From NCBI GenBank assembly GCA_016282855.1, contig JAEELT010000054.1, positions 1 through 54,565 on the forward strand: 54,565 nt of DNA. The letters are read 5' to 3'. A program made the translations under genes and the position numbers. Each line of letters opens with the position of its first letter. Positions within the stretch are counted from its first letter, which is position 1. The stretch comes from Clostridiaceae bacterium. GTDB lineage: Bacteria; Bacillota; Clostridia; Oscillospirales; Acutalibacteraceae. The notes beneath the pieces are model-generated. The model ran no database searches, was not told the origin of the DNA, and saw only the letters and a list, made by a program, of their open reading frames with translations. Below are positions 1-54,565 of the stretch, in pieces.

Positions 1-345
1 GGCGAAACGGCTGTTGACTGCATAAACTACGGCGACAGCGCCAAGCTCGGCTACAAGCAGACACAGCAGTATACATTCATCGCGGAATATCTGCCCGAAG
101 GAGCGAGCGTTCACGTGTTTGTAAACGGCGAAGATCAGGGCGAAGGCACGAGCGTAAAAGTGAAAGAGCCCACAGAGAGCTACACTGTGCAGGCGAAGGT
201 GCTCGACGAAAACGGCAATGTGATAGCCGAGAGCGGCGTAATAAACGTGAAAGTCAAAAACACCCTTTGCGCCCGCATCTGGTATTTCCTGATGAAAATC
301 TTCTCCACCCTTGTGGGAATGATAGGAAGAATAGTTATAAAATAA
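1..345 (+). CDS. C-terminal end of a cell-surface protein (5' truncated by window edge)
   Basis: The reading frame is open from the first base and stops at TAA, giving about 114 residues of a larger protein. The visible part is a beta-rich stretch with alternating hydrophobic residues and repeated V-K-V patterns, typical of immunoglobulin-like or bacterial Ig-like repeats in secreted Clostridia proteins. It is followed by a hydrophobic, basic tail (IWYFLMKIFSTLVGMIGRIV, then IK). Similar hydrophobic-basic C-termini occur on surface proteins of Oscillospirales, possibly as membrane or envelope anchors; that is recall, not a search. The catalytic or binding part, if any, lies upstream of the window, so no function is assigned. 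Confidence 0.7.
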   Translation, partial: GETAVDCINYGDSAKLGYKQTQQYTFIAEYLPEGASVHVFVNGEDQGEGTSVKVKEPTESYTVQAKVLDENGNVIAESGVINVKVKNTLCARIWYFLMKIFSTLVGMIGRIVIK

Positions 346-366
346 TAATATAATCGTAGGGGTGAG

Positions 367-426
367 GGTCTCCGGTGAAAATCTCTGCCGCAGGCAGAAG
401 CACCGACTGAACTGACAGGTGAGACC
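367..426 (+). other. Nested inverted repeats, candidate structured RNA downstream of the surface protein
   Basis: Three nested helices are visible: GGTCTC (367-372) with GAGACC (421-426), CGGTG (373-377) with CACCG (401-405), and TCTGCC (384-389) with GGCAGA (393-398) closing a 3-nt loop. The short stretch CCGGTGAAAATC resembles part of a cobalamin riboswitch, but the rest of that consensus is absent and no rightward gene follows before the terminator. It may be a 3'UTR structure or a small repeat element. The remainder of 346-520 holds nothing else recognisable. Confidence 0.35.
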
Positions 427-520
427 GGATATCATCCGCCCGCAATACCGGATATGCGGAGCATCATGCATTCCCATCAATAAACTGCCGGTTATAACAG
501 CAAAAACCCTTTATATATCA

Positions 521-553
521 AAAAAGCCTCCGTCTCATGGACGGAGGCTTTTT
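521..553. terminator. Bidirectional intrinsic terminator
   Basis: A perfect 14-bp stem (521-534 with 540-553) with a 5-nt loop, carrying A5 on one flank and T5 on the other. It lies between convergent genes, just past the stop of the kinase-GH4 gene, and would end transcription from both sides. Confidence 0.9.
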
Positions 554-563
554 GCTTGCTGTA

Positions 564-2810
564 TCAGGTTTTATAATACTGCGGCAGATATTGTTTGTGC
601 GCTTCCTTCATTTCGTTGAAACACTTGGTTGCCGCTTCCCAGTCTCCCACAAGCGGGTGAATGAGCAGGGCGTTGAGCGCCGCTTCTTCATCGCCGTCTC
701 TGCCGGCCTTGACAGTGTAGTTTTCATATTCTTTTACCACACGCATAAGGCCGATAATGTGATGGTTGTCAATTTCACCCACAGGCAGGGGCTTTGCGCC
801 GTCGCTGCCTATCCTCGCGGCGATTTCAATTACATCATCCGGCTTAAGGAAGGGAAGGGTGTCGCCGTTTTTGACATTGACTACCTGTATATCGTTTGTG
901 TCATTCGCTATGGCACTTATGAGATTGACGGCAACGAGCGAATACTTGTGACCGCCTCTCTGGTCAAGCAGCGCGGGCTTAACATACAGCCCTTCATCGC
1001 TGTACATTTCGAGCAGCTCTTCCTCTATCTCCATACACACCTGAGCTCTGCTTTTTTCACCTTCAAGCAGGTGCTTGAGCTTCGCGTTTCTGCAGTAATA
1101 ATACTGCAGGTATGATGAGGGCAGGGCGTGAATTGCGGCGAGCGTTTCGAGAGAGAAGCCGTCATCCTTGATGTTTGCCATAACCTTGGGTGAGAAGCCC
1201 TTTTCAATCAACTCGTCAATGAGCTCTCTGCCGCCCGAGCGCACACTCGTCATCCAGCTGAGATGATTGAGACCGACATAGGTGTATTCCATATCTTCGC
1301 CCACAATTTCCTTTGTGTCATCAATCATATCAATGGGCACGTTGCACAGACCTATGCACTTTACATTGGTGTTGTTAAGCACAAACTCGGTGATGATACC
1401 GGAGGGATTTGTGAAGTTAATCAGCCAGGCATCGGGGCAGATTGCCTCAATCCTGTCGCAGATGTTTTTGATAACAGGTATGGTTCTCTGAGCCTTGAAG
1501 AAGCCGCCTATACCTGTTGTTTCCTGACCGATAAGGTTATATTTGAGAGGGATTGTTTCGTCAAGATGTCTTGCCGGAAGCTTGCCCACTCTTATCTGAG
1601 TAACAACGAAATCCGCGCCTTCGAGCGCCTCGTCAAGGTTATCGGTGAGCAGGGTTTCGCACTCAACGCCCGCGGCCTTGAGCATACGCACGCAGAGCCC
1701 GCCGACAATATTTCTCTTCCTGTCGTCTATATCCATAAACGATATTTTCTTAAGGCGGAGTTTATCCTGTGCCTTGAGGAAGCCGTCTATGAGCTCGGGG
1801 CAGTAGGTGCTGCCGGAGCCGATAACAGCCACGGTAATCTCTTTGGGGGCACTGTCTGTGATTTCGTCTGCGTGTGCATAGTCCTGCATAATCCAGTTAA
1901 TGCAGCCTGTAACAGGCGCCTGTGTAAGCTTTTTGAATATGAGCTTCTTTGAAGCGTATTGCCTGGCCCTTTCGGTGAGCTCACGGATATAAGTCGGAGA
2001 GCCGACTTTTACGTTTATTGAGCCGGAGAGAATAACCTCAACCTCGTCGCCCTCGTAATCCATCTGATTTACCAGGGAGGCAATCGACTTTGCACCTCTG
2101 TCTGCCATTTTAACGCAGTATTGCAGAGCGTGGGCATCCCCCTGCTCAACAGCGTCAAAGAAGAAGCCTACAAAGTTGCGGGTGTGCTCGGGCTCATCTG
2201 GGTTTTCTATTTTACCGAGCAACTCAAGAAACTCATCACGGTTTTTTATGCCGTAATGCTCCTTCACCATTTCGGTGATGGGGCTTTTTTCTATGCCGAG
2301 AAACAGCTCTCTGTACGCAATCTCATAAGCTTTTATGGCTATGGTCTGGCCGCCGGAAAGGTCGCCCGAAAAAACTCCCAGGCCCATAAGCTGAAGCATA
2401 TTGCCCTTGGAGTCAATGCCGTTGCAGCATACGCCGGTGCCGCAGTTGTAGCCCACGGCGGCGCCCGTGTCGGAGCCGGCCTTAATGATGAGGTATCCGT
2501 CATTGAACACTTCAAAATTCTCAAGGCCCTTCTCTCTGAGCAACGCGCACATTTTGTCGTGCTGCCATTTGTGGTCTATGCCGGCAAGCCCCATCAGCGT
2601 GAAAGAGATGCGGCTCATATCAAGCCCGCTGTTTTTGCAGAGAGTGCGTATGCCGTCTATGATAATGTCGGACGCCTCATCGAAGCCGCCCTCTAAGTTT
2701 TCGTGGTTACTGCCTTTGCCCGTATAGGACATAATAAGCTTTTTGGCGCTGTCAAAAAGGGCAAACGCTGTTTTTGTGCCGCCGCCGTCAACACCTATGT
2801 AAAATTTCAT
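564..2810 (-). CDS. Fusion of BadF-type sugar kinase and GH4 6-phospho-beta-glucosidase
   Basis: Residues 1-312 form a BadF/BadG/BcrA-type ATPase of the N-acetylglucosamine-kinase kind, starting with the phosphate-1 motif MKFYIGVDGGGTKTAFALFD and including YNCGTGVCCNG (about 121-131). Residues 324-748 are a complete glycoside hydrolase family 4 enzyme: NAD-binding VIGSGSTY (329-336), NFTNPSG (465-471), CNVP with metal-ligand Cys489, and GLNHLSW with His516. In GH4 the CNxP signature marks 6-phospho-beta-glucosidases. Family knowledge: GH4 uses NAD+ and Mn2+ and hydrolyses phosphorylated disaccharides. The inferred role is a two-step cytoplasmic enzyme that phosphorylates a beta-disaccharide with ATP and then cleaves it, replacing PTS uptake. 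No PTS or transporter gene is nearby. RBS GAGGT precedes the ATG. It follows a GH109-like gene by 32 nt in one operon. Confidence 0.85.
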   Translation of the reverse strand: MKFYIGVDGGGTKTAFALFDSAKKLIMSYTGKGSNHENLEGGFDEASDIIIDGIRTLCKNSGLDMSRISFTLMGLAGIDHKWQHDKMCALLREKGLENFEVFNDGYLIIKAGSDTGAAVGYNCGTGVCCNGIDSKGNMLQLMGLGVFSGDLSGGQTIAIKAYEIAYRELFLGIEKSPITEMVKEHYGIKNRDEFLELLGKIENPDEPEHTRNFVGFFFDAVEQGDAHALQYCVKMADRGAKSIASLVNQMDYEGDEVEVILSGSINVKVGSPTYIRELTERARQYASKKLIFKKLTQAPVTGCINWIMQDYAHADEITDSAPKEITVAVIGSGSTYCPELIDGFLKAQDKLRLKKISFMDIDDRKRNIVGGLCVRMLKAAGVECETLLTDNLDEALEGADFVVTQIRVGKLPARHLDETIPLKYNLIGQETTGIGGFFKAQRTIPVIKNICDRIEAICPDAWLINFTNPSGIITEFVLNNTNVKCIGLCNVPIDMIDDTKEIVGEDMEYTYVGLNHLSWMTSVRSGGRELIDELIEKGFSPKVMANIKDDGFSLETLAAIHALPSSYLQYYYCRNAKLKHLLEGEKSRAQVCMEIEEELLEMYSDEGLYVKPALLDQRGGHKYSLVAVNLISAIANDTNDIQVVNVKNGDTLPFLKPDDVIEIAARIGSDGAKPLPVGEIDNHHIIGLMRVVKEYENYTVKAGRDGDEEAALNALLIHPLVGDWEAATKCFNEMKEAHKQYLPQYYKT

Positions 2811-2842
2811 TTTATTTACCTCGCTGTAATTTAACGGATTGA

Positions 2843-4105
2843 TTATTCTTCAAAGCAGTCGTTGCATACCTCTTCAAGGCAGAATATGCCGCGCCTGTAG
2901 GGCTCTCTGTCTATCCACATACCGTTTGTGAAATCCGGGAACGGAACGGGAGCGGAGCCGATGGCTATTGACTGCTCGGAAAGAGCGGTGACTGCCATCC
3001 AGGTTGCTGTGTCATAAACATCTATCGGCGGCTTTGCCTCGAGCTTTATGCTCTCAACGAAAGCGCTGAGCACTAGATAATCCATGCCGCCGTGGCCGCC
3101 CGCGTGTATGCCTTCTTCGGAGTATTTCTTCCAGAGCGGATGCTCGTATTTGTCGCGGTAGCCGTCTTCCGTAAACTTCTCCCAGACGTGAGTCCAGTGG
3201 CTGCTGTCTTCGTGTGAAACGCCTTCAAGGTAAATTGTGCCGCCGTCTTCCATATATATGCCCTTGGTGCCCTGAATCCTGTAAGCCCTTGAATAGGGGC
3301 GGGGTAGGCAGCAGTCGTGGGTGAGCACCACGGTTTCGCCGTTGGCGCATTTTATCATAGTGGTGACTATATCGCCTTGGTTGAAATGATAATCCACCAG
3401 GTCATAAGCTTCGCCCTTGTTGTTTTTGATCCAGCCGTTAAGACCTCTTGACTTGGTTGCCATTGAAACGAGAGAGATGAACCTGTTGCCTCTGTTTATG
3501 CTGAGCACCTTGGAAATAGGGCCGAGCTGGTGGGTGGGGTATAGCTCACCGTTACGGTGCTGGAAGTTGAACAGGCGTCCGTGTCTGTCTTCCCTGCCGA
3601 GTGAAATCTCCTCACGCAGGTCGTGCTGATAACCGCCCTGCAGGTGAACAAGCTCGCCGAATATGCCCTGCTTGACCATATTGAACAGAGCCATTTCGTT
3701 GCGGTCATAGCAGCAGTTTTCGAGCAGCATACAGAATTTGCCCGTTTCCTCGCTTGCTCTTACCATCTGCCAGCATTCCTCGATGCTTGCGCTGCCGCCG
3801 ACTTCAATGCCGACATGCTTGCCCGCTCTCATTGCATCAGTGGCTATACGGGCGTGGGTAATCCAGGTGGTGCAGCACATTACCGCGTCTATATCATCTC
3901 TTGCGAGAAGCTCTTTGTAGTTGAGATATACGTCGGGAGCGGTGCCTGTTTTTTCAAGCACTATTTTCTGCCCTTCCAGCGCTCTGTCTTCATATTTATC
4001 GCACACCGCGGGCACAACAACGCCCTCGCAGCCGAGCAGCTCACCCAGGTTGCCTCTGCCTCTGCCGCCCAGACCTATAACACCTATTCTGACTGTGTCT
4101 TTCAT
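2843..4105 (-). CDS. Gfo/Idh/MocA-family protein, GH109-like
   Basis: The N-terminal Rossmann motif is IGVIGLGGRGRGN (about 7-19). The middle carries EVGGSASIEECW in place of the usual EKP dehydrogenase motif, and the C-terminal half has GYQHDLR and NGELYPTHQLGP, which match my memory of GH109 NAD-dependent alpha-N-acetylgalactosaminidases. In that family NAD stays bound and hydrolysis proceeds by transient oxidation, the same chemistry as the GH4 domain in the next gene. The pair could process one amino-sugar-containing glycan. There is no signal peptide, so it acts in the cytoplasm. RBS AAGGGGG precedes the ATG. A plain sugar dehydrogenase remains possible. Confidence 0.75.
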   Translation of the reverse strand: MKDTVRIGVIGLGGRGRGNLGELLGCEGVVVPAVCDKYEDRALEGQKIVLEKTGTAPDVYLNYKELLARDDIDAVMCCTTWITHARIATDAMRAGKHVGIEVGGSASIEECWQMVRASEETGKFCMLLENCCYDRNEMALFNMVKQGIFGELVHLQGGYQHDLREEISLGREDRHGRLFNFQHRNGELYPTHQLGPISKVLSINRGNRFISLVSMATKSRGLNGWIKNNKGEAYDLVDYHFNQGDIVTTMIKCANGETVVLTHDCCLPRPYSRAYRIQGTKGIYMEDGGTIYLEGVSHEDSSHWTHVWEKFTEDGYRDKYEHPLWKKYSEEGIHAGGHGGMDYLVLSAFVESIKLEAKPPIDVYDTATWMAVTALSEQSIAIGSAPVPFPDFTNGMWIDREPYRRGIFCLEEVCNDCFEE

Positions 4106-4118
4106 AACAAAAACCCCC

Positions 4119-4148
4119 TTGATATAATCTCTGCTTTAATTATATCAA
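4119..4148 (-). promoter_or_regulatory. Inverted repeat, likely operator overlapping the promoter of the GH109/GH4 operon
   Basis: TTGATATAAT (4119-4128) and ATTATATCAA (4139-4148) are perfect inverted repeats 10 nt apart, in the only intergenic gap upstream of the operon. On the minus strand TTGATA at 4143-4148 could serve as a -35 box, with an AT-rich -10 about 16-17 nt on. The arrangement suits a dimeric repressor. No regulator gene is adjacent. Confidence 0.5.
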
Positions 4149-4167
4149 AGGGTATTTAAAAATCAAC

Positions 4168-4701
4168 CTATTTAAAATATTTTTTAAAATGTCTCCGCCA
4201 TTTTTTAATATAAACCGTTATAAGGCGGGTCAGCGCAATATCATAAAACACAAACGCGAATGTGCCTACTCCGAGCAGCATGGCAGCGCCCCACGCTCCG
4301 TATTCGTCGATTTCATCGAGAGTAAGCCCCATAAGTTTTATCATAAGGTAATATGAGACTGTTATCGTTACGAGAAACGCGGTAACTTTGAGAATCCAGC
4401 CGGGCACAGCGGGTATGTGAGCCTCTATAAGTGACTTGAGAATAGGATAGTAGCCGAAGAAAGCGACATACATTACCGCTACCTCTTTTTCGGGAACGAG
4501 GAAGATGCCGAGAATGGATATTACGGCATACACTCCGAGAGCCCAGGTCTTATTCACTTCAATAACCATCACGATTATGAGCGCACCGGCAATCGCCGGC
4601 AGGGCGTAGGTCATAAACGGCACTATTGCCACGCTGATAAGCAGGGTCAGCGAGAGCGCCGCCGTGATGCCGCCGAGCGCGCATTTTGAAGTCTGTTTCA
4701 T
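4168..4701 (-). CDS. Small polytopic membrane protein of the DUF5685 trio
   Basis: About 177 residues with five or six hydrophobic helices, for example SLTLLISVAIVPFMTYALPA and VFYDIALTRLITVYI, ending in a basic tail (KKWRRHFKKYFK). The small size and helix density recall S components of energy-coupling-factor transporters, but no ligand-binding signature is recognised. The second of two adjacent ATGs is preferred because GAGG is better spaced to it. The gene begins 8 nt after the stop of the J-domain gene, so the three genes down to 4168 are very likely co-transcribed. Function unknown. Confidence 0.75.
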   Translation of the reverse strand: MKQTSKCALGGITAALSLTLLISVAIVPFMTYALPAIAGALIIVMVIEVNKTWALGVYAVISILGIFLVPEKEVAVMYVAFFGYYPILKSLIEAHIPAVPGWILKVTAFLVTITVSYYLMIKLMGLTLDEIDEYGAWGAAMLLGVGTFAFVFYDIALTRLITVYIKKWRRHFKKYFK

Positions 4702-4709
4702 CATTCACC

Positions 4710-5264
4710 TCAGCAACAGGGGATAAAATCACCGCCGAAGCACTCGCAGCAGCAGTCGGCGCAGATAAGCCCGGAGCATATATCGCAGGCGGAGCATCCG
4801 CTGTTTTTACCGGATGAGCGCGAGGTTGCGTAACCCCCGCTGCGGGCTTTGTTTACTTTATCATAAGCGGCCTTAAACTCCCTGTTGGAGGGGTCCATGG
4901 AGTGCGCCTGAGCAAAATGATTTGCCGCCTCCTCAAGCCAGCCTTTTTTCTGATAGACTGTGCCTCGGAGATAGTACCACTCGGCGTTGCGCGAAGAATA
5001 AGGAATACCTTCAAGCAAGAGCTGAGCATCCTCCAGACGGTTCAGCCGTATTTTTTCATATATGTCTGAAAAATCCGTGCCAATGAAAGAGTAGCCCCCG
5101 CCTGAGTTCTCCATAACAATGCGGTCATACGCTTCATTGAGCTCATCGAGTCTGTCTTCCATTCCTTTTTCGCGGTATTCTCTTGATTTTGTTTTGTATG
5201 CCTCGTCAATCCGTTCGGAGGAAGCGCCGCGGGGCACACCGAGAATGCTGTAAGGATCAGCCAT
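4710..5264 (-). CDS. J-like domain plus TPR protein with cysteine-rich tail
   Basis: Residues 2-52 read as a J-domain (DPYSILGVPRGASSERIDEA, then ELNEAYDRI), but the HPD tripeptide that stimulates Hsp70 ATPase is missing; the loop reads SREYREKGME. Two TPR-like helical pairs follow (about 80-150, including WYYLRGTVYQKKGWLEEA). The tail has at least ten cysteines (CSACDICSGLICADCCCECF, then GGDFIPCC), suggesting metal binding or membrane-associated disulfides. It sits between a DUF5685 gene and a small membrane protein, a trio I associate with Clostridia genomes. The role is probably scaffolding or folding rather than classical DnaJ activity; that part is inference. Confidence 0.8.
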   Translation of the reverse strand: MADPYSILGVPRGASSERIDEAYKTKSREYREKGMEDRLDELNEAYDRIVMENSGGGYSFIGTDFSDIYEKIRLNRLEDAQLLLEGIPYSSRNAEWYYLRGTVYQKKGWLEEAANHFAQAHSMDPSNREFKAAYDKVNKARSGGYATSRSSGKNSGCSACDICSGLICADCCCECFGGDFIPCC

Positions 5265-5275
5265 AAGTCAAGCCC

Positions 5276-6166
5276 TCACTCTACGGTAAAAGAGTTTGTT
5301 TTGGTTTTATTATCTCTGTATTTTTCCACAAGACGTGCCGAGGCAGCCGCAAGCCCGTCATAAAGCACGTTTTCCGCGATGCTTTCAAAGCGCTTGAGAT
5401 TCAGACCTTCGCACGCCTGCGTAATTGAATAATGGGTAAGGTTTAACAGCGACTGCGCTTCATCTGCAAACTTCGCCCTGACCGCGGGATTGCCTATATC
5501 CCGGTATTCCGAAGCGAAGGGGTTGAATGAGCCGCTCTTCAAGTCCTTTTCAAGGTCGTCAACGGCATCCATTATATATACCAGCCGGCCTACAAGATAG
5601 CCGAGGCGCTCAAGAGCCCCGTCATCATCCTGCGTGCCGAGGGCAAAGAGCCTGCCCAGCGCGGCAGCCGTTGCGTCCGCGCATTCGTCAATGCCGGGGT
5701 GTTCCTTAATTTCCGTTTTGCGCTGTTTTTCAATGCTTTCGGAAATGATTTTCTCAATTTCCGGAGCAAGGCGCTTGGCCTTGCGGTGCATAAGAGCTAC
5801 TGCGGGCAGCAGAAGCAGGGAAATAATCTTTTTCCCGGTCTCTCTGTCGTGAAGATTATCCCTGAGCTTGTAATAGGCTGTAATAACGGCGCCGTGCGCA
5901 CAGTAATCAATCTCATCCTTCTGCTCACAGAAACAGCACTTGTGAAGCGGATTAAACGGGCAGCTTTTCTTTGTGAATGTGCAGGAGCGGGAGGCGACCG
6001 CAAGCTTCATAACCGCGGCAAAGGCATAATCATAGCTGAGCAGCATTTTGCCGAAAATGCCGTAATGCCTGCCCAGGGCCCTGCAGAGCGAGCAGTAAAT
6101 GCCCTTGTAAATCTCGTATTCGGCGCCCTTCATTTCGTCTCTGCACGCCTTGACATACCCGAGCAC
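5276..6166 (-). CDS. DUF5685-family protein
   Basis: A 296-residue, mostly helical cytoplasmic protein that fits my recollection of DUF5685: an opening MLGYVKACRDEMKGAEYEIY, an early CSLC motif, and a cysteine cluster (CTFTKKSCPF, HKCCFC, CAHG; about 62-90) that could bind a metal. A helical acidic segment VYIMDAVDDLEKDLKSGSFN (about 193-212) slightly resembles the Asp-rich helix of isoprenoid synthase folds, so a link to prenyl chemistry is possible but unproven. The start codon is GTG with AGGTGAGG upstream. It leads the three-gene operon that ends at 4168. Its GC-rich composition contrasts with the AT-rich DNA beginning about 60 nt upstream. Confidence 0.75.
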   Translation of the reverse strand: MLGYVKACRDEMKGAEYEIYKGIYCSLCRALGRHYGIFGKMLLSYDYAFAAVMKLAVASRSCTFTKKSCPFNPLHKCCFCEQKDEIDYCAHGAVITAYYKLRDNLHDRETGKKIISLLLLPAVALMHRKAKRLAPEIEKIISESIEKQRKTEIKEHPGIDECADATAAALGRLFALGTQDDDGALERLGYLVGRLVYIMDAVDDLEKDLKSGSFNPFASEYRDIGNPAVRAKFADEAQSLLNLTHYSITQACEGLNLKRFESIAENVLYDGLAAASARLVEKYRDNKTKTNSFTVE

Positions 6167-6199
6167 ACCCTCACCTCACACCGCAGCATTCCGCCCGTT

Positions 6200-6388
6200 T
6201 TATTTAAAAATAATTCTATTACATCCCGCCGCCGAATCGGTTAACATATCGTCAGGTATTTCACAGCATCCTCGAACATCATTACACTGCATTTTGTAGC
6301 GGATCAGTTTCCTAATCAAAGGCTGGCCAAATAAGAATAATGCCCACTCATGATCCTCTTGCCCTCTCTTGAAATTAAGAATCTTCAT
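6200..6388 (-). CDS. Small hypothetical protein at the glycan-cassette edge, probably truncated
   Basis: 62 residues with a good RBS (GGAGG, 9 nt before ATG), so translation is plausible. The sequence (MKILNFKRGQEDHEWALFLF, then CNDVRGCCEIPDD) is not recognised. Base composition changes near 6240: the last dozen codons run into GC-rich DNA that looks like the leader of the DUF5685 gene, so the natural C-terminus may have been lost when the cassette was installed. It is the last gene in the glycan operon direction. Confidence 0.4.
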   Translation of the reverse strand: MKILNFKRGQEDHEWALFLFGQPLIRKLIRYKMQCNDVRGCCEIPDDMLTDSAAGCNRIIFK

Positions 6389-6412
6389 ATTTGATAAGCC
6401 TCCAATGTTTAA

Positions 6413-6586
6413 TCATTCTTTCGGTTTCAACTCAATAAACACCGGCTCAGTCGGATTATTGAACCAAGGAAACCTCGAAGTGTTTGATACTCCGGAACTA
6501 ACTACCATCTTTCCATCAAAGAAGCCCTTGGTATACTTTGGAAAGCAGAATAAAAATGTTTTAACAGCAAACGGCTGATTATTCAC
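6413..6586 (-). CDS. Small hypothetical protein or gene remnant, overlapping the IspD/DJ-1 gene stop
   Basis: 57 residues starting with GTG, overlapping the stop codon of the preceding gene in the sequence GTGAATAA. The product contains FAVKTFLFCFPKYTKGFFDG and ends PTEPVFIELKPKE; it looks like coding sequence, with sensible hydrophobic alternation, but no family is recognised. It could be the surviving 3' end of a longer gene. Together with the next small gene it fills the stretch between the cassette and the DUF5685 gene, where I see no terminator. Confidence 0.4.
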   Translation of the reverse strand: MNNQPFAVKTFLFCFPKYTKGFFDGKMVVSSGVSNTSRFPWFNNPTEPVFIELKPKE

Positions 6587-7865
6587 GAAAACAGATTGTT
6601 TTTGCTATTCTATCTGCTACCTCTTCATCTACAAGTATTTTCACGAGTTCCAACGCAAACGGGATAGTTGCCCCGAGCCCCTGACCTGTGATTATATTAT
6701 CATCTACAACTACCGACTCATCGAGCACTTCTACTGATTCCATAGAATCCTTGAAATCCGGATGAACTGTAGCTTTTTCCATCAAGCCCAGTCCAGCCAG
6801 AATCGTAGGCGCTGAGCATACAGCTGCAACATACTTGTTCTCAGCAAACTCTCGGCACTTCTCTTTAACAAGTTTGCTTTCTCTGAGTTTTTCAATTCCT
6901 ATCCGTCCGCCAGGAAGTATGATCAACTGTGCCTTGTCATACTCGACATTCTCAGCTAAGCAATCAACCTGAATAAGAATTTCCCTCGAACTCTTAACAT
7001 AACGCCTTCCCATGATGGACGCCATGATGACTTTCAGTCTAGCACGACGAAGCAGATCGACTACCAACAATCCTTCGCATTCTTCAAAGCCATCGGCGAG
7101 GAAAACGACCACATCCCCTGCGACCTTATCTTTACTCTTCAGTTGCTGCTCAAGGACATACCCCTCAAATAACTCAAGATCATCTTTCGTGGTAATCTTG
7201 ATATTATCCTGGCTACCCTTTGAGAAGAAGATCTTCTTCCCCATCGCATACATAAGAGTAGTCGTGTGTGGTTCAACAGTATCAATTACTCCCGTTTCCA
7301 CAGCTTCCTTATACATATCCACAAGGAAACCATACTGGAACGCATGAGGTGTGTTCATAACAGCGATGGTGTCCCGGTTGATGTATTCTTCTGTGAAATT
7401 ATTAGGATCGGAAACAGACGCAGGTAATTTCTTCATGCCGGACAGAAGCAGGTAATCTGTCGTAGAGATGGCATTCGTACCTTTCTCCTTACAAACCTTT
7501 ATGACATCTGCAATTATGTCAGGTTTTATAAAAGGAGATGCGCCAAAATGAAAGAGTACTGTATCATCTTTTTGTGCTTTATCAGAGAGATAATTCATGC
7601 CATTCATAACAGACTCTTGGAAAGTGGCTCCGCCTTCAGTCACCCATTTTAGCTTTTCAAAACTGTATTTCTCTTTCAATTCCCAGATATAATCCACATA
7701 AGGCTTTACGCAGACTACAAGAATAGCATCTATATCTGGATGCTTATCAAATGGTTCAATTGTATAAGCTAAGATCGGCTTTCCAAGAATCTCCACAAAC
7801 TGTTTCGGAATTCCTGCGCCTAATCTGTTTCCTACTCCTCCAGCGAGGATGACTGCTATATTCAT
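6579..7865 (-). CDS. IspD-like nucleotidyltransferase fused to a DJ-1/PfpI domain
   Basis: Residues 1-240 follow the IspD/TarI cytidylyltransferase fold: LAGGVGNRLGAGIPKQF (7-23), NTPHAF (171-176) and NIKITTKDDL (221-230). However, the usual HDAxRPF loop reads HFGASPF (106-112), so the conserved Asp and Arg are absent, pointing to a changed substrate or metal site. Residues 250-428 form a complete DJ-1/PfpI domain with DGFEECEG (acidic pocket Glu261/262) and nucleophile-elbow Cys350 in AAVCSAPT. DJ-1 relatives act as glyoxalase III, deglycase or hydratase. The gene follows the LicC-like gene by 14 nt, in a block with LicA-, LicC- and LicD-like genes. It probably makes or protects a CDP-activated phospho-polyol; substrate unknown. 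The MEP-pathway kinase ispE is far away, at 45010. Confidence 0.85.
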   Translation of the reverse strand: MNIAVILAGGVGNRLGAGIPKQFVEILGKPILAYTIEPFDKHPDIDAILVVCVKPYVDYIWELKEKYSFEKLKWVTEGGATFQESVMNGMNYLSDKAQKDDTVLFHFGASPFIKPDIIADVIKVCKEKGTNAISTTDYLLLSGMKKLPASVSDPNNFTEEYINRDTIAVMNTPHAFQYGFLVDMYKEAVETGVIDTVEPHTTTLMYAMGKKIFFSKGSQDNIKITTKDDLELFEGYVLEQQLKSKDKVAGDVVVFLADGFEECEGLLVVDLLRRARLKVIMASIMGRRYVKSSREILIQVDCLAENVEYDKAQLIILPGGRIGIEKLRESKLVKEKCREFAENKYVAAVCSAPTILAGLGLMEKATVHPDFKDSMESVEVLDESVVVDDNIITGQGLGATIPFALELVKILVDEEVADRIAKTICFRE

Positions 7866-7879
7866 TCTTTCACCACGCT

Positions 7880-8587
7880 TTATTGTTTCTGTACTTCACG
7901 CGCTTTGATCAAATCGTCAACGGTATCAACTTCGGTCCAAGCATATCCTTTGACATCTTTATAATACAAATCAAAGTCGTTCTCAAAAATCATCTGAACA
8001 ATGGCATCTTCAAACAACTGATCATACATTTCAGCATTGACCATTGTATCTATTTCTTCTAAGAGAAATCGTGCAGAAACTGCATCAAGTTTAGTGACGC
8101 ATACATACTGGGCGAAGAAAGAAGACAATGCCTTACTCATCACACAGATTTTATCGTCCTGCACTTGAACGTTGTATTTCCCCGTGGTCTTGCCGGAGTC
8201 CACAAGAACATACGGCTTGTCTGTGTTCTGGCAGATAATCTCTTCAATCAATCGATCCTCCAGCACAATATCAGAGCTTAATATTGTCACATTATCACGT
8301 TCAAGATACTTCCTTGCAAACCAAAGAGAAGCAATTGAACTTGTTGTCGCATAGAAAGGATTGCGAACGACAATCACATTCTCTCTTTCTACTTCACGAA
8401 GAACATGATCATACATGAAACCGGCCACAACAACAATTTCAGCTTTATGATCAAATTTTCTGATCGTTCTGACCATGCGTTGAAGGACAGTGGAATGGCG
8501 ATCAAGTTTATATAGTGACTTGGGCGTTTTAATTGTGAGAGGCTGAAGACTTGTACCTTTGCCGGCGGCTAAAATAATATACGTCAT
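7880..8587 (-). CDS. LicC-like sugar-phosphate/choline-phosphate nucleotidyltransferase
   Basis: A 235-residue nucleotidyltransferase-fold protein: ILAAGKGTSLQPLTIKTPKS (5-24), catalytic-metal Asp in ILSSDIV, and the C-terminal TEVDTVDDL signature. This matches LicC and short NDP-sugar pyrophosphorylases. The Arg normally found in GxGTRLxPLT is Ser13 here, which could weaken or alter nucleotide-triphosphate binding. The chosen ATG overlaps the stop of the kinase gene as ATGA and has GGAGGT upstream, giving tight coupling to that kinase. The expected reaction is activation of the kinase's phospho-alcohol product with CTP for LicD transfer. Confidence 0.85.
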   Translation of the reverse strand: MTYIILAAGKGTSLQPLTIKTPKSLYKLDRHSTVLQRMVRTIRKFDHKAEIVVVAGFMYDHVLREVERENVIVVRNPFYATTSSIASLWFARKYLERDNVTILSSDIVLEDRLIEEIICQNTDKPYVLVDSGKTTGKYNVQVQDDKICVMSKALSSFFAQYVCVTKLDAVSARFLLEEIDTMVNAEMYDQLFEDAIVQMIFENDFDLYYKDVKGYAWTEVDTVDDLIKAREVQKQ

Positions 8588-9525
8588 CACAGTACCTCCT
8601 CGTACATTTCCAACGCCTTTTTGCTGTAGTCTCTTGCAAATCGATACCATTGCGGTTTTAAGTACCCTATTTTCTGTCCGGACGCTTCCTTAAACATCGT
8701 CCAATGCATATAAAAGAAGCCTGTTATCGCAATCCAAGCATAGAAGTGTCGTTTTTCAATCAGATCCGGTTCATGGCCGAAATAGACAAACAACACGCGG
8801 TCTACTTCTTCATCGGAATGGTCGCCACCGCAAACGTATGTGCCCACATCAAAGCCCGGATCGTTATAACCGGCATATTCCCAATCAGTAAGATAAATCT
8901 CGGAATCGTTGATCAGAAAGTTCTCATCCCGGCTATCCCCTTGTGTGAGACACATAGGAATACCATCCGTTTTTGCAAAATCGTACAGTCTGTACACCCT
9001 ATCTCTAATTTCCGCGAATTCCGGAAAATCAGGATAGTTTTCCCCATACTGATCAGTTGGTGTCAAGTCCCTTATAGTTTCCCACTTTGTCTTGACATCA
9101 AACTCATATCGGACTCTTACAGGAGCTTCATGAAGCTTATGGATAAGGCGAACTCCGCGCACTATATCACTGACGTTCTTGTAATCAAACCCACGGTTAT
9201 TAATATAGCGAGCAATCTTCCATCCTTTGGAAACGCTCATGGCAACGAGAGTTGTATCCACTCGTGCATCATTCGCCTGACTCTGGATCATCGACTCTCT
9301 TCCACGATCAATGAGCACCTCAGACCCGAGTCCAGGGAACCGGAAGATGTACTTTCCACCGTTCAATTCAAATGTAAGGACTGAGTTGGATAGGCCCTTC
9401 TGTAGCGGCTTCAGTTCGCTGATTTGTTCTTTATTGCAATTGAACACTTCACATATGGTATCATAGATAAAATCAATATCCTCTTGGTGCAAAACACCAC
9501 CGGTTGTTTGAATAGCATCTCCCAT
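8587..9525 (-). CDS. LicA-like choline/ethanolamine-type kinase
   Basis: 312 residues of the aminoglycoside/choline kinase fold. The catalytic loop reads QGDSRDEN (195-202) with Asp197 and Asn202; the first position, normally His, is Gln. The metal-binding Asp is in YLTDWEYAGYNDPGFDVG (Asp214). The start is the ATG preceded by AAGGGGAG just after the LicD stop; a longer frame would overlap LicD by 176 nt. LicA phosphorylates choline in phosphocholine-decorating bacteria. Here the neighbours (aminotransferase, TagD-like and IspD-like enzymes) make another amino alcohol or polyol a serious alternative. Translationally coupled to the LicC-like gene. Confidence 0.85.
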   Translation of the reverse strand: MGDAIQTTGGVLHQEDIDFIYDTICEVFNCNKEQISELKPLQKGLSNSVLTFELNGGKYIFRFPGLGSEVLIDRGRESMIQSQANDARVDTTLVAMSVSKGWKIARYINNRGFDYKNVSDIVRGVRLIHKLHEAPVRVRYEFDVKTKWETIRDLTPTDQYGENYPDFPEFAEIRDRVYRLYDFAKTDGIPMCLTQGDSRDENFLINDSEIYLTDWEYAGYNDPGFDVGTYVCGGDHSDEEVDRVLFVYFGHEPDLIEKRHFYAWIAITGFFYMHWTMFKEASGQKIGYLKPQWYRFARDYSKKALEMYEEVL

Positions 9526-9538
9526 CTCTTCTCTCCCC

Positions 9539-10378
9539 TTAAAAACTGTATTCAGAGACAGGAGCATGCGGCTCTCGTTTATTCTCCGGCGGAAGTTGCA
9601 TATAATCTCCATATAAATAAGAAAGAAATGCATCATAATCCTTGGAACCATATAACATATGCCCTTCAAACTCATATTCGGCGCGGTCCGTAATCCATTT
9701 TTTAGGAAATCCATACCGCAAATCTAATACCGACTTTCTGTAAAGCTTTCCAAAAGATGTGTACATTAGAATGCGGACATATTTATCAGAATCATTTCGA
9801 CTCTTTTTCGTATAGTAGCTCAAGCGTTTATATACCCAATTAATAGGTATTTTAGAGAGAAGAGTCCACCATACTTTTGCTGCACCTTTACTTGATACTC
9901 TTCCGACTTCGGACCAGGTTATCTTGCGTAAGCAGAAACAGTTGAAGTCCTGGATCATCTGCCCTAACGTGCTTTTCGGCACATCATCTAGTGGAAACAC
10001 GTCAACAAAAACGCCTGTCTTACACTTAATGTGTTCCTGACCTGCCCGAATGAATGTGGTTCCAGTTCTTCTCAATTTTCCATAGCCCCAACGATAATAT
10101 GGGTCGGTAGTATGATCTTGGAAATAGCAGATAGAAGGATTCATTTTGAAAGACAAAGTCTTAAAACGCTCAAAATCCTCTCTCAGCATACCAATATCAG
10201 CATCATCATCCCAAGGGATATACCCCTTATGGCGAACAGCCCCCAATTGTGTCCCAGCGAGAATGACATAATTAATATTATTCTCTCTACACACTCTGTC
10301 AAATTCAACGAGCATATCCAGTTGCAATAACTGCATCCTTCGGAATTCGTCACCTTTTATTTCCTTAATTGCTGCCAT
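9539..10378 (-). CDS. LicD-family phosphotransferase (second copy)
   Basis: The LicD signature is clear: AGTQLGAVRHKGYIPWDDDA (about 41-60), DIGMLREDFERF, then DVFPLDDVP (about 127-135) and the C-terminal YGDYMQLPP. LicD enzymes move phosphocholine or related phospho-alcohols from a CDP carrier onto teichoic acid, LOS or capsule sugars. The ATG at 10378 has GGAGGG 8 nt upstream and is preferred over the in-frame TTG one codon earlier. It stands directly before the LicA- and LicC-like genes, so it is the likely user of their product. The other LicD in this locus, at 24923, is only distantly similar and probably acts on a different acceptor. Confidence 0.9.
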   Translation of the reverse strand: MAAIKEIKGDEFRRMQLLQLDMLVEFDRVCRENNINYVILAGTQLGAVRHKGYIPWDDDADIGMLREDFERFKTLSFKMNPSICYFQDHTTDPYYRWGYGKLRRTGTTFIRAGQEHIKCKTGVFVDVFPLDDVPKSTLGQMIQDFNCFCLRKITWSEVGRVSSKGAAKVWWTLLSKIPINWVYKRLSYYTKKSRNDSDKYVRILMYTSFGKLYRKSVLDLRYGFPKKWITDRAEYEFEGHMLYGSKDYDAFLSYLYGDYMQLPPENKREPHAPVSEYSF

Positions 10379-10395
10379 CAAAATGACCCTCCAAA

Positions 10396-11670
10396 TTATA
10401 TCCGGGAGTATTCACCCTTATAATAATCTTCTATGACTTTACAAATGGACAATGAGGTCTCATCAGATATATAGAGATTCTTTTTTTGACTCTCAATAGA
10501 TTTTGCAAAAGCAACAATCTCATATCGGATGCCTTCTCCATCCAATTGATAGAAATATCTCTTGTTCTTTGTCTGATCCTCAAATCTGACCTCAAAGTAA
10601 TCAGTCTTCCACCATGGGGCAGGAACATAGATATACCCCTTTGTTCCGGTAATAATCAATTCACCTTCCGCTTTAGCAGCTTTGCCTACCTTTAAAGAAG
10701 CCACTGATTTTTCATAGAGAAAATCAATTTTCGTAAATCCATCGAAGTTCAAAGATTCGTCAATGATTTTTGAGATAACACTTTTGCTCTTATAGTTAGA
10801 CCCAAGCAATTGAAATATCGGAAGAAGAGCTGTTGGGCCCCAAGCACAAATGCTGTTTTGTTTTGAAGACAGTTCAACACCCATTTCACCAGCCTTATCT
10901 TCTAAGCTGGTACACACTGAATCAACAGAAACAATCTCGCCGATCTTTCCACTTTTTGCAAGGACTAGGAGTCGAGAGTATGCCGTGGAATAAGCCGTCT
11001 TAATGGCGTCAATAAGAATAAGGCGATTATCTCTTGCAAGTGTGAGTAATTCCTGACAATCAGCTTCACTACGGGCTATTGGTGATTCACAAATAACATG
11101 CTTTCCGGCTCTTAGAGCTCTACCTACATCTTCGTAGTGCTTATCAGGGTGAGTAGCAATATAAACAGCATCAACTCCTAAAAAATCTTGGTTACACTCC
11201 TTGTGCTCAACGCCGTTCACATACTGCATTTCTCGAATAAACTTCTGGCACAAGCTGTTCTCACCAACAGTCCCTATGGCCAATTTTCTCTTTTCAGTCC
11301 TAATCTCAGAACTTGACACACCTTCAGTTCTGGGCAGGTAAATTACCTTACAATACTCATTCAGATAATCAAAACAACCTTCCCAATCAGAGCCGACGGT
11401 AAAAATATCAATGCTAAGTCTCCGGATATCATCGATCTTCTGGCCCTCGTATTCTTCAACAAGAATCTCATCAGCGATACCTGTCTCTTTAACAGCCGCA
11501 ATGCGCTCCATCAAGGACTGCTGATTATTAATCTTACCTCTTGTTTTGTCATAGTCATCCGAGGTAATACCAACAATTAGATAATCACCAAGGGCTTTCG
11601 CACGCTCCAAAAGTCGTATATGCCCATAGTGCAGAAGATCATATGTCCCATATGTAATTACCTTAACCAT
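10396..11670 (-). CDS. TagD-like cytidylyltransferase fused to a shortened Gfo/Idh/MocA domain
   Basis: Residues 1-128 are a glycerol-3-phosphate/ethanolamine-phosphate cytidylyltransferase-type domain: TYGTYDLLHYGHIRLLERAK (6-25, with HYGH) and RTEGVSSSEIR (114-124). Residues 130-424 resemble a Gfo/Idh/MocA oxidoreductase (VDAVYIATHPDKHYEDV, RALRAGKHVICESP). Two things are odd in the second half: the Rossmann segment before VDAVYIATHP is about 20 residues shorter than usual, and the conserved Lys of the EKP motif is Ser196. The second domain may therefore be a binding or scaffold domain rather than a working dehydrogenase. It lies between the class V aminotransferase and LicD, within the phospho-alcohol module. 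A CDP-glycerol-like or CDP-aminoalcohol product is inferred. Confidence 0.85.
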   Translation of the reverse strand: MVKVITYGTYDLLHYGHIRLLERAKALGDYLIVGITSDDYDKTRGKINNQQSLMERIAAVKETGIADEILVEEYEGQKIDDIRRLSIDIFTVGSDWEGCFDYLNEYCKVIYLPRTEGVSSSEIRTEKRKLAIGTVGENSLCQKFIREMQYVNGVEHKECNQDFLGVDAVYIATHPDKHYEDVGRALRAGKHVICESPIARSEADCQELLTLARDNRLILIDAIKTAYSTAYSRLLVLAKSGKIGEIVSVDSVCTSLEDKAGEMGVELSSKQNSICAWGPTALLPIFQLLGSNYKSKSVISKIIDESLNFDGFTKIDFLYEKSVASLKVGKAAKAEGELIITGTKGYIYVPAPWWKTDYFEVRFEDQTKNKRYFYQLDGEGIRYEIVAFAKSIESQKKNLYISDETSLSICKVIEDYYKGEYSRI

Positions 11671-11694
11671 ACTAATTCCTCGTTCGTAATAATA

Positions 11695-12768
11695 TTACAG
11701 CAAGCCTCTCTTTTGCATATCCTTCAACGCATTAATCAGAGTTGTATTATCTTCGTGTTTAAGGCATCCGATGTGACCGACACGGAAGATAACGTTTTTC
11801 ATATCTCCGCCATTAGGGCAAATCCAGATATTATACTCATCCTTTAGTATCTCAAAAATCATATACGCATCTGCCGTCGTCGGATGAACAGGAGTTACAC
11901 CATTTGCCGGAGACTCAGACACAAACTCAAACGGCAATTCCTTTATCTTCTTTCTGAAATCCTCCGCCTGCGCAGCTACTCGTGCAACCTCAACATCAGC
12001 ACCACCGGCAGCTTCAATCTCCTTCAATCTTGTATTGATCTGACGAAGAATACCCACAGCAGGTGTAAAAGGTGTCTGGCCACGCTCCATATTCTTAAGC
12101 ACGTCTGCCAGGTTAAAATACATAGATTTTACTTTTCGGGTCGTGACCCGTTCAACCGCCCTTGGCGCAAGGATAATTATTGAAATACCGGGCGGGCATG
12201 CAAGCGCCTTCTGAGATCCGGTTATCATGACATCTGCACCACAATGAGCCATATCAAATGGATCAGCGAGGAATGATGACACGCAGTCGCAAACATAGAA
12301 AATATTGTTCTTCTTACAGAACTCCCCAATCATTTCAGAGTCATAGAGGACGCCCGTAGAAGTCTCGTCAATGTTAACAAGTAGGCCGGTGAAATACTGT
12401 CCGTCATACTCATACAATCGTTCCTTTGTCAACTGTTGACCATGGTTAAGTCTGATTATCGTATGCGGCACTTCATAAATCTCGCAAAGTTCAACAAATC
12501 GATGGCCAAAGCTACCGCCATCAATAATAAGAACTTTGTCTGATTCGCCAAAGCAGTTCATGACAACGGCTTCCATGGAGCCTGTGGACGAATTGGTCAT
12601 AAACGCTGCTCTGGAGCCTTCCGGAGCCTTTGCAAATCTGAGCATCAATTTCTCGTTCTCAAGCATAACATTGGAAAACTCAGGTGTCCTAAAATATGGC
12701 ACTTGTTCACCACCAACTGCACGAACATCGTCACTACACATTACTGGACCCACAGTAAAATTTAGCAT
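11695..12768 (-). CDS. Class V aminotransferase, 2-aminoethylphosphonate transaminase-like
   Basis: 357 residues of PLP fold type [16 protein letters not shown] at the start, substrate-site NSSTGSMEA (59-67), cofactor Asp161 in VCDCVSSF, and Schiff-base Lys187 in [12 protein letters not shown]. The pattern fits the PhnW/serine-pyruvate/alanine-glyoxylate group. The phosphonate enzymes PEP mutase and phosphonopyruvate decarboxylase are absent from the window, so true phosphonate synthesis is not supported here. As an alternative it may aminate a phosphorylated ketone or aldehyde (for example dihydroxyacetone phosphate to serinol phosphate), making an amino-alcohol phosphate for the adjoining cytidylyltransferase. 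Confidence 0.85.
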
Positions 12769-12841
12769 AAATAATTCTCCTTTTTGCCGATACCATTATT
12801 CTTTCCAAGAAGAAATAAATAGTTAATACGACTATTCCTAA

Positions 12842-13051
12842 CTAAATATATTGTGCCGTTTTTGCTTTAACAGGACATACCTTTAAACACATATAGCATC
12901 TTACACACTTTGTCTCATTTATTACCGGATACTCAAATCCTTCTTCATCTTCAACCATCGAAATTGCATCCTGTGGGCATATTGCAAAGCATGCTGTACA
13001 GCCACAGCATAACGCTTTTCTTTCATATAAAACCGGTAGTGATTGTTGCAT
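12842..13051 (-). CDS. Two-[4Fe-4S] ferredoxin
   Basis: 69 residues with two complete cluster motifs: CCGCTACFAICP and CVRCYMCLKVCP. The ATG at 13051 is chosen because GGAGG lies 8 nt upstream; the two earlier ATGs overlap the end of the preceding gene. In exopolysaccharide loci small ferredoxins often stand next to an F420-hydrogenase-beta-like protein, as here, where they presumably pass electrons to it. Substrate and physiological role are unknown. Confidence 0.9.
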   Translation of the reverse strand: MQQSLPVLYERKALCCGCTACFAICPQDAISMVEDEEGFEYPVINETKCVRCYMCLKVCPVKAKTAQYI

Positions 13052-13065
13052 GAAATTTTCCTCCA

Positions 13066-14031
13066 TCAAAAATGAAGAGTCTTTACAATCTTTCTCTTGA
13101 TTCTTTTTAATAATGGCTTATGAAGATTACGGACGATTAATTCACTAATAGTCTTTCCATCCTCACGTGCGAAGAAACTGTCTCTCTTACTATTTCTACT
13201 AACTGATTTCACAATCGGTGAATTGGTTTGAACAACAACATCGTTTTGTATCTCACAAAGGTTTACTTTATCTGATACCGCTTCTAAAATACGAATCGCT
13301 CTATCGTTATGAGCCAACACAATACTTGTGCCTTTATCATCAAAGAAATCTGGCAACAGTTCGTGTACACCCCAGAAATCAGCTATTGTGAAATCTGACT
13401 CTCGTTCTACGCCTTTAAAACCACACTCGTAGCAGGATTCTCTCAAGTAAAGATTATTCAAGAACCCTCTCATGTAAGGATCCTTATGCTGAGATTGTAT
13501 ATATGAATCTCCATTATCAAAATCTATTCGGAGTCCAAAATTCCTCCACCCATTTGTTTTATCGCGGAAATTTATATTGGTAATCTTTTTGTATTCAGAC
13601 ACCTCTTTCAAATATCTGCGCCAAACCATTCTACTCGGGACTCCGTGGCAGATAAAGTCAATTGTCAACAGCAATTCTTTCCACTCATCACCCTTAACTG
13701 TACTTCTCAGAAATGAGATAAGGCCTGCAACCTGACACGGTGTACCACAGAAAAGCACCTTTTTCCGAGAGACCAATGCTTCTCTAACGTTAGTGTAAGT
13801 ATCGCCCATCGAGGATTGCACATACTTACTCTGCATAATCCTATGCAAATCCTGGATACTATTACATGCCTCGTGATGCACCTGCCATTCACTATCAAAT
13901 GCGGCGCCAAATACTATCCCGCTTTCAGAAAGAATCTTCTGAGCAATTACATAGAATATTCCACCCGAAGAACTCATTGCACGAATCGTCTCGTCCTTGT
14001 TGTAGGCAGCAAATGATTTTGTCTTGCTCAT
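13066..14031 (-). CDS. Coenzyme F420 hydrogenase/dehydrogenase beta-subunit-like (FrhB-type) protein
   Basis: 321 residues with the FrhB hallmark regions: SSGGIFYVIAQKIL (about 20-33), KYVQSSMGDTY, FCGTPCQVAGL (about 93-103), FICHGVPS, and a C-terminal half with CYECGFKGVERESDFTIADF (iron-sulfur and flavin region). In methanogens FrhB is a flavin/iron-sulfur protein reducing F420; in capsule loci of Firmicutes and Bacteroidetes the homologues have no assigned reaction. The start overlaps the previous stop as ATGA and the stop overlaps the ferredoxin leader, so all three genes are translationally linked. A reductive modification of a pyruvylated or dehydrated sugar is a guess. Confidence 0.85.
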   Translation of the reverse strand: MSKTKSFAAYNKDETIRAMSSSGGIFYVIAQKILSESGIVFGAAFDSEWQVHHEACNSIQDLHRIMQSKYVQSSMGDTYTNVREALVSRKKVLFCGTPCQVAGLISFLRSTVKGDEWKELLLTIDFICHGVPSRMVWRRYLKEVSEYKKITNINFRDKTNGWRNFGLRIDFDNGDSYIQSQHKDPYMRGFLNNLYLRESCYECGFKGVERESDFTIADFWGVHELLPDFFDDKGTSIVLAHNDRAIRILEAVSDKVNLCEIQNDVVVQTNSPIVKSVSRNSKRDSFFAREDGKTISELIVRNLHKPLLKRIKRKIVKTLHF

Positions 14032-14531
14032 GCTGCCACCACCAATCCGTTGCCAGTAGGCGACATTATTTGAGCACTACTTAAGTACCCATAGGGGAGT
14101 CTTAACAAGTTTAACCATTTATTCTTTACCTTGCTAATCAAAGATGTTTTCGTGAGGTCATCAACATTTGTAATAAAGCCTTTGAGTCTTTCAAAGAATT
14201 CTTCTCGCTTTTTATTATACTTTGTTGATGCAGTAATGCATGGTGTCCCTACAAACAAGACTTCCTCCCCATCCCTTAATCGACTGATAATGCTCCGAAA
14301 TGTTGTTGAGAGTGATGATTGGACATATTTTGACCCTTGGCTGTTATGTATTCCATCTTTGCTATCGATTAATTTGTGAAAAACATTGAGGTTGTCATCA
14401 TAGCATGCGGCATATATAACTCCACCATCGCTTAACACTTCTCCTGCAATAAGTGGATATATGCCTCCTGATGAACTGTTACTTTTTTCCTCCTCATTGA
14501 AGCTGTAACAAGCAAATGGTTTTGTGATCAT
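14028..14531 (-). CDS. Internally deleted FrhB-type protein
   Basis: The first 95 residues parallel the intact downstream paralogue: SSSGGIYPLIAGEVLSDGG, QGSKYVQSSLSTTF, then VLFVGTPC. Immediately after this the sequence jumps to a stretch (KYNKKREEFFERLKGF) that matches the far C-terminal region of the family, so roughly 180 central residues, including the CxxC / ADFWG region, are missing without loss of frame. The product ends by reading into the start of its neighbour. The ATG at 14531 has GAGGAG 8 nt upstream. Such a remnant is probably inactive alone; it may be a decaying duplicate or could pair with the intact protein. Confidence 0.7.
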   Translation of the reverse strand: MITKPFACYSFNEEEKSNSSSGGIYPLIAGEVLSDGGVIYAACYDDNLNVFHKLIDSKDGIHNSQGSKYVQSSLSTTFRSIISRLRDGEEVLFVGTPCITASTKYNKKREEFFERLKGFITNVDDLTKTSLISKVKNKWLNLLRLPYGYLSSAQIMSPTGNGLVVAA

Positions 14532-14546
14532 GAGTGCTCTCCTCAT

Positions 14547-15608
14547 TCAAAGGCCGAGGATATCGGCTGCTCTTTTCATTCCAATAAAGCATAATACTTT
14601 TCGTCCAATATAAATCAATATAAGACTACCAAATAATGCTGCAACAAATGAAATCGCCGCTTGAAATATCCAAGTGATGCCAAACAAGTTGACAGTTAAT
14701 GACTTAACTGTTTTTGCGCATAATAAGATGAAGAAATAGTGTATAAAATATATACCGTATGAATGATCTCCCAGGTAAGCCAACACCTTGGAAACCCAAT
14801 TCATATGTGTCGCTGATACTTGCGTTCCAATGAACAATCTCACTACTATCGTAGCAAGTAGGAATGCACTAATCCTTATTTGGCTACATGCGAAATTAAC
14901 AGGAAATCCGTGCTTTAGGGAGCAATACGCCTCAACAATTTCAAGGATTACAGCTACGCCAAACAACAGATGCGTATTTCCCGCCCTGATTGTTTTGCCC
15001 CTACTTTCCAGTCCCCATACATAAAAACCGATCCAGGCAGGAAACACATACTGGTACAATGGTAGCATTGTGCCTTTTGAATAGCACCAGTAGTAAAGAA
15101 GTATCATCCATATTGGTGTCACCGCATATAGAATCTTTGAATATCCGTTGTCTATACACTTTAACAAAAGAGGGGTGATTACTGTTAATTGAAGCAGGAC
15201 GACTATATAATACAAATGAGGAGCTGACTTTCCGGTAATAATCTGAACTGCAAATGACACCACACCAATCAGCTCGTCACCCGAAACATACGCTCTAACA
15301 AAACTGATCAAGGCATAAAATGTAGACCATATGAGAAAAGGTATTAGTAGCCGTATCCCCCCACGATTCAAAATAAACGACTTATAATCTGAGTATTTGC
15401 CGTAGTTCGTAAACCTTCCCGCAATAAAGAAGAAAAGGGCGACAGGAAAATTGATAAACTGTCGAAGTATTAGCCAGCTATTGAAATCAATAGTGTCTTT
15501 CGGCGCATTTATTGCGTTTGGACAGTGTATCAATATCACGCATATGATTGCAAGCCCTCTCGCAATTTGCCAGCTTATATCTTTCCTTGCAGGTGAAGTC
15601 TTCTCCAT
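14547..15608 (-). CDS. Acyltransferase-3 family membrane protein
   Basis: 353 residues with about ten transmembrane helices and the family opening ISWQIARGLAIICVILIHCP, including the essential His of the first helix. Later it has FFIAGRFTNYG and, near the end, HSYGIYFIHYFFILL. This family O-acetylates or otherwise acylates envelope polysaccharides using cytoplasmic acyl-CoA. It sits between the flippase and FrhB genes of the glycan operon, so its acceptor is probably a sugar of the repeat unit. RBS GAAGGTGG precedes the ATG. Confidence 0.9.
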   Translation of the reverse strand: MEKTSPARKDISWQIARGLAIICVILIHCPNAINAPKDTIDFNSWLILRQFINFPVALFFFIAGRFTNYGKYSDYKSFILNRGGIRLLIPFLIWSTFYALISFVRAYVSGDELIGVVSFAVQIITGKSAPHLYYIVVLLQLTVITPLLLKCIDNGYSKILYAVTPIWMILLYYWCYSKGTMLPLYQYVFPAWIGFYVWGLESRGKTIRAGNTHLLFGVAVILEIVEAYCSLKHGFPVNFACSQIRISAFLLATIVVRLFIGTQVSATHMNWVSKVLAYLGDHSYGIYFIHYFFILLCAKTVKSLTVNLFGITWIFQAAISFVAALFGSLILIYIGRKVLCFIGMKRAADILGL

Positions 15609-15630
15609 ATTGCCACCTTCAAAATGGTAA

Positions 15631-17148
15631 TCAATGCCGTCTGTGAATTATCTTATTCTTAATATTCAAAATCATTCCTTTTTCAGAATCATTCATTCCG
15701 AATAACCACATGGAAATGCTAAACACTATCCCATATACTATCGCCCATAGTATCAATTGCAGCAAATTGTTGACATGAGCAAATTTCATAATGGCCACAC
15801 CGGTTATGGTGGGTAGAATAAAAGCGGGTATGAAAGAAAGAATATTTTTCCAGAATGCCGGAATGTCAAGCCCGATATGTTTGTAGTAATACCAGTTCAT
15901 AAACAGGATGTTTCCACCAATCAATGCTATTGCAGTTCCGATTGCCGCACCAGCGGAATTATATAATCGGATTAACGGAATGCTCAAGAAAATATTAGCA
16001 ATTGCTATACAAAAATAAACTATTGCCCTTGCTTGATGTTTATTCTTAGCCCGCTGGATTTCAATTCCCAGATTTTGAATCAATGGTACCGTGACAGGGA
16101 TTATGAGCCAAAGTGCAACATAATATGAATCTCCATAGTCTTTCCCTCCCCAGAATCTCATAAACGGCTGACCAAGGAAAATAAAACCGGTCATAACCAA
16201 GCTAAGGACAATGAATTGTATTCTGCCAACATTTTTGAAAAGAATTGATAACTCATTATCATCATTTGTTTCCGCTACAATTCTATTAACTTTGGGAACA
16301 AAAACAGAGGAAACTGTGGTAGAGAGCATTACATACATTGAATTTATCTGGGCGCCTAGGCTGTAGATCGCCACAGCTGATGTTCCAATCATCCTTCCAA
16401 GTAAGAAACGATCAACACTCCAATTAATCTGATCAATAATCTGGTTCAGGAAGATGAAGAACGTGAATCCCCATATTTCCCTCAGGAGCGAAAAATTAAA
16501 GGCTTTAAAAACAAACTTTTCATGTAATCTGAAGCAAGCAAACCAAATATTTGTAATTAGATGTGCAATCGTAATCACAGTTGTGACAACAACCATTGCA
16601 ATCGACCCGTATCCCATAAGGAGGAGCGGGAGTGTGAGGAATGGATTGAGTAGGTTTTGCAGTACAAGAAGTAACCGCTGGAAAAAGAACTTTTCATGTG
16701 CCGATATTATGCATGTAAAAACGCTGTTAGGAAAAGTCAATGCGAGATTGAATACCATAAGTATCATGAGAACTCTAGCAGTACCGTACTCATCTGCAGT
16801 TAAACCATTTTTAAAGATTCCTTCAATATTAATCGTCATAACAGAACCGCATACGATAGCAATTGCAGCAACAACGAGAAATACAGTAAGAAACATTCCG
16901 TTTAATCGTGCTATCTCATCTTCTTGTTCCTTAGCTTTATATCTGGAAAAGAACCTTACATATGACGCAGTAAATCCCAGACTAAGAAGACTCAAGTACG
17001 CTACAACCGAATGAACAAGTTGATATAGGCCATACTCGCTTTGCCCCAATAGCCGTAGCATGACGGGAGTATATATGAGTGCCGTTAATATTTTAATTAT
17101 CTCAGATATATAGGACAGCAATACTCCGACTTTTCTCTGATTCTTCAT
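15631..17148 (-). CDS. Wzx-type polysaccharide flippase
   Basis: 505 residues with 12-14 predicted membrane helices of the MOP/MATE-like fold, opening VGVLLSYISEIIKILTALIY (7-26) and LLRLLGQSEYGLYQLVHSVV-like first repeat, as in RfbX/Wzx/SpoVB. It would move the undecaprenyl-diphosphate-linked repeat unit to the outer face of the membrane. It is the only flippase in the locus and pairs with the Wzy-like polymerase at 18333, supporting a Wzx/Wzy pathway. The 111-nt gap upstream contains no recognised signal. Confidence 0.9.
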   Translation of the reverse strand: MKNQRKVGVLLSYISEIIKILTALIYTPVMLRLLGQSEYGLYQLVHSVVAYLSLLSLGFTASYVRFFSRYKAKEQEDEIARLNGMFLTVFLVVAAIAIVCGSVMTINIEGIFKNGLTADEYGTARVLMILMVFNLALTFPNSVFTCIISAHEKFFFQRLLLVLQNLLNPFLTLPLLLMGYGSIAMVVVTTVITIAHLITNIWFACFRLHEKFVFKAFNFSLLREIWGFTFFIFLNQIIDQINWSVDRFLLGRMIGTSAVAIYSLGAQINSMYVMLSTTVSSVFVPKVNRIVAETNDDNELSILFKNVGRIQFIVLSLVMTGFIFLGQPFMRFWGGKDYGDSYYVALWLIIPVTVPLIQNLGIEIQRAKNKHQARAIVYFCIAIANIFLSIPLIRLYNSAGAAIGTAIALIGGNILFMNWYYYKHIGLDIPAFWKNILSFIPAFILPTITGVAIMKFAHVNNLLQLILWAIVYGIVFSISMWLFGMNDSEKGMILNIKNKIIHRRH

Positions 17149-17259
17149 CTAATCAACCTTTAAACCATTTATATTCACTTCGAAAACCAAGTGTAGCTGA
17201 GAACGTCAATTCTAGGTTTATTTGAAAACCAAAGCATCTCTATAAGCCTGACAGTACAA

Positions 17260-18333
17260 TCAAATATTCATCGAACGCTTTAAAAACGAATATACCTTTT
17301 CTCTTTCTTCGATTAACCGATTATATCCAGTAGTATAATTACATTCAAATAAATCATTTTCCAAGCCGGATCCGACAAACTTTCTCATCAAATCAAAAGT
17401 TTGGAATAGTGTTTCAATTCGCGATAGCATGTCATCATCCTTACCCTCTCTTGCGTAAAGAAGAAACGGTCTGCCAAAAAGAAAAGCAAAAACACACGCA
17501 TGAAATGAATCTGTTTGAATAATCGATGCATGATCCATTAAATATAGGAATTCTGTCGGATCTGCAGTGTATAGTCCTTCGTTATTGATATCAAACATAT
17601 CATATTTAGTTAATTTATATTGTTTAGTGAGTTTTTCAGTGCCTTTAATTGCCTTCTCCGGTGCCTCCCCAATGAAGTAATTAAGTAAATATTCACACTT
17701 GGTATCAACATTTATAGGTTCTTTTGCAATTTTTCTCCAATCATCAGCTTTAATCATAAGAGTTGGATCAATTAGAACTTCTGAATCTCTTCCTGTTAAA
17801 TCTCTTATTATTCTTGCTCCGGCCTTTTCCCGAACAGATAGATATGGGAAAGACATAAGATTCTCCCTAAAATATTCTTTCCATTTATCAGGAAGCTCGC
17901 TCACGCCAAAACTGGGTGCAAAACAGACTTTCTGATCCGGCTTAGCAAATTTTAAAAAGAACAATTCCCTTTTAATATCATTATAGCGCTTCGGATTCCA
18001 TACTTGATCTGAACCAAGCACATAATAGTCAAATCCACGAATAGCATGAACTGTAGAGTATTTACATGAGCTAATATATGTCTTGTTAAACTTTTCAAAA
18101 GACCTTTGTCTCTTGTACTTTAAAACCGATTTCTTATTCGGCCTAGTTATTGTCATAACCGGAGTTGTAAAGTATAGTCTTTTTGCTACTTCTCTTATAT
18201 CGGTATGTTTATTTTGAATATATATTACTTTCGAATCAATTCCAATCTTATTCAATACTTGTTGGACAGCGTAACTTTGTAATCTGTTCCCGTAATTAAT
18301 GTATCCGTATAAAGAGACAACACCCGCATTCAT
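17260..18333 (-). CDS. Polysaccharide pyruvyl transferase family protein
   Basis: 357 residues beginning MNAGVVSLYGYINYGNRLQS, the standard N-terminus of this GT-B-like family, with YYVLGSDQVWNPK (about 93-105), CFAPSFGVSEL and HASIIQTDSFHACVFAFLFG near the C-terminus. The ATG overlaps the Wzy stop in TAATG and has GGAGAT upstream; a longer frame is rejected. The classical reaction is ketal pyruvate transfer from PEP to a sugar, though many capsule-locus members are uncharacterised and may instead be glycosyltransferases. It shares the operon with FrhB/ferredoxin genes, a combination common in such loci. Confidence 0.85.
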   Translation of the reverse strand: MNAGVVSLYGYINYGNRLQSYAVQQVLNKIGIDSKVIYIQNKHTDIREVAKRLYFTTPVMTITRPNKKSVLKYKRQRSFEKFNKTYISSCKYSTVHAIRGFDYYVLGSDQVWNPKRYNDIKRELFFLKFAKPDQKVCFAPSFGVSELPDKWKEYFRENLMSFPYLSVREKAGARIIRDLTGRDSEVLIDPTLMIKADDWRKIAKEPINVDTKCEYLLNYFIGEAPEKAIKGTEKLTKQYKLTKYDMFDINNEGLYTADPTEFLYLMDHASIIQTDSFHACVFAFLFGRPFLLYAREGKDDDMLSRIETLFQTFDLMRKFVGSGLENDLFECNYTTGYNRLIEEREKVYSFLKRSMNI

Positions 18334-19499
18334 TAAGATAATCTCCTTTTTGTAGAATAACTTCCCATACATATCCCCCATACTATGCTTAATGGAAGAA
18401 TAATAACCGATTGTTCGAAGAAATAACTTACAAATCCTAAGACCAACATAGGAGCAAGAGTGTATGCCATTAGTGGAGCATACTCGTCATGTTGACGAAT
18501 CATTCTAACAGTTTCAAAAATCGTTTTCAAAACAACAGCAAGAATTAAAGAAAGCCCTATATATCCATAATCATATAATGTTTCCAGAAAGCTATTATGA
18601 GCATATCTTGCTATACCTAACGGGCGTATCTCATAAAAAACCGAATGGAACCCATGTCCAAACCATTTTTCAAACAAACTTGAATTGCTGAAATAATCCA
18701 TGATCTGTGCCCATATTCTGTTTCTACCAGAACCTCCATCTTCTGCTATTCTTGCCAGCCTCACAAGAATATTAAGATTATATCTTCTAATTAAAAACTG
18801 CCCAGCTAAGACAACAGTAAGAATTCCAATTACGAGCAGCGTTGCATTTCTAATTTTCTTCTTTGAATTCTCCTGGCTTGAAACTAAAGAAACATAATAC
18901 AAGAACAATCCGGCTATAACAATTATGAAGGCAGACCTTTTTAATGTAAAAAGCATAAGGACTAAGACTATTCCGGAGAAAAGTATTGCAATTCTATTCT
19001 TGTAAAACATAAATATCAACGGAAGAAAAGAGATACAGTAATATGTAGCAAAAACAGCAGAACTTCCGGCTCCGATTAAGCGCAATCGCAACGCAGGAAT
19101 AGTAAACAGAAATACAAGTATCATCCCAATCAAGGTGATTTTTTTGAACGCTTCTGGTATATGGTACTCTTTTGAATAATCATAATAAACTGACAACATC
19201 ATTGGCCATGCCATAACATCGACCAAAATCATTGGAACAATAAATAAACCCTTGAAATATGAAACGCATAATTCAAACAAAACAATGACGGCAAGCAGTA
19301 GCGTAAACCAATCAACTTTAATGAATCTACGGAATAGCTTATAGACAATACAAAGCACATTAATCCCCAATACTGATCCGAGATATAAGATCCTCCAAAT
19401 ATATGCATCTGTTATCGTATATCGGAGATAAGTCAACGCTGATACGAAGGTCAATATATAAATAGTCACTATACATGCGTTATTAATTCGCACTTTCAT
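18333..19499 (-). CDS. Wzy-like O-antigen/capsule polymerase
   Basis: 388 residues and around eleven membrane helices with a periplasmic-type loop containing the O-antigen ligase/polymerase signature (RNRIWAQIMDYFSNSSLFEK, then WFGHGF and RYAHNSFLETLYDYGYIG). It would join repeat units on the outer face of the membrane. The start at 19499 is supported by AAGGAG upstream and by the membrane helix beginning directly after MKVRINNACI. Its stop overlaps the start of the pyruvyltransferase homologue. Confidence 0.85.
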   Translation of the reverse strand: MKVRINNACIVTIYILTFVSALTYLRYTITDAYIWRILYLGSVLGINVLCIVYKLFRRFIKVDWFTLLLAVIVLFELCVSYFKGLFIVPMILVDVMAWPMMLSVYYDYSKEYHIPEAFKKITLIGMILVFLFTIPALRLRLIGAGSSAVFATYYCISFLPLIFMFYKNRIAILFSGIVLVLMLFTLKRSAFIIVIAGLFLYYVSLVSSQENSKKKIRNATLLVIGILTVVLAGQFLIRRYNLNILVRLARIAEDGGSGRNRIWAQIMDYFSNSSLFEKWFGHGFHSVFYEIRPLGIARYAHNSFLETLYDYGYIGLSLILAVVLKTIFETVRMIRQHDEYAPLMAYTLAPMLVLGFVSYFFEQSVIILPLSIVWGICMGSYSTKRRLS

Positions 19500-19618
19500 A
19501 ATTCGGCTCCTTTTTCCGCGCTGGGATTCTGATAGATTGCATACGCAAATGATCTCAAAAAAATGCTTATTGTTTTTAGCATCATGGCAATACACATGCT
19601 CAATTTTTTCTGTAGCAT
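19496..19618 (-). CDS. Possible 40-residue small membrane protein
   Basis: Within the 211-nt gap between the GT2 and Wzy genes, a frame starting MLQKKLSMCIAMMLKTISIF and ending AEKGAEL overlaps the Wzy start as ATGA, a typical translational-coupling arrangement. It holds one hydrophobic segment. The RBS is poor (AAAAG) and no family is recognised, so it may instead be a remnant of a lost gene. Nothing else is visible in the gap. Confidence 0.25.
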   Translation of the reverse strand: MLQKKLSMCIAMMLKTISIFLRSFAYAIYQNPSAEKGAEL

Positions 19619-19710
19619 GTTCTTTTGAATACCGTCCTTTGAATAAGGCGCTTTTCTATAACTGACATTCTCTCAGCATATAAATCATATATCAAACAGC
19701 CATGATCAAA

Positions 19711-20790
19711 CTACCGTATCAACTTTAGAAATCGGTAAGCCACTTGCCTACCAACGTATCCTATCCAAACGAAGAATGCCATCTTTGTCTTAGCCGTAAG
19801 ACAGGTGACTCTGTGTTTCGGCATCAGTTTTCTGATATCAACATTTCTAATTGCAGAATTATAAGGCTCACTCTTCAAAATTTGCCGTAACTCTTTCATT
19901 CGAAGATAGTAGAAGTGACCATATCCTTTAGCAAAAAAATATACAGAGAGAGAAGCATCAAGTCTTCTGATAACATTTATATAAAAAGCTTTATTGTACT
20001 CGTTTAAATTGACTGATTTATATGTGTTAATATAATTTTGAAGCCTCTCAAATATCCTGTTGTTAATCTCAAGCGTATTGCTTTTAAAACCTCTGCTGTT
20101 TGAGCCGTTTACTTCTCTATAATTGTACACAATCTTGGAGATGTAAGTAACGCTTTGACAATTCACCAGATATTGCAGGACGAATAGGTTGTCTTCATAT
20201 ATCCCCATCGTGTAAGAATCAAAACGCAGTTGATTCTTTTCTATTATGTCTCTCTTATATAACTTGTTGCCCATACTGCCAAGACCGGTAATATTATATT
20301 TCGTACCTGGATTGGGATTGTAACCATACCCAATACAAGCCATTTCATACTTATCAATCCATTCTCTGTCAGTAGTGGTAAAACTCTTATCAAAAACATT
20401 AATCTCACGTTTTTTTAAACTTCCGACAAAACGAATATCGGCTACTATCATATCCGAGTTAGTTCTTTGGTATTCACCATATAATGTATGTAAGCTGTCC
20501 GGCTCCAGCCAATCATCTGAGTCCATAAAGAAAATGAGTACGCCTACTGCAGCGTCAAGTCCCGTGTTTCTTGCACCACAAACACCGGAATTATTCTGTT
20601 CAATATAATGTATACGGTCGTCGCTCTTAGCAAGACTTTTGCAAATCAATCCACTATTATCCGTTGAACCGTCATTGATTAGTATTATCTCATAATCAGT
20701 GAAATCTTGGTTTAATACAGACTCAACGCACTCACTAATAAAGTTTTCTGCATTGTACACTGGAATAATAATGCTGATTTGTGGATTCAT
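19711..20790 (-). CDS. GT2-family glycosyltransferase
   Basis: 359 residues. The GT-A domain opens QISIIIPVYNAENFISECVE (4-23), with ILINDGSTDNSG (35-46) and FFMDSDDWLEP (about 87-97) giving the nucleotide-binding and metal-binding acidic motifs. The C-terminal 100 residues are basic and helical, consistent with membrane association. It adds one sugar to the lipid-linked repeat unit; donor and acceptor cannot be read from sequence. It follows the epimerase gene by 11 nt. Confidence 0.92.
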   Translation of the reverse strand: MNPQISIIIPVYNAENFISECVESVLNQDFTDYEIILINDGSTDNSGLICKSLAKSDDRIHYIEQNNSGVCGARNTGLDAAVGVLIFFMDSDDWLEPDSLHTLYGEYQRTNSDMIVADIRFVGSLKKREINVFDKSFTTTDREWIDKYEMACIGYGYNPNPGTKYNITGLGSMGNKLYKRDIIEKNQLRFDSYTMGIYEDNLFVLQYLVNCQSVTYISKIVYNYREVNGSNSRGFKSNTLEINNRIFERLQNYINTYKSVNLNEYNKAFYINVIRRLDASLSVYFFAKGYGHFYYLRMKELRQILKSEPYNSAIRNVDIRKLMPKHRVTCLTAKTKMAFFVWIGYVGRQVAYRFLKLIR

Positions 20791-20801
20791 TTCTATACTC
20801 C

Positions 20802-21701
20802 TTATTGCCTTATATGGATTAAACGATTTGATATTTTGTTCACACTGTCGAGTAAAGAAAACTGCGGTGTAAAATCAAATTCACGGTAAAACAAAGCGCA
20901 GTTCAAATCTGAACTTAAAACTTCCTCGCCATCAACTATCTCCACGCTGATCTGTACACCGTTAGTTTCAGATAATACATTTCTGACCGTCTCCGCTATT
21001 TCTACCAGCGTATACGCATTAATACCACCGAGATTGTAGATAGATTTCCATTTCTTCTCATCTGATCCAAGGATTGATATGACTCCGTTAATCGCATCTT
21101 CTACATCAAAGAAACCAAATCTTTGCCGGTTTCTTTTTACGGTCAGCTCGCCGGTTTCCAATGCCTGCTTTACGAATCTATTTACAATTCTCTGATCGAA
21201 CCCCGGACCGATAAGACTGGCCAAACGAAGGTTGGTGTATGCCGTTCCACGCCCTTTGCAGATGCTCTCCAGCATTAACTCCACAGCATATTTACCCACG
21301 GCATATGGGCTTTCCAGGCAAACCGGCGTCTCCTCTGTAGCGGCCTCAGTCCGTTGCTGAGAGTAAACACTCTGAGATGAGATGTTGATAATGGCGAAAG
21401 CTTCACTCTCAACTGCGGTTTCGAAAACCCTTTGGATATACTTGAGACCGTCAGCAGTTCCCGTTCCTGTAGAATTTCTTGGGAATGCACAGTTAACAAT
21501 GATACTATCTTTAAACATCTCTGCATCCATTGTATCCTTGTGAACGTACTCAATATTCTCTCCGCCGATTCTCTCCTTCAACTGCCCCGGCTTAGAGGAA
21601 AGTGCGTAAACCTTATACGGTTCAGCCTCTTTGAGTCTCTCTACCAGATGACTCCCAAGGAATCCAGACGCGCCGGTTATTACAATCTTTTTATTGTTCA
21701 T
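20802..21701 (-). CDS. NAD-dependent epimerase/dehydratase (extended SDR)
   Basis: 299 residues with Rossmann motif VITGASGFLGSHLVERLKE (6-24), catalytic Ser in NISSQSVYS and YxxxK in SPYAVGKYA (about 131-139). The family includes UDP-hexose 4-epimerases, GDP-sugar reductases and related sugar-nucleotide enzymes; the exact member is unclear. Its start overlaps the end of the ATP-grasp gene by 11 nt, and RBS AAGGGG lies inside that gene, so the two products are made together and may act on one sugar nucleotide. Confidence 0.88.
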   Translation of the reverse strand: MNNKKIVITGASGFLGSHLVERLKEAEPYKVYALSSKPGQLKERIGGENIEYVHKDTMDAEMFKDSIIVNCAFPRNSTGTGTADGLKYIQRVFETAVESEAFAIINISSQSVYSQQRTEAATEETPVCLESPYAVGKYAVELMLESICKGRGTAYTNLRLASLIGPGFDQRIVNRFVKQALETGELTVKRNRQRFGFFDVEDAINGVISILGSDEKKWKSIYNLGGINAYTLVEIAETVRNVLSETNGVQISVEIVDGEEVLSSDLNCALFYREFDFTPQFSLLDSVNKISNRLIHIRQ

Positions 21702-22992
21702 AGATTGTCCCCTTATAGTCCAGATCTTCCATACCCGGAAGAATCATCTCTTCGCCTGTATCTGAAATCACGTGTGCTAACCTCTGTATCTCCAGCATCT
21801 CGGCTTTCATAGTCTCAATGCTATCAGCTTTTCCCAGAACACGAATAGTGATCTGGGCCAACAGCCCCTTCATTTTTGGGGTAATTTCATCACCTTCCGG
21901 ATGAGCAACAACAACGCTGATCACACCGGGCAACTTTTCAATCTCATCCAACCCTGTAATCTTGGCAATTTTTCCAGGTTTGCAAAGCAGGGAAACATTA
22001 TAGGTGTACTTACCGCTGAAATAGGGATCAGCCTTTTTGACAATATCCGGCTCTCCCATATCTCCGGTTAACGCAAAGCGAATAAGCATATCCAGCGGGT
22101 CATATCCGCACATCTCCTTCAGGTTGATATACTCAAGAGAACCGGTAAGACGATACCCGATATCGTAGACCCAGCATTCGCCATCTACTATTTTGCTCTG
22201 CATGAACATCATACCATTCTTGATACCGACGGAACGGAACATCTTCTCCATCTTCGGAGCAGTTTCGGAAAGAAAACGCGGTTGTACAGATGCGGGATAT
22301 GTATATCCCACAGGGAGAGGAATCACTCCTTCTTGGTTGTGCTTCACATGGCGGTTACCAATCATCATGAGGTAATACTGGCCATCTACAAACAGCCAGA
22401 AGATAGTTGCCTCCGGATTGTCTATATACCTCTCCACAAGTACTTCTTGATCTTCGGAAGTACTTGATGCAATTGCTATAGCCATTTTCAATTCTTCTTT
22501 TGAGTAGCAAACTGTAATGCCTCTAGCCCCGCTGCTCTCTGCCGGCTTTACAATCACCGGATACACAATATCCGCCGTAGTTTTCTCGAATTCATGTAGG
22601 TCTATCTTATAATCAGGAATTGTGGGAATATCGAATTCTCGCATCAGCTTTTTGTATTTTTGCTTATCAATAAAAATATCAAACTGCTCTTTTGTGCCAT
22701 AGGCAGGAAGCCCAGCTTTTTCACACATTTCCGCATAGTAGGGAAGAACAGAATCAGTGAATCCAGTTAAAACTCCATCGAATTTCTGTTCTTTAATGAA
22801 CTCTGCCATACAGTCAACATTGCTGGTGTCCTCATAGTAAGCTTCATCCGCCAACTGCTTCGCCGGACACTTTTCCAAAGGATAATAATCCGTGACCGCA
22901 GTTACAACGCCCATCGCTTTCGCATGATTGATTATTTCGCAAGAAAGTCGTGCCCCACCAAGAATAAGCAGTCTTTTGCCCTTCAGTTCCAT
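21691..22992 (-). CDS. ATP-grasp carboxylate-amine ligase
   Basis: 433 residues. An N-terminal pre-ATP-grasp Rossmann part (RLLILGGARLSCEIINHAKA, 8-27) is followed by the ATP-grasp core: YPVIVKPAESSGARGITVC (about 144-162), EVLVERYID, and the metal-binding VYDIGYRLTG. ATP-grasp ligases activate a carboxylate as acyl phosphate and couple it to an amine. In a glycan locus a likely task is attaching an amino acid to an aminosugar or amidating a uronic acid. It could cooperate with the FemAB-like protein at 25879. The substrate is unknown. Confidence 0.85.
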   Translation of the reverse strand: MELKGKRLLILGGARLSCEIINHAKAMGVVTAVTDYYPLEKCPAKQLADEAYYEDTSNVDCMAEFIKEQKFDGVLTGFTDSVLPYYAEMCEKAGLPAYGTKEQFDIFIDKQKYKKLMREFDIPTIPDYKIDLHEFEKTTADIVYPVIVKPAESSGARGITVCYSKEELKMAIAIASSTSEDQEVLVERYIDNPEATIFWLFVDGQYYLMMIGNRHVKHNQEGVIPLPVGYTYPASVQPRFLSETAPKMEKMFRSVGIKNGMMFMQSKIVDGECWVYDIGYRLTGSLEYINLKEMCGYDPLDMLIRFALTGDMGEPDIVKKADPYFSGKYTYNVSLLCKPGKIAKITGLDEIEKLPGVISVVVAHPEGDEITPKMKGLLAQITIRVLGKADSIETMKAEMLEIQRLAHVISDTGEEMILPGMEDLDYKGTIYEQ

Positions 22993-23066
22993 TCTATGTC
23001 CTTCTTTCTACTGCCCTTCAGCGTCTTCATCCATCACATCTATGTATCATCAGTTCGCCGAGCACC

Positions 23067-24842
23067 TCATACCTTGCCCTGATACCAAGCATGTATTTCA
23101 TCAACGATTACTTTCATATCACCTTCGCCATATCGCTGATCACAGATTAATGACAACTCGTTTGCCCTTACTCCCTCTTCCGCTCCCATAACCTCAGGCC
23201 AGTGAATCGGACAATAAATATCTTTTTCAATCAGTTGCTTACGCAATTCGTCCCTATCTTCTGTCTTCAAAAAAATTGGCAAGAAAAGCGGTGTATCTAC
23301 TTGGAGATTGACCTTCGGCAACGTCAAAACTATACCGTCAAGATCCTGCAATCCTGACAACAATGTCTCTGTATTCTTACGGCGCTGCTCAGCCACAGAC
23401 GTTACATCGGTTCCGGCAACTATTCCCAGAGATGTATCGTCAATCTTTAACATGCGGTCTACATGAATAAGGTCATTCTCAAATGTAGCATTCGCAAACA
23501 AGAAATTCTCTTTACTATTGATCTTCCCGGCCAGGTATTCATATTTTTCCTTCATGCCGGATATTTTATCTTCTACAGCATGGTTGCTATCCATTGTAGG
23601 CTTTTCCGAAAGGTTTCCATGCTTCTTTCCGACCCATCCGCCTGTAGGAATTGCAAACCATTTTCTGAGGCTTGCTATCAAGTAATCGCTATACTCCGAC
23701 AGAGAATCATTATGGAGCAGAGAATGCGTTATATCCTCAATAACCACCGCGCCGCTTTTATTGAGCTTCTTTATTTCATTATGACAAGCAGAGGTATCAA
23801 GTCCGAAATAGCTCATGATAATGACTATTGTGCGGGCGTCAGCTTCAGGAACCGTATAAGTAAATGCCCCGTTCTTATACTCAACATTATAAAACTCTAT
23901 TTTTATTCCTCTGTCAATGAACGACTGGAGCATGGATACACAGCAATAAGATGGTACAAGGACACGATTTATTGACTTATTATTCAAAATATCTCTCAAT
24001 GCTAAATCAATTGCATTTCTGCCCGAAAACGCAAATGTGCTGTCTTCTACGAAAGGCAGCCAATTAATTTCACCCACCGATGATTTCTTCTCTTCTCCAT
24101 CAAGCCAAAAAAAACTGCCTATTTCAGAATATGTCATTAATCCCCGGCCGCCCTTTCCTCTCTGCTTCTCTTCTCTCATAACACAGTACGGTCCATAATC
24201 CTTAACGTCATTTGCGCCTCTTACCACAATATCTGAATGCTTTAACACTTTTAGAACTGTATCCATCACAATCTTTAGATCCATTCTAAAAGAAACATTA
24301 TCTACATACTCAATATCCAAATCGAACCTTTCATCCCACTGAAGGTTATTTCTCCCATTGATTTGAGCAAGACCTGTTAATCCCGGCTTTACTTCATGCC
24401 GTCTGCGATATATAGATGAATAAAGTGGAAGATAATAGATGGAAAGCGGACGTGGGCCAACGATGCTCATATCTCCTTTCAAAATATTAAAAAGCTCAGG
24501 TAATTCGTCAATACTACTGCCTCGCAGGAACCGCCCGTACTTTGTAAGCCTTTTTTCATCGGATAACAAACGGCCATCTGGCCCGGTTTCGTTCGTCATA
24601 CTTCTAAACTTATACAACTGGAATATCTTCTCGTCTTTTCCGGGACGAGCCTGTTTAAATATGACCGGAGATCCCAATTTAACCCTTACCAATATCGCTG
24701 TTGCCAGCAAAACGGGACTAAGAATTACCAGTGCGATGCAAGACAACGTAACGTCAAGTAATCTCTTTATAAATCCTTGGTAAATGTTTTTCTTTTTCAT
24801 TTTTCTTTCCATTACTTGTGATGTACATAACACAATGGACAT
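23067..24842 (-). CDS. Undecaprenyl-phosphate sugar-1-phosphate transferase fused to a DegT-like domain
   Basis: Residues 18-220 form a bacterial sugar transferase (PglC/WcaJ C-terminal type): one membrane helix, FKQARPGKDEKIFQLYKFRS (62-81) and GDMSIVGPRP (123-132). Residues about 240-591 form a DegT/DnrJ/EryC1-like PLP fold, with SGRNAIDLAL (273-282), VVIEDITHS (366-374) and a candidate PLP Lys394 in SLRKWFAIPTGGW. The join (MREEKQRGKGGRGLM, 222-236) is in frame with no stop. The first domain starts the repeat unit on the lipid; the second could aminate a sugar or act as a binding domain. A 15-residue N-terminal extension before MKKKN is uncertain. Confidence 0.85.
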   Translation of the reverse strand: MSIVLCTSQVMERKMKKKNIYQGFIKRLLDVTLSCIALVILSPVLLATAILVRVKLGSPVIFKQARPGKDEKIFQLYKFRSMTNETGPDGRLLSDEKRLTKYGRFLRGSSIDELPELFNILKGDMSIVGPRPLSIYYLPLYSSIYRRRHEVKPGLTGLAQINGRNNLQWDERFDLDIEYVDNVSFRMDLKIVMDTVLKVLKHSDIVVRGANDVKDYGPYCVMREEKQRGKGGRGLMTYSEIGSFFWLDGEEKKSSVGEINWLPFVEDSTFAFSGRNAIDLALRDILNNKSINRVLVPSYCCVSMLQSFIDRGIKIEFYNVEYKNGAFTYTVPEADARTIVIIMSYFGLDTSACHNEIKKLNKSGAVVIEDITHSLLHNDSLSEYSDYLIASLRKWFAIPTGGWVGKKHGNLSEKPTMDSNHAVEDKISGMKEKYEYLAGKINSKENFLFANATFENDLIHVDRMLKIDDTSLGIVAGTDVTSVAEQRRKNTETLLSGLQDLDGIVLTLPKVNLQVDTPLFLPIFLKTEDRDELRKQLIEKDIYCPIHWPEVMGAEEGVRANELSLICDQRYGEGDMKVIVDEIHAWYQGKV

Positions 24843-24922
24843 CTTTATGCCCTTTCTACTGTTTTAATCCTACATTTTTCCGTCAAATGATAGCGAAGGC
24901 GAAGTCAATCAAATCAAATTAA

Positions 24923-25846
24923 TCAAACTCTCTGTTGATTTAAATATTCATTGTATGGCGTATTCAAATCATAGAAATGTGGAGAATCTAAAGGCAATCT
25001 TTTGTCAACGGAAGGTTTTGTCATGTAATCTCCATACCCTCTTGTCAAATACGTATCGTAATCTGCTGAGACACTAAAGAGCTTACCGTGAAACTCAATT
25101 CTCGTAAGGTTCGTTGCCTCATCAATCTTCATCATGCATCCACGTCCTGTTGTCAGACCGTTAAAGCCACCATACTCATGGCCTTTACCATTATATTTTT
25201 TTACTTGGTGGCCCGAAACTTTTATAATCCAGTTTCTGATAGTTTTCCCCCTGAAAACCAAGAGGAGAATATTTGCCACAGTATTCTCATATTTTTTCTT
25301 TCTAAGGTTTCTGGCTTTACGTTGAGTCATAAACAGATTATAGACCAAAGCCGCATATCTTTGAATTCTTTGTCGCAACAAATCCTCTGGAACTTCATCG
25401 AGCGGTGCAATATCAATCTTGACTCCAAGATTTCTATCTGTCAAACCATCTTCAAATGACCTGATATATGTAGTGCTGTTATTTCTCAATAAACCTATCG
25501 GAACGTATGCACAAAAATCCTTTGTTGTTCTGTAAAGAGAGTAGTGCTCCTTATCTCCGTACTGATCCCAAAGCTCAAACAGTTTATCATAATCTTTCCT
25601 TAACATTCCCACATCAAGGTCGTCGTCCCAAGGAATAAAATCATGCTCCCTAGCCGCTCCTAAGCATGTGCCCTCAGCGAGAAAATAGCGTAATCCGTGT
25701 TTCTTACAGAATTCATCAAAATAACAAAGGTTTTCAAAAAGCTTTTCTTGTAATAATTCCATATCTTCAGGTTTAACGGGTCCATGTCCTTTTCCATCCC
25801 CACCCGAATGAACTTTTTCATAAATACTGGTTTCGTCAGTATGCAT
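24923..25846 (-). CDS. LicD-family phosphotransferase (first copy)
   Basis: 307 residues with the LicD signature EGTCLGAAREHDFIPWDDDL (about 58-77) and DVGMLRKDYDKLFEL, then KIDIAPLDEVPED and a closing RGYGDYMTKP. The ATG at 25846 is chosen since GGAGG stands 8 nt upstream; the earlier in-frame ATG overlaps that RBS. It is far from the LicA/LicC-like genes but in the same operon. Together with the copy at 9539, it suggests two distinct phospho-alcohol attachment steps or two acceptors. Confidence 0.9.
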   Translation of the reverse strand: MHTDETSIYEKVHSGGDGKGHGPVKPEDMELLQEKLFENLCYFDEFCKKHGLRYFLAEGTCLGAAREHDFIPWDDDLDVGMLRKDYDKLFELWDQYGDKEHYSLYRTTKDFCAYVPIGLLRNNSTTYIRSFEDGLTDRNLGVKIDIAPLDEVPEDLLRQRIQRYAALVYNLFMTQRKARNLRKKKYENTVANILLLVFRGKTIRNWIIKVSGHQVKKYNGKGHEYGGFNGLTTGRGCMMKIDEATNLTRIEFHGKLFSVSADYDTYLTRGYGDYMTKPSVDKRLPLDSPHFYDLNTPYNEYLNQQRV

Positions 25847-25878
25847 TGTATTTTCCTCCATTACCCTGATTTTTGAAA

Positions 25879-26913
25879 TTAACCTCTATATTTTGGAAAA
25901 AAACTCAATTTCTCTATTTCGATTCGCCGAGCAACAAGATAATCGTAAATCTCTTGGTCAAAAATCTTCTTTCCAATGTAAAAATGATTCAGATCACCTT
26001 TATAGAAAGCTCTCTTAAACTTGAAAAGACTGTCTTCTCCGGATCCAACGCCGCCGCCAAGGTAAAACGTCTTGCAGCCATTAGCGCATCCCCACAGAGC
26101 AGCTTTATAAAGAATCAGATTTCCGGGAGCAAGCGAGCTGAACTCGCGCAAAGAACCGCTTAAGTGATAGTTCATCCGACCATTAGCCGCCAACATGATA
26201 GAAGCGGCAATAACCCGGCCGTCTTTCTCTGCCCAAAAAACTTGGGCGTTTTGAGGAAGATCATTTAACACAGAATCATAGAATGGCTCTTTGAAATAGT
26301 AGTACTCTTCAGCGTCATCCCTATCCATTGTTCCGTTGTAAATGGCACGAAACTTCTCGTATATTTCCGGGAAGCGGCCGTTATAAATCTTTACATCATT
26401 TTTGAGAGCTTTCCTAATCATATTTCTGCCCTTGCTGATGATGTTATTCCAAATAATTTCTGGTGAGTCGAGATCCATGTGGACAACTTCTCCAAGCTGA
26501 ATCACTTCATAGAAGTCTGTACATTTCTCATGATTCTTCACTATCGGATGGAAGCGGACAAACTCAGAAATGATTCCGTTTTTCTCAATCCACTTCTTGT
26601 AGGCGCTAAACAGCGCTCCTGTGTTTTCTCCCTCAATTATCCATCCACCGTAGCCATATGGTGTGGCGAAGTCGAAATACTTTCCAGCTTCAATCTTTCC
26701 CTTAAAATGAGGATCATCTGTTACGTCTCGTTTCATGACCACATTTATACCGCGTGTATTACCATCTTCGTAATGAAACAGAATTGGTTCACCATCACCA
26801 TGAATCTGAAAGGCTTTTACATAGCCGCTCAACCAATATGTATCAAAATCATGGAACGAATGCACAACGGCATCCCATTGTTCAGCTTGTTCCAAAGTAT
26901 AGACTTCAATCAT
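25879..26913 (-). CDS. FemAB/GNAT-like aminoacyl- or acyltransferase
   Basis: 344 residues with two GNAT-like halves as in FemX and lipid II:glycine glycyltransferase relatives: FDFATPYGYGGWII (about 79-92), SKGRNMIRKALKNDVKI (about 161-177), and a C-terminal APGNLILYKAALWGCANGCK, then FYLGGGVGSGEDSLFKFKRA. Family members transfer amino acids from aminoacyl-tRNA, or acyl groups from CoA, to an amine. In this locus a 4-amino-sugar made by the first two operon genes would be a natural acceptor, making it a possible substitute for the missing PglD acetyltransferase. The ATG at 26913 with GAAAGGG upstream is preferred over the GTG overlapping the previous stop. Confidence 0.75.
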   Translation of the reverse strand: MIEVYTLEQAEQWDAVVHSFHDFDTYWLSGYVKAFQIHGDGEPILFHYEDGNTRGINVVMKRDVTDDPHFKGKIEAGKYFDFATPYGYGGWIIEGENTGALFSAYKKWIEKNGIISEFVRFHPIVKNHEKCTDFYEVIQLGEVVHMDLDSPEIIWNNIISKGRNMIRKALKNDVKIYNGRFPEIYEKFRAIYNGTMDRDDAEEYYYFKEPFYDSVLNDLPQNAQVFWAEKDGRVIAASIMLAANGRMNYHLSGSLREFSSLAPGNLILYKAALWGCANGCKTFYLGGGVGSGEDSLFKFKRAFYKGDLNHFYIGKKIFDQEIYDYLVARRIEIEKLSFFPKYRG

Positions 26914-26942
26914 TATTTGATCCCTTTCATAATGCGACTTCA

Positions 26943-27938
26943 CTATTTTTTAGGGCTTCGCAACCCATACCGCATAGCTCTGTATATATTGTTCAGCACA
27001 TACGAAGTCCCAAACGACAATGGGTTCATGAAATGAATGCTCACTGTGCGCATTCTCGTTATCAAACTCCATTGTGGATAACCGAAAAGGGGAATTCTCT
27101 GCTTTGTAAAAGTCCTCGTCTCGTCAATCACTTCTTGAAGGGCTTCTTTCTCTTTCCTGTTGCATGAATAGTAGTTCTCCCAGATCCTCGCTACCGCTTC
27201 AGCACAGGTTCGTAATAAATCCCGGTATGAATCCTCGTCCAATCTATCTTTCAGATAGTCATAGCGTTCTATATTGGAAATCCAGCAGCCTTCAAGATTC
27301 TCCAGATGTCTTGTTTCAGAAAGGCCATCCGTTCTCCATCTGTAATGGTATTTAGGCGATGAGATTGTATTAACGAGGGCGGAAGAGGCAAACACTCGAT
27401 ATGTGGTTGCTATATCCTCATAAACTCTACCTTCCGGGTAACGGATGTCTTCAAAGCACCGCCGTTTATATAGCTTGTTCCACACTGCGTTTATAAGTTT
27501 CTTGTTTAGCAAAGCACGAACAGCATCCATTCCGGACATCTGCTGTTCCTGCTTTATTACTGTTATTGTTTTTGCATCGTGTTCTCTATAGTGACCGCAC
27601 TCAACAACATCTGCCCCGGTCTCCAATGCCCTGCTTAACAAGCATTCATACATATCCGGCTCAATCCAGTCATCGGAGTCAACAAAGCCTATCCATTCTC
27701 CGGCGGCATTATTCAGCCCCAGATTGCGGGCACAGCTCAATCCCCGGTTTTCAGTATGAAAAACTCTGATTCTCGAGTCTGTAGCCGCGTATTCATCGCA
27801 AATTGCTCCGCTTTTGTCCGAAGAACCGTCATCAATTATCAATATTTCAAGATTCGTATATGTTTGATTGACTATACTGTCCAGGCACTTTTTTAAGTAT
27901 GGCTCTACATTGTAAACGGGAACAATAACAGAAATCAA
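26943..27938 (-). CDS. GT2-family glycosyltransferase (TTG start)
   Basis: 331 residues with SVIVPVYNVEPYLKKCLDSI (3-22), ILIIDDGSSDKSG (32-44) and GFVDSDDWIEPDM (about 87-99), all standard for GT-A family 2 transferases. The start codon is TTG, placed 9 nt after a strong GGAGG, which suggests translation is set low in spite of a good RBS. It is the first AT-rich gene after the GC-rich aminotransferase gene and thus marks the entry to the variable cassette. Confidence 0.92.
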   Translation of the reverse strand: MISVIVPVYNVEPYLKKCLDSIVNQTYTNLEILIIDDGSSDKSGAICDEYAATDSRIRVFHTENRGLSCARNLGLNNAAGEWIGFVDSDDWIEPDMYECLLSRALETGADVVECGHYREHDAKTITVIKQEQQMSGMDAVRALLNKKLINAVWNKLYKRRCFEDIRYPEGRVYEDIATTYRVFASSALVNTISSPKYHYRWRTDGLSETRHLENLEGCWISNIERYDYLKDRLDEDSYRDLLRTCAEAVARIWENYYSCNRKEKEALQEVIDETRTFTKQRIPLFGYPQWSLITRMRTVSIHFMNPLSFGTSYVLNNIYRAMRYGLRSPKK

Positions 27939-27959
27939 TTGCAGAGCCTCCTTTTGGTT

Positions 27960-29243
27960 TTACTTGAAACACCTGTGAATAATATCTATAATTCTGTCCT
28001 GCTGCTCAGGGGTCATTTTATTATCGCTCGGCAGGCACAGACCTCTGCGGAATATATCCGCGCCGGCGTCGGTAACCGAACCGGCAATATATGCGTTTGA
28101 CTGGCCGCGACCGCTGCCTTGCTTTGTTATGAACGCGTTCATTCTGTAAATCGGCTGCATATGCATCGGTTTCCAGATCGGCCGGCCTTCGGCGTTTATT
28201 GAGGCGATGGCATCAAGTATTTCGTGCGGCGAGCTTTTGCCGGGCTCGCTGCTGTAAAGATAATCCTGCTCACCGCGCACCATGGGAGCCAAGGCGCTTT
28301 CATCAATAATCATACACGAAAGCCAGAAATTCGGGCTGCTGTTTTCCCTGTCCCACGGATTCATTTTAACCGGGAGACCGGAAAGACCTTTTTCGTACCT
28401 CTCCCAGATTGCTTTTTTCTGAGCAATGTGCTCTTCAAGGTAAGGCATCTGACCGCGGACTACGCCTGCGACTATGTTGCTCATACGGTAATTGTAGCCT
28501 ATTTCTTCGTGCTGATACCACTGCGCGGCCTCACGGGATTGCGTGCTCCATTTGCGCGCTTTGTCGGCGTGAGCTTTGCTGTCTGTAATGAGCATACCGC
28601 CCGAGGAGCCGGTTATGATTTTATTGCCGTTGAATGAAATCACAGAAACATCTCCGAAACAGCCGGTCTGAACGTCTTTATATGAGGCGCCGAATGATTC
28701 CGCCGCATCTTCAACTATCAGCGCGCCGTGCTTTTTTGCAACGGCTTTTATTTCATCCATTTTGGCGGGAGTGCCGTAAAGATGTGCCAGAACTATAAGC
28801 TTTACGTCGGGATATATTTCAAACGCTTTTTCCAGCGCCTCCGGGTCCATATTCCAGGTGTCATATTCGGTGTCTATATATACTGCCTCGCCGCCCTCGT
28901 AGGCAACCGGGTTTACTGTCGCGTCAAAAGTCATATCGCTGCAGAAGACTTTTTTGCCTTCAAGCGCGCCGTGACCGGCTGCGGGCTTTCCGTAGAGCTC
29001 CTCGGCGCACAGCTTTACGGCTAGATGGAGCGCTGCCGTACCCGAAGAGAGAGCGACTGCGTATTCCCTGCCGGTTTTTTCCGCGGTGAGGCGCTCAACC
29101 TCATTTATGTTTGCGCCGACTGTGGAAACCCAGTTGGTCGCTATTGCGTCATCAACCCATTTCTGCTCATCGCCGTGCATTGTAGGGGAGGCGAGCCATA
29201 TTTTGTTTTCAAAAGGGGTGATGTTTTTCAGAGATTCTTTCAT
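27960..29243 (-). CDS. DegT/DnrJ/EryC1 sugar aminotransferase, PglE-like
   Basis: 427 residues with WLASPTMHGDEQKWVDDAIA (16-35) and TNWVSTVG (37-44), VALSSGTAALHLAVKL (63-78), cofactor Asp179 in VEDAAESFGA, and Schiff-base Lys208 in SFNGNKIITGSSGGM. This matches UDP-4-amino-sugar aminotransferases of bacillosamine-type pathways. It would aminate the 4-keto sugar made by the dehydratase encoded just upstream, giving UDP-2,4-diamino-type trideoxyhexose. Its base composition resembles the chromosome core, not the AT-rich cassette. Confidence 0.9.
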   Translation of the reverse strand: MKESLKNITPFENKIWLASPTMHGDEQKWVDDAIATNWVSTVGANINEVERLTAEKTGREYAVALSSGTAALHLAVKLCAEELYGKPAAGHGALEGKKVFCSDMTFDATVNPVAYEGGEAVYIDTEYDTWNMDPEALEKAFEIYPDVKLIVLAHLYGTPAKMDEIKAVAKKHGALIVEDAAESFGASYKDVQTGCFGDVSVISFNGNKIITGSSGGMLITDSKAHADKARKWSTQSREAAQWYQHEEIGYNYRMSNIVAGVVRGQMPYLEEHIAQKKAIWERYEKGLSGLPVKMNPWDRENSSPNFWLSCMIIDESALAPMVRGEQDYLYSSEPGKSSPHEILDAIASINAEGRPIWKPMHMQPIYRMNAFITKQGSGRGQSNAYIAGSVTDAGADIFRRGLCLPSDNKMTPEQQDRIIDIIHRCFK

Positions 29244-29278
29244 TGCCGTATAATCCCTTCTTCCGGCTCACTGCCGAA

Positions 29279-31291
29279 TCAGTTGTTTGCAGGATGATAA
29301 GTGTCAACTATATCCATAACCAAATCGCGTATGTCATCGCTGTTGTCAAACGCCGCTTTCAGAAGAACGGAAAGCTTGGCTAAGAATACGTCGTTGTCAA
29401 AGGGGATGGGGTTGCCTATGTGAATGAGCTTGTTGGGCGTGGTCTTCATACCCTCTTCGCTCATAAGTTTTTCTTCATAGAGCTTTTCGCCGGGGCGCAG
29501 ACCGGTATATTCGATTTTCACGTCGATGTCGGGCCTGAGTCCGCTGAGCTTGATGAGGTTTCGGGCAAGAGTGTCGATTTTTACGGGCTCGCCCATATCA
29601 AGCACAAATATCTCTCCGCCTTTGGCATATGTGCCGGCTTCGAGCACGAGGCTTACGGCCTCGGGTATCGTCATAAAGTAGCGGATAATATCCTTGTGGG
29701 TTACCGTAACAACTCTCGTGGTTTCAATCTGCTTTTTGAAAAGCGGTATAACGGAGCCGTTACTGCCGAGCACATTGCCGAATCTGACCGCAACAAACTC
29801 GGTCTGGGCGTGCCTGTGCCCGAGGTTATCCTGGCCGGGAATCACGAAGGGCTCGTCTCCGCTTTCTTTATCTTCCATATGGGTCTGCAAAACGGGAATT
29901 TCACATTCTTTGTTTTCTTTGATTTTCTGGTCAAACGCCTGAATAATCATTTCGCAAATACGCTTGCTCGCGCCCATAATGTTTGTGGGGTTGACGGCCT
30001 TATCCGTGCTGATAAGCACAAAGCGCTGCACGCCGTTCATCATGGCGGCGTATGCTGTTTTGTATGTGCCGAACACATTGTTCTTTATTGCTTCATTGGG
30101 GCTGTCCTCCATAAGAGGAACGTGTTTGTGCGCAGCGGCGTGATAGACAATGTCCGGCTTGTATTTTGCAAACAGATCGTTCATCCTGCGGCTGTCGCGC
30201 ACGGAGCCGATTTCAACGGCGAGATTGAGGTCGGGGTAGGCCCGCTTGAGCTCCTGCTGGATATCATAGGCGTTATTCTCATAAACATCATAGATGAGCA
30301 GCAGCTCGGGGGAGTGTTTGGCAATCTGCCTTGCGAGCTCGCTGCCTATGCTTCCGCCGCCGCCTGTCACGAGGATTCTTTTGCCCTTGATATATTCGAA
30401 AATTTCGCTCATATCTACCTTCACGGGGTCTCTTCCGAGCAGGTCGACAACATCAACGTTTTTCATCTGTGAAACGGAAAGCTCGCCGTTTACCAGCTGA
30501 TAAATAGCCGGCAGGTTTTTCAGCTCGCATCCTGTCTCTTTGCATATGTCAAGAACATGGCTGAGCTCTTCATGGCTGAGACTCGGAAGAGCGACATAGA
30601 TTTTGTCAATATGGTATTTTTTGCAGAAATAAATTATGTCATTACGATCGCCGACAATCTGTATGCCTTCGATGAACCTTCCTTTTTTGTTCGGGTCATC
30701 ATCAATTATACACGCGACTTTTCCGCTGACTCTGTCGGAAGTCTGGATATCACGGAGAATTGCCTGACCGGCGCTGCCGGCGCCCACGAGCATTATTCTC
30801 GGGCCTCCCGCCGCGGAGGAGGAGTTTTTCATAACCACAAGCGCCCTTTGAGCTAACCTTGCTCCCAGAATAAGGGCAAACTGGAAGAGCGCGCCGAACA
30901 CATAGTATGAGAAGGGCATTCTCATTCTTCCGTAGCCGTAGTAAATGAAAGGCATTATCAGCAGAGAATGCATCACAGTTGTCACGAGGCAGGCGAGAGC
31001 GGAGTGTGAAAGCTCATAATAACCCGCATACTCCCAGACCATGGAGTAGAGTTTGAAGGCGCTGAATATTATGACACAGATTATTGAGTAAAAGGGGGCA
31101 AAGCGTAAAAACGAGCTCAAATATGCGCGCGGGATTGATGAAAATCTCAGGTCGAATCTGAGCAACAGCGCGGCAAAATATGACAGGTTGACCGCAACAG
31201 CGTCGTAAAGCACGAGTACTGCAGCAGTTATCTGCCAGGGTTCAAATCTGAATTTCTTTTTTATTTCTTTGCTGTTTTTTTCGGGGCTCAT
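29279..31291 (-). CDS. Membrane-anchored UDP-GlcNAc 4,6-dehydratase (PglF/CapD/WbpM type)
   Basis: 670 residues. Four N-terminal membrane helices (about 17-145), a first Rossmann domain with MLVGAGSAGQAILRDI (about 166-181), then the SDR catalytic domain with VTGGGGSIGSELARQI (about 310-325), LISTDKAVNPTNIMGASKR (catalytic Met-x3-Lys replaces Tyr-x3-Lys in long-type dehydratases) and RFGNVLGSNGSVIPLF. It converts UDP-GlcNAc to UDP-4-keto-6-deoxy-GlcNAc, the first step to bacillosamine-type sugars. It is the first gene of the glycan operon, read from a near-consensus promoter. RBS GAAGGA lies upstream of the ATG. Confidence 0.95.
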   Translation of the reverse strand: MSPEKNSKEIKKKFRFEPWQITAAVLVLYDAVAVNLSYFAALLLRFDLRFSSIPRAYLSSFLRFAPFYSIICVIIFSAFKLYSMVWEYAGYYELSHSALACLVTTVMHSLLIMPFIYYGYGRMRMPFSYYVFGALFQFALILGARLAQRALVVMKNSSSAAGGPRIMLVGAGSAGQAILRDIQTSDRVSGKVACIIDDDPNKKGRFIEGIQIVGDRNDIIYFCKKYHIDKIYVALPSLSHEELSHVLDICKETGCELKNLPAIYQLVNGELSVSQMKNVDVVDLLGRDPVKVDMSEIFEYIKGKRILVTGGGGSIGSELARQIAKHSPELLLIYDVYENNAYDIQQELKRAYPDLNLAVEIGSVRDSRRMNDLFAKYKPDIVYHAAAHKHVPLMEDSPNEAIKNNVFGTYKTAYAAMMNGVQRFVLISTDKAVNPTNIMGASKRICEMIIQAFDQKIKENKECEIPVLQTHMEDKESGDEPFVIPGQDNLGHRHAQTEFVAVRFGNVLGSNGSVIPLFKKQIETTRVVTVTHKDIIRYFMTIPEAVSLVLEAGTYAKGGEIFVLDMGEPVKIDTLARNLIKLSGLRPDIDVKIEYTGLRPGEKLYEEKLMSEEGMKTTPNKLIHIGNPIPFDNDVFLAKLSVLLKAAFDNSDDIRDLVMDIVDTYHPANN

Positions 31292-31341
31292 TTAAATGTC
31301 CTTCTTTCGGCATCAATTAGAATCTGCGTCGGCAAAAAATA

Positions 31342-31370
31342 ATTATAGCATGTTTTGCCCGGTTTATCAA
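31342..31370 (-). promoter_or_regulatory. Sigma-A promoter of the glycan operon
   Basis: On the minus strand TTGATA (31365-31370) and TATAAT (31342-31347) are separated by exactly 17 nt, with an extended -10 (TGC before TATAAT). The start of transcription would be near 31335, about 45 nt before the dehydratase ATG. No comparable promoter is obvious inside the 25-kb operon. Confidence 0.85.
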
Positions 31371-31408
31371 GTTAAATTTATATAATATTATAAAAATCAA
31401 AATATGGT

Positions 31409-32137
31409 CTATCGTGCATTTTTCACCAATGAAACAATTATGTCCGGGTTTCTTGATGTGATGTTGTCAGGGCTTTTGCGCAGAATAAATTTTGCTTTTC
31501 CGGGCGTGTTTACGGTCCACACCGAAACGAGCAGACCTCTTCTGTGCATCTCTCTGCTGAGGGCACTGCTCATATGGGCATAGTTCAGGTTTATGCCGAT
31601 TGCTCCTGAGGATTCGACTTTATCGGCTGCTTTTTTTATTCCGCCGATGAGCCCAACGCTTGTGTTGAGATAATACGGGATTTCCGGGCTTTTCTGCTTC
31701 ACATCGGGCAGGAAAGCTTCGGTGATGCCTGTATAGAAAATTCTGTCAAAGACACCCGCTTCGCGCGCAAGCGGAGCAATGCATTCAAGCCTGCTTGTGT
31801 TTTTGACATCGACATTCGCTTTTATGCCCGGATGGACGCCGAGAAATTCAAAAGCCTCACGCAGTGTGACATATTCTTTTTTGCTTTCGGGTTTATTGTG
31901 AGAGAGCACGGGCACGCCGTCATCCGTGAAATTCAGGTCAAACTCAACTATGGATGCTCCGGCTTTTATACCCGCCTCCATAGCTTCGAGCGAATTATCG
32001 GGCAGGCCCATGCAGCCGGAGTGGGCCGTTACCGTCAATCCGCGCACGGCGGCTTTGTTTCCGCGTTTTCTCAGAAGTATAATCAGTATCAAAACAGCCG
32101 CAATCAGTGCCGCGGCAATGATAATTGCATATTTCAT
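31409..32137 (-). CDS. Membrane-anchored glycerophosphodiester phosphodiesterase-like protein
   Basis: About 242 residues from the chosen ATG, which directly precedes a single N-terminal helix (YAIIIAAALIAAVLILIILL). The GDPD barrel follows: HSGCMGLPDNSLEA (catalytic His; family consensus is HRG), SIVEFDLNFTDDGVPVLSHN (Glu/Asp metal ligands and second His), and near the end SVWTVNTPGKAKFIL. The Arg usual after the first His is Ser. It probably hydrolyses glycerophosphodiesters at the outer face of the membrane. It is immediately upstream of the glycan operon promoter in the same direction, so read-through is possible. Confidence 0.8.
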   Translation of the reverse strand: MKYAIIIAAALIAAVLILIILLRKRGNKAAVRGLTVTAHSGCMGLPDNSLEAMEAGIKAGASIVEFDLNFTDDGVPVLSHNKPESKKEYVTLREAFEFLGVHPGIKANVDVKNTSRLECIAPLAREAGVFDRIFYTGITEAFLPDVKQKSPEIPYYLNTSVGLIGGIKKAADKVESSGAIGINLNYAHMSSALSREMHRRGLLVSVWTVNTPGKAKFILRKSPDNITSRNPDIIVSLVKNAR

Positions 32138-32285
32138 GTCCGGTATCATCCCCGTTGATATAATTTTAAAAAAAATTCTGTTCCGGTGTGATGCGTTTCG
32201 CATTTAAACTATTATACTACCATTTGCCGATAAAGGTCAATATTTATTTTATATTATAAAGAGTGCCGGAAATCAATCTGCGGTA

Positions 32286-32314
32286 TTGACAAAGTAATAA
32301 ACAAGATATATAAT
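32286..32314 (+). promoter_or_regulatory. Perfect consensus sigma-A promoter
   Basis: TTGACA (32286-32291), a 17-nt spacer and TATAAT (32309-32314), both boxes perfect. Transcription should start near 32321, about 55 nt before the ornithine cyclodeaminase-like gene, giving strong constitutive expression unless a repressor acts here. Confidence 0.9.
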
Positions 32315-32375
32315 ATAATGAAACACTCTGACACAAGATGTTGTGCAAAGTCTTGCGAAAAAGGAGAGCGGCAGT

Positions 32376-33464
32376 ATGGTCTTTTCACTTGATAAGTATT
32401 TTCCGCCCGATTTCGGTTCGGAGTTATTGCGTAATTCTCCCGATGCAAAGCTTGCGCCCGCTCCCAAAGACGGAGTGGCTCCGGACAATTATCACGCTAC
32501 AAGCATCTTCCCCGAGTATTTTAAAATAGGCGGGGAGTGGCTTCTGGCAAAAGAAAGCCGTATGGACTGCGTTCCCGTTTACGAAAACGGCGGCATATCG
32601 GTGCGCGAGTTCCGCCGTCTCAAAAAGGGTGAGCTTGTTGTTTGCGGCAGAACGGAGCGCGGCGAAGACGGAATATATATTCACACCGGCGGATTTACGC
32701 ACGGCGAGGCAGGCAGCGAGACGTTTGCGTTCAGGCAGGGCCATTCGAGGGAGACTTCATTCTCGAGAGATTATGACGAGCTTTATGAGTTGCTTAAGTA
32801 TGAGAGAGACAACGGCAAAATTGTCTGGGTTATGGGCCCGGCCTTTTCCTTCGACCACGATGCCCGTGACGCGTTTTCAAGAGTGATTGCGGGCGGGTAT
32901 GTCCACACAGTGCTTGCCGGAAACGCTCTTGCGACCCACGACCTTGAAGGCGCTTATCTCAACACCGCGCTCGGGCAGAATATATACACCCAAAAAAATA
33001 TTCCGCTGGGTCACTACAACCATATTGACACTCTAAACAGAGTCCGTCTTTACGGCTCGGTCTCCGAGTTTATTAAGCGCGAAAACATAGATAACGGCAT
33101 AATATTCAGCTGCGAAAAATACGGGGTGCCCTATGTGCTCGCGGGGTCAATCAGGGATGACGGCCCTCTCCCGTGTGTTTATGCAAACGCTTACGAGGCT
33201 CAGGATGCAATGAGAGCTCAGATAAAGGATGCGACCACGGTCATCTGTATGGCGACTATGCTCCATTCCATTGCGGTAGGTAATATGACCCCTTCATACA
33301 GAGTGCTGCCCGACGGCACGGTCAGAAAAGTATATTTTTACTGCGTGGATATTTCTGAGTTTACCGTAAACAAGCTGACAGACAGGGGAAGCCTCAGCTC
33401 AAGAGGGATAGTAACCAACGCTCAGGATTTTATAGTCAATATCGCAAACGGTCTCGGACTCTGA
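32376..33464 (+). CDS. Ornithine cyclodeaminase-like protein (LOR/SDH conserved-region, TIGR00300-type)
   Basis: 362 residues from the ATG preceded by AAGGAGA at 9 nt. The C-terminal two thirds carry the markers I associate with the TIGR00300 family and the C-terminal domain of cyanobacterial AgrE: MGPAFSFDHDARDAF, VLAGNALATHDLEGAYLNTA, LAGSIRDDGPLP, ATMLHSIAVGNMTPS and TDRGSLSS. Characterised members convert ornithine to proline with release of ammonia, using NAD. No arginine dihydrolase (ArgZ) domain is attached. It leads an operon with a membrane-bound phosphatase and a secreted esterase, an unexpected grouping for amino-acid metabolism. Confidence 0.8.
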   Translation: MVFSLDKYFPPDFGSELLRNSPDAKLAPAPKDGVAPDNYHATSIFPEYFKIGGEWLLAKESRMDCVPVYENGGISVREFRRLKKGELVVCGRTERGEDGIYIHTGGFTHGEAGSETFAFRQGHSRETSFSRDYDELYELLKYERDNGKIVWVMGPAFSFDHDARDAFSRVIAGGYVHTVLAGNALATHDLEGAYLNTALGQNIYTQKNIPLGHYNHIDTLNRVRLYGSVSEFIKRENIDNGIIFSCEKYGVPYVLAGSIRDDGPLPCVYANAYEAQDAMRAQIKDATTVICMATMLHSIAVGNMTPSYRVLPDGTVRKVYFYCVDISEFTVNKLTDRGSLSSRGIVTNAQDFIVNIANGLGL

Positions 33465-33482
33465 TAAACAGGAGGAGAAAAA

Positions 33483-35120
33483 ATGCCGGGTAAGATTTTC
33501 GGCTCGGGCAATAAGCCGCTCAAAATTCAGTTTATTACCGATGTTCACTACTACGCGAGAGAAAACGGCACCTCAGGCGCCGCTTATGACAAAGAGGAGC
33601 AGAAAAGCCAGATTGTCATAAAAGACAGCGACCTGGTCATAAAGAAAGCTTTTGATATGCTCTGTGAGGATACTTCAACGGATATTGTCGTTCTTTCGGG
33701 AGACACTACAAGAAACGGAGAGTACAACTCACACGAGGGAATAATTGCCCTGCTGCGGGAGCTTAAAGAAAAAGGCAAAAGAGTTTATGTTATAACTGCC
33801 ACCCATGATTACAGAGGCAACGTCGAGGGCGTCGGATTCAGCGGAGACGAGAGGGTGGTTGTGCCCGCAGTAAGCGACAGACACGAGCTCTGGGATATGT
33901 ACTATGAGTTCGGACCGTCGGAGGCAATCGCCGCTCACAGAGATTCGATGTCTTATGTGGTTCAGCTTGCGCCCGGTTATCGCCTTTTTGCTCTGAATGA
34001 CGATTACAACGGCAAAACCGAGGGCGGAGGTTCGGGCTTCTCGGATTCCTGTATGCAGTGGATTGCCGAGCAGCTTGAGGACGCAAAAAAGAACGACCAG
34101 TTTGTTATCGCGATGACTCACCATCCGATGATTTCCCCGTCACCGTTTTACTCTGTGATAGGCAGCGGAGATATGCAGAAAAACCATGAAACAACGCGCG
34201 AGATATTCGCGGACGCAGGCCTTTGCTGTATGCTGACGGGGCACACTCACATACACAATATCGGTTATATAACCACAGCAAAGGGCAACAGGTTTTATGA
34301 TATTTCCTGCAGTGCGCTCATCGGCTGCCCGCCGAACTACAGGAATGTAACCTTTGACCCGGCAAACGCCAGGGTCGATGTTGACACAGTCACCATAACC
34401 GATGTGCCGGGCATTGACACAGGCACCGGCGGTTTTGACAAATATATGGAAAATTTCTTCTTCGGTATGATAAGAAGAGTGGTCTGGGCAATGGGCTACG
34501 ATATTGACAAGCTTGCCGAAATGACTCCCGCTTTTTCGATTCCCGGAGAGAAGGTTTACAAACTTAAACGGGTAATAAAGCCCGTAGGAAAGTTTCTCAA
34601 TAAGCTTACTTTCAAAAAAATATGGAGGGTCTGCAAAAAAGAAAGCGGTCTGACCGGAGCCGACATAGAGGATATCAAAGACAACAAGGTTGTGGACTTT
34701 ATTGTAGAGCTTGTAAAGAATCTTTATTGCGGAGATTCCCCTTACGGCCCCGAAACAAGAGAGTACAGACTCACATGCGGCTTCCTGAATGTGATTGACA
34801 GCTTTCTCGGCACAATACATATGCCGATAGGCAAGTTCCTAAAAGGCGCATCAAGCGTAAGAGCGCTTGTCGAGCCGCTTCTCTGGAAGGATGGGTTCAG
34901 AGATTCGCAGGCAACGCTTCCGCTTTATCCGCTTTATGACGAGGGCAATCCCGCGCCCGAAGAAATGTTTGAGAAAAAAGAGTTCGCAGATACCGTAAGG
35001 CCGAGCAAAAAAGGTCCTTTGGTGCTTTGCCTGATTATACTTGCCGTGCTGCTGCTTCTCGGCATAATCGCCGCGGCTGTCACGGGAATTGTCAATCTGA
35101 TATTACTCTTTATTAAATAG
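33483..35120 (+). CDS. Calcineurin-like metallophosphatase with C-terminal membrane anchor
   Basis: 545 residues. Metal-binding motifs run in order: TDVHYY (Asp20, His22), VVLSGDTTRNGEYN (Asp74), TATHDYRGN (His108; GNHD variant), AMTHHPMI (about 204-211) and LTGHTHIHNIGY (about 247-258). The C-terminal 30 residues are one hydrophobic helix (VLCLIILAVLLLLGIIAAAV). There is no signal peptide, so the catalytic domain faces the cytoplasm if the tail is inserted as a simple tail anchor. Between 300 and 500 lies a helical region of unknown purpose. RBS GGAGGAG; 18 nt after the preceding gene. Substrate unknown. Confidence 0.85.
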   Translation: MPGKIFGSGNKPLKIQFITDVHYYARENGTSGAAYDKEEQKSQIVIKDSDLVIKKAFDMLCEDTSTDIVVLSGDTTRNGEYNSHEGIIALLRELKEKGKRVYVITATHDYRGNVEGVGFSGDERVVVPAVSDRHELWDMYYEFGPSEAIAAHRDSMSYVVQLAPGYRLFALNDDYNGKTEGGGSGFSDSCMQWIAEQLEDAKKNDQFVIAMTHHPMISPSPFYSVIGSGDMQKNHETTREIFADAGLCCMLTGHTHIHNIGYITTAKGNRFYDISCSALIGCPPNYRNVTFDPANARVDVDTVTITDVPGIDTGTGGFDKYMENFFFGMIRRVVWAMGYDIDKLAEMTPAFSIPGEKVYKLKRVIKPVGKFLNKLTFKKIWRVCKKESGLTGADIEDIKDNKVVDFIVELVKNLYCGDSPYGPETREYRLTCGFLNVIDSFLGTIHMPIGKFLKGASSVRALVEPLLWKDGFRDSQATLPLYPLYDEGNPAPEEMFEKKEFADTVRPSKKGPLVLCLIILAVLLLLGIIAAAVTGIVNLILLFIK

Positions 35121-35169
35121 GCTTTTTTAATTAAACTGCTCACAAATACAGCACAGCGAGGTTACGGCA

Positions 35170-36246
35170 ATGAAAAAATTCTTATCAGTCTCAGTTATTA
35201 TCGCACTTGTACTTTCAACATTCATAGCGGTGGTCGTAAACGCCCAGGATGCTGATTTCTTTGATGGAATGGAACCCGCCGAGTGGGATTATTCCGTTCA
35301 GGAGGTCACGCCGGACGAAGACACATACGAAACACGCCCCGACACACCGAAGGATACGGACTCATCCGGCTACGGCTTGGAAGAGGAAAATAACGGTTTC
35401 TTTATTCCCAAAAAGAAGCTCCCGACATCTGCCGGAATAGAAGCGCTTCGCGGGGAGTTCAATTATTATCAGGGGCCTTATGTTTACGGAGTCAGAGCAA
35501 ACGACTACGCTCTGTATGACCCGAGAGGTATCTCAGACAATCACAAGTATCCGCTTATTATATATGTTCACGGCGCTTTTCACGGCTGGAAGAGGGAAGG
35601 TCAGCTCAATGACAGCGATTTCCCCTACTGGGCATCCGAGGAGCTTCAGAGCAGGTTCAATGAGGGCGGAGCGTTCATAATGCTCCCGAGGTCCACCGGC
35701 GCGCTGACATTCTGGGACGGCGGTCAGGTGCCCAGCCTTAAGGCTGCTATAGATGATGTTATAAGAAATTCCGGCGGCAGCATAGACACAAGCAGGATCG
35801 TCATTATGGGTTCCTCCGACGGCGGAGCTATGGTGCGCAAGATGATTTGTGCCTATCCCGACTTTTTCTGCGGCGCTCTTACTTTGTGCCAGACAGGATT
35901 CTATTCCGGCGCCGAGGCAAATATCACAGCGGGTATCCCCATATGGCTTATCGCCTGCAAAAAGGATTTCTTTGTGCTTTACCCGATATTCCAGGTGCCT
36001 ATGTGGAATACAATCAGAAGTCACTCCGCCGTAAGCTCAAAATGCAGGTTTACCTCTCTTGATGAGCTCTATTACCCGGACGGGTCCAAGCCTACAAACA
36101 CGCACAATCTTGCGAGGGTGGCTTCGTATGACCTGCAGCTAATAGACGGCTCTGACTATCCTTATGAGCACACGGTTGACGGTGACGGCAGAGTCATTGA
36201 TATTCACGCGGGCAACGGCATTATCGCCTGGATAAACGAGCTTTAA
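35170..36246 (+). CDS. Secreted alpha/beta-hydrolase (PHB-depolymerase/esterase-like)
   Basis: 358 residues with a clear signal peptide (KKFLSVSVIIALVLSTFIAV, cleavage probably after VNA). An acidic linker of about 50 residues follows. The hydrolase domain has oxyanion segment IYVHGAFHGW (131-140), nucleophile elbow GSSDG with Ser216, and the C-terminal YEHTVDGDGRVIDIHAGNGI, where a His is likely catalytic. This resembles feruloyl/acetyl esterases and dienelactone-type enzymes acting on polysaccharide side groups. It is the last gene of the operon starting at 32376. RBS GCGAGG. Confidence 0.8.
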   Translation: MKKFLSVSVIIALVLSTFIAVVVNAQDADFFDGMEPAEWDYSVQEVTPDEDTYETRPDTPKDTDSSGYGLEEENNGFFIPKKKLPTSAGIEALRGEFNYYQGPYVYGVRANDYALYDPRGISDNHKYPLIIYVHGAFHGWKREGQLNDSDFPYWASEELQSRFNEGGAFIMLPRSTGALTFWDGGQVPSLKAAIDDVIRNSGGSIDTSRIVIMGSSDGGAMVRKMICAYPDFFCGALTLCQTGFYSGAEANITAGIPIWLIACKKDFFVLYPIFQVPMWNTIRSHSAVSSKCRFTSLDELYYPDGSKPTNTHNLARVASYDLQLIDGSDYPYEHTVDGDGRVIDIHAGNGIIAWINEL

Positions 36247-36272
36247 AAGCATACACTTTAAATAAAGAAAAC

Positions 36273-36301
36273 GCCGCCGGATGGCTTTTGCCTCCGGCGG
36301 C
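36273..36301. terminator. Terminator between convergent genes
   Basis: A 9-bp GC stem (36273-36281 with 36293-36301) and an 11-nt loop. On the minus strand the stem is followed by a T-rich run (GTTTTCTTTATTT), so it mainly ends the cytoplasmic hydrolase transcript; it may also stop the esterase transcript. Confidence 0.75.
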
Positions 36302-36328
36302 ATATTGCATTTTACCGTATCGGGTGAT

Positions 36329-37225
36329 TCAGTTTATATACTTCGCGTAAAAAGCGAGTGCCTTCTCAATTGCCTCTTTACCCGCTTTGCTTTCGGATGC
36401 CAGCACACTGAACACGTGCGGCAGATTGACTCCGTCATATTTCGGAAAATCGAGAAGCAGCACATCCACGCCCTTGTTTCTCAGAATGTCCGCCTGCTCG
36501 CGGGTCTGCTTAAGAGCCATTGAGTCACCGCTGCTGGTGATAAGACAGGTGGGAGGAAACTCGGCAATAGGAGCTATTTCGTCAAAGTTCATATACTTGA
36601 AGCCGAGCGCCGATTTGTAGTTTTTGCCCCACATTTTTGTGGTGTAAACGCTCATGATTCCTTTATTTTTAGCGCTTGCCACAGGGGAGGTAAGCAGCAG
36701 TGTTTTCAGCTTCATTGCAGGAGCGGCAGTGCCGAAAACTCCTCGCAGCTTTTCGCTCGTGAGCAGGGCTGCCGCGTAGCTCGCCAGCATACCGCCTGCG
36801 GAATCCCCGGTGAGCATTATGTTTTCCTTGCTGCAGGGGTAATCGTCAAGATGAAGCGAAATAAAGTCAAGCGCGGACATAACATCCCTGAGCTGGTCAT
36901 AGACGGTGACCTCGGGCACAAGAGGATAGCTTATATTAAAGACTGTGAAGCCTCTTTTAGCGAGATTCAGGCAGTAAATCTTATTGAGTTCCTTGCTGCC
37001 GTACATCCAGCCGCCGCCGTGAATATCAATGATTACGGGCAGGGCGTGCGCGGCGTCTTCGGGATAATACACATCCAGAAGGTGCATTGGATGGCCGTCG
37101 CCGAAATAGGGGATATCGCAGATTCGTTTTATTCCTTCTGGTTCGGTCTGCGAAGCGATGTTTTTGGCGTCGCTTTTTTCAACTGTTTTCCAGAAAGCTT
37201 TGCTGATTGAGAAGAAAACCGACAT
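36329..37225 (-). CDS. Alpha/beta-hydrolase of the hormone-sensitive-lipase type
   Basis: 298 residues, no signal peptide. The oxyanion-hole motif is DIHGGGWMYGS (HGGG at 69-72) and the nucleophile elbow is TGDSAGGMLASY (Ser142); a late PHVFSVLA carries the probable catalytic His. The family covers acetyl-xylan and other carboxyl esterases. It is monocistronic with its own promoter and terminator, and RBS CGGAGG. It may deacetylate oligosaccharides imported by the cell, in keeping with the glycosidases in this window. Confidence 0.85.
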   Translation of the reverse strand: MSVFFSISKAFWKTVEKSDAKNIASQTEPEGIKRICDIPYFGDGHPMHLLDVYYPEDAAHALPVIIDIHGGGWMYGSKELNKIYCLNLAKRGFTVFNISYPLVPEVTVYDQLRDVMSALDFISLHLDDYPCSKENIMLTGDSAGGMLASYAAALLTSEKLRGVFGTAAPAMKLKTLLLTSPVASAKNKGIMSVYTTKMWGKNYKSALGFKYMNFDEIAPIAEFPPTCLITSSGDSMALKQTREQADILRNKGVDVLLLDFPKYDGVNLPHVFSVLASESKAGKEAIEKALAFYAKYIN

Positions 37226-37256
37226 GTTATTACCTCCGTTACGCTTTGTTTTTTAC

Positions 37257-37285
37257 ATTGTATCACCGGAAAGCCTATAATGCAA
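37257..37285 (-). promoter_or_regulatory. Promoter of the cytoplasmic hydrolase gene
   Basis: On the minus strand TTGCAT (37280-37285), 17-nt spacer, TACAAT (37257-37262) with TGA directly before the -10. The distance to the ATG is about 30 nt. Confidence 0.65.
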
Positions 37286-37302
37286 TCACGGCACAAAAAA
37301 AG

Positions 37303-37325
37303 CGCCCTGCAAAAATGACAGGGCG
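37303..37325 (-). terminator. Intrinsic terminator of the zinc-ribbon gene
   Basis: Stem CGCCCTG/CAGGGCG with a 9-nt loop, flanked by A7 and T7 so it can function in either direction. It lies 17 nt past the zinc-ribbon stop. Confidence 0.85.
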
Positions 37326-37341
37326 GTTTTTTTGAGTTCAA

Positions 37342-37623
37342 TCAGGCCTCTTCCTGCTGAATCTTTGCGAAACACTCGCTGCAGTAGACAGGTCTGTCCT
37401 CACGCGGCTTAAAGGGAACTTTTGCAACTCCACCGCAGGAATCACAAGTAGCCTCAAACCATTCGCGCTCTCCACGGGCGGCATTTTTGCGCGCATCGCG
37501 GCAGGCCTTGCAACGCTGGGGCTCATTAACAAAGCCTTTTTCAGCGTAGAATTCCTGTTCACCGGCAGTGAAAACGAATTCATTTCCGCATTCCTTGCAG
37601 ATGAGAGTTTTGTCTTCGTACAT
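37342..37623 (-). CDS. Double zinc-ribbon protein
   Basis: 93 residues with four CxxC pairs: CKECGNEF (9-16) and CKACRDAR for the first ribbon, then CDSCGG and CSECF for the second. The first half matches my memory of the 'probable zinc-ribbon' family found in many Clostridia; the second resembles a small CxxC-CxxC zinc domain often fused to it. RNA or DNA binding is plausible but not established. RBS GCGAGG precedes the ATG. The leader carries the tRNA-like element described separately, 25 nt before the start codon. Confidence 0.85.
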   Translation of the reverse strand: MYEDKTLICKECGNEFVFTAGEQEFYAEKGFVNEPQRCKACRDARKNAARGEREWFEATCDSCGGVAKVPFKPREDRPVYCSECFAKIQQEEA

Positions 37624-37648
37624 GATCTTACCTCGCTAATTTTTTTTT

Positions 37649-37712
37649 GCCCTTGGACGGAATTGCACCGCCACCTTTGTCAAGACAACGCTCTGCTTTA
37701 AGCTACGGGGGC
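37649..37712 (-). ncRNA. tRNA-like cloverleaf with a two-base anticodon loop, in the zinc-ribbon leader
   Basis: Read on the minus strand, 64 nt fit a tRNA plan exactly. Acceptor GCCCCCG with CAAGGGC pairs 5 of 7. Then TA, a 4-bp D stem (GCTT/GAGC, last pair G-U) with a 6-nt loop, one linker base, and a 5-bp anticodon stem TTGTC/GACAA closing only TT. A 4-nt variable loop (AGGT), a 5-bp T stem (GGCGG/CCGTC, one G-U) and a 7-nt T loop TGCAATT follow; the T loop keeps T54, C56, A57 and A58 but has G at 55. An A-run follows instead of CCA. It cannot decode as drawn. It could be a tRNA pseudogene or a tRNA-mimicking regulatory leader. Confidence 0.5.
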
Positions 37713-37728
37713 ATATATTCAGCAACCT

Positions 37729-38316
37729 TCAGGTGCCGGATTCACTGAATTTGCGGTATTTTTTTCTGATGCGCTGAACGGCATTGTCAACGGATTTTTT
37801 GCCGCATCCGAGAGCTTCGGATATTTCGGAATACCGGTATCCTCTGAGACGCATGGAAATAACGCTCTTTTCAAAATCGGAAAGGCAGGTGTCAATAAAC
37901 ATGCTGATTTCGATTTTTTCCTCGCGGGCGCTTATGGAGTTTACCGGGTCAATTATCTGCAGGGGCGAGTCTGTGTCAATCACATTGAGCGCCGATGACA
38001 GCGCATAGTTGCCGCTGCTGTTTGCGCGGGCGAGAAACGAGAGCACCCTGCTTTCAATGCAGGAGGAGGCGTAAGCCTCAAAGGGAACGCCCTTTGAAGG
38101 GTCAAACTTTCTCACCGCATAGAGGAAGCCGACCATACCTTCCTGTGCCAGGTCCTCTTTGGAGAGTCTGAAATCGCCGCCGGAATATTTCACGCTTTTT
38201 GCTTTGGCTGCCGGAGCAATTCGGGCAATGAGCTCTGACATTGCGCTGTCATCGCCTTCGTTTGCGCGCTTTACAAGCTCGGCGGTATCGGCAGTTTTGC
38301 TCTCTTTACTTACCAT
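37729..38316 (-). CDS. SigH-like RNA polymerase sigma factor
   Basis: 195 residues. Region 2 reads LSKEDLAQEGMVGFLYAVRK, then FDPSKGVPFEAYASSCIESR (about 51-90), matching the SigH/SigF-type -10 recognition region. Region 4 at the C-terminus is a helix-turn-helix, SVISMRLRGYRYSEISEALG, then CGKKSVDNAVQRIRKKYRKF. Region 3 is short, as in SigH. No anti-sigma gene is adjacent. Gut Clostridia often carry several SigH-like factors, so equating it with the sporulation SigH would go too far. RBS AAGGAG and a near-consensus promoter are present. Confidence 0.88.
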   Translation of the reverse strand: MVSKESKTADTAELVKRANEGDDSAMSELIARIAPAAKAKSVKYSGGDFRLSKEDLAQEGMVGFLYAVRKFDPSKGVPFEAYASSCIESRVLSFLARANSSGNYALSSALNVIDTDSPLQIIDPVNSISAREEKIEISMFIDTCLSDFEKSVISMRLRGYRYSEISEALGCGKKSVDNAVQRIRKKYRKFSESGT

Positions 38317-38343
38317 AGCACTCTCCTTGTTACAAGCGCCACA

Positions 38344-38372
38344 ATTATAAAACTATTATTATTCTTTGTCAA
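38344..38372 (-). promoter_or_regulatory. Perfect consensus promoter of the sigma-factor gene
   Basis: On the minus strand TTGACA (38367-38372), a 17-nt spacer and TATAAT (38344-38349). The start site would be near 38337, about 20 nt before the ATG. Confidence 0.88.
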
Positions 38373-38491
38373 TGATTTTTTGTGCAAAATGCGGGAATTA
38401 TCTGGTTTATGGTTCCGGATAAGAATTAATTCGGACAAATTACCCAAAAATGTTACACTCTTATTTACGTGTGTAATGCCGACGATTATCA

Positions 38492-38520
38492 TTGACAACG
38501 CAGCCCGATACAGTTAAAAT
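38492..38520 (+). promoter_or_regulatory. Promoter of the ChbG-aroQ-PAP2 operon
   Basis: TTGACA (38492-38497), 17-nt spacer, TAAAAT (38515-38520). It is divergent from the sigma-factor promoter; the 120 nt between the two contain no clear operator. Confidence 0.8.
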
Positions 38521-38557
38521 AAAACAAAAGGCATTAGATATAAAGGGAGGAATACAA

Positions 38558-39442
38558 ATGGCAAGATATCTCATAATCAACGCCGACGACTGCGGGCTTT
38601 GCGACAGCGCAAACGAGGCGATATTTGACCTGTTCAGAAGCGGAAGCATTAAATCATCCACCATAATGATGCCCTGCCCCAAGGCTGAGGATGCGGTGAA
38701 GTTCGCTGTGGAAAACCCGCAATATGCCTTCGGAGTTCATCTAACAATGACAAACGAATGGTGTGAGAGATGGCCGTGGGGTCCTCTTACAGACGGTAAA
38801 ACCCTGAAAAACGAGCAGGGCAGAATGTGGCCTGAGAATGAGGATTTCGAGGCTCACTGTTCGTATGCCGAAACAGAGAAGGAAATATACGCGCAGATTG
38901 AAATGGCCGAAAATCTCGGTATGAAGCCCGTTCAGGTAGATAATCATATGGGTTCGCTCTACGGCATGAACGGCAGATATCTTATGCTGCCCAAGGTTTT
39001 TAAAATCTGCGGTAAAAAAAAGTATCCCTTCCGTATGTGCACTACGCCCAAGGATGAATTCTGCCCGGACGGCGTGTCACTCTCGCTCTATAAATTTTTC
39101 TGCTATTTCTGCCGTTTCCTCGGCAAAATACATAAGGTTGTAACTCCCGATTATCTTATTCTGACCGATCAGGTAAATTCCCTCAAGGATAAAGAAACCT
39201 ATGAGCAGTTCAGAGATGCTTTCCTTGAGTTTCACGGAAATATACCCGAGGGAGTCACCGAAACTTTCATTCATCCCGCTCTTGAGACCGATGAAATGAA
39301 ATATATTACAGGCACCTGGCAGAGAAGATACTGGGAATACCTTCTTATGAAGGACCCTGTTACGCACGAATACTTCAGAAACAAAGGCATTGAGCTCATA
39401 AGCTACCGCGAGCTTATCGAAATGAAGAGTAAAAAGAAATAA
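38558..39442 (+). CDS. ChbG/YdjC-type carbohydrate deacetylase
   Basis: 294 residues from the ATG with AAAGGGAGG 7 nt upstream. Metal-site motifs: NADDCGLCDSANEAI (7-21), FGVHLTMTNEW (about 61-71) and VDNHMGSLYG (about 127-136), with ETFIHPALETDEM later carrying a conserved His. Family members remove N-acetyl groups from chitobiose, chitobiose-6-phosphate or related GlcNAc oligosaccharides in the cytoplasm. The link with the GH4 phospho-glycosidase of this window is conceivable but the genes are far apart. First gene of a three-gene operon. Confidence 0.88.
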   Translation: MARYLIINADDCGLCDSANEAIFDLFRSGSIKSSTIMMPCPKAEDAVKFAVENPQYAFGVHLTMTNEWCERWPWGPLTDGKTLKNEQGRMWPENEDFEAHCSYAETEKEIYAQIEMAENLGMKPVQVDNHMGSLYGMNGRYLMLPKVFKICGKKKYPFRMCTTPKDEFCPDGVSLSLYKFFCYFCRFLGKIHKVVTPDYLILTDQVNSLKDKETYEQFRDAFLEFHGNIPEGVTETFIHPALETDEMKYITGTWQRRYWEYLLMKDPVTHEYFRNKGIELISYRELIEMKSKKK

Positions 39443-39458
39443 AAAAGGGGAGCGGAGC

Positions 39459-39887
39459 ATGAAAATACTCGTGATAAACGGGCCCAATATCAATATGCTC
39501 GGCATAAGAGAGCCCGATATATACGGCAGGGAGGATTATTCCTCACTGTGCGCAATGATAGAAAAGCACGCCGCCCAAGCCGGCGTTCAGGTTGAGATTT
39601 ATCAGTCCAATCACGAGGGCGACCTTGTTGACAGAATCCAGCAGGCATACGGCAACACACAGGGAATCGTGATTAACCCGGGAGCTTACACCCACACAAG
39701 CGTTGCTCTGCTTGACGCTCTCAAGGCGGTTGGCATACCGGCTGTTGAGGTCCATATAAGTGACCCCGACAGCCGTGAGGATTTCAGAAAAACGAGTTAT
39801 GTAAGGCTTGCCGCTCTCTGCACAATCAAGGGCAGAGGGCTGCGCGGCTACCTCGACGCGATAGACTGTCTTATAAAGGAGATATAA
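39459..39887 (+). CDS. aroQ: Type II 3-dehydroquinate dehydratase
   Basis: 142 residues, the normal length. Active-site motifs are complete: NGPNINMLGIREPDIYG (6-22), catalytic Tyr22, YQSNHEGDLVD (about 49-59), NPGAYTHTSVAL (about 74-85) and VHISDPDSREDFR (about 99-111). It catalyses the third step of the shikimate pathway. The enzyme stands alone, without other aro genes, between a carbohydrate deacetylase and a PAP2 phosphatase; the PAP2 ATG begins 1 nt after the aroQ stop. Confidence 0.96.
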   Translation: MKILVINGPNINMLGIREPDIYGREDYSSLCAMIEKHAAQAGVQVEIYQSNHEGDLVDRIQQAYGNTQGIVINPGAYTHTSVALLDALKAVGIPAVEVHISDPDSREDFRKTSYVRLAALCTIKGRGLRGYLDAIDCLIKEI

Positions 39888-39888
39888 T

Positions 39889-40857
39889 ATGAACGCGACC
39901 AAAAAACAGACTATTGTTTCCTGGGTGCTTTTTGCCGTGATTTTTGCCGCCCTTCTTATTACGGCCACTTTCACGGACCTGCAGGTGTCACAGATTCTGA
40001 CAAAGGGAACCCTGCCCGAGGGCAGTTACCTTGCGAAGGGCCTTTTCGGCGTGGTGCTTGAGTGTCTCGGATGCAGCGCTCCTTATCTGATCGGAGCTTT
40101 TTCAATTGAACTGTTTTTTATTTATGTTTTGCGCTTTGTCGAAAACAAGGCTGCCAAATCCGTGCTTACGGTAGTTTTGCAGATTGCGGATTTTGCCGCT
40201 TATTACGCCCTCGCTCTCGACACGCTCAATTACAATCTCAGGCACTACGGCATGGAGGGCTCAAAGCCCGCATTTATGAAAGCCGAGCTGGTTTTTGTTG
40301 CCGCTTTTCTTGTGCTCATAACCGCTTTGGCGGCAAACAGTTTTTCGGATGACAGTATCAGACGGGTGCCGCGCATCGCGTTTTCCGTTGCTTTTGCTAT
40401 TGCGGTTTCAAGCGTTCTCGTAACCCTGCTCAAGGGTCCTTTCGGAAGGCCCCGTTTCAGGGCCATGAACTACGCCGGCGATTTCAGCTATTACTCACGC
40501 TGGTATGTGCTCAACGGTCAGCCCGACAAAGAATGGATGAAGGAGTATTTCAGCAGCACGGATGCCTGCAGGTCGTTTCCCAGCGGGCACACACAGAGCG
40601 CGGCTGTGATATTCTGCATATTGATGCTCAAGGATATGTTTGCCATTGAGTCAAAGAAAAAGAACGCGCTTCTCTGGATAACGGCTGTTATCTGGACCGG
40701 CGCGGTTGCCCTGAGCAGAATAATGGTCGGCGCCCATTTCTTCAGCGATGTGCTTGTGGGCGGCACAATCGGTTTCCTTTCCGTTATGCTCGGCAGAGAG
40801 ATTATCCTGTATAAATTCTCGCATTTCAGGGCGGTTTTCTCAGGTAACGGTAAATAA
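39889..40857 (+). CDS. PAP2-family membrane phosphatase
   Basis: 322 residues with six or so membrane helices. The three PAP2 motifs are present: KGPFGRPRFR (KxxxxxxRP, about 184-193), CRSFPSGHTQSAA (about 224-236) and SRIMVGAHFFSDVLVGG (about 265-281). Such enzymes dephosphorylate phosphatidate, undecaprenyl diphosphate or related lipids. Recycling of undecaprenyl carrier used by the glycan locus is an attractive but unproven role. It has AAAGGAGAT as RBS and is coupled to aroQ. Confidence 0.9.
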   Translation: MNATKKQTIVSWVLFAVIFAALLITATFTDLQVSQILTKGTLPEGSYLAKGLFGVVLECLGCSAPYLIGAFSIELFFIYVLRFVENKAAKSVLTVVLQIADFAAYYALALDTLNYNLRHYGMEGSKPAFMKAELVFVAAFLVLITALAANSFSDDSIRRVPRIAFSVAFAIAVSSVLVTLLKGPFGRPRFRAMNYAGDFSYYSRWYVLNGQPDKEWMKEYFSSTDACRSFPSGHTQSAAVIFCILMLKDMFAIESKKKNALLWITAVIWTGAVALSRIMVGAHFFSDVLVGGTIGFLSVMLGREIILYKFSHFRAVFSGNGK

Positions 40858-40886
40858 ACAAGATAATAAGCAACAAGACACTTTAA

Positions 40887-40916
40887 GCTGCGGGCTCCGG
40901 GCCCGCAGCAGTTTTT
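40887..40916 (+). terminator. Terminator of the ChbG-aroQ-PAP2 operon
   Basis: 9-bp GC-rich stem (40887-40895 with 40901-40909), 5-nt loop, followed by AGTTTTT. Confidence 0.85.
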
Positions 40917-40940
40917 ATGCAAAAAAGCCCGGGCAAATAA

Positions 40941-40975
40941 AATGAACCTGTTACTCAGGGGGTAACAGGTTCATT
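40941..40975 (-). terminator. Terminator of the M23 peptidase gene
   Basis: A perfect 14-bp stem (40941-40954 with 40962-40975) and a 7-nt loop. Read on the minus strand it is followed by TTATTTG, placing a U-rich tail after the hairpin, 22 nt beyond the peptidase stop. Confidence 0.8.
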
Positions 40976-40997
40976 CTTTGTAAATACGTTATCTGCT

Positions 40998-43127
40998 TTA
41001 CGAGATATAGTCCACCGGATTCTGAGTTTCGCCGTTATATATTACTTCAAAATGGAGATGGGGGCCGGTTGAGTTTCCGGTTGAGCCGACCTTGCCGATA
41101 ACCTTGCCGCCTTCCACATAATCTCCCGGTCGAACCGTGATGGAGTTATTCATAAGGTGGGCATATCTGGTTTTGTAGCCGTCGCCGTGGTTAATGAGAA
41201 TCATATTGCCGTAGCCGGAGCCGGAGTGCGAAACTATCTCCACCGTTCCGCTGCGTGCCGCTATGGCGGGCGAACCCATTGCCGTGCCGTTGCCTGTGCA
41301 AAGGTCCACGCCGCTGTGCCAGCCGGTGCTTCTCCAGCCGTAGGGGGAGCTGATGTAGTGGCAGCTCGGGGCAGGCCAGAGGAAGCCCTGGTCGGAGGCC
41401 ATACCTATGTATATGCCGCCGTAGGTGGTCATTGTGCCGATAACGATTCTCTCATCTGTGGCAGGGGTGACTACCTCGTTGTGAACAGAGGTGTCAACAA
41501 GTGCGTCGTTGATATAAGTTTTTGTGGTCACTATCCTCTGAGTGCCGTTGACACCCTCCTGACGCACAAGGCGGTAGCCGCTGTATTTGGTGGCGTCGCG
41601 CGTGGTGATAGTTTCAAAGGGTATGGGAGCAATTCTTGAAGATTTAACCGTCTTTTTGATATTTACAATTCTGTTTGAGGTAGGCACCGTGACCGTGTCG
41701 CCCTCTTCAAACACGCTTTCCTGATTGATGCCGGGATTGAGCTCAATGAGTTCCGTTATATTTGACTCGCAGATTTCCGCGATCTCATCAAGAGTCTGTG
41801 TTTCCGGCACTATGTAAGCGGCGGTGGCGCCCTTTTTGCCGAGCACCGTGGTCTCGAGTTTCTGAGCGTCCCACATCACATCGGGGTCGTCACGGTAAAG
41901 CCCCTGCATATAGTCTATATCTTCCGCGAAACCGACCACATAGCCGCCTGCCGACGCGTCGTTTTCATACGGCTCCAGTATGTTGTAAAAAACTGTCTTG
42001 GCGTCCGCTTCATTCTTGACGGCGCAGAGAAAATTGCCGTTTATATATATTCCGCAGGCGTTTGTGAGGTTGTCAACGGAGTTTTCTATCATCCTGTCGG
42101 ATATTGTTCTCGCGTCACTCAGCTCCACGGGCGAAACGAGAGCAAGCTCATAACCCGCGTTGAGAGATGCGGCGGAAACCTGGGTTACTTCGGTCAGACT
42201 GTTTACCGAGAGCTTATCCATAACCAGCTCTCTCGCCTTGATGAAAACGGATTCGTCTGTAATGTAGCCCACGCTCTGATTGTTGTAAATGACGTTCAGG
42301 GCAAAAGTGACGCTGTTCCAGTAATTGAATACCGCAAAAAGTATAAGCAGCGAGATAACGGGCAGGGCGGTGTTGGCCGCTGTTCTGAGCAGGCTTCTGT
42401 GGCGCGTAACCGCCTTGCGTATATAGTGCCAGAGTATGGGCGGTATTGAAAGCGGCCTTTTGAGAGAAGCAAATATGGATTTTCTCGCCGAGCGTATTTC
42501 TTTATGTAAATACACCACTTCTCTCGCGGTGGATTTTGCGCCCGAATTAAGCTGCTTCTTTGTGCCTGCCGTGACCGAGCGGAAGACTCTTGCGACTCTT
42601 CTTACAGGTATGGAAATAAAATGGATTATGGTGGCGAGCACGGCCTCAACAGCTCTTATAACAGTGTCGCCGAGGCTGTATATTCCGCCGTAAACGGCGT
42701 TTTTCTCGTCAAGGTCAATATAAACGGGGATTTTCTTCTTTCCGGCTCTGTGCTTTTTGGCTTTCTTTGATTTCCTTGACTTTTTCCTTCCGGATGCGTC
42801 GCTGCTTCTGAAGGCCTGAAGGTCTATAACCTCCTCCTCATCGCCGCCGCTTACCGCCGCGGAGCGCCCTACTATGGAGTCCATATTGCTCATGGCCTCT
42901 TCGACCTGCAGGGAGTATCTTCTTTCAACATCCTCCCTTATGGCTTCCATTTCTTCACGGCGCCGCTGTTCATCCCTCAGGCGCATCTCTCTTTCGCGCG
43001 GGGATTCCTCGCCCGAGTAGATGCTTGTAAGGTCATAAGCGCTGCCGAAGACCTCATCGGAGGAAGGGGCGGAGCTGTTTTCGCTTTGCCCGCCGTTATT
43101 CACTTTTCTGATGTCTTCGTTGCTCAT
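40998..43127 (-). CDS. Membrane-anchored LysM-G5-M23 peptidoglycan endopeptidase
   Basis: 709 residues. A charged cytoplasmic region of about 250 residues includes a coiled-coil-like stretch (42-80) and a very basic patch (113-132). One membrane helix follows (253-270). Outside the cell lie a LysM domain (about 437-482), a G5 domain (about 492-565) and a peptidase M23 domain (about 596-709) with the Zn ligands H604 and D608 (WHSGVD) and HLHFE (690-694). The M23 set is complete, so it should be an active peptidoglycan hydrolase or a SpoIIQ-like partner protein. The unusually long cytoplasmic part suggests contact with an internal regulator or the cell-division machinery. Confidence 0.9.
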   Translation of the reverse strand: MSNEDIRKVNNGGQSENSSAPSSDEVFGSAYDLTSIYSGEESPREREMRLRDEQRRREEMEAIREDVERRYSLQVEEAMSNMDSIVGRSAAVSGGDEEEVIDLQAFRSSDASGRKKSRKSKKAKKHRAGKKKIPVYIDLDEKNAVYGGIYSLGDTVIRAVEAVLATIIHFISIPVRRVARVFRSVTAGTKKQLNSGAKSTAREVVYLHKEIRSARKSIFASLKRPLSIPPILWHYIRKAVTRHRSLLRTAANTALPVISLLILFAVFNYWNSVTFALNVIYNNQSVGYITDESVFIKARELVMDKLSVNSLTEVTQVSAASLNAGYELALVSPVELSDARTISDRMIENSVDNLTNACGIYINGNFLCAVKNEADAKTVFYNILEPYENDASAGGYVVGFAEDIDYMQGLYRDDPDVMWDAQKLETTVLGKKGATAAYIVPETQTLDEIAEICESNITELIELNPGINQESVFEEGDTVTVPTSNRIVNIKKTVKSSRIAPIPFETITTRDATKYSGYRLVRQEGVNGTQRIVTTKTYINDALVDTSVHNEVVTPATDERIVIGTMTTYGGIYIGMASDQGFLWPAPSCHYISSPYGWRSTGWHSGVDLCTGNGTAMGSPAIAARSGTVEIVSHSGSGYGNMILINHGDGYKTRYAHLMNNSITVRPGDYVEGGKVIGKVGSTGNSTGPHLHFEVIYNGETQNPVDYIS

Positions 43128-43168
43128 TTAATTCTCCGAATAATGTGGATTGAAATTCATTAAACTTT

Positions 43169-43197
43169 ATTATACCACAATATATTGTATTATTCAA
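43169..43197 (-). promoter_or_regulatory. Promoter of the M23 peptidase gene, with a palindrome in the spacer
   Basis: On the minus strand TTGAAT (43192-43197), 17-nt spacer, TATAAT (43169-43174). The -35 box includes the rfbD stop codon. The spacer holds the 12-nt palindrome ACAATATATTGT (43177-43188), a possible repressor site. Confidence 0.7.
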
Positions 43198-44042
43198 TAC
43201 CGAGTTTGTTCTTTGAGGAAGCGCCCGAGGGCGTCCTGCCAGGAGGGCAGACGGCTGAAGCCCGCGGCATCGAGCGATGACTTTGAAAGCCGGGAGTTGT
43301 GAGGCCTTTCGGCGGCCGACGGATACTCTGATGAAGCAATCGGGATTATCTTTGCCCCGAGACCCGCCTGAGCCATAATCTCACGGGCAAAGCCGGCGAA
43401 TGAGCACACACCTTCGTTTGTGGCGTGGTATGTGCCGTATTTATCGCTCTTTATCATTTCTTTAATAAGAACAGCGAGGTCGCGTGTGTAGGTCGGCGAG
43501 CCGATCTGGTCGTCCACAACTCTTATCTCGTCTTTTTCCCTTCCGAGGCGCAGCATAGTGTAAACAAAGTTGTTTCCGCACGCCCCGAAGACCCAGGAAA
43601 TTCTGACAATGAAGAAGCGGGAGCAGTATTTTTTTACCGCTTCCTCTCCGAGAAGCTTCGTCTCCCCGTAACAGTTGAGCGGAGCTTTTTCATCGTCTGT
43701 TTCATAAAATTCTTTACCTCTCCCTGAGAAAACGTAGTCGGTGGATGTGTAAAGAAGATTGATTCCGTATTCTCCGCAAAGACGCGCCACATTTTCCGTT
43801 CCGTCAGCGTTTATCCTGCTGCAGAGTTCTCTTTCGGTTTCGGCTCTGTCAACGGCGGTATATGCCGCAAGGTGAATCACGGCATCGGGTTTTTTCTCTT
43901 CAAATGTTTTTTTCAGATTAAATTGGTCGGTGATATCTCCGTCGGGCAGATCAAAAGGTATGATTTCGTTTCCGTCTGCCTCAAGAGCGGCGGTTACATC
44001 TGTGCCCAGCTGACCTTTTGCCCCGGTAACAAGTATTCTCAT
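43194..44042 (-). CDS. rfbD: dTDP-4-dehydrorhamnose reductase
   Basis: 282 residues, the usual length. Rossmann motif RILVTGAKGQLGTDV (2-16), VIHLAAYTAVDRAE (about 55-68), YTSTDYVFSG (about 96-105) and YGETKLLGEE (YxxxK, about 120-129) identify RmlD/RfbD. It reduces dTDP-4-keto-rhamnose to dTDP-L-rhamnose in the cytoplasm. The rfbA, rfbB and rfbC partners are not in the window. It stands upstream of the M23 peptidase in the same direction. Confidence 0.93.
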   Translation of the reverse strand: MRILVTGAKGQLGTDVTAALEADGNEIIPFDLPDGDITDQFNLKKTFEEKKPDAVIHLAAYTAVDRAETERELCSRINADGTENVARLCGEYGINLLYTSTDYVFSGRGKEFYETDDEKAPLNCYGETKLLGEEAVKKYCSRFFIVRISWVFGACGNNFVYTMLRLGREKDEIRVVDDQIGSPTYTRDLAVLIKEMIKSDKYGTYHATNEGVCSFAGFAREIMAQAGLGAKIIPIASSEYPSAAERPHNSRLSKSSLDAAGFSRLPSWQDALGRFLKEQTRY

Positions 44043-44078
44043 AAAGCACTCTCCGGCGATTCAGTATTCTACTGCCGT

Positions 44079-44107
44079 ATTTTACCATATGAGTAAAATA
44101 TAAACAA
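44079..44107 (-). promoter_or_regulatory. Probable promoter of rfbD
   Basis: On the minus strand TTGTTT (44102-44107), 17-nt spacer, TAAAAT (44079-44084), about 35 nt before the ATG. The -35 match is weak. The rest of the 133-nt divergent gap is AT-rich; a GATAAT about 25 nt before the PHP gene could serve the other direction. Confidence 0.45.
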
Positions 44108-44175
44108 GTTTTTTTAAAAAATCTCTGTTAATGTGTAAATAATTGTGATAATATACAAATAAGAAGGCGATTGAA

Positions 44176-45000
44176 ATGAATTACCAAGGCATTATCGATT
44201 TGCATACGCACACCGAAAGGTCATTTGACGGCCATTTTTCCGCGGATAAAATGTGTGAGGAAGCGGTAAAAAAAGGAATTAAGACGCTCGCGATAACCGA
44301 CCATCTTGAAATGTACGCTTACTACCGCGACTCTTTCGATGAAACGGCGCGTCTGTCTTTTGCCGATGTCGCGGCCGCCCGTGAAAAGTACGCGGGGCGT
44401 CTTGAGGTCCTTGCGGGCGCCGAGATGGGCGAAACGGTGTATGACGAAACAATAAAAACCCTGAGCGGCAGAGTGGCCGGGCAGTATGACTATGATATAG
44501 TGATAGGCGCTGTACATAATCTGCCCGACAGGGACGATTTCTATTATATGGATTTCAGCGGAGAATCGGATTTTTATCCGCTGCTTGACGAGTATTTTTT
44601 CTGGGAGCTCGAAACGGCAAAATGGGGCGGCTTTGACACTCTCGCCCACCTTACTTATCCTCTGCGCTATATCACAGGCAAATACGGCAGAGAAGTCGAT
44701 ATGAGCAGATATTCCGGAATAATCGATGAAATATTGCTCACGCTGATAAATAACAATAAGGCGCTCGAGCTTAACACGGCGGGTTTCCGTCAGCCGATAG
44801 GCGAGCCCTCGCCGAATGAAGAGGTTATCGCCCGTTACAGACAGCTCGGGGGCAAATATCTCACCGTGGGCTCCGATGCCCACTATACAGAGCATCTCGG
44901 CAGCGGTATTCCGGATGCCTTCGATATTGCTCTGCGCTGCGGATTCAGGGAAATAACGGTCTTCAGAAAAAGAGAACCCTTTCTTATACCTATTGAATGA
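44176..45000 (+). CDS. PHP-domain phosphoesterase, histidinol-phosphatase-like
   Basis: 274 residues with all PHP metal-ligand motifs: DLHTHTERSFDG (8-19), ITDHLEMY (about 40-47), AGAEMGE (about 79-85), GAVHNL (about 112-117), then NTAGF and GSDAHYTEHLG near the C-terminus. This is the pattern of HisJ-type histidinol-phosphate phosphatases, but no his genes are nearby, so another phosphoester may be the substrate. It is the first of four rightward genes separated by 9-24 nt. Confidence 0.85.
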   Translation: MNYQGIIDLHTHTERSFDGHFSADKMCEEAVKKGIKTLAITDHLEMYAYYRDSFDETARLSFADVAAAREKYAGRLEVLAGAEMGETVYDETIKTLSGRVAGQYDYDIVIGAVHNLPDRDDFYYMDFSGESDFYPLLDEYFFWELETAKWGGFDTLAHLTYPLRYITGKYGREVDMSRYSGIIDEILLTLINNNKALELNTAGFRQPIGEPSPNEEVIARYRQLGGKYLTVGSDAHYTEHLGSGIPDAFDIALRCGFREITVFRKREPFLIPIE

Positions 45001-45009
45001 GGTGAAATC

Positions 45010-45864
45010 ATGAAGTTAAAAGCATTTGCAAAAATCAATCTGTTTCTTGACATTCTCGGAAAGCTTGAAAACGGTTACCACAGCCTGTTTATGGTTATGC
45101 AGAGCATAGACCTTTATGACGAGGTGGAGGTTGAAAAAGCTCCTTCCGGAATCAAACTGACCGTGTCGGACCGTGATATTCCGCTTGGCGGCAAAAACAC
45201 AGCTTACAAGGCGGCAAAAATCTTTTTTGCCGATACCGGCATTGACGGCGGAGCGGTAATAAGCATCAAAAAGAATATTCCCAAGGAGGCCGGTCTCGCC
45301 GGAGGAAGCGCCGACGCGGCGGCCGTTATCCGCGCTCTCAACAGCCTTTACGGCGCGGGGCTTTCTGTGCCCGAAATGTGCAGAATGGGCCTTAAGGTAG
45401 GCAGCGATGTGCCTTTCTGCATAGTGGGCGGCACCTGTCTTGCCCAGAACACGGGCGGTATCCTTTCGCCTCTTGTGGAGCTTAGGGACTGCACAGTGGT
45501 GCTTGCAAAACCCGACAGGGGAGTTTCCACCAGATGGGCTTATGAGCAAGCCGATGCTGTTCATCTCTATCACCCCGACAGGCTTAAAATCCTTGACTGC
45601 TGCGAAAAGGGAGATGTTGACGGCATATACAAATATGCCGGCAATGTGTTTGAGCAGATAGTGGAAGTGCCGGAGAGAGTGGATATAAAGAGAATAATGC
45701 GTGAAAACGGCTGCAGGCTCTGCCAGATGAGCGGCAGCGGACCGACGGTTTTCGGCATATTTGAAAACGACGATGACGCGGATAAAGCCGCCCGTGCGGT
45801 TAAGAAAATCTGCGATGAAGTATATGTAACGGGTCTTCAGAGCAAAGGCTCTCAGGAAGCGTAA
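45010..45864 (+). CDS. ispE: 4-diphosphocytidyl-2-C-methyl-D-erythritol kinase
   Basis: 284 residues of the GHMP kinase fold: AFAKINLFLDILGKLENGYH (5-24) and the ATP loop PKEAGLAGGSADAAAVIRAL (about 94-113), then GSDVPFCIVGGTCLAQNTG (about 135-153) and a C-terminal CQMSGSGPTVFGIF. It phosphorylates CDP-methylerythritol in the MEP route to isoprenoids, including the undecaprenyl carrier. Start ATG follows GAGGTG. Its position between a PHP phosphatase and two glycosidases is unusual for an essential housekeeping gene. Confidence 0.96.
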   Translation: MKLKAFAKINLFLDILGKLENGYHSLFMVMQSIDLYDEVEVEKAPSGIKLTVSDRDIPLGGKNTAYKAAKIFFADTGIDGGAVISIKKNIPKEAGLAGGSADAAAVIRALNSLYGAGLSVPEMCRMGLKVGSDVPFCIVGGTCLAQNTGGILSPLVELRDCTVVLAKPDRGVSTRWAYEQADAVHLYHPDRLKILDCCEKGDVDGIYKYAGNVFEQIVEVPERVDIKRIMRENGCRLCQMSGSGPTVFGIFENDDDADKAARAVKKICDEVYVTGLQSKGSQEA

Positions 45865-45888
45865 CACACATAAAAAGGGAGAGAGAAA

Positions 45889-48501
45889 ATGAAAAAATCT
45901 TTTAGAATCTGCGCGACTGTACTTGCCGTGCTTATTCTCGGCGCGAGCGTGAATATGTTCGCTCTCGCAAGGAGCGGCAACCTCGATGCCGATGTTGCGG
46001 CTTACACACGTCAGATAGCGGTTGATATCGAGAGCGAGGGCGTCGTGCTGCTCAAAAATGACGGCAATGTGCTTCCGCTCGGCGGCAAATGCGTCAATGT
46101 TTTCGGAGCGGGCTCTGTGGTGCCGTTTTACGGCGGAGCCGGTTCCGGTGCTGTTACCACGCAGGACCCGGTGGATTTATATGAGGCGTTTGACAGCGCA
46201 GGAATCAGCTATAATCCAAAGCTGAAAGCTGTTTATGAGAAGCACTGCAAGTCGCCTACCGCCGCGGCGAGCACAGACAACACCGTAATAAATAATCTGC
46301 TGCAGCTTGCTCTGGCTGACAGTTCCCTTGATGAAATGCCCGTTAAATACCTCACCGCTTCCGTTATGAAGCAGGCAGAGGAGTATTCCGACACGGCTGT
46401 TATCGTTATCAGCCGCACAAGCGCGGAGGGCTCAGATCTTTCGGCGGATACTCTCAGACTAAGCTCTGCCGAAAAGGAGCTTGTCGAATGTGTCACCTCA
46501 TCTTTTGAAAACGTGATTGTTCTTTTCAACACAGGCAATGTGATGGAGATGGGCTGGCTTGATGACTATGACAGCATAAAGGCCGCGGCTCTTATCTGGA
46601 TACCCGGCGAATTCGGGCTTGAGGGCGCCGCAAAGGTGCTTTCCGGAGAGGTCTGCCCCTCCGGCAGGCTTGCCGACACGGTGTCATACAGTGTGGATGA
46701 CCACCCGTCGGGAGTCAGCTTCGGCTCTCAAAAATACAAGGATGGCGGTCACTATGTCGAATATCTTGAGGGGATATATGTCGGCTACCGCTACTTTGAA
46801 ACCTTTGCAAAGGATAAGGTGCAGTTCCCGTTCGGTTACGGACTTTCATATACATCTTTCAAAAAGAGCGGCGCATCATTCTCAGTGAGCGGCGGCAAAA
46901 TCACGGCGGGCGTAACTGTTAAGAATACCGGCAGGCGCGCAGGCAAGGAAGTGGTTCAGCTCTATTATTCCGCGCCCTACAGCAAAGGCGGCACGGAGAA
47001 GAGCGCCGTCTGCCTCGGAGCGTTTGCAAAAACACGCCTGCTGAAACCGGGCGAAAGTCAGAGAATAAAGCTGACTCTGCCCGTGCGCTCAATGGCGTCT
47101 TATGACAGCAAAGGCGAGCAGGCTTATGTGCTTGACAAAGGCAGCTATAAGCTGACACTTGCAGATGATATACGCTCCCCATACGCATCATACACTTACC
47201 GTGCGCCCGAAAGAAAGGTTTACCGCACAGACGAGGTTACCGGCACAAAGATAAAGAATCTTTTCGATGACTCGGACAGCGGCACTCCGGTGCTCTCGAG
47301 AGCGCAGGGCAGGGATGCCTTCCCCGCTCCTCATACTCTTGAGGCGACAGACGCTGTCAAAAACCGCGACAATCCTCCCGAGCCCGTAAAAGAAGGCAAG
47401 GCTCCGAAACAGGGTGTAAGATATAAAGAGCCCATAATGCTCGCGGATGTCGCGCGGGATGAGACTCTGTGGGAGCCCTTCCTGGACCAGCTTACGGTGG
47501 ACGAAATGATTACTCTTGCAATCCACTCCGGCTATGAAACTCAGGGCGTGCCGCGCCTCGGCATACCGGCTACCGAAGATAATGACGGGCCTTCGAGCTT
47601 AAAGGGCCGCCACGGTCTTGTTTACACCGATTGCGGCACGGCCTACCCCTGCGAGACAGCGATTGCCTGCACGTGGAATCTCTCTCTTGCAGAGAAAATG
47701 GGTGCGGGCGTGGGCAAAGAAGCCGCCGATATGGGCGAGGATATCTGGTATGCCCCCGGCGTTAATATTCACCGCAACCCCAGAGGCGGCAGAAACTTTG
47801 AGTATTTCTCCGAAGACCCTCTGCTTTCCGGCAGAATGGGCGCCGCGGTTGTGAAAGGGGCAAACTCCGAAGGGCTTGTAACGACCGTCAAGCATTTCGC
47901 GCTGAATGACCAGGAGTCGCACCGCAACGGACTGTTTGTTTGGGCGGATGAGCAGACGATGCGCGAAATATATCTGAGAGCCTTCGAAATCCCCGTAAAA
48001 GAGGGTGGCACATTCGGTATGATGAGCGCTTACAACCGCATAGGGGCCGACTGGTGCGGAGGCAAATCCGCGCTTCTCAAGGACCTGCTTCGCGATGAGT
48101 GGGGTTTTGACGGCTATGTAATATCCGACTATTCGGCAAACGTTACGGGCGGTGGATATATGAGCCCTGTGCTTGCGGTATATAACGGCAATGATACTCT
48201 GCTCACCGGTGTATGGATTATAAACAGACCCGGTCACGAGATAGCAATGCGTCTCGCTTATGCCAAAGACCCTGTCGGTTTCGGCAGGGCTCTCAGGCAG
48301 GCCGTTATGAATCTCTGCAAGGGCAAGATGCAGACCAAAGCTTTTGCCCACCCGGAGATTACCTATGATGAGTCGCTTATCGGCTCGCTCGTTAAAATAT
48401 CGGACTGGAAATTTGAGTTCCCGTATTCTCTCTCGTTAATCAGATATATGCTCAACAACGCCGCTTACGTGGTGATTTACGCCTTCCGCTTTATTCTTTG
48501 A
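45889..48501 (+). CDS. GH3 beta-glycosidase with permuted domain order, secreted
   Basis: 870 residues. After a signal-like helix (5-27) the order is GH3 C-terminal domain first (about 45-300: SEGVVLLKNDGNVLPLGG, then WIPGEFGLEGAAKVLSGEV), then a fibronectin-III-like domain (about 328-430), then the GH3 N-terminal barrel (about 525-800) with KHFALND (668-674) and nucleophile Asp747 in GYVISDYSAN. This reversed order is known from some rumen and gut Clostridia beta-glucosidases. The last 25 residues form a second hydrophobic segment (LIRYMLNNAAYVVIYAFRFI), perhaps an anchor. It probably acts on beta-glucosides or xylosides at the cell surface. Co-operonic with GH31. Confidence 0.9.
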   Translation: MKKSFRICATVLAVLILGASVNMFALARSGNLDADVAAYTRQIAVDIESEGVVLLKNDGNVLPLGGKCVNVFGAGSVVPFYGGAGSGAVTTQDPVDLYEAFDSAGISYNPKLKAVYEKHCKSPTAAASTDNTVINNLLQLALADSSLDEMPVKYLTASVMKQAEEYSDTAVIVISRTSAEGSDLSADTLRLSSAEKELVECVTSSFENVIVLFNTGNVMEMGWLDDYDSIKAAALIWIPGEFGLEGAAKVLSGEVCPSGRLADTVSYSVDDHPSGVSFGSQKYKDGGHYVEYLEGIYVGYRYFETFAKDKVQFPFGYGLSYTSFKKSGASFSVSGGKITAGVTVKNTGRRAGKEVVQLYYSAPYSKGGTEKSAVCLGAFAKTRLLKPGESQRIKLTLPVRSMASYDSKGEQAYVLDKGSYKLTLADDIRSPYASYTYRAPERKVYRTDEVTGTKIKNLFDDSDSGTPVLSRAQGRDAFPAPHTLEATDAVKNRDNPPEPVKEGKAPKQGVRYKEPIMLADVARDETLWEPFLDQLTVDEMITLAIHSGYETQGVPRLGIPATEDNDGPSSLKGRHGLVYTDCGTAYPCETAIACTWNLSLAEKMGAGVGKEAADMGEDIWYAPGVNIHRNPRGGRNFEYFSEDPLLSGRMGAAVVKGANSEGLVTTVKHFALNDQESHRNGLFVWADEQTMREIYLRAFEIPVKEGGTFGMMSAYNRIGADWCGGKSALLKDLLRDEWGFDGYVISDYSANVTGGGYMSPVLAVYNGNDTLLTGVWIINRPGHEIAMRLAYAKDPVGFGRALRQAVMNLCKGKMQTKAFAHPEITYDESLIGSLVKISDWKFEFPYSLSLIRYMLNNAAYVVIYAFRFIL

Positions 48502-48523
48502 TTGAAGCTTAAAAAGGAGAAAA

Positions 48524-50470
48524 ATGAACAATACTTTAATTACCGGAAACAAAATAGTTTTTTCAAGACCGGGTGAACTTGTCAGAATCACGCCCTGTCA
48601 CGGCAGAGCCATCCGCTTTGAGGCCTTTCCCGACTGCAGGGAATATGATGAGAATTTTACTCTGATGCCCCGGGACGCCGAATGCGTTATAAAGGAAGAA
48701 AAAAACTTTGCCGAAATGTCTGTCGGCTCTCTCACGGTCAGGCTTGAGGATAACGGCAAGGTAACATTTTTCAGGGACGGAAAGACCATACTTGAAGAAA
48801 AGCCCGAGCTTGCGTTCAACAGCGGATTCCGCAATTATGAGCGCAGAGACGGGCGCTGGAGCGCGAGAGTCACCTTCAGGAGCAATGAAGGGGAGCACCT
48901 CTACGGACTCGGTCACGAGCCCAGCGGCAAATTTGACCTTAAGGGCTGCTCTTTTGACCTGAGACATCTTAACACAAAGTGCTCTATACCCTATGTGTAT
49001 TCATCACTCGGCTACGGCTTTATATGGAATAATCCCGCTGTAGGCAGTGTGGAGCTCTCGGAAAACCGTACCCGCTGGAGCGCGGGCGCCACAAAAAAAA
49101 TCGACTATGTCGTGATAGCCGGCAACCCTAAAGAAGTCTGCGAAGCGCTTGCCGATCTGACTGGTCACGCTCCCGTAATGCCCCATTGGGCAACCGGTTT
49201 CTGGCAGAGCAGGCTGAGATATGAAACGCAGGAGGATCTGCTTGAGGTAGCAAGGCGATACAGAGACGAGGGCATACCGCTCTCGGTTATAATCTGCGAT
49301 TATTTCCACTGGACAGAGCAGGGCGACTACCGCTTTGAGCCTGAATATTGGCCCGATGTGAAGGCGATGACACACGAGCTTCACTCCATGGGTACAAGGC
49401 TTGTGGTTTCAGTATGGCCAACCACGAACGGCGGCACGGATAATTATTACTATATGCGTGACAATAATATGCTCATACGCACCGCCAAGGGTATGGACAG
49501 GGTATTCAGTTTTTACGGTCCTCAGGCGGAGATAGATGTTACAAACCCCGAAACGAGAAAATTTGTTTTCGGTAAGCTTAAAGAGAACTATCTTGACACC
49601 GGTGTGGACGGGCTTTGGTTTGACGAAGCCGAGCCTGAAATCCATCCCGAGCACTTTGACAATCTGCTCCTGCACACCGGCAGGGGAGACGAGGTTGGCC
49701 TTGCCTATCCTTATTATTACGCACAGATGGCGTGGGACGGCTTTTCCGCTCTCGGGGAGGTGCCCGTAACACTTATCCGCTGCGCTTATCTCGGCAGCCA
49801 GAAATTCGGGGCGCTTGTCTGGAGCGGCGATATAGAGTCAACCTTTAAAAGCCTTTCCGAGCAGGTGAAAACCGGCCTGAATATTTCAATGTGCGGCATA
49901 CCCTGGTGGAATACCGACATCGGCGGATTCTGGGGCGGAGATACGCAGAGCGAGGATTTCAGGGAGCTTATAGTGCGCTGGTTCCAGTACGGAGTTTTTT
50001 CACCTGTAATGCGTGTTCACGGCAACAGATACCGCCACGGCGAAAAGAAACGCGATGTGAGGGAGCCTACCGGAGACCCTAATGAAATCTGGAGCTTCGG
50101 CGAGGAAAACTACCCGGTGCTCAGAGAGCTTGTGCTGCTGCGCGAGCGCCTGAGACCATATATAGAAGAGCAGATGAAAACAGCCTCCGAAAAGGGTTAT
50201 CCGGTAATGAGACCCATGTTTTTTGAGTATCCCGGTGACGAAATATGCTACACTCTCGGTGAGCAGTATATGTTCGGAGATGATATTCTCTTTGCCCCTG
50301 TAGTTGAAAAAGGGCAGACGGTCAAAAAAGTCTATCTGCCGCAGGGCGAGTGGATTCTTACAAAAACAAAGGAGGAATACGGCCCCGGCCTTTATGAAAT
50401 CGGGGTAGGGAAGAAAGAATTTGTCGCCTTTGTCAGAAAAGGCGCAAAGGTGCTTGAATGCTTCCTTTAA
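48524..50470 (+). CDS. GH31 alpha-glycosidase, alpha-xylosidase-like
   Basis: 648 residues, no signal peptide, so cytoplasmic. A GH31 N-terminal beta-sandwich (about 10-205) precedes the barrel: FHWTEQGDYRFEPEYWPD (261-278), nucleophile Asp367 in GLWFDEAEPE, acid/base Asp436 in LVWSGDIEST and GIPWWNTDIGGF (458-469). The combination of WTEQGDYRF and FDEAEPE is what I associate with alpha-xylosidase-type GH31 enzymes, though alpha-glucosidase activity cannot be excluded. With the neighbouring GH3, xyloglucan or mixed glucan side-chain trimming is plausible. RBS AAAAAGGAG. Confidence 0.88.
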   Translation: MNNTLITGNKIVFSRPGELVRITPCHGRAIRFEAFPDCREYDENFTLMPRDAECVIKEEKNFAEMSVGSLTVRLEDNGKVTFFRDGKTILEEKPELAFNSGFRNYERRDGRWSARVTFRSNEGEHLYGLGHEPSGKFDLKGCSFDLRHLNTKCSIPYVYSSLGYGFIWNNPAVGSVELSENRTRWSAGATKKIDYVVIAGNPKEVCEALADLTGHAPVMPHWATGFWQSRLRYETQEDLLEVARRYRDEGIPLSVIICDYFHWTEQGDYRFEPEYWPDVKAMTHELHSMGTRLVVSVWPTTNGGTDNYYYMRDNNMLIRTAKGMDRVFSFYGPQAEIDVTNPETRKFVFGKLKENYLDTGVDGLWFDEAEPEIHPEHFDNLLLHTGRGDEVGLAYPYYYAQMAWDGFSALGEVPVTLIRCAYLGSQKFGALVWSGDIESTFKSLSEQVKTGLNISMCGIPWWNTDIGGFWGGDTQSEDFRELIVRWFQYGVFSPVMRVHGNRYRHGEKKRDVREPTGDPNEIWSFGEENYPVLRELVLLRERLRPYIEEQMKTASEKGYPVMRPMFFEYPGDEICYTLGEQYMFGDDILFAPVVEKGQTVKKVYLPQGEWILTKTKEEYGPGLYEIGVGKKEFVAFVRKGAKVLECFL

Positions 50471-50486
50471 AAGAATAAAAAGCGAA

Positions 50487-50516
50487 CGCCCTGCGGATAT
50501 TAAAACCCGCAGGGCG
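50487..50516. terminator. Bidirectional terminator
   Basis: A 10-bp stem (50487-50496 with 50507-50516) and a 10-nt loop between the convergent GH31 and DUF4097 genes. The minus-strand side has the better T-run (CTTTTTATTCTTTT). Confidence 0.8.
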
Positions 50517-50534
50517 AATTATTTGCAGCGATTA

Positions 50535-51488
50535 TCAGCTTGCTAATGAAATATCGATTTCTCCGGTGTCGCTTGTAATGTCGCAGGTTCCGTAGCCGGC
50601 AGCGCTGTAAGGCACATTCACGCGGCCTGTGTCGCTGTGCGCGTTGAATATCTTTGCCGAAATAACGGTGCCTCTGATGTCGCCGGTATCGGTTTCAATA
50701 ATTATATTTACGGCGTCCGATTTTTCGAGCTTAACATCGCCCGCCCCTGTTGTGACCGACAATTTTTCTTCTGAAATCACATTTTTCAGGCTGACATCAC
50801 CGGTGTTTGAGCTAATTATAAGGTTTTTACAAGTGCAGTCCGATATATCTTTTTCTCCCGTGTCTGAAGAGATTTCAATCTTTCCGGAACATGATATACT
50901 TTCAATGCTGATATCACCTGTTGAAGCGGATATGACAAAATTATCCGCCGAAGAGTTTATAAGGTTTATGTCTCCGGTATCCGACTTGATTGCAATGCTC
51001 TCGGAAGACGGTACGGAGCAGACGAAATCACCTGATTTACTTGAAATATCTATATTTTTAAAAGATATGCTGCCGGGAATCTCTGTATCGCCCGTGTCGT
51101 TTTTTATTTTCAGAGCGTTATACTCATTTTTAGGAAGATATACGGAAATTTTCGGTGTCCGTTCAATCGCACGCCATTTGCCGCTTTTTTCGGATACTAT
51201 TTCAAGTGTTCCACCGGTTACGGAAGCGCTGTGTTTTTCCCGCTCGTTTTCATAGATTTTCAATGAACATTTACCGTTTCCGGATGGAATGAAAATTATG
51301 TCTGCAGTATTTATGTCTATTGAAATATTATTAAAATCATCTTCGATTTTAACCGTTTTGGTTTCATTATATGTGCGGTCAATATCCGAATAATCACGGC
51401 CTGCCCGGATTAATATGCATACCGTTACCGCGCCCGCGAGAGCGAGCAGGATAACCGCGGTTATGATGATTTTTATTGCTTTAGCCAT
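50535..51488 (-). CDS. DUF4097-type beta-helix protein with N-terminal membrane anchor
   Basis: 317 residues: one membrane helix (KIIITAVILLALAGAVTVCI), then a beta-solenoid built from repeats of about 19-21 residues, each with a turn of the form S/T-(D)-T-G-D: NDTGDTEI, SKSGDFV, SDTGDINL, ASTGDISI, SDTGEKDI, SNTGDVSL, TGAGDVKL, TDTGDIRG, SDTGRVNV, SDTGEIDI. This matches the DUF4097 / putative adhesin family. The ATG at 51488 overlaps the upstream stop (ATGGCTAA) and has GGAGAG before it. The domain would lie outside the membrane. Role unknown; some relatives sit in envelope-stress operons. Confidence 0.85.
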   Translation of the reverse strand: MAKAIKIIITAVILLALAGAVTVCILIRAGRDYSDIDRTYNETKTVKIEDDFNNISIDINTADIIFIPSGNGKCSLKIYENEREKHSASVTGGTLEIVSEKSGKWRAIERTPKISVYLPKNEYNALKIKNDTGDTEIPGSISFKNIDISSKSGDFVCSVPSSESIAIKSDTGDINLINSSADNFVISASTGDISIESISCSGKIEISSDTGEKDISDCTCKNLIISSNTGDVSLKNVISEEKLSVTTGAGDVKLEKSDAVNIIIETDTGDIRGTVISAKIFNAHSDTGRVNVPYSAAGYGTCDITSDTGEIDISLAS

Positions 51489-52002
51489 TGTCACTCTCCG
51501 TGCTTTCCTGTGTTATTTCGCTGTTTTCAAGCATTTCGTAAAGCCAATCCGTCAGCAGACGGTAATTGTCGGGGAAATTTTCTGAGCCTTCCGCGCTGAC
51601 GGTTTCCCCGTTTACCTTCGCCTCAAGCCTGAACATCGTGCCGTCCGTCACAAATTTCGGGTGCGCCCCGTGAAATCCGTTCCAGGAGCAGATGTTGATT
51701 TCGTTCAGCATTTCAATCACGGCGGCTGTGTCGCAGCGAGCGCGCGCCTCGAGCCGCTTTTCCTCTTCGCCGTTTGAGTAATACATCACATAATATGACA
51801 CCTCGGATTTGTCACCCGAATTGATAATCTCATATTGATGTATCCCGCGCATTTTGCTCTCCCTGAGAGACAGGCTCTCAAAGCTTGTCACGGGGATTGG
51901 CTTTGCATGCCTTTTTCCGAACATAGCATATCCTCCGGCTGCCGCGCATATAAGTATTATTATTGCCGCGGCGGCGATTATCGCTTTTGTACTCTTTTTC
52001 AC
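51481..52002 (-). CDS. Hypothetical membrane-anchored protein
   Basis: About 173 residues starting at a GTG with a strong GGGAGG 7 nt upstream; a longer frame beginning TTG is rejected because it runs through the promoter. One N-terminal helix (KAIIAAAAIIILICAAAGGY) is followed by a small domain: SFESLSLRESKMRGIHQYEI, YYVMYYSNGEEEKRLEARAR, ICSWNGFHGAHPKFVTDGTM. No family is recognised. It is translationally coupled to the DUF4097 gene, so the two products probably work together outside the membrane. Confidence 0.75.
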   Translation of the reverse strand: MKKSTKAIIAAAAIIILICAAAGGYAMFGKRHAKPIPVTSFESLSLRESKMRGIHQYEIINSGDKSEVSYYVMYYSNGEEEKRLEARARCDTAAVIEMLNEINICSWNGFHGAHPKFVTDGTMFRLEAKVNGETVSAEGSENFPDNYRLLTDWLYEMLENSEITQESTESDNG

Positions 52003-52035
52003 AGGTATTCCTCCCGTGCGCTTGCTTTCGGCTTT

Positions 52036-52064
52036 ATTATAAACTCCGGGCGGCAAAAAATCAA
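52036..52064 (-). promoter_or_regulatory. Promoter of the DUF4097 pair, nested in the upstream terminator tail
   Basis: On the minus strand TTGATT (52059-52064), 17-nt spacer, TATAAT (52036-52041). Part of the spacer and the -35 coincide with the U-tract of the preceding terminator. The GTG start is about 27 nt after the expected transcription start. Confidence 0.75.
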
Positions 52065-52091
52065 CCGGCTTGTGTTATGAACACGGGCCGG
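52065..52091 (-). terminator. Terminator of the dehydratase-activase operon
   Basis: A 12-bp stem (52065-52076 with 52080-52091, two G-U pairs) and a 3-nt loop. On the minus strand it is followed by TTGATTTTTT. It lies 11 nt past the stop of the HgdB-like gene. Confidence 0.75.
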
Positions 52092-52101
52092 CTGTTTTCG
52101 G

Positions 52102-53370
52102 TTATGACACTTTCTGCTGCTGCTCCCTTATTTCTTTGGCAACGGCTATCATAAGCTTTATTCTGTTTTCCTGGTTTACCTGTGTGGCGCCGGGGTCATA
52201 GTCTATGGGTACAATGTTGGAGTCGGGGTAAATCTCTCTGAGTCGTCTTACCATACCCTTGCCCACAATGTGGTTGGGCAGGCAACCGAAAGGCTGGGCG
52301 CAGACTATATTGCCGTAGCCGCTTTCTATGAGCTCCATCATTTCGGCTGTGAGCAGCCATCCTTCACCCATTTTGCAGCCGTAACCCATTACCGGCTTTA
52401 TGAGCTCGCGCAGGTGCATATATGAGCCGGGCGCCGTGAAGTCGCCGTAGGCCTTTGCCGCCGAGGCTATGCATTTCTCTATGTGGAGCATATACCACAT
52501 AAGCCCTTTCATAAGCAGCTTTTTGATTTTTTTGCCGCCGTACAGATTTATATCCTCTATTCTGTTATCGGTTTTGAAGAGCACAAAGCCCATAAGACCC
52601 GGCACATTTACCTCGCAGCCCTGGCTCATAAGAAACTCCTCAAGCTTGTTGTTGCCCAGAGGCGAATACTTGACATAGATTTCACCCACTATGCCGACCT
52701 TGATTTTGTTCTTTTCTCCCGTTTTGATTTCGGAGAAATCCTTTGTGATTCGGGGCAGGATTTTTTTCATCGCGAAGTAGCTGTAGCCTCTGTTGCGGTC
52801 AAAGGTATCGATGAGCCGGGTTATCCACTTTTCCACCATGTTGTCGGTGTCGCCCTCATTTATTTCATAAGGCTTCACCTGGTTTTTGAGCAGCATTATA
52901 AGATCGCCGTAGATAAGGCAGGAAAGGAATTTCATAGCCATAACCGGTGTGAACTTAAAACCGGAGTTTTTCTCAAGCCCCGAGAGGTTAAGTGAGATTA
53001 CCGGCACATAGCCGTAGCCCGTTTTTTTGAGCGCCTTGCGCAGCAGGTGAATATAGTTTGACGCTCTGCAGCCGCCGCCCGTCTGTGTTATGAGCAGGGC
53101 GGTTTTGTGCGGGTCATATCTGCCGCTTTTAAGTGCGTTTATAAGCTGACCTATAACGAGAAGCGCGGGGTAGCAGGTATCGTTATGCACGGTATTGAGG
53201 CCCTCGTCAACTATATCTCTGCCGCTTGTGCGCAGCAGCTCGGTCTTGTACCCGTGCTGTCTGAGCACTCTGTTGAGCAGCTCAAAATGTATTTCTGCCA
53301 TATTGGGTATAAGGATTGTGTAATCCTTTCGCATTTCTTCGGTAAATTCCACTCTTGCTTCACTGTTCAT
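52102..53370 (-). CDS. 2-hydroxyacyl-CoA dehydratase (HgdB)-like / activase-related protein
   Basis: 422 residues. Features of the dehydratase-activase-related group: TVHNDTCYPALLVIGQLINA (about 72-91), LLITQTGGGCRASNYIHLLR (about 103-122), IKVGIVGEIYVKYSPLGNNK (about 236-255), and VCAQPFGCLPNHIVGKGM (about 363-380), with cysteines suited to an iron-sulfur cluster. The ATG at 53370 has GGAG 10 nt upstream. In many Clostridia this region is the C-terminal part of one protein of about 1,400 residues together with the upstream gene; here it is a separate reading frame that starts 7 nt after the previous stop. The substrate is not known; the group is distinct from the classical glutaryl-CoA enzymes. 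Confidence 0.82.
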   Translation of the reverse strand: MNSEARVEFTEEMRKDYTILIPNMAEIHFELLNRVLRQHGYKTELLRTSGRDIVDEGLNTVHNDTCYPALLVIGQLINALKSGRYDPHKTALLITQTGGGCRASNYIHLLRKALKKTGYGYVPVISLNLSGLEKNSGFKFTPVMAMKFLSCLIYGDLIMLLKNQVKPYEINEGDTDNMVEKWITRLIDTFDRNRGYSYFAMKKILPRITKDFSEIKTGEKNKIKVGIVGEIYVKYSPLGNNKLEEFLMSQGCEVNVPGLMGFVLFKTDNRIEDINLYGGKKIKKLLMKGLMWYMLHIEKCIASAAKAYGDFTAPGSYMHLRELIKPVMGYGCKMGEGWLLTAEMMELIESGYGNIVCAQPFGCLPNHIVGKGMVRRLREIYPDSNIVPIDYDPGATQVNQENRIKLMIAVAKEIREQQQKVS

Positions 53371-53377
53371 ATTGCTA

Positions 53378-54565
53378 TCACTCCAGTCCGAGGGCGGCAA
53401 AAAGACTGCGGAGCCTTATTTTAACCGCGCCGAGATTTGTTATTTCATCGATTTTGATTTGTGTGTATATTCTTCCTTTTTCCTCAAGTATGCTTCTCAC
53501 TTCATCGGTTGTGATTGCGTCTGTGCCGCAGCCGAAAGAAACAAGCTGCACAAGGTTAATGCTGCTCTCGCCCGACTCCGCCACATATTTTGCCGCGGCG
53601 TAAAGGCGGGACTGATATGTCCACTGGTCGAGCACATTGGTGGCGAATTTTTCAATATGGTTACTTATGGAATCCTCTGTCACGAGCACAGCGCCGCACT
53701 CGCATATCAGCTTGTCAATGCCGTGGTTTATTTCGCTGTCCACATGGTATGGTCTGCCGCACAGTATGATAACGGGCAGATTGTTCTTTTTGGCAATTTC
53801 AATGAATTCATCGCCCTTTGCCCTTATTTTTCCCATATATGAGTCATACTCGGCGTAGGCAGCTTCTACAGCTTTCCGTGTTTCGCCAAGGCTGATTCTG
53901 CCGAGACGCTCACACAGGATTTTGTGTATTCTCGGCAGGAAGTCCTTCCTGCGGTGCAGGCCGACATAATCCCATATCAGGTTTATGTCTCCGAGCGTGC
54001 CGGCGTTTGACCTGATTACTTCAGGGTAGTAGGCCACAACCGGGCAGTTATAGTTGTTGTCTCCGAGCCCTTCATCCACATTGTAGGTCATACAGGGGTA
54101 GAAGATATTCTTTACGCCTTCCCTGACAAGGTACTCTATATGCCCGTGCATCAGCTTGGCCGGGTAGCATACCGTGTCGGAGGGGATTGAATGCTGACCG
54201 AGAAGATAGGTCTGCCTTGTCGATTCGGGTGAAACGATTACTTCGTAACCGAGAGTTGTAAAGAAGGTGTGCCAGAAGGGGAGCAGCTCATACATATTAA
54301 GGCCCATGGGTATGCCGATTTTGCCCCTGCTTCCCCTGACTGGTTTGTAGGCGCCGAGAAGCTCCTTCTTATAGTCATAAAGGTCATATATCGTATTTTC
54401 GCTTTTGCCCGACACGGGCTTGCTGCATTTGTTGCCGCCTATGAACTTTCTGCCGCCGCTGAATGTGTTAACGGTAAGTCTGCAGGCATTTGAGCAGCCG
54501 CCGCAGGTGATTGCCTTGACGGTATGTTCAAAGGTGTCAAGTCTGTCAGGTGTGAGTATCGTTGA
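53378..54565 (-). CDS. Acyl-CoA dehydratase activase-type protein, C-terminal part (cut by window edge)
   Basis: The frame is open to the last base of the window, so the annotated 395 residues are the C-terminal part of a longer protein. Visible motifs: CGGCSNACRL and GGNKCSK near the window edge, then GIPMGLNMYELLPFWHTFFT, STRQTYLLGQHSIPSDTVCY, YPCMTYNVDEG, ILCGRPYHVDSEINHGID and a final SFGCGTDAITTDE. These fit the DUF2229 portion of activase-type proteins whose N-terminal ASKHA (BadF-like) domains power electron transfer to a dehydratase. A GTG at 54415 could be mistaken for the start, but conserved cysteine motifs continue upstream of it. Confidence 0.82.
   Translation of the reverse strand, partial: STILTPDRLDTFEHTVKAITCGGCSNACRLTVNTFSGGRKFIGGNKCSKPVSGKSENTIYDLYDYKKELLGAYKPVRGSRGKIGIPMGLNMYELLPFWHTFFTTLGYEVIVSPESTRQTYLLGQHSIPSDTVCYPAKLMHGHIEYLVREGVKNIFYPCMTYNVDEGLGDNNYNCPVVAYYPEVIRSNAGTLGDINLIWDYVGLHRRKDFLPRIHKILCERLGRISLGETRKAVEAAYAEYDSYMGKIRAKGDEFIEIAKKNNLPVIILCGRPYHVDSEINHGIDKLICECGAVLVTEDSISNHIEKFATNVLDQWTYQSRLYAAAKYVAESGESSINLVQLVSFGCGTDAITTDEVRSILEEKGRIYTQIKIDEITNLGAVKIRLRSLFAALGLE

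What the first reader, a model, noticed from the sequence alone, without database searches (positions are those of the whole stretch)
6413..12768. Phospho-alcohol decoration module with three different nucleotidyltransferases
Seven consecutive leftward genes or domains combine a class V aminotransferase, a TagD-like cytidylyltransferase (fused), LicD, a LicA-like kinase, a LicC-like enzyme and an IspD-like enzyme (fused). Ordinary phosphocholine loci need one kinase, one cytidylyltransferase and LicD. Three nucleotidyltransferase folds plus an aminotransferase and a DJ-1 domain imply synthesis of at least one unusual activated group, for example an amino-alcohol phosphate such as serinol phosphate, or a phospho-polyol. 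No PEP mutase is present, which argues against a phosphonate.
Basis: partly seen in the sequence, partly recalled or inferred. Interest (0 to 1): 0.72.

Follow-up and report, generated by a model that had tools for sequence, protein, structure and literature searches.

The report
Amino-alcohol phosphate glycan decoration cassette
A row of six capsule genes contains a shared cassette (aminotransferase, cytidylyltransferase fused to a worn-out dehydrogenase, LicD transferase) that probably makes a CDP-activated amino-alcohol, perhaps CDP-serinol, for decorating surface sugars; phosphocholine-type genes lie beside it.

Summary
The domains are real: six tightly packed leftward genes (6579-12768) encode a class-V aminotransferase (AT5), TagD fused to a Gfo domain, LicD, a LicA-like kinase, a LicC-like enzyme and IspD fused to DJ-1, at the end of a capsule locus.

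They are not one module. The shared unit is aminotransferase + TagD-Gfo, often with LicD. Of 21 loci in the window's TagD-Gfo clade found through TagD-Gfo (window included), 17 have an aminotransferase nearby (13 AT5, 4 HisC-type) and 15 have LicD within 5 kb; in 16 stand-alone TagD loci the counts are 0 and 2. Ruminococcus albus 7 carries AT5-TagD-Gfo-LicD on plasmid pRUMAL01. Full-length IspD-DJ-1 was seen only in this genome.

In this clade Gfo lacks the catalytic Lys and Tyr (25 of 25 each) while TagD motifs persist: a pseudo-dehydrogenase.

Best explanation: the aminotransferase aminates a phosphorylated ketone or aldehyde (DHAP to serinol phosphate is my first candidate), TagD-Gfo makes the CDP-amino-alcohol, LicD transfers it. 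No PEP mutase was found in this genome. The substrate is inferred, not shown. New variant of a known kind.

The parts
11695..12768 (-). AT5, class-V PLP aminotransferase (PhnW-like, 357 aa)
   Evidence: Aminotran_5 58.2/21.5 bits; TIGR03301 PhnW-AepZ 151.5, below its cut-off 360.8; PDB 3f0h E 1.9e-191 over full length; the lysine of SQK (K187, PLP lysine by recall) invariant in the 24 rows aligned
10396..11670 (-). TagD cytidylyltransferase domain (about residues 1-126) fused to a Gfo/Idh/MocA pseudo-dehydrogenase domain
   Evidence: Pfam; TagD closest to glycerol-3-phosphate cytidylyltransferase 1coz, 126.5 bits; model pLDDT 83.8 matches Gfo folds, 3e9m E 1.8e-20; catalytic Lys and Tyr lost
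9539..10381 (-). LicD phosphotransferase
   Evidence: PF04991 134.1/22.6 bits; 59-65% identical orthologues beside AT5-TagD-Gfo in L036, L038 and R. albus L172
8587..9525 (-). LicA-like amino-alcohol (choline-type) kinase; start placed by me
   Evidence: Choline_kinase 44.8/29; PDB 4r77 choline kinase E 1.1e-12
7880..8587 (-). LicC/PntC-like nucleotidyltransferase; start placed by me
   Evidence: PDB 1jyk LicC E 1.8e-10, 6pd1 PntC-AEPT E 5.1e-7
6579..7865 (-). IspD/TarI-like cytidylyltransferase fused to a DJ-1 domain
   Evidence: Pfam; below NCBIfam cut-offs for IspD (131.9/181.3) and ribitol-5-P cytidylyltransferase (116.8/166) but above that for DJ-1 (144.5/131.25); fusion not seen elsewhere
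24923..25861 (-). second LicD in the same capsule locus (possible transferase for the other activated group)
   Evidence: PF04991 135.3/22.6

Best explanation
AT5, TagD-Gfo and LicD form a cassette that makes and transfers a CDP-activated amino-alcohol phosphate. Step 1 (inferred): AT5 moves an amino group to a phosphorylated carbonyl compound of central metabolism; first candidate DHAP giving serinol phosphate (about 0.4; others: ethanolamine-P, 3-amino-1,2-propanediol-P, a four-carbon amino-polyol phosphate). Step 2 (inferred from family and conserved catalytic motifs): the TagD domain couples this to CTP, giving a CDP-amino-alcohol. The Gfo domain keeps its fold but has lost NAD-site and catalytic residues (shown by sequence); it is probably a structural or regulatory remnant of an ancestor that did redox chemistry. 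Step 3 (inferred): LicD transfers the amino-alcohol phosphate to a sugar of the capsule. The kinase and LicC-like enzyme probably make a second group (phosphocholine or similar), and IspD-DJ-1 a third polyol-phosphate group; these are neighbours, not parts of the cassette.
For: Association by TagD-Gfo: in the window's clade (one branch, 100/100) 17 of 21 loci have an aminotransferase, AT5 in 13 (within 116 bases) and HisC-type in 4, and 15 of 21 have LicD within 5 kb; 0 and 2 of 16 stand-alone TagD loci. Without the window 16 of 20. Association by AT5: 9 of 391 class genomes match, own included; of the other 8, 5 have a TagD-Gfo protein within 2.7 kb and 3 have a LicC-type enzyme next to it instead. 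Cultured R. albus 7 has LicD-AT5(85%)-TagD-Gfo(75%)-LicD(59%)-GNAT-LicD. Two unrelated aminotransferase families fill one slot: in L058 a 77-residue AT5 C-terminal remnant lies just upstream of the HisC-type gene. Amine-modifying families recur with both types: GNAT in L172, L165, L038 (AT5) and L055 (HisC); octopine-dehydrogenase-like in L163 (AT5) and L037 (HisC). CDP-alcohol users sit beside relatives: CDP-OH_P_transf in L161; a CDP-glycerol glycerophosphotransferase next to AT5 and a stand-alone TagD-like enzyme in Bacteroides finegoldii. Not a phosphonate in this genome: no PEP mutase. Precedents: Cj1437 turns DHAP into (S)-serinol-P for a capsule (passages of PMC11800397); RtxA likewise (passages of PMC3222319); human PSAT1 does it very slowly (passages of PMC9283133).
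Against: No substrate was tested. 4 of 21 clade loci show no aminotransferase; two are cut at the contig end (L049, L060), one has little flank (L064), and L051 has full flanks and still none. PEP mutase is over cut-off in 8 of 32 distinct genomes holding the cassette or AT5-LicC pairs, including those of L048 and L066, close relatives of the window's TagD-Gfo, so AEP is not excluded there. The TagD pocket of the whole fused family differs from canonical TagD (R63 and W74 replaced in 41 of 41), also where no aminotransferase is present, so the substrate need not be a plain glycerol-phosphate analogue. Relatives of AT5 use varied substrates. HisC-family enzymes can also be decarboxylases (Cj1436), which would give ethanolamine-P. 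The model rests on 13 sequences.
Confidence: 0.6

Rival explanations
1. Phosphonate variant: AT5 is an AEP aminotransferase and the nucleotidyltransferase makes CMP-AEP, as in PntC-AEPT pathways.
For: AT5's best NCBIfam model is PhnW-AepZ; PDB hits include PntC-AEPT 6pd1; PEP mutase present in 8 of 32 genomes.
Against: Score 151.5 is far below the cut-off 360.8. No PEP mutase over cut-off in 24 of 32 genomes, own included, and in 0 of the 3 with AT5-LicC pairs (96-100% complete). Completeness of the 20 genomes G250-G269 is not given.
Confidence: 0.1
2. Glycerol-phosphate variant: TagD-Gfo makes CDP-glycerol (or another CDP-polyol), and the aminotransferase works on a sugar nucleotide of the same glycan, not on the phospho-alcohol.
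For: TagD is closest to glycerol-3-phosphate cytidylyltransferases; relatives outside the clade lie beside a CDP-glycerol glycerophosphotransferase (L067, L068); the genes are in capsule loci, where aminotransferases are common.
Against: R63 and W74 of canonical TagD are replaced in 41 of 41 fused proteins and kept in 16 of 16 stand-alone ones. AT5 is within 116 bases of TagD-Gfo in all 13 AT5 loci found through TagD-Gfo, and is absent from all 16 stand-alone TagD loci. The AT5 slot is also beside LicC-type enzymes.
Confidence: 0.2
3. Ordinary phosphocholine locus: kinase, LicC and LicD make and transfer phosphocholine and the other genes are unrelated passengers.
For: All three Lic-type parts are present; LicC is the best PDB match of 7880-8650.
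Against: The LicD beside AT5-TagD-Gfo has 59-65% orthologues in L036, L038 and R. albus at the same cassette, and no kinase match was found in those three loci. It explains only part of the row. The LicC pocket reading is inconclusive.
Confidence: 0.1

Closest known systems
PntC-AEPT (Treponema denticola Tde1415) and the Pnt phosphonate pathways, PMC6697681
   Same: class-V aminotransferase coupled to a cytidylyltransferase with LicD-like transferases nearby (passages and section 8 seen)
   Different: here the nucleotidyltransferase is TagD-type, not LicC-type, and no PEP mutase is found in the genome
lic phosphocholine system (LicA, LicC, LicD)
   Same: kinase, LicC-like enzyme and LicD are in the row
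   Different: the conserved partner of LicD here is AT5-TagD-Gfo
TagD/TarD glycerol-3-phosphate cytidylyltransferase
   Same: fold, HxGH and RTxGxSS motifs
   Different: fusion to a dead Gfo domain; R63 and W74 replaced in 41 of 41 fused proteins; below the TIGR01518 cut-off
Campylobacter jejuni Cj1437 serinol-phosphate capsule pathway, PMC11800397
   Same: an aminotransferase feeding an amino-alcohol phosphate to a capsule (passages)
   Different: C. jejuni couples serinol-P as an amide to glucuronate; no CDP activation is described in those passages

Membership tests
2-aminoethylphosphonate aminotransferase (PhnW/AepZ) | score over curated cut-off of TIGR03301 | tested here: not met
   151.5 against 360.8 bits
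Pnt phosphonate pathway | PEP mutase in the genome | tested here: not met
   PF13714 only below cut-off, TIGR02320 no match; genome 85.55% complete
TagD glycerol-3-phosphate cytidylyltransferase | score over TIGR01518 cut-off | tested here: not met
   113.5 against 165.4 bits
TagD glycerol-3-phosphate cytidylyltransferase | catalytic HxGH and RTxGxSS motifs | tested here: met
   conserved in every clade row that covers them
Active Gfo/Idh/MocA oxidoreductase | EKP lysine and catalytic tyrosine (K102, Y186 of KijD10) | tested here: not met
   0 of 25 and 0 of 25 in the clade; 5 of 18 and 16 of 18 outside it; mapping from the 3rbv alignment, mutant titles
LicD family | PF04991 gathering score | tested here: met
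   134.1/22.6
lic phosphocholine system | kinase, LicC and LicD together | tested here: met
   by family only; substrate not tested
lic phosphocholine system | LicC choline pocket | tested here: inconclusive
   by my reading of the alignment one Asp is Ser and the other Asp is kept
IspD or TarI | score over curated cut-off | tested here: not met
   131.9/181.3 and 116.8/166; a better IspD is at C123 (143 bits) and IspF at C39
CDP-amino-alcohol pathway | enzyme activities on amino-alcohol phosphates | not testable with these tools
   needs purified enzymes

The most novel reading that the evidence does not exclude
The cassette is a CDP-serinol pathway. In the ancestor a TagD-Gfo protein with a working dehydrogenase acted on the carbonyl carbon of a triose-phosphate-like compound; in this clade an aminotransferase took over that carbon, the dehydrogenase domain died but stayed as a scaffold, and at least two unrelated aminotransferase families have filled the slot. 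The result is a family of zwitterionic glycan decorations in gut bacteria of several phyla, further varied by N-acetylation or opine-type N-alkylation.
Probability: 0.35. Interest if true: 0.75.

Novelty: new variant of a known kind. Interest (0 to 1): 0.58.

Why it matters
Phosphocholine, phosphoethanolamine and AEP on surface glycans alter charge and host recognition (general knowledge). A further CDP-activated amino-alcohol shared by Bacillota, Bacteroidota, Fibrobacterota and Campylobacterota relatives (record titles) would add a new zwitterionic group. It would also correct names: AT5 homologues score best against an AEP-aminotransferase model and the fused protein is labelled adenylyltransferase/cytidyltransferase family in R. 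albus. It gives a testable case of a pseudo-dehydrogenase kept as part of a cytidylyltransferase.

Tried and rejected
One module with three nucleotidyltransferases: rejected as a conserved unit. Active oxidoreductase in the fusion: rejected for this clade. Glu75 of TagD as an amine-binding signature: dropped, because 6 of 16 fused relatives outside the clade also have Glu there and none of those 6 has an aminotransferase match by my queries. LicC pocket as a test of choline: inconclusive. A MFS organophosphate transporter beside L036 as a general part: only G049 of 11 genomes matched. Rfam: no match in 5000-33000. Paper searches: 'CDP-serinol' 0 papers; LicD with G3P cytidylyltransferase, aminotransferase and choline kinase (3 of 4 terms) 0 papers; the library lacks most subscription journals. 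The aminotransferase label is not significantly clustered on the tree (AT5 83, HisC 90 of 500 shuffles as low). Fisher values ignore relatedness and are overstated.

Rows dropped before counts: L050 (same contig as L036), L075 (TagD-Gfo in two frames), L041 (Gfo without TagD); L161-L165 came in through AT5 and are left out of the TagD-first counts; L082-L127 (weaker Gfo matches) were not examined; L079 and L080 are counted outside the clade although no TagD motif was found in them. Of 17 stand-alone TagD hits, 16 were fetched (not G013).
Full report
What is there. They lie at the end of a capsule-type locus (about 6.5-31 kb) with Wzx, Wzy, glycosyltransferases, pyruvyltransferase, acyltransferase, sugar transferase, a second LicD, FemAB-like and CapD-like genes.

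What is conserved. L048-L081 (34 loci) were examined. After dropping L050 and L075, and adding the window, L036-L040 and the five AT5-first loci L161-L165, 43 proteins went into a tree. The window lies in a branch of 25 with support 100/100. Of the 21 of these found through TagD-Gfo, 13 have AT5 within 116 bases, 4 have a HisC-type aminotransferase (three within 46 bases, L037 at 3.1 kb), and 4 have neither: L049 and L060 are cut at the contig end, L064 has about 2 kb on each side, L051 has 8.6 and 9 kb and is a true exception. LicD lies within 5 kb in 15 of 21. Outside the branch, 3 of 17 have AT5 (L069, L078, L081). In 16 stand-alone TagD loci of the same family there is no AT5 or HisC-type match and LicD in 2. 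Relatedness makes the Fisher values too good.

The reverse search. AT5 against 391 class genomes gave 9 at E <= 1e-60, own included. Of the other 8, five (58-85% identity) have a TagD-Gfo protein 0.03-2.7 kb away; the one in L164 is of a distant type outside the branch. Three (42-52%) have a LicC-type enzyme next to AT5 instead. The same LicD-AT5-LicC order is seen in Fusobacterium vincentii. So AT5 is not tied to TagD-Gfo alone; it pairs with a nucleotidyltransferase of either type.

Named examples. R. albus 7 plasmid pRUMAL01: LicD, AT5 (85%), TagD-Gfo (75%), LicD (59%), GNAT, LicD. Bacteroides finegoldii plasmid: CDP-glycerol glycerophosphotransferase, AT5 (37%), stand-alone TagD-like enzyme; its transferase is 66% and 65% identical to the one beside TagD-Gfo and a short-chain dehydrogenase in L067 and L068. 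I read this as the same transferase served by either a redox or an amination step; that is inference.

The slot has been refilled. L058 has 77 residues of an AT5 C-terminus just upstream of its HisC-type gene (53% identity). The tree needs three changes of the HisC label, at least two forced by strongly supported branches. GNAT genes of one family occur with AT5 (L172, L165, L038) and with HisC (L055); octopine-dehydrogenase-like genes with AT5 (L163, remnant beside L161, distant in L057) and with HisC (L037); OCD/mu-crystallin genes in L161, L163 and, further off, L164. Enzymes of these kinds act on amines or imines (general knowledge), which fits an amine made by the aminotransferase.

The dead domain. 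In the 25-member branch the EKP lysine is Ser, Ala or Thr in 25 of 25, the tyrosine is lost in 25 of 25 and the third glycine of the NAD motif is kept in 2 of 25; outside, 5 of 18, 16 of 18 and 16 of 18 keep them. The lysine and tyrosine columns align with KijD10 (3rbv); both fall 18 residues after the native numbers K102 and Y186 named in the mutant titles, an offset I inferred. The window, L048 and L051 have also lost about 20-25 residues of the nucleotide-binding half. TagD motifs are intact in all rows that cover them. The model still has the Gfo fold. None of the 25 rows with an aminotransferase has the lysine, but neither do 13 of 18 without one, so lysine loss is not explained by the aminotransferase alone.

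Substrate. TagD is closest to glycerol-3-phosphate cytidylyltransferase (126.5 bits) over ethanolamine-P (54.6) and choline-P enzymes (38.8). Yet R63 and W74 (1coz numbering, from the alignment) are replaced in all 41 fused proteins compared and kept in all 16 stand-alone ones. So the fused enzymes probably use a modified substrate, but this holds also where no aminotransferase is present. Serinol phosphate is my first candidate because DHAP is abundant and three aminotransferases are reported to make it (passages only). This step is inference, about 0.4.

Not phosphonate here. No PEP mutase in this genome. Over cut-off in 8 of 32 distinct genomes in all (5 of 24, 3 more of 8), among them those of L048, L057, L058, L059 and L066. 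In L058 it is not in the left 5.4 kb; the other places were not mapped against the cassettes.

The other genes. Kinase and LicC are Lic-type by family. IspD-DJ-1 keeps the DJ-1 Cys and Glu motifs in the alignment to fly DJ-1 beta (residue roles recalled). The genome has another IspD and IspF, so this one is free for another substrate. L048, the nearest TagD-Gfo relative, has LicD, two IspD-like genes without DJ-1, a kinase fused to what looks by eye like a nucleotidyltransferase, and a sugar-kinase-like gene beside the cassette: a second, differently ordered case of the same company.

Verdict. A real and widespread cassette, of uncertain substrate, beside ordinary Lic-type genes. New variant of nucleotidyl-activated glycan decoration.

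Noticed in passing
window 564-2810: BadF/BcrAD-type ATPase domain fused to a family-4 glycosyl hydrolase, followed by a GH109-type gene at 2843-4105.
   Followed up: no
window 23067-24842: Bacterial sugar transferase with a weak DegT/DnrJ-like match in its C-terminal part (21.5/19.8 bits).
   Followed up: no
window 13066-14546: FrhB-like gene next to a short gene that matches only the FrhB N-terminal domain.
   Followed up: no
L058 7243-7473: 77-residue AT5 remnant just upstream of a HisC-type aminotransferase.
   Followed up: yes
L161 5021-5412: Broken octopine-dehydrogenase-like gene beside the cassette.
   Followed up: partly
L048 1864-3654 and L166 6351-7958: Choline-kinase domain fused behind a nucleotidyltransferase; by Pfam in L166, by eye and a kinase match in L048.
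   Followed up: partly
L064 313-1920 and 3277-4962: Two acetolactate-synthase-like genes on either side of a clade TagD-Gfo that has no aminotransferase in its short contig.
   Followed up: no
L166, L167, L168, L173: AT5 next to a LicC-type enzyme; no PEP mutase in the three genomes of L166-L168. L173 was not tested for it.
   Followed up: partly
L178 / NC_014824.1 343780-349550: The cassette lies on a plasmid typed as mobilizable in R. albus 7.
   Followed up: no
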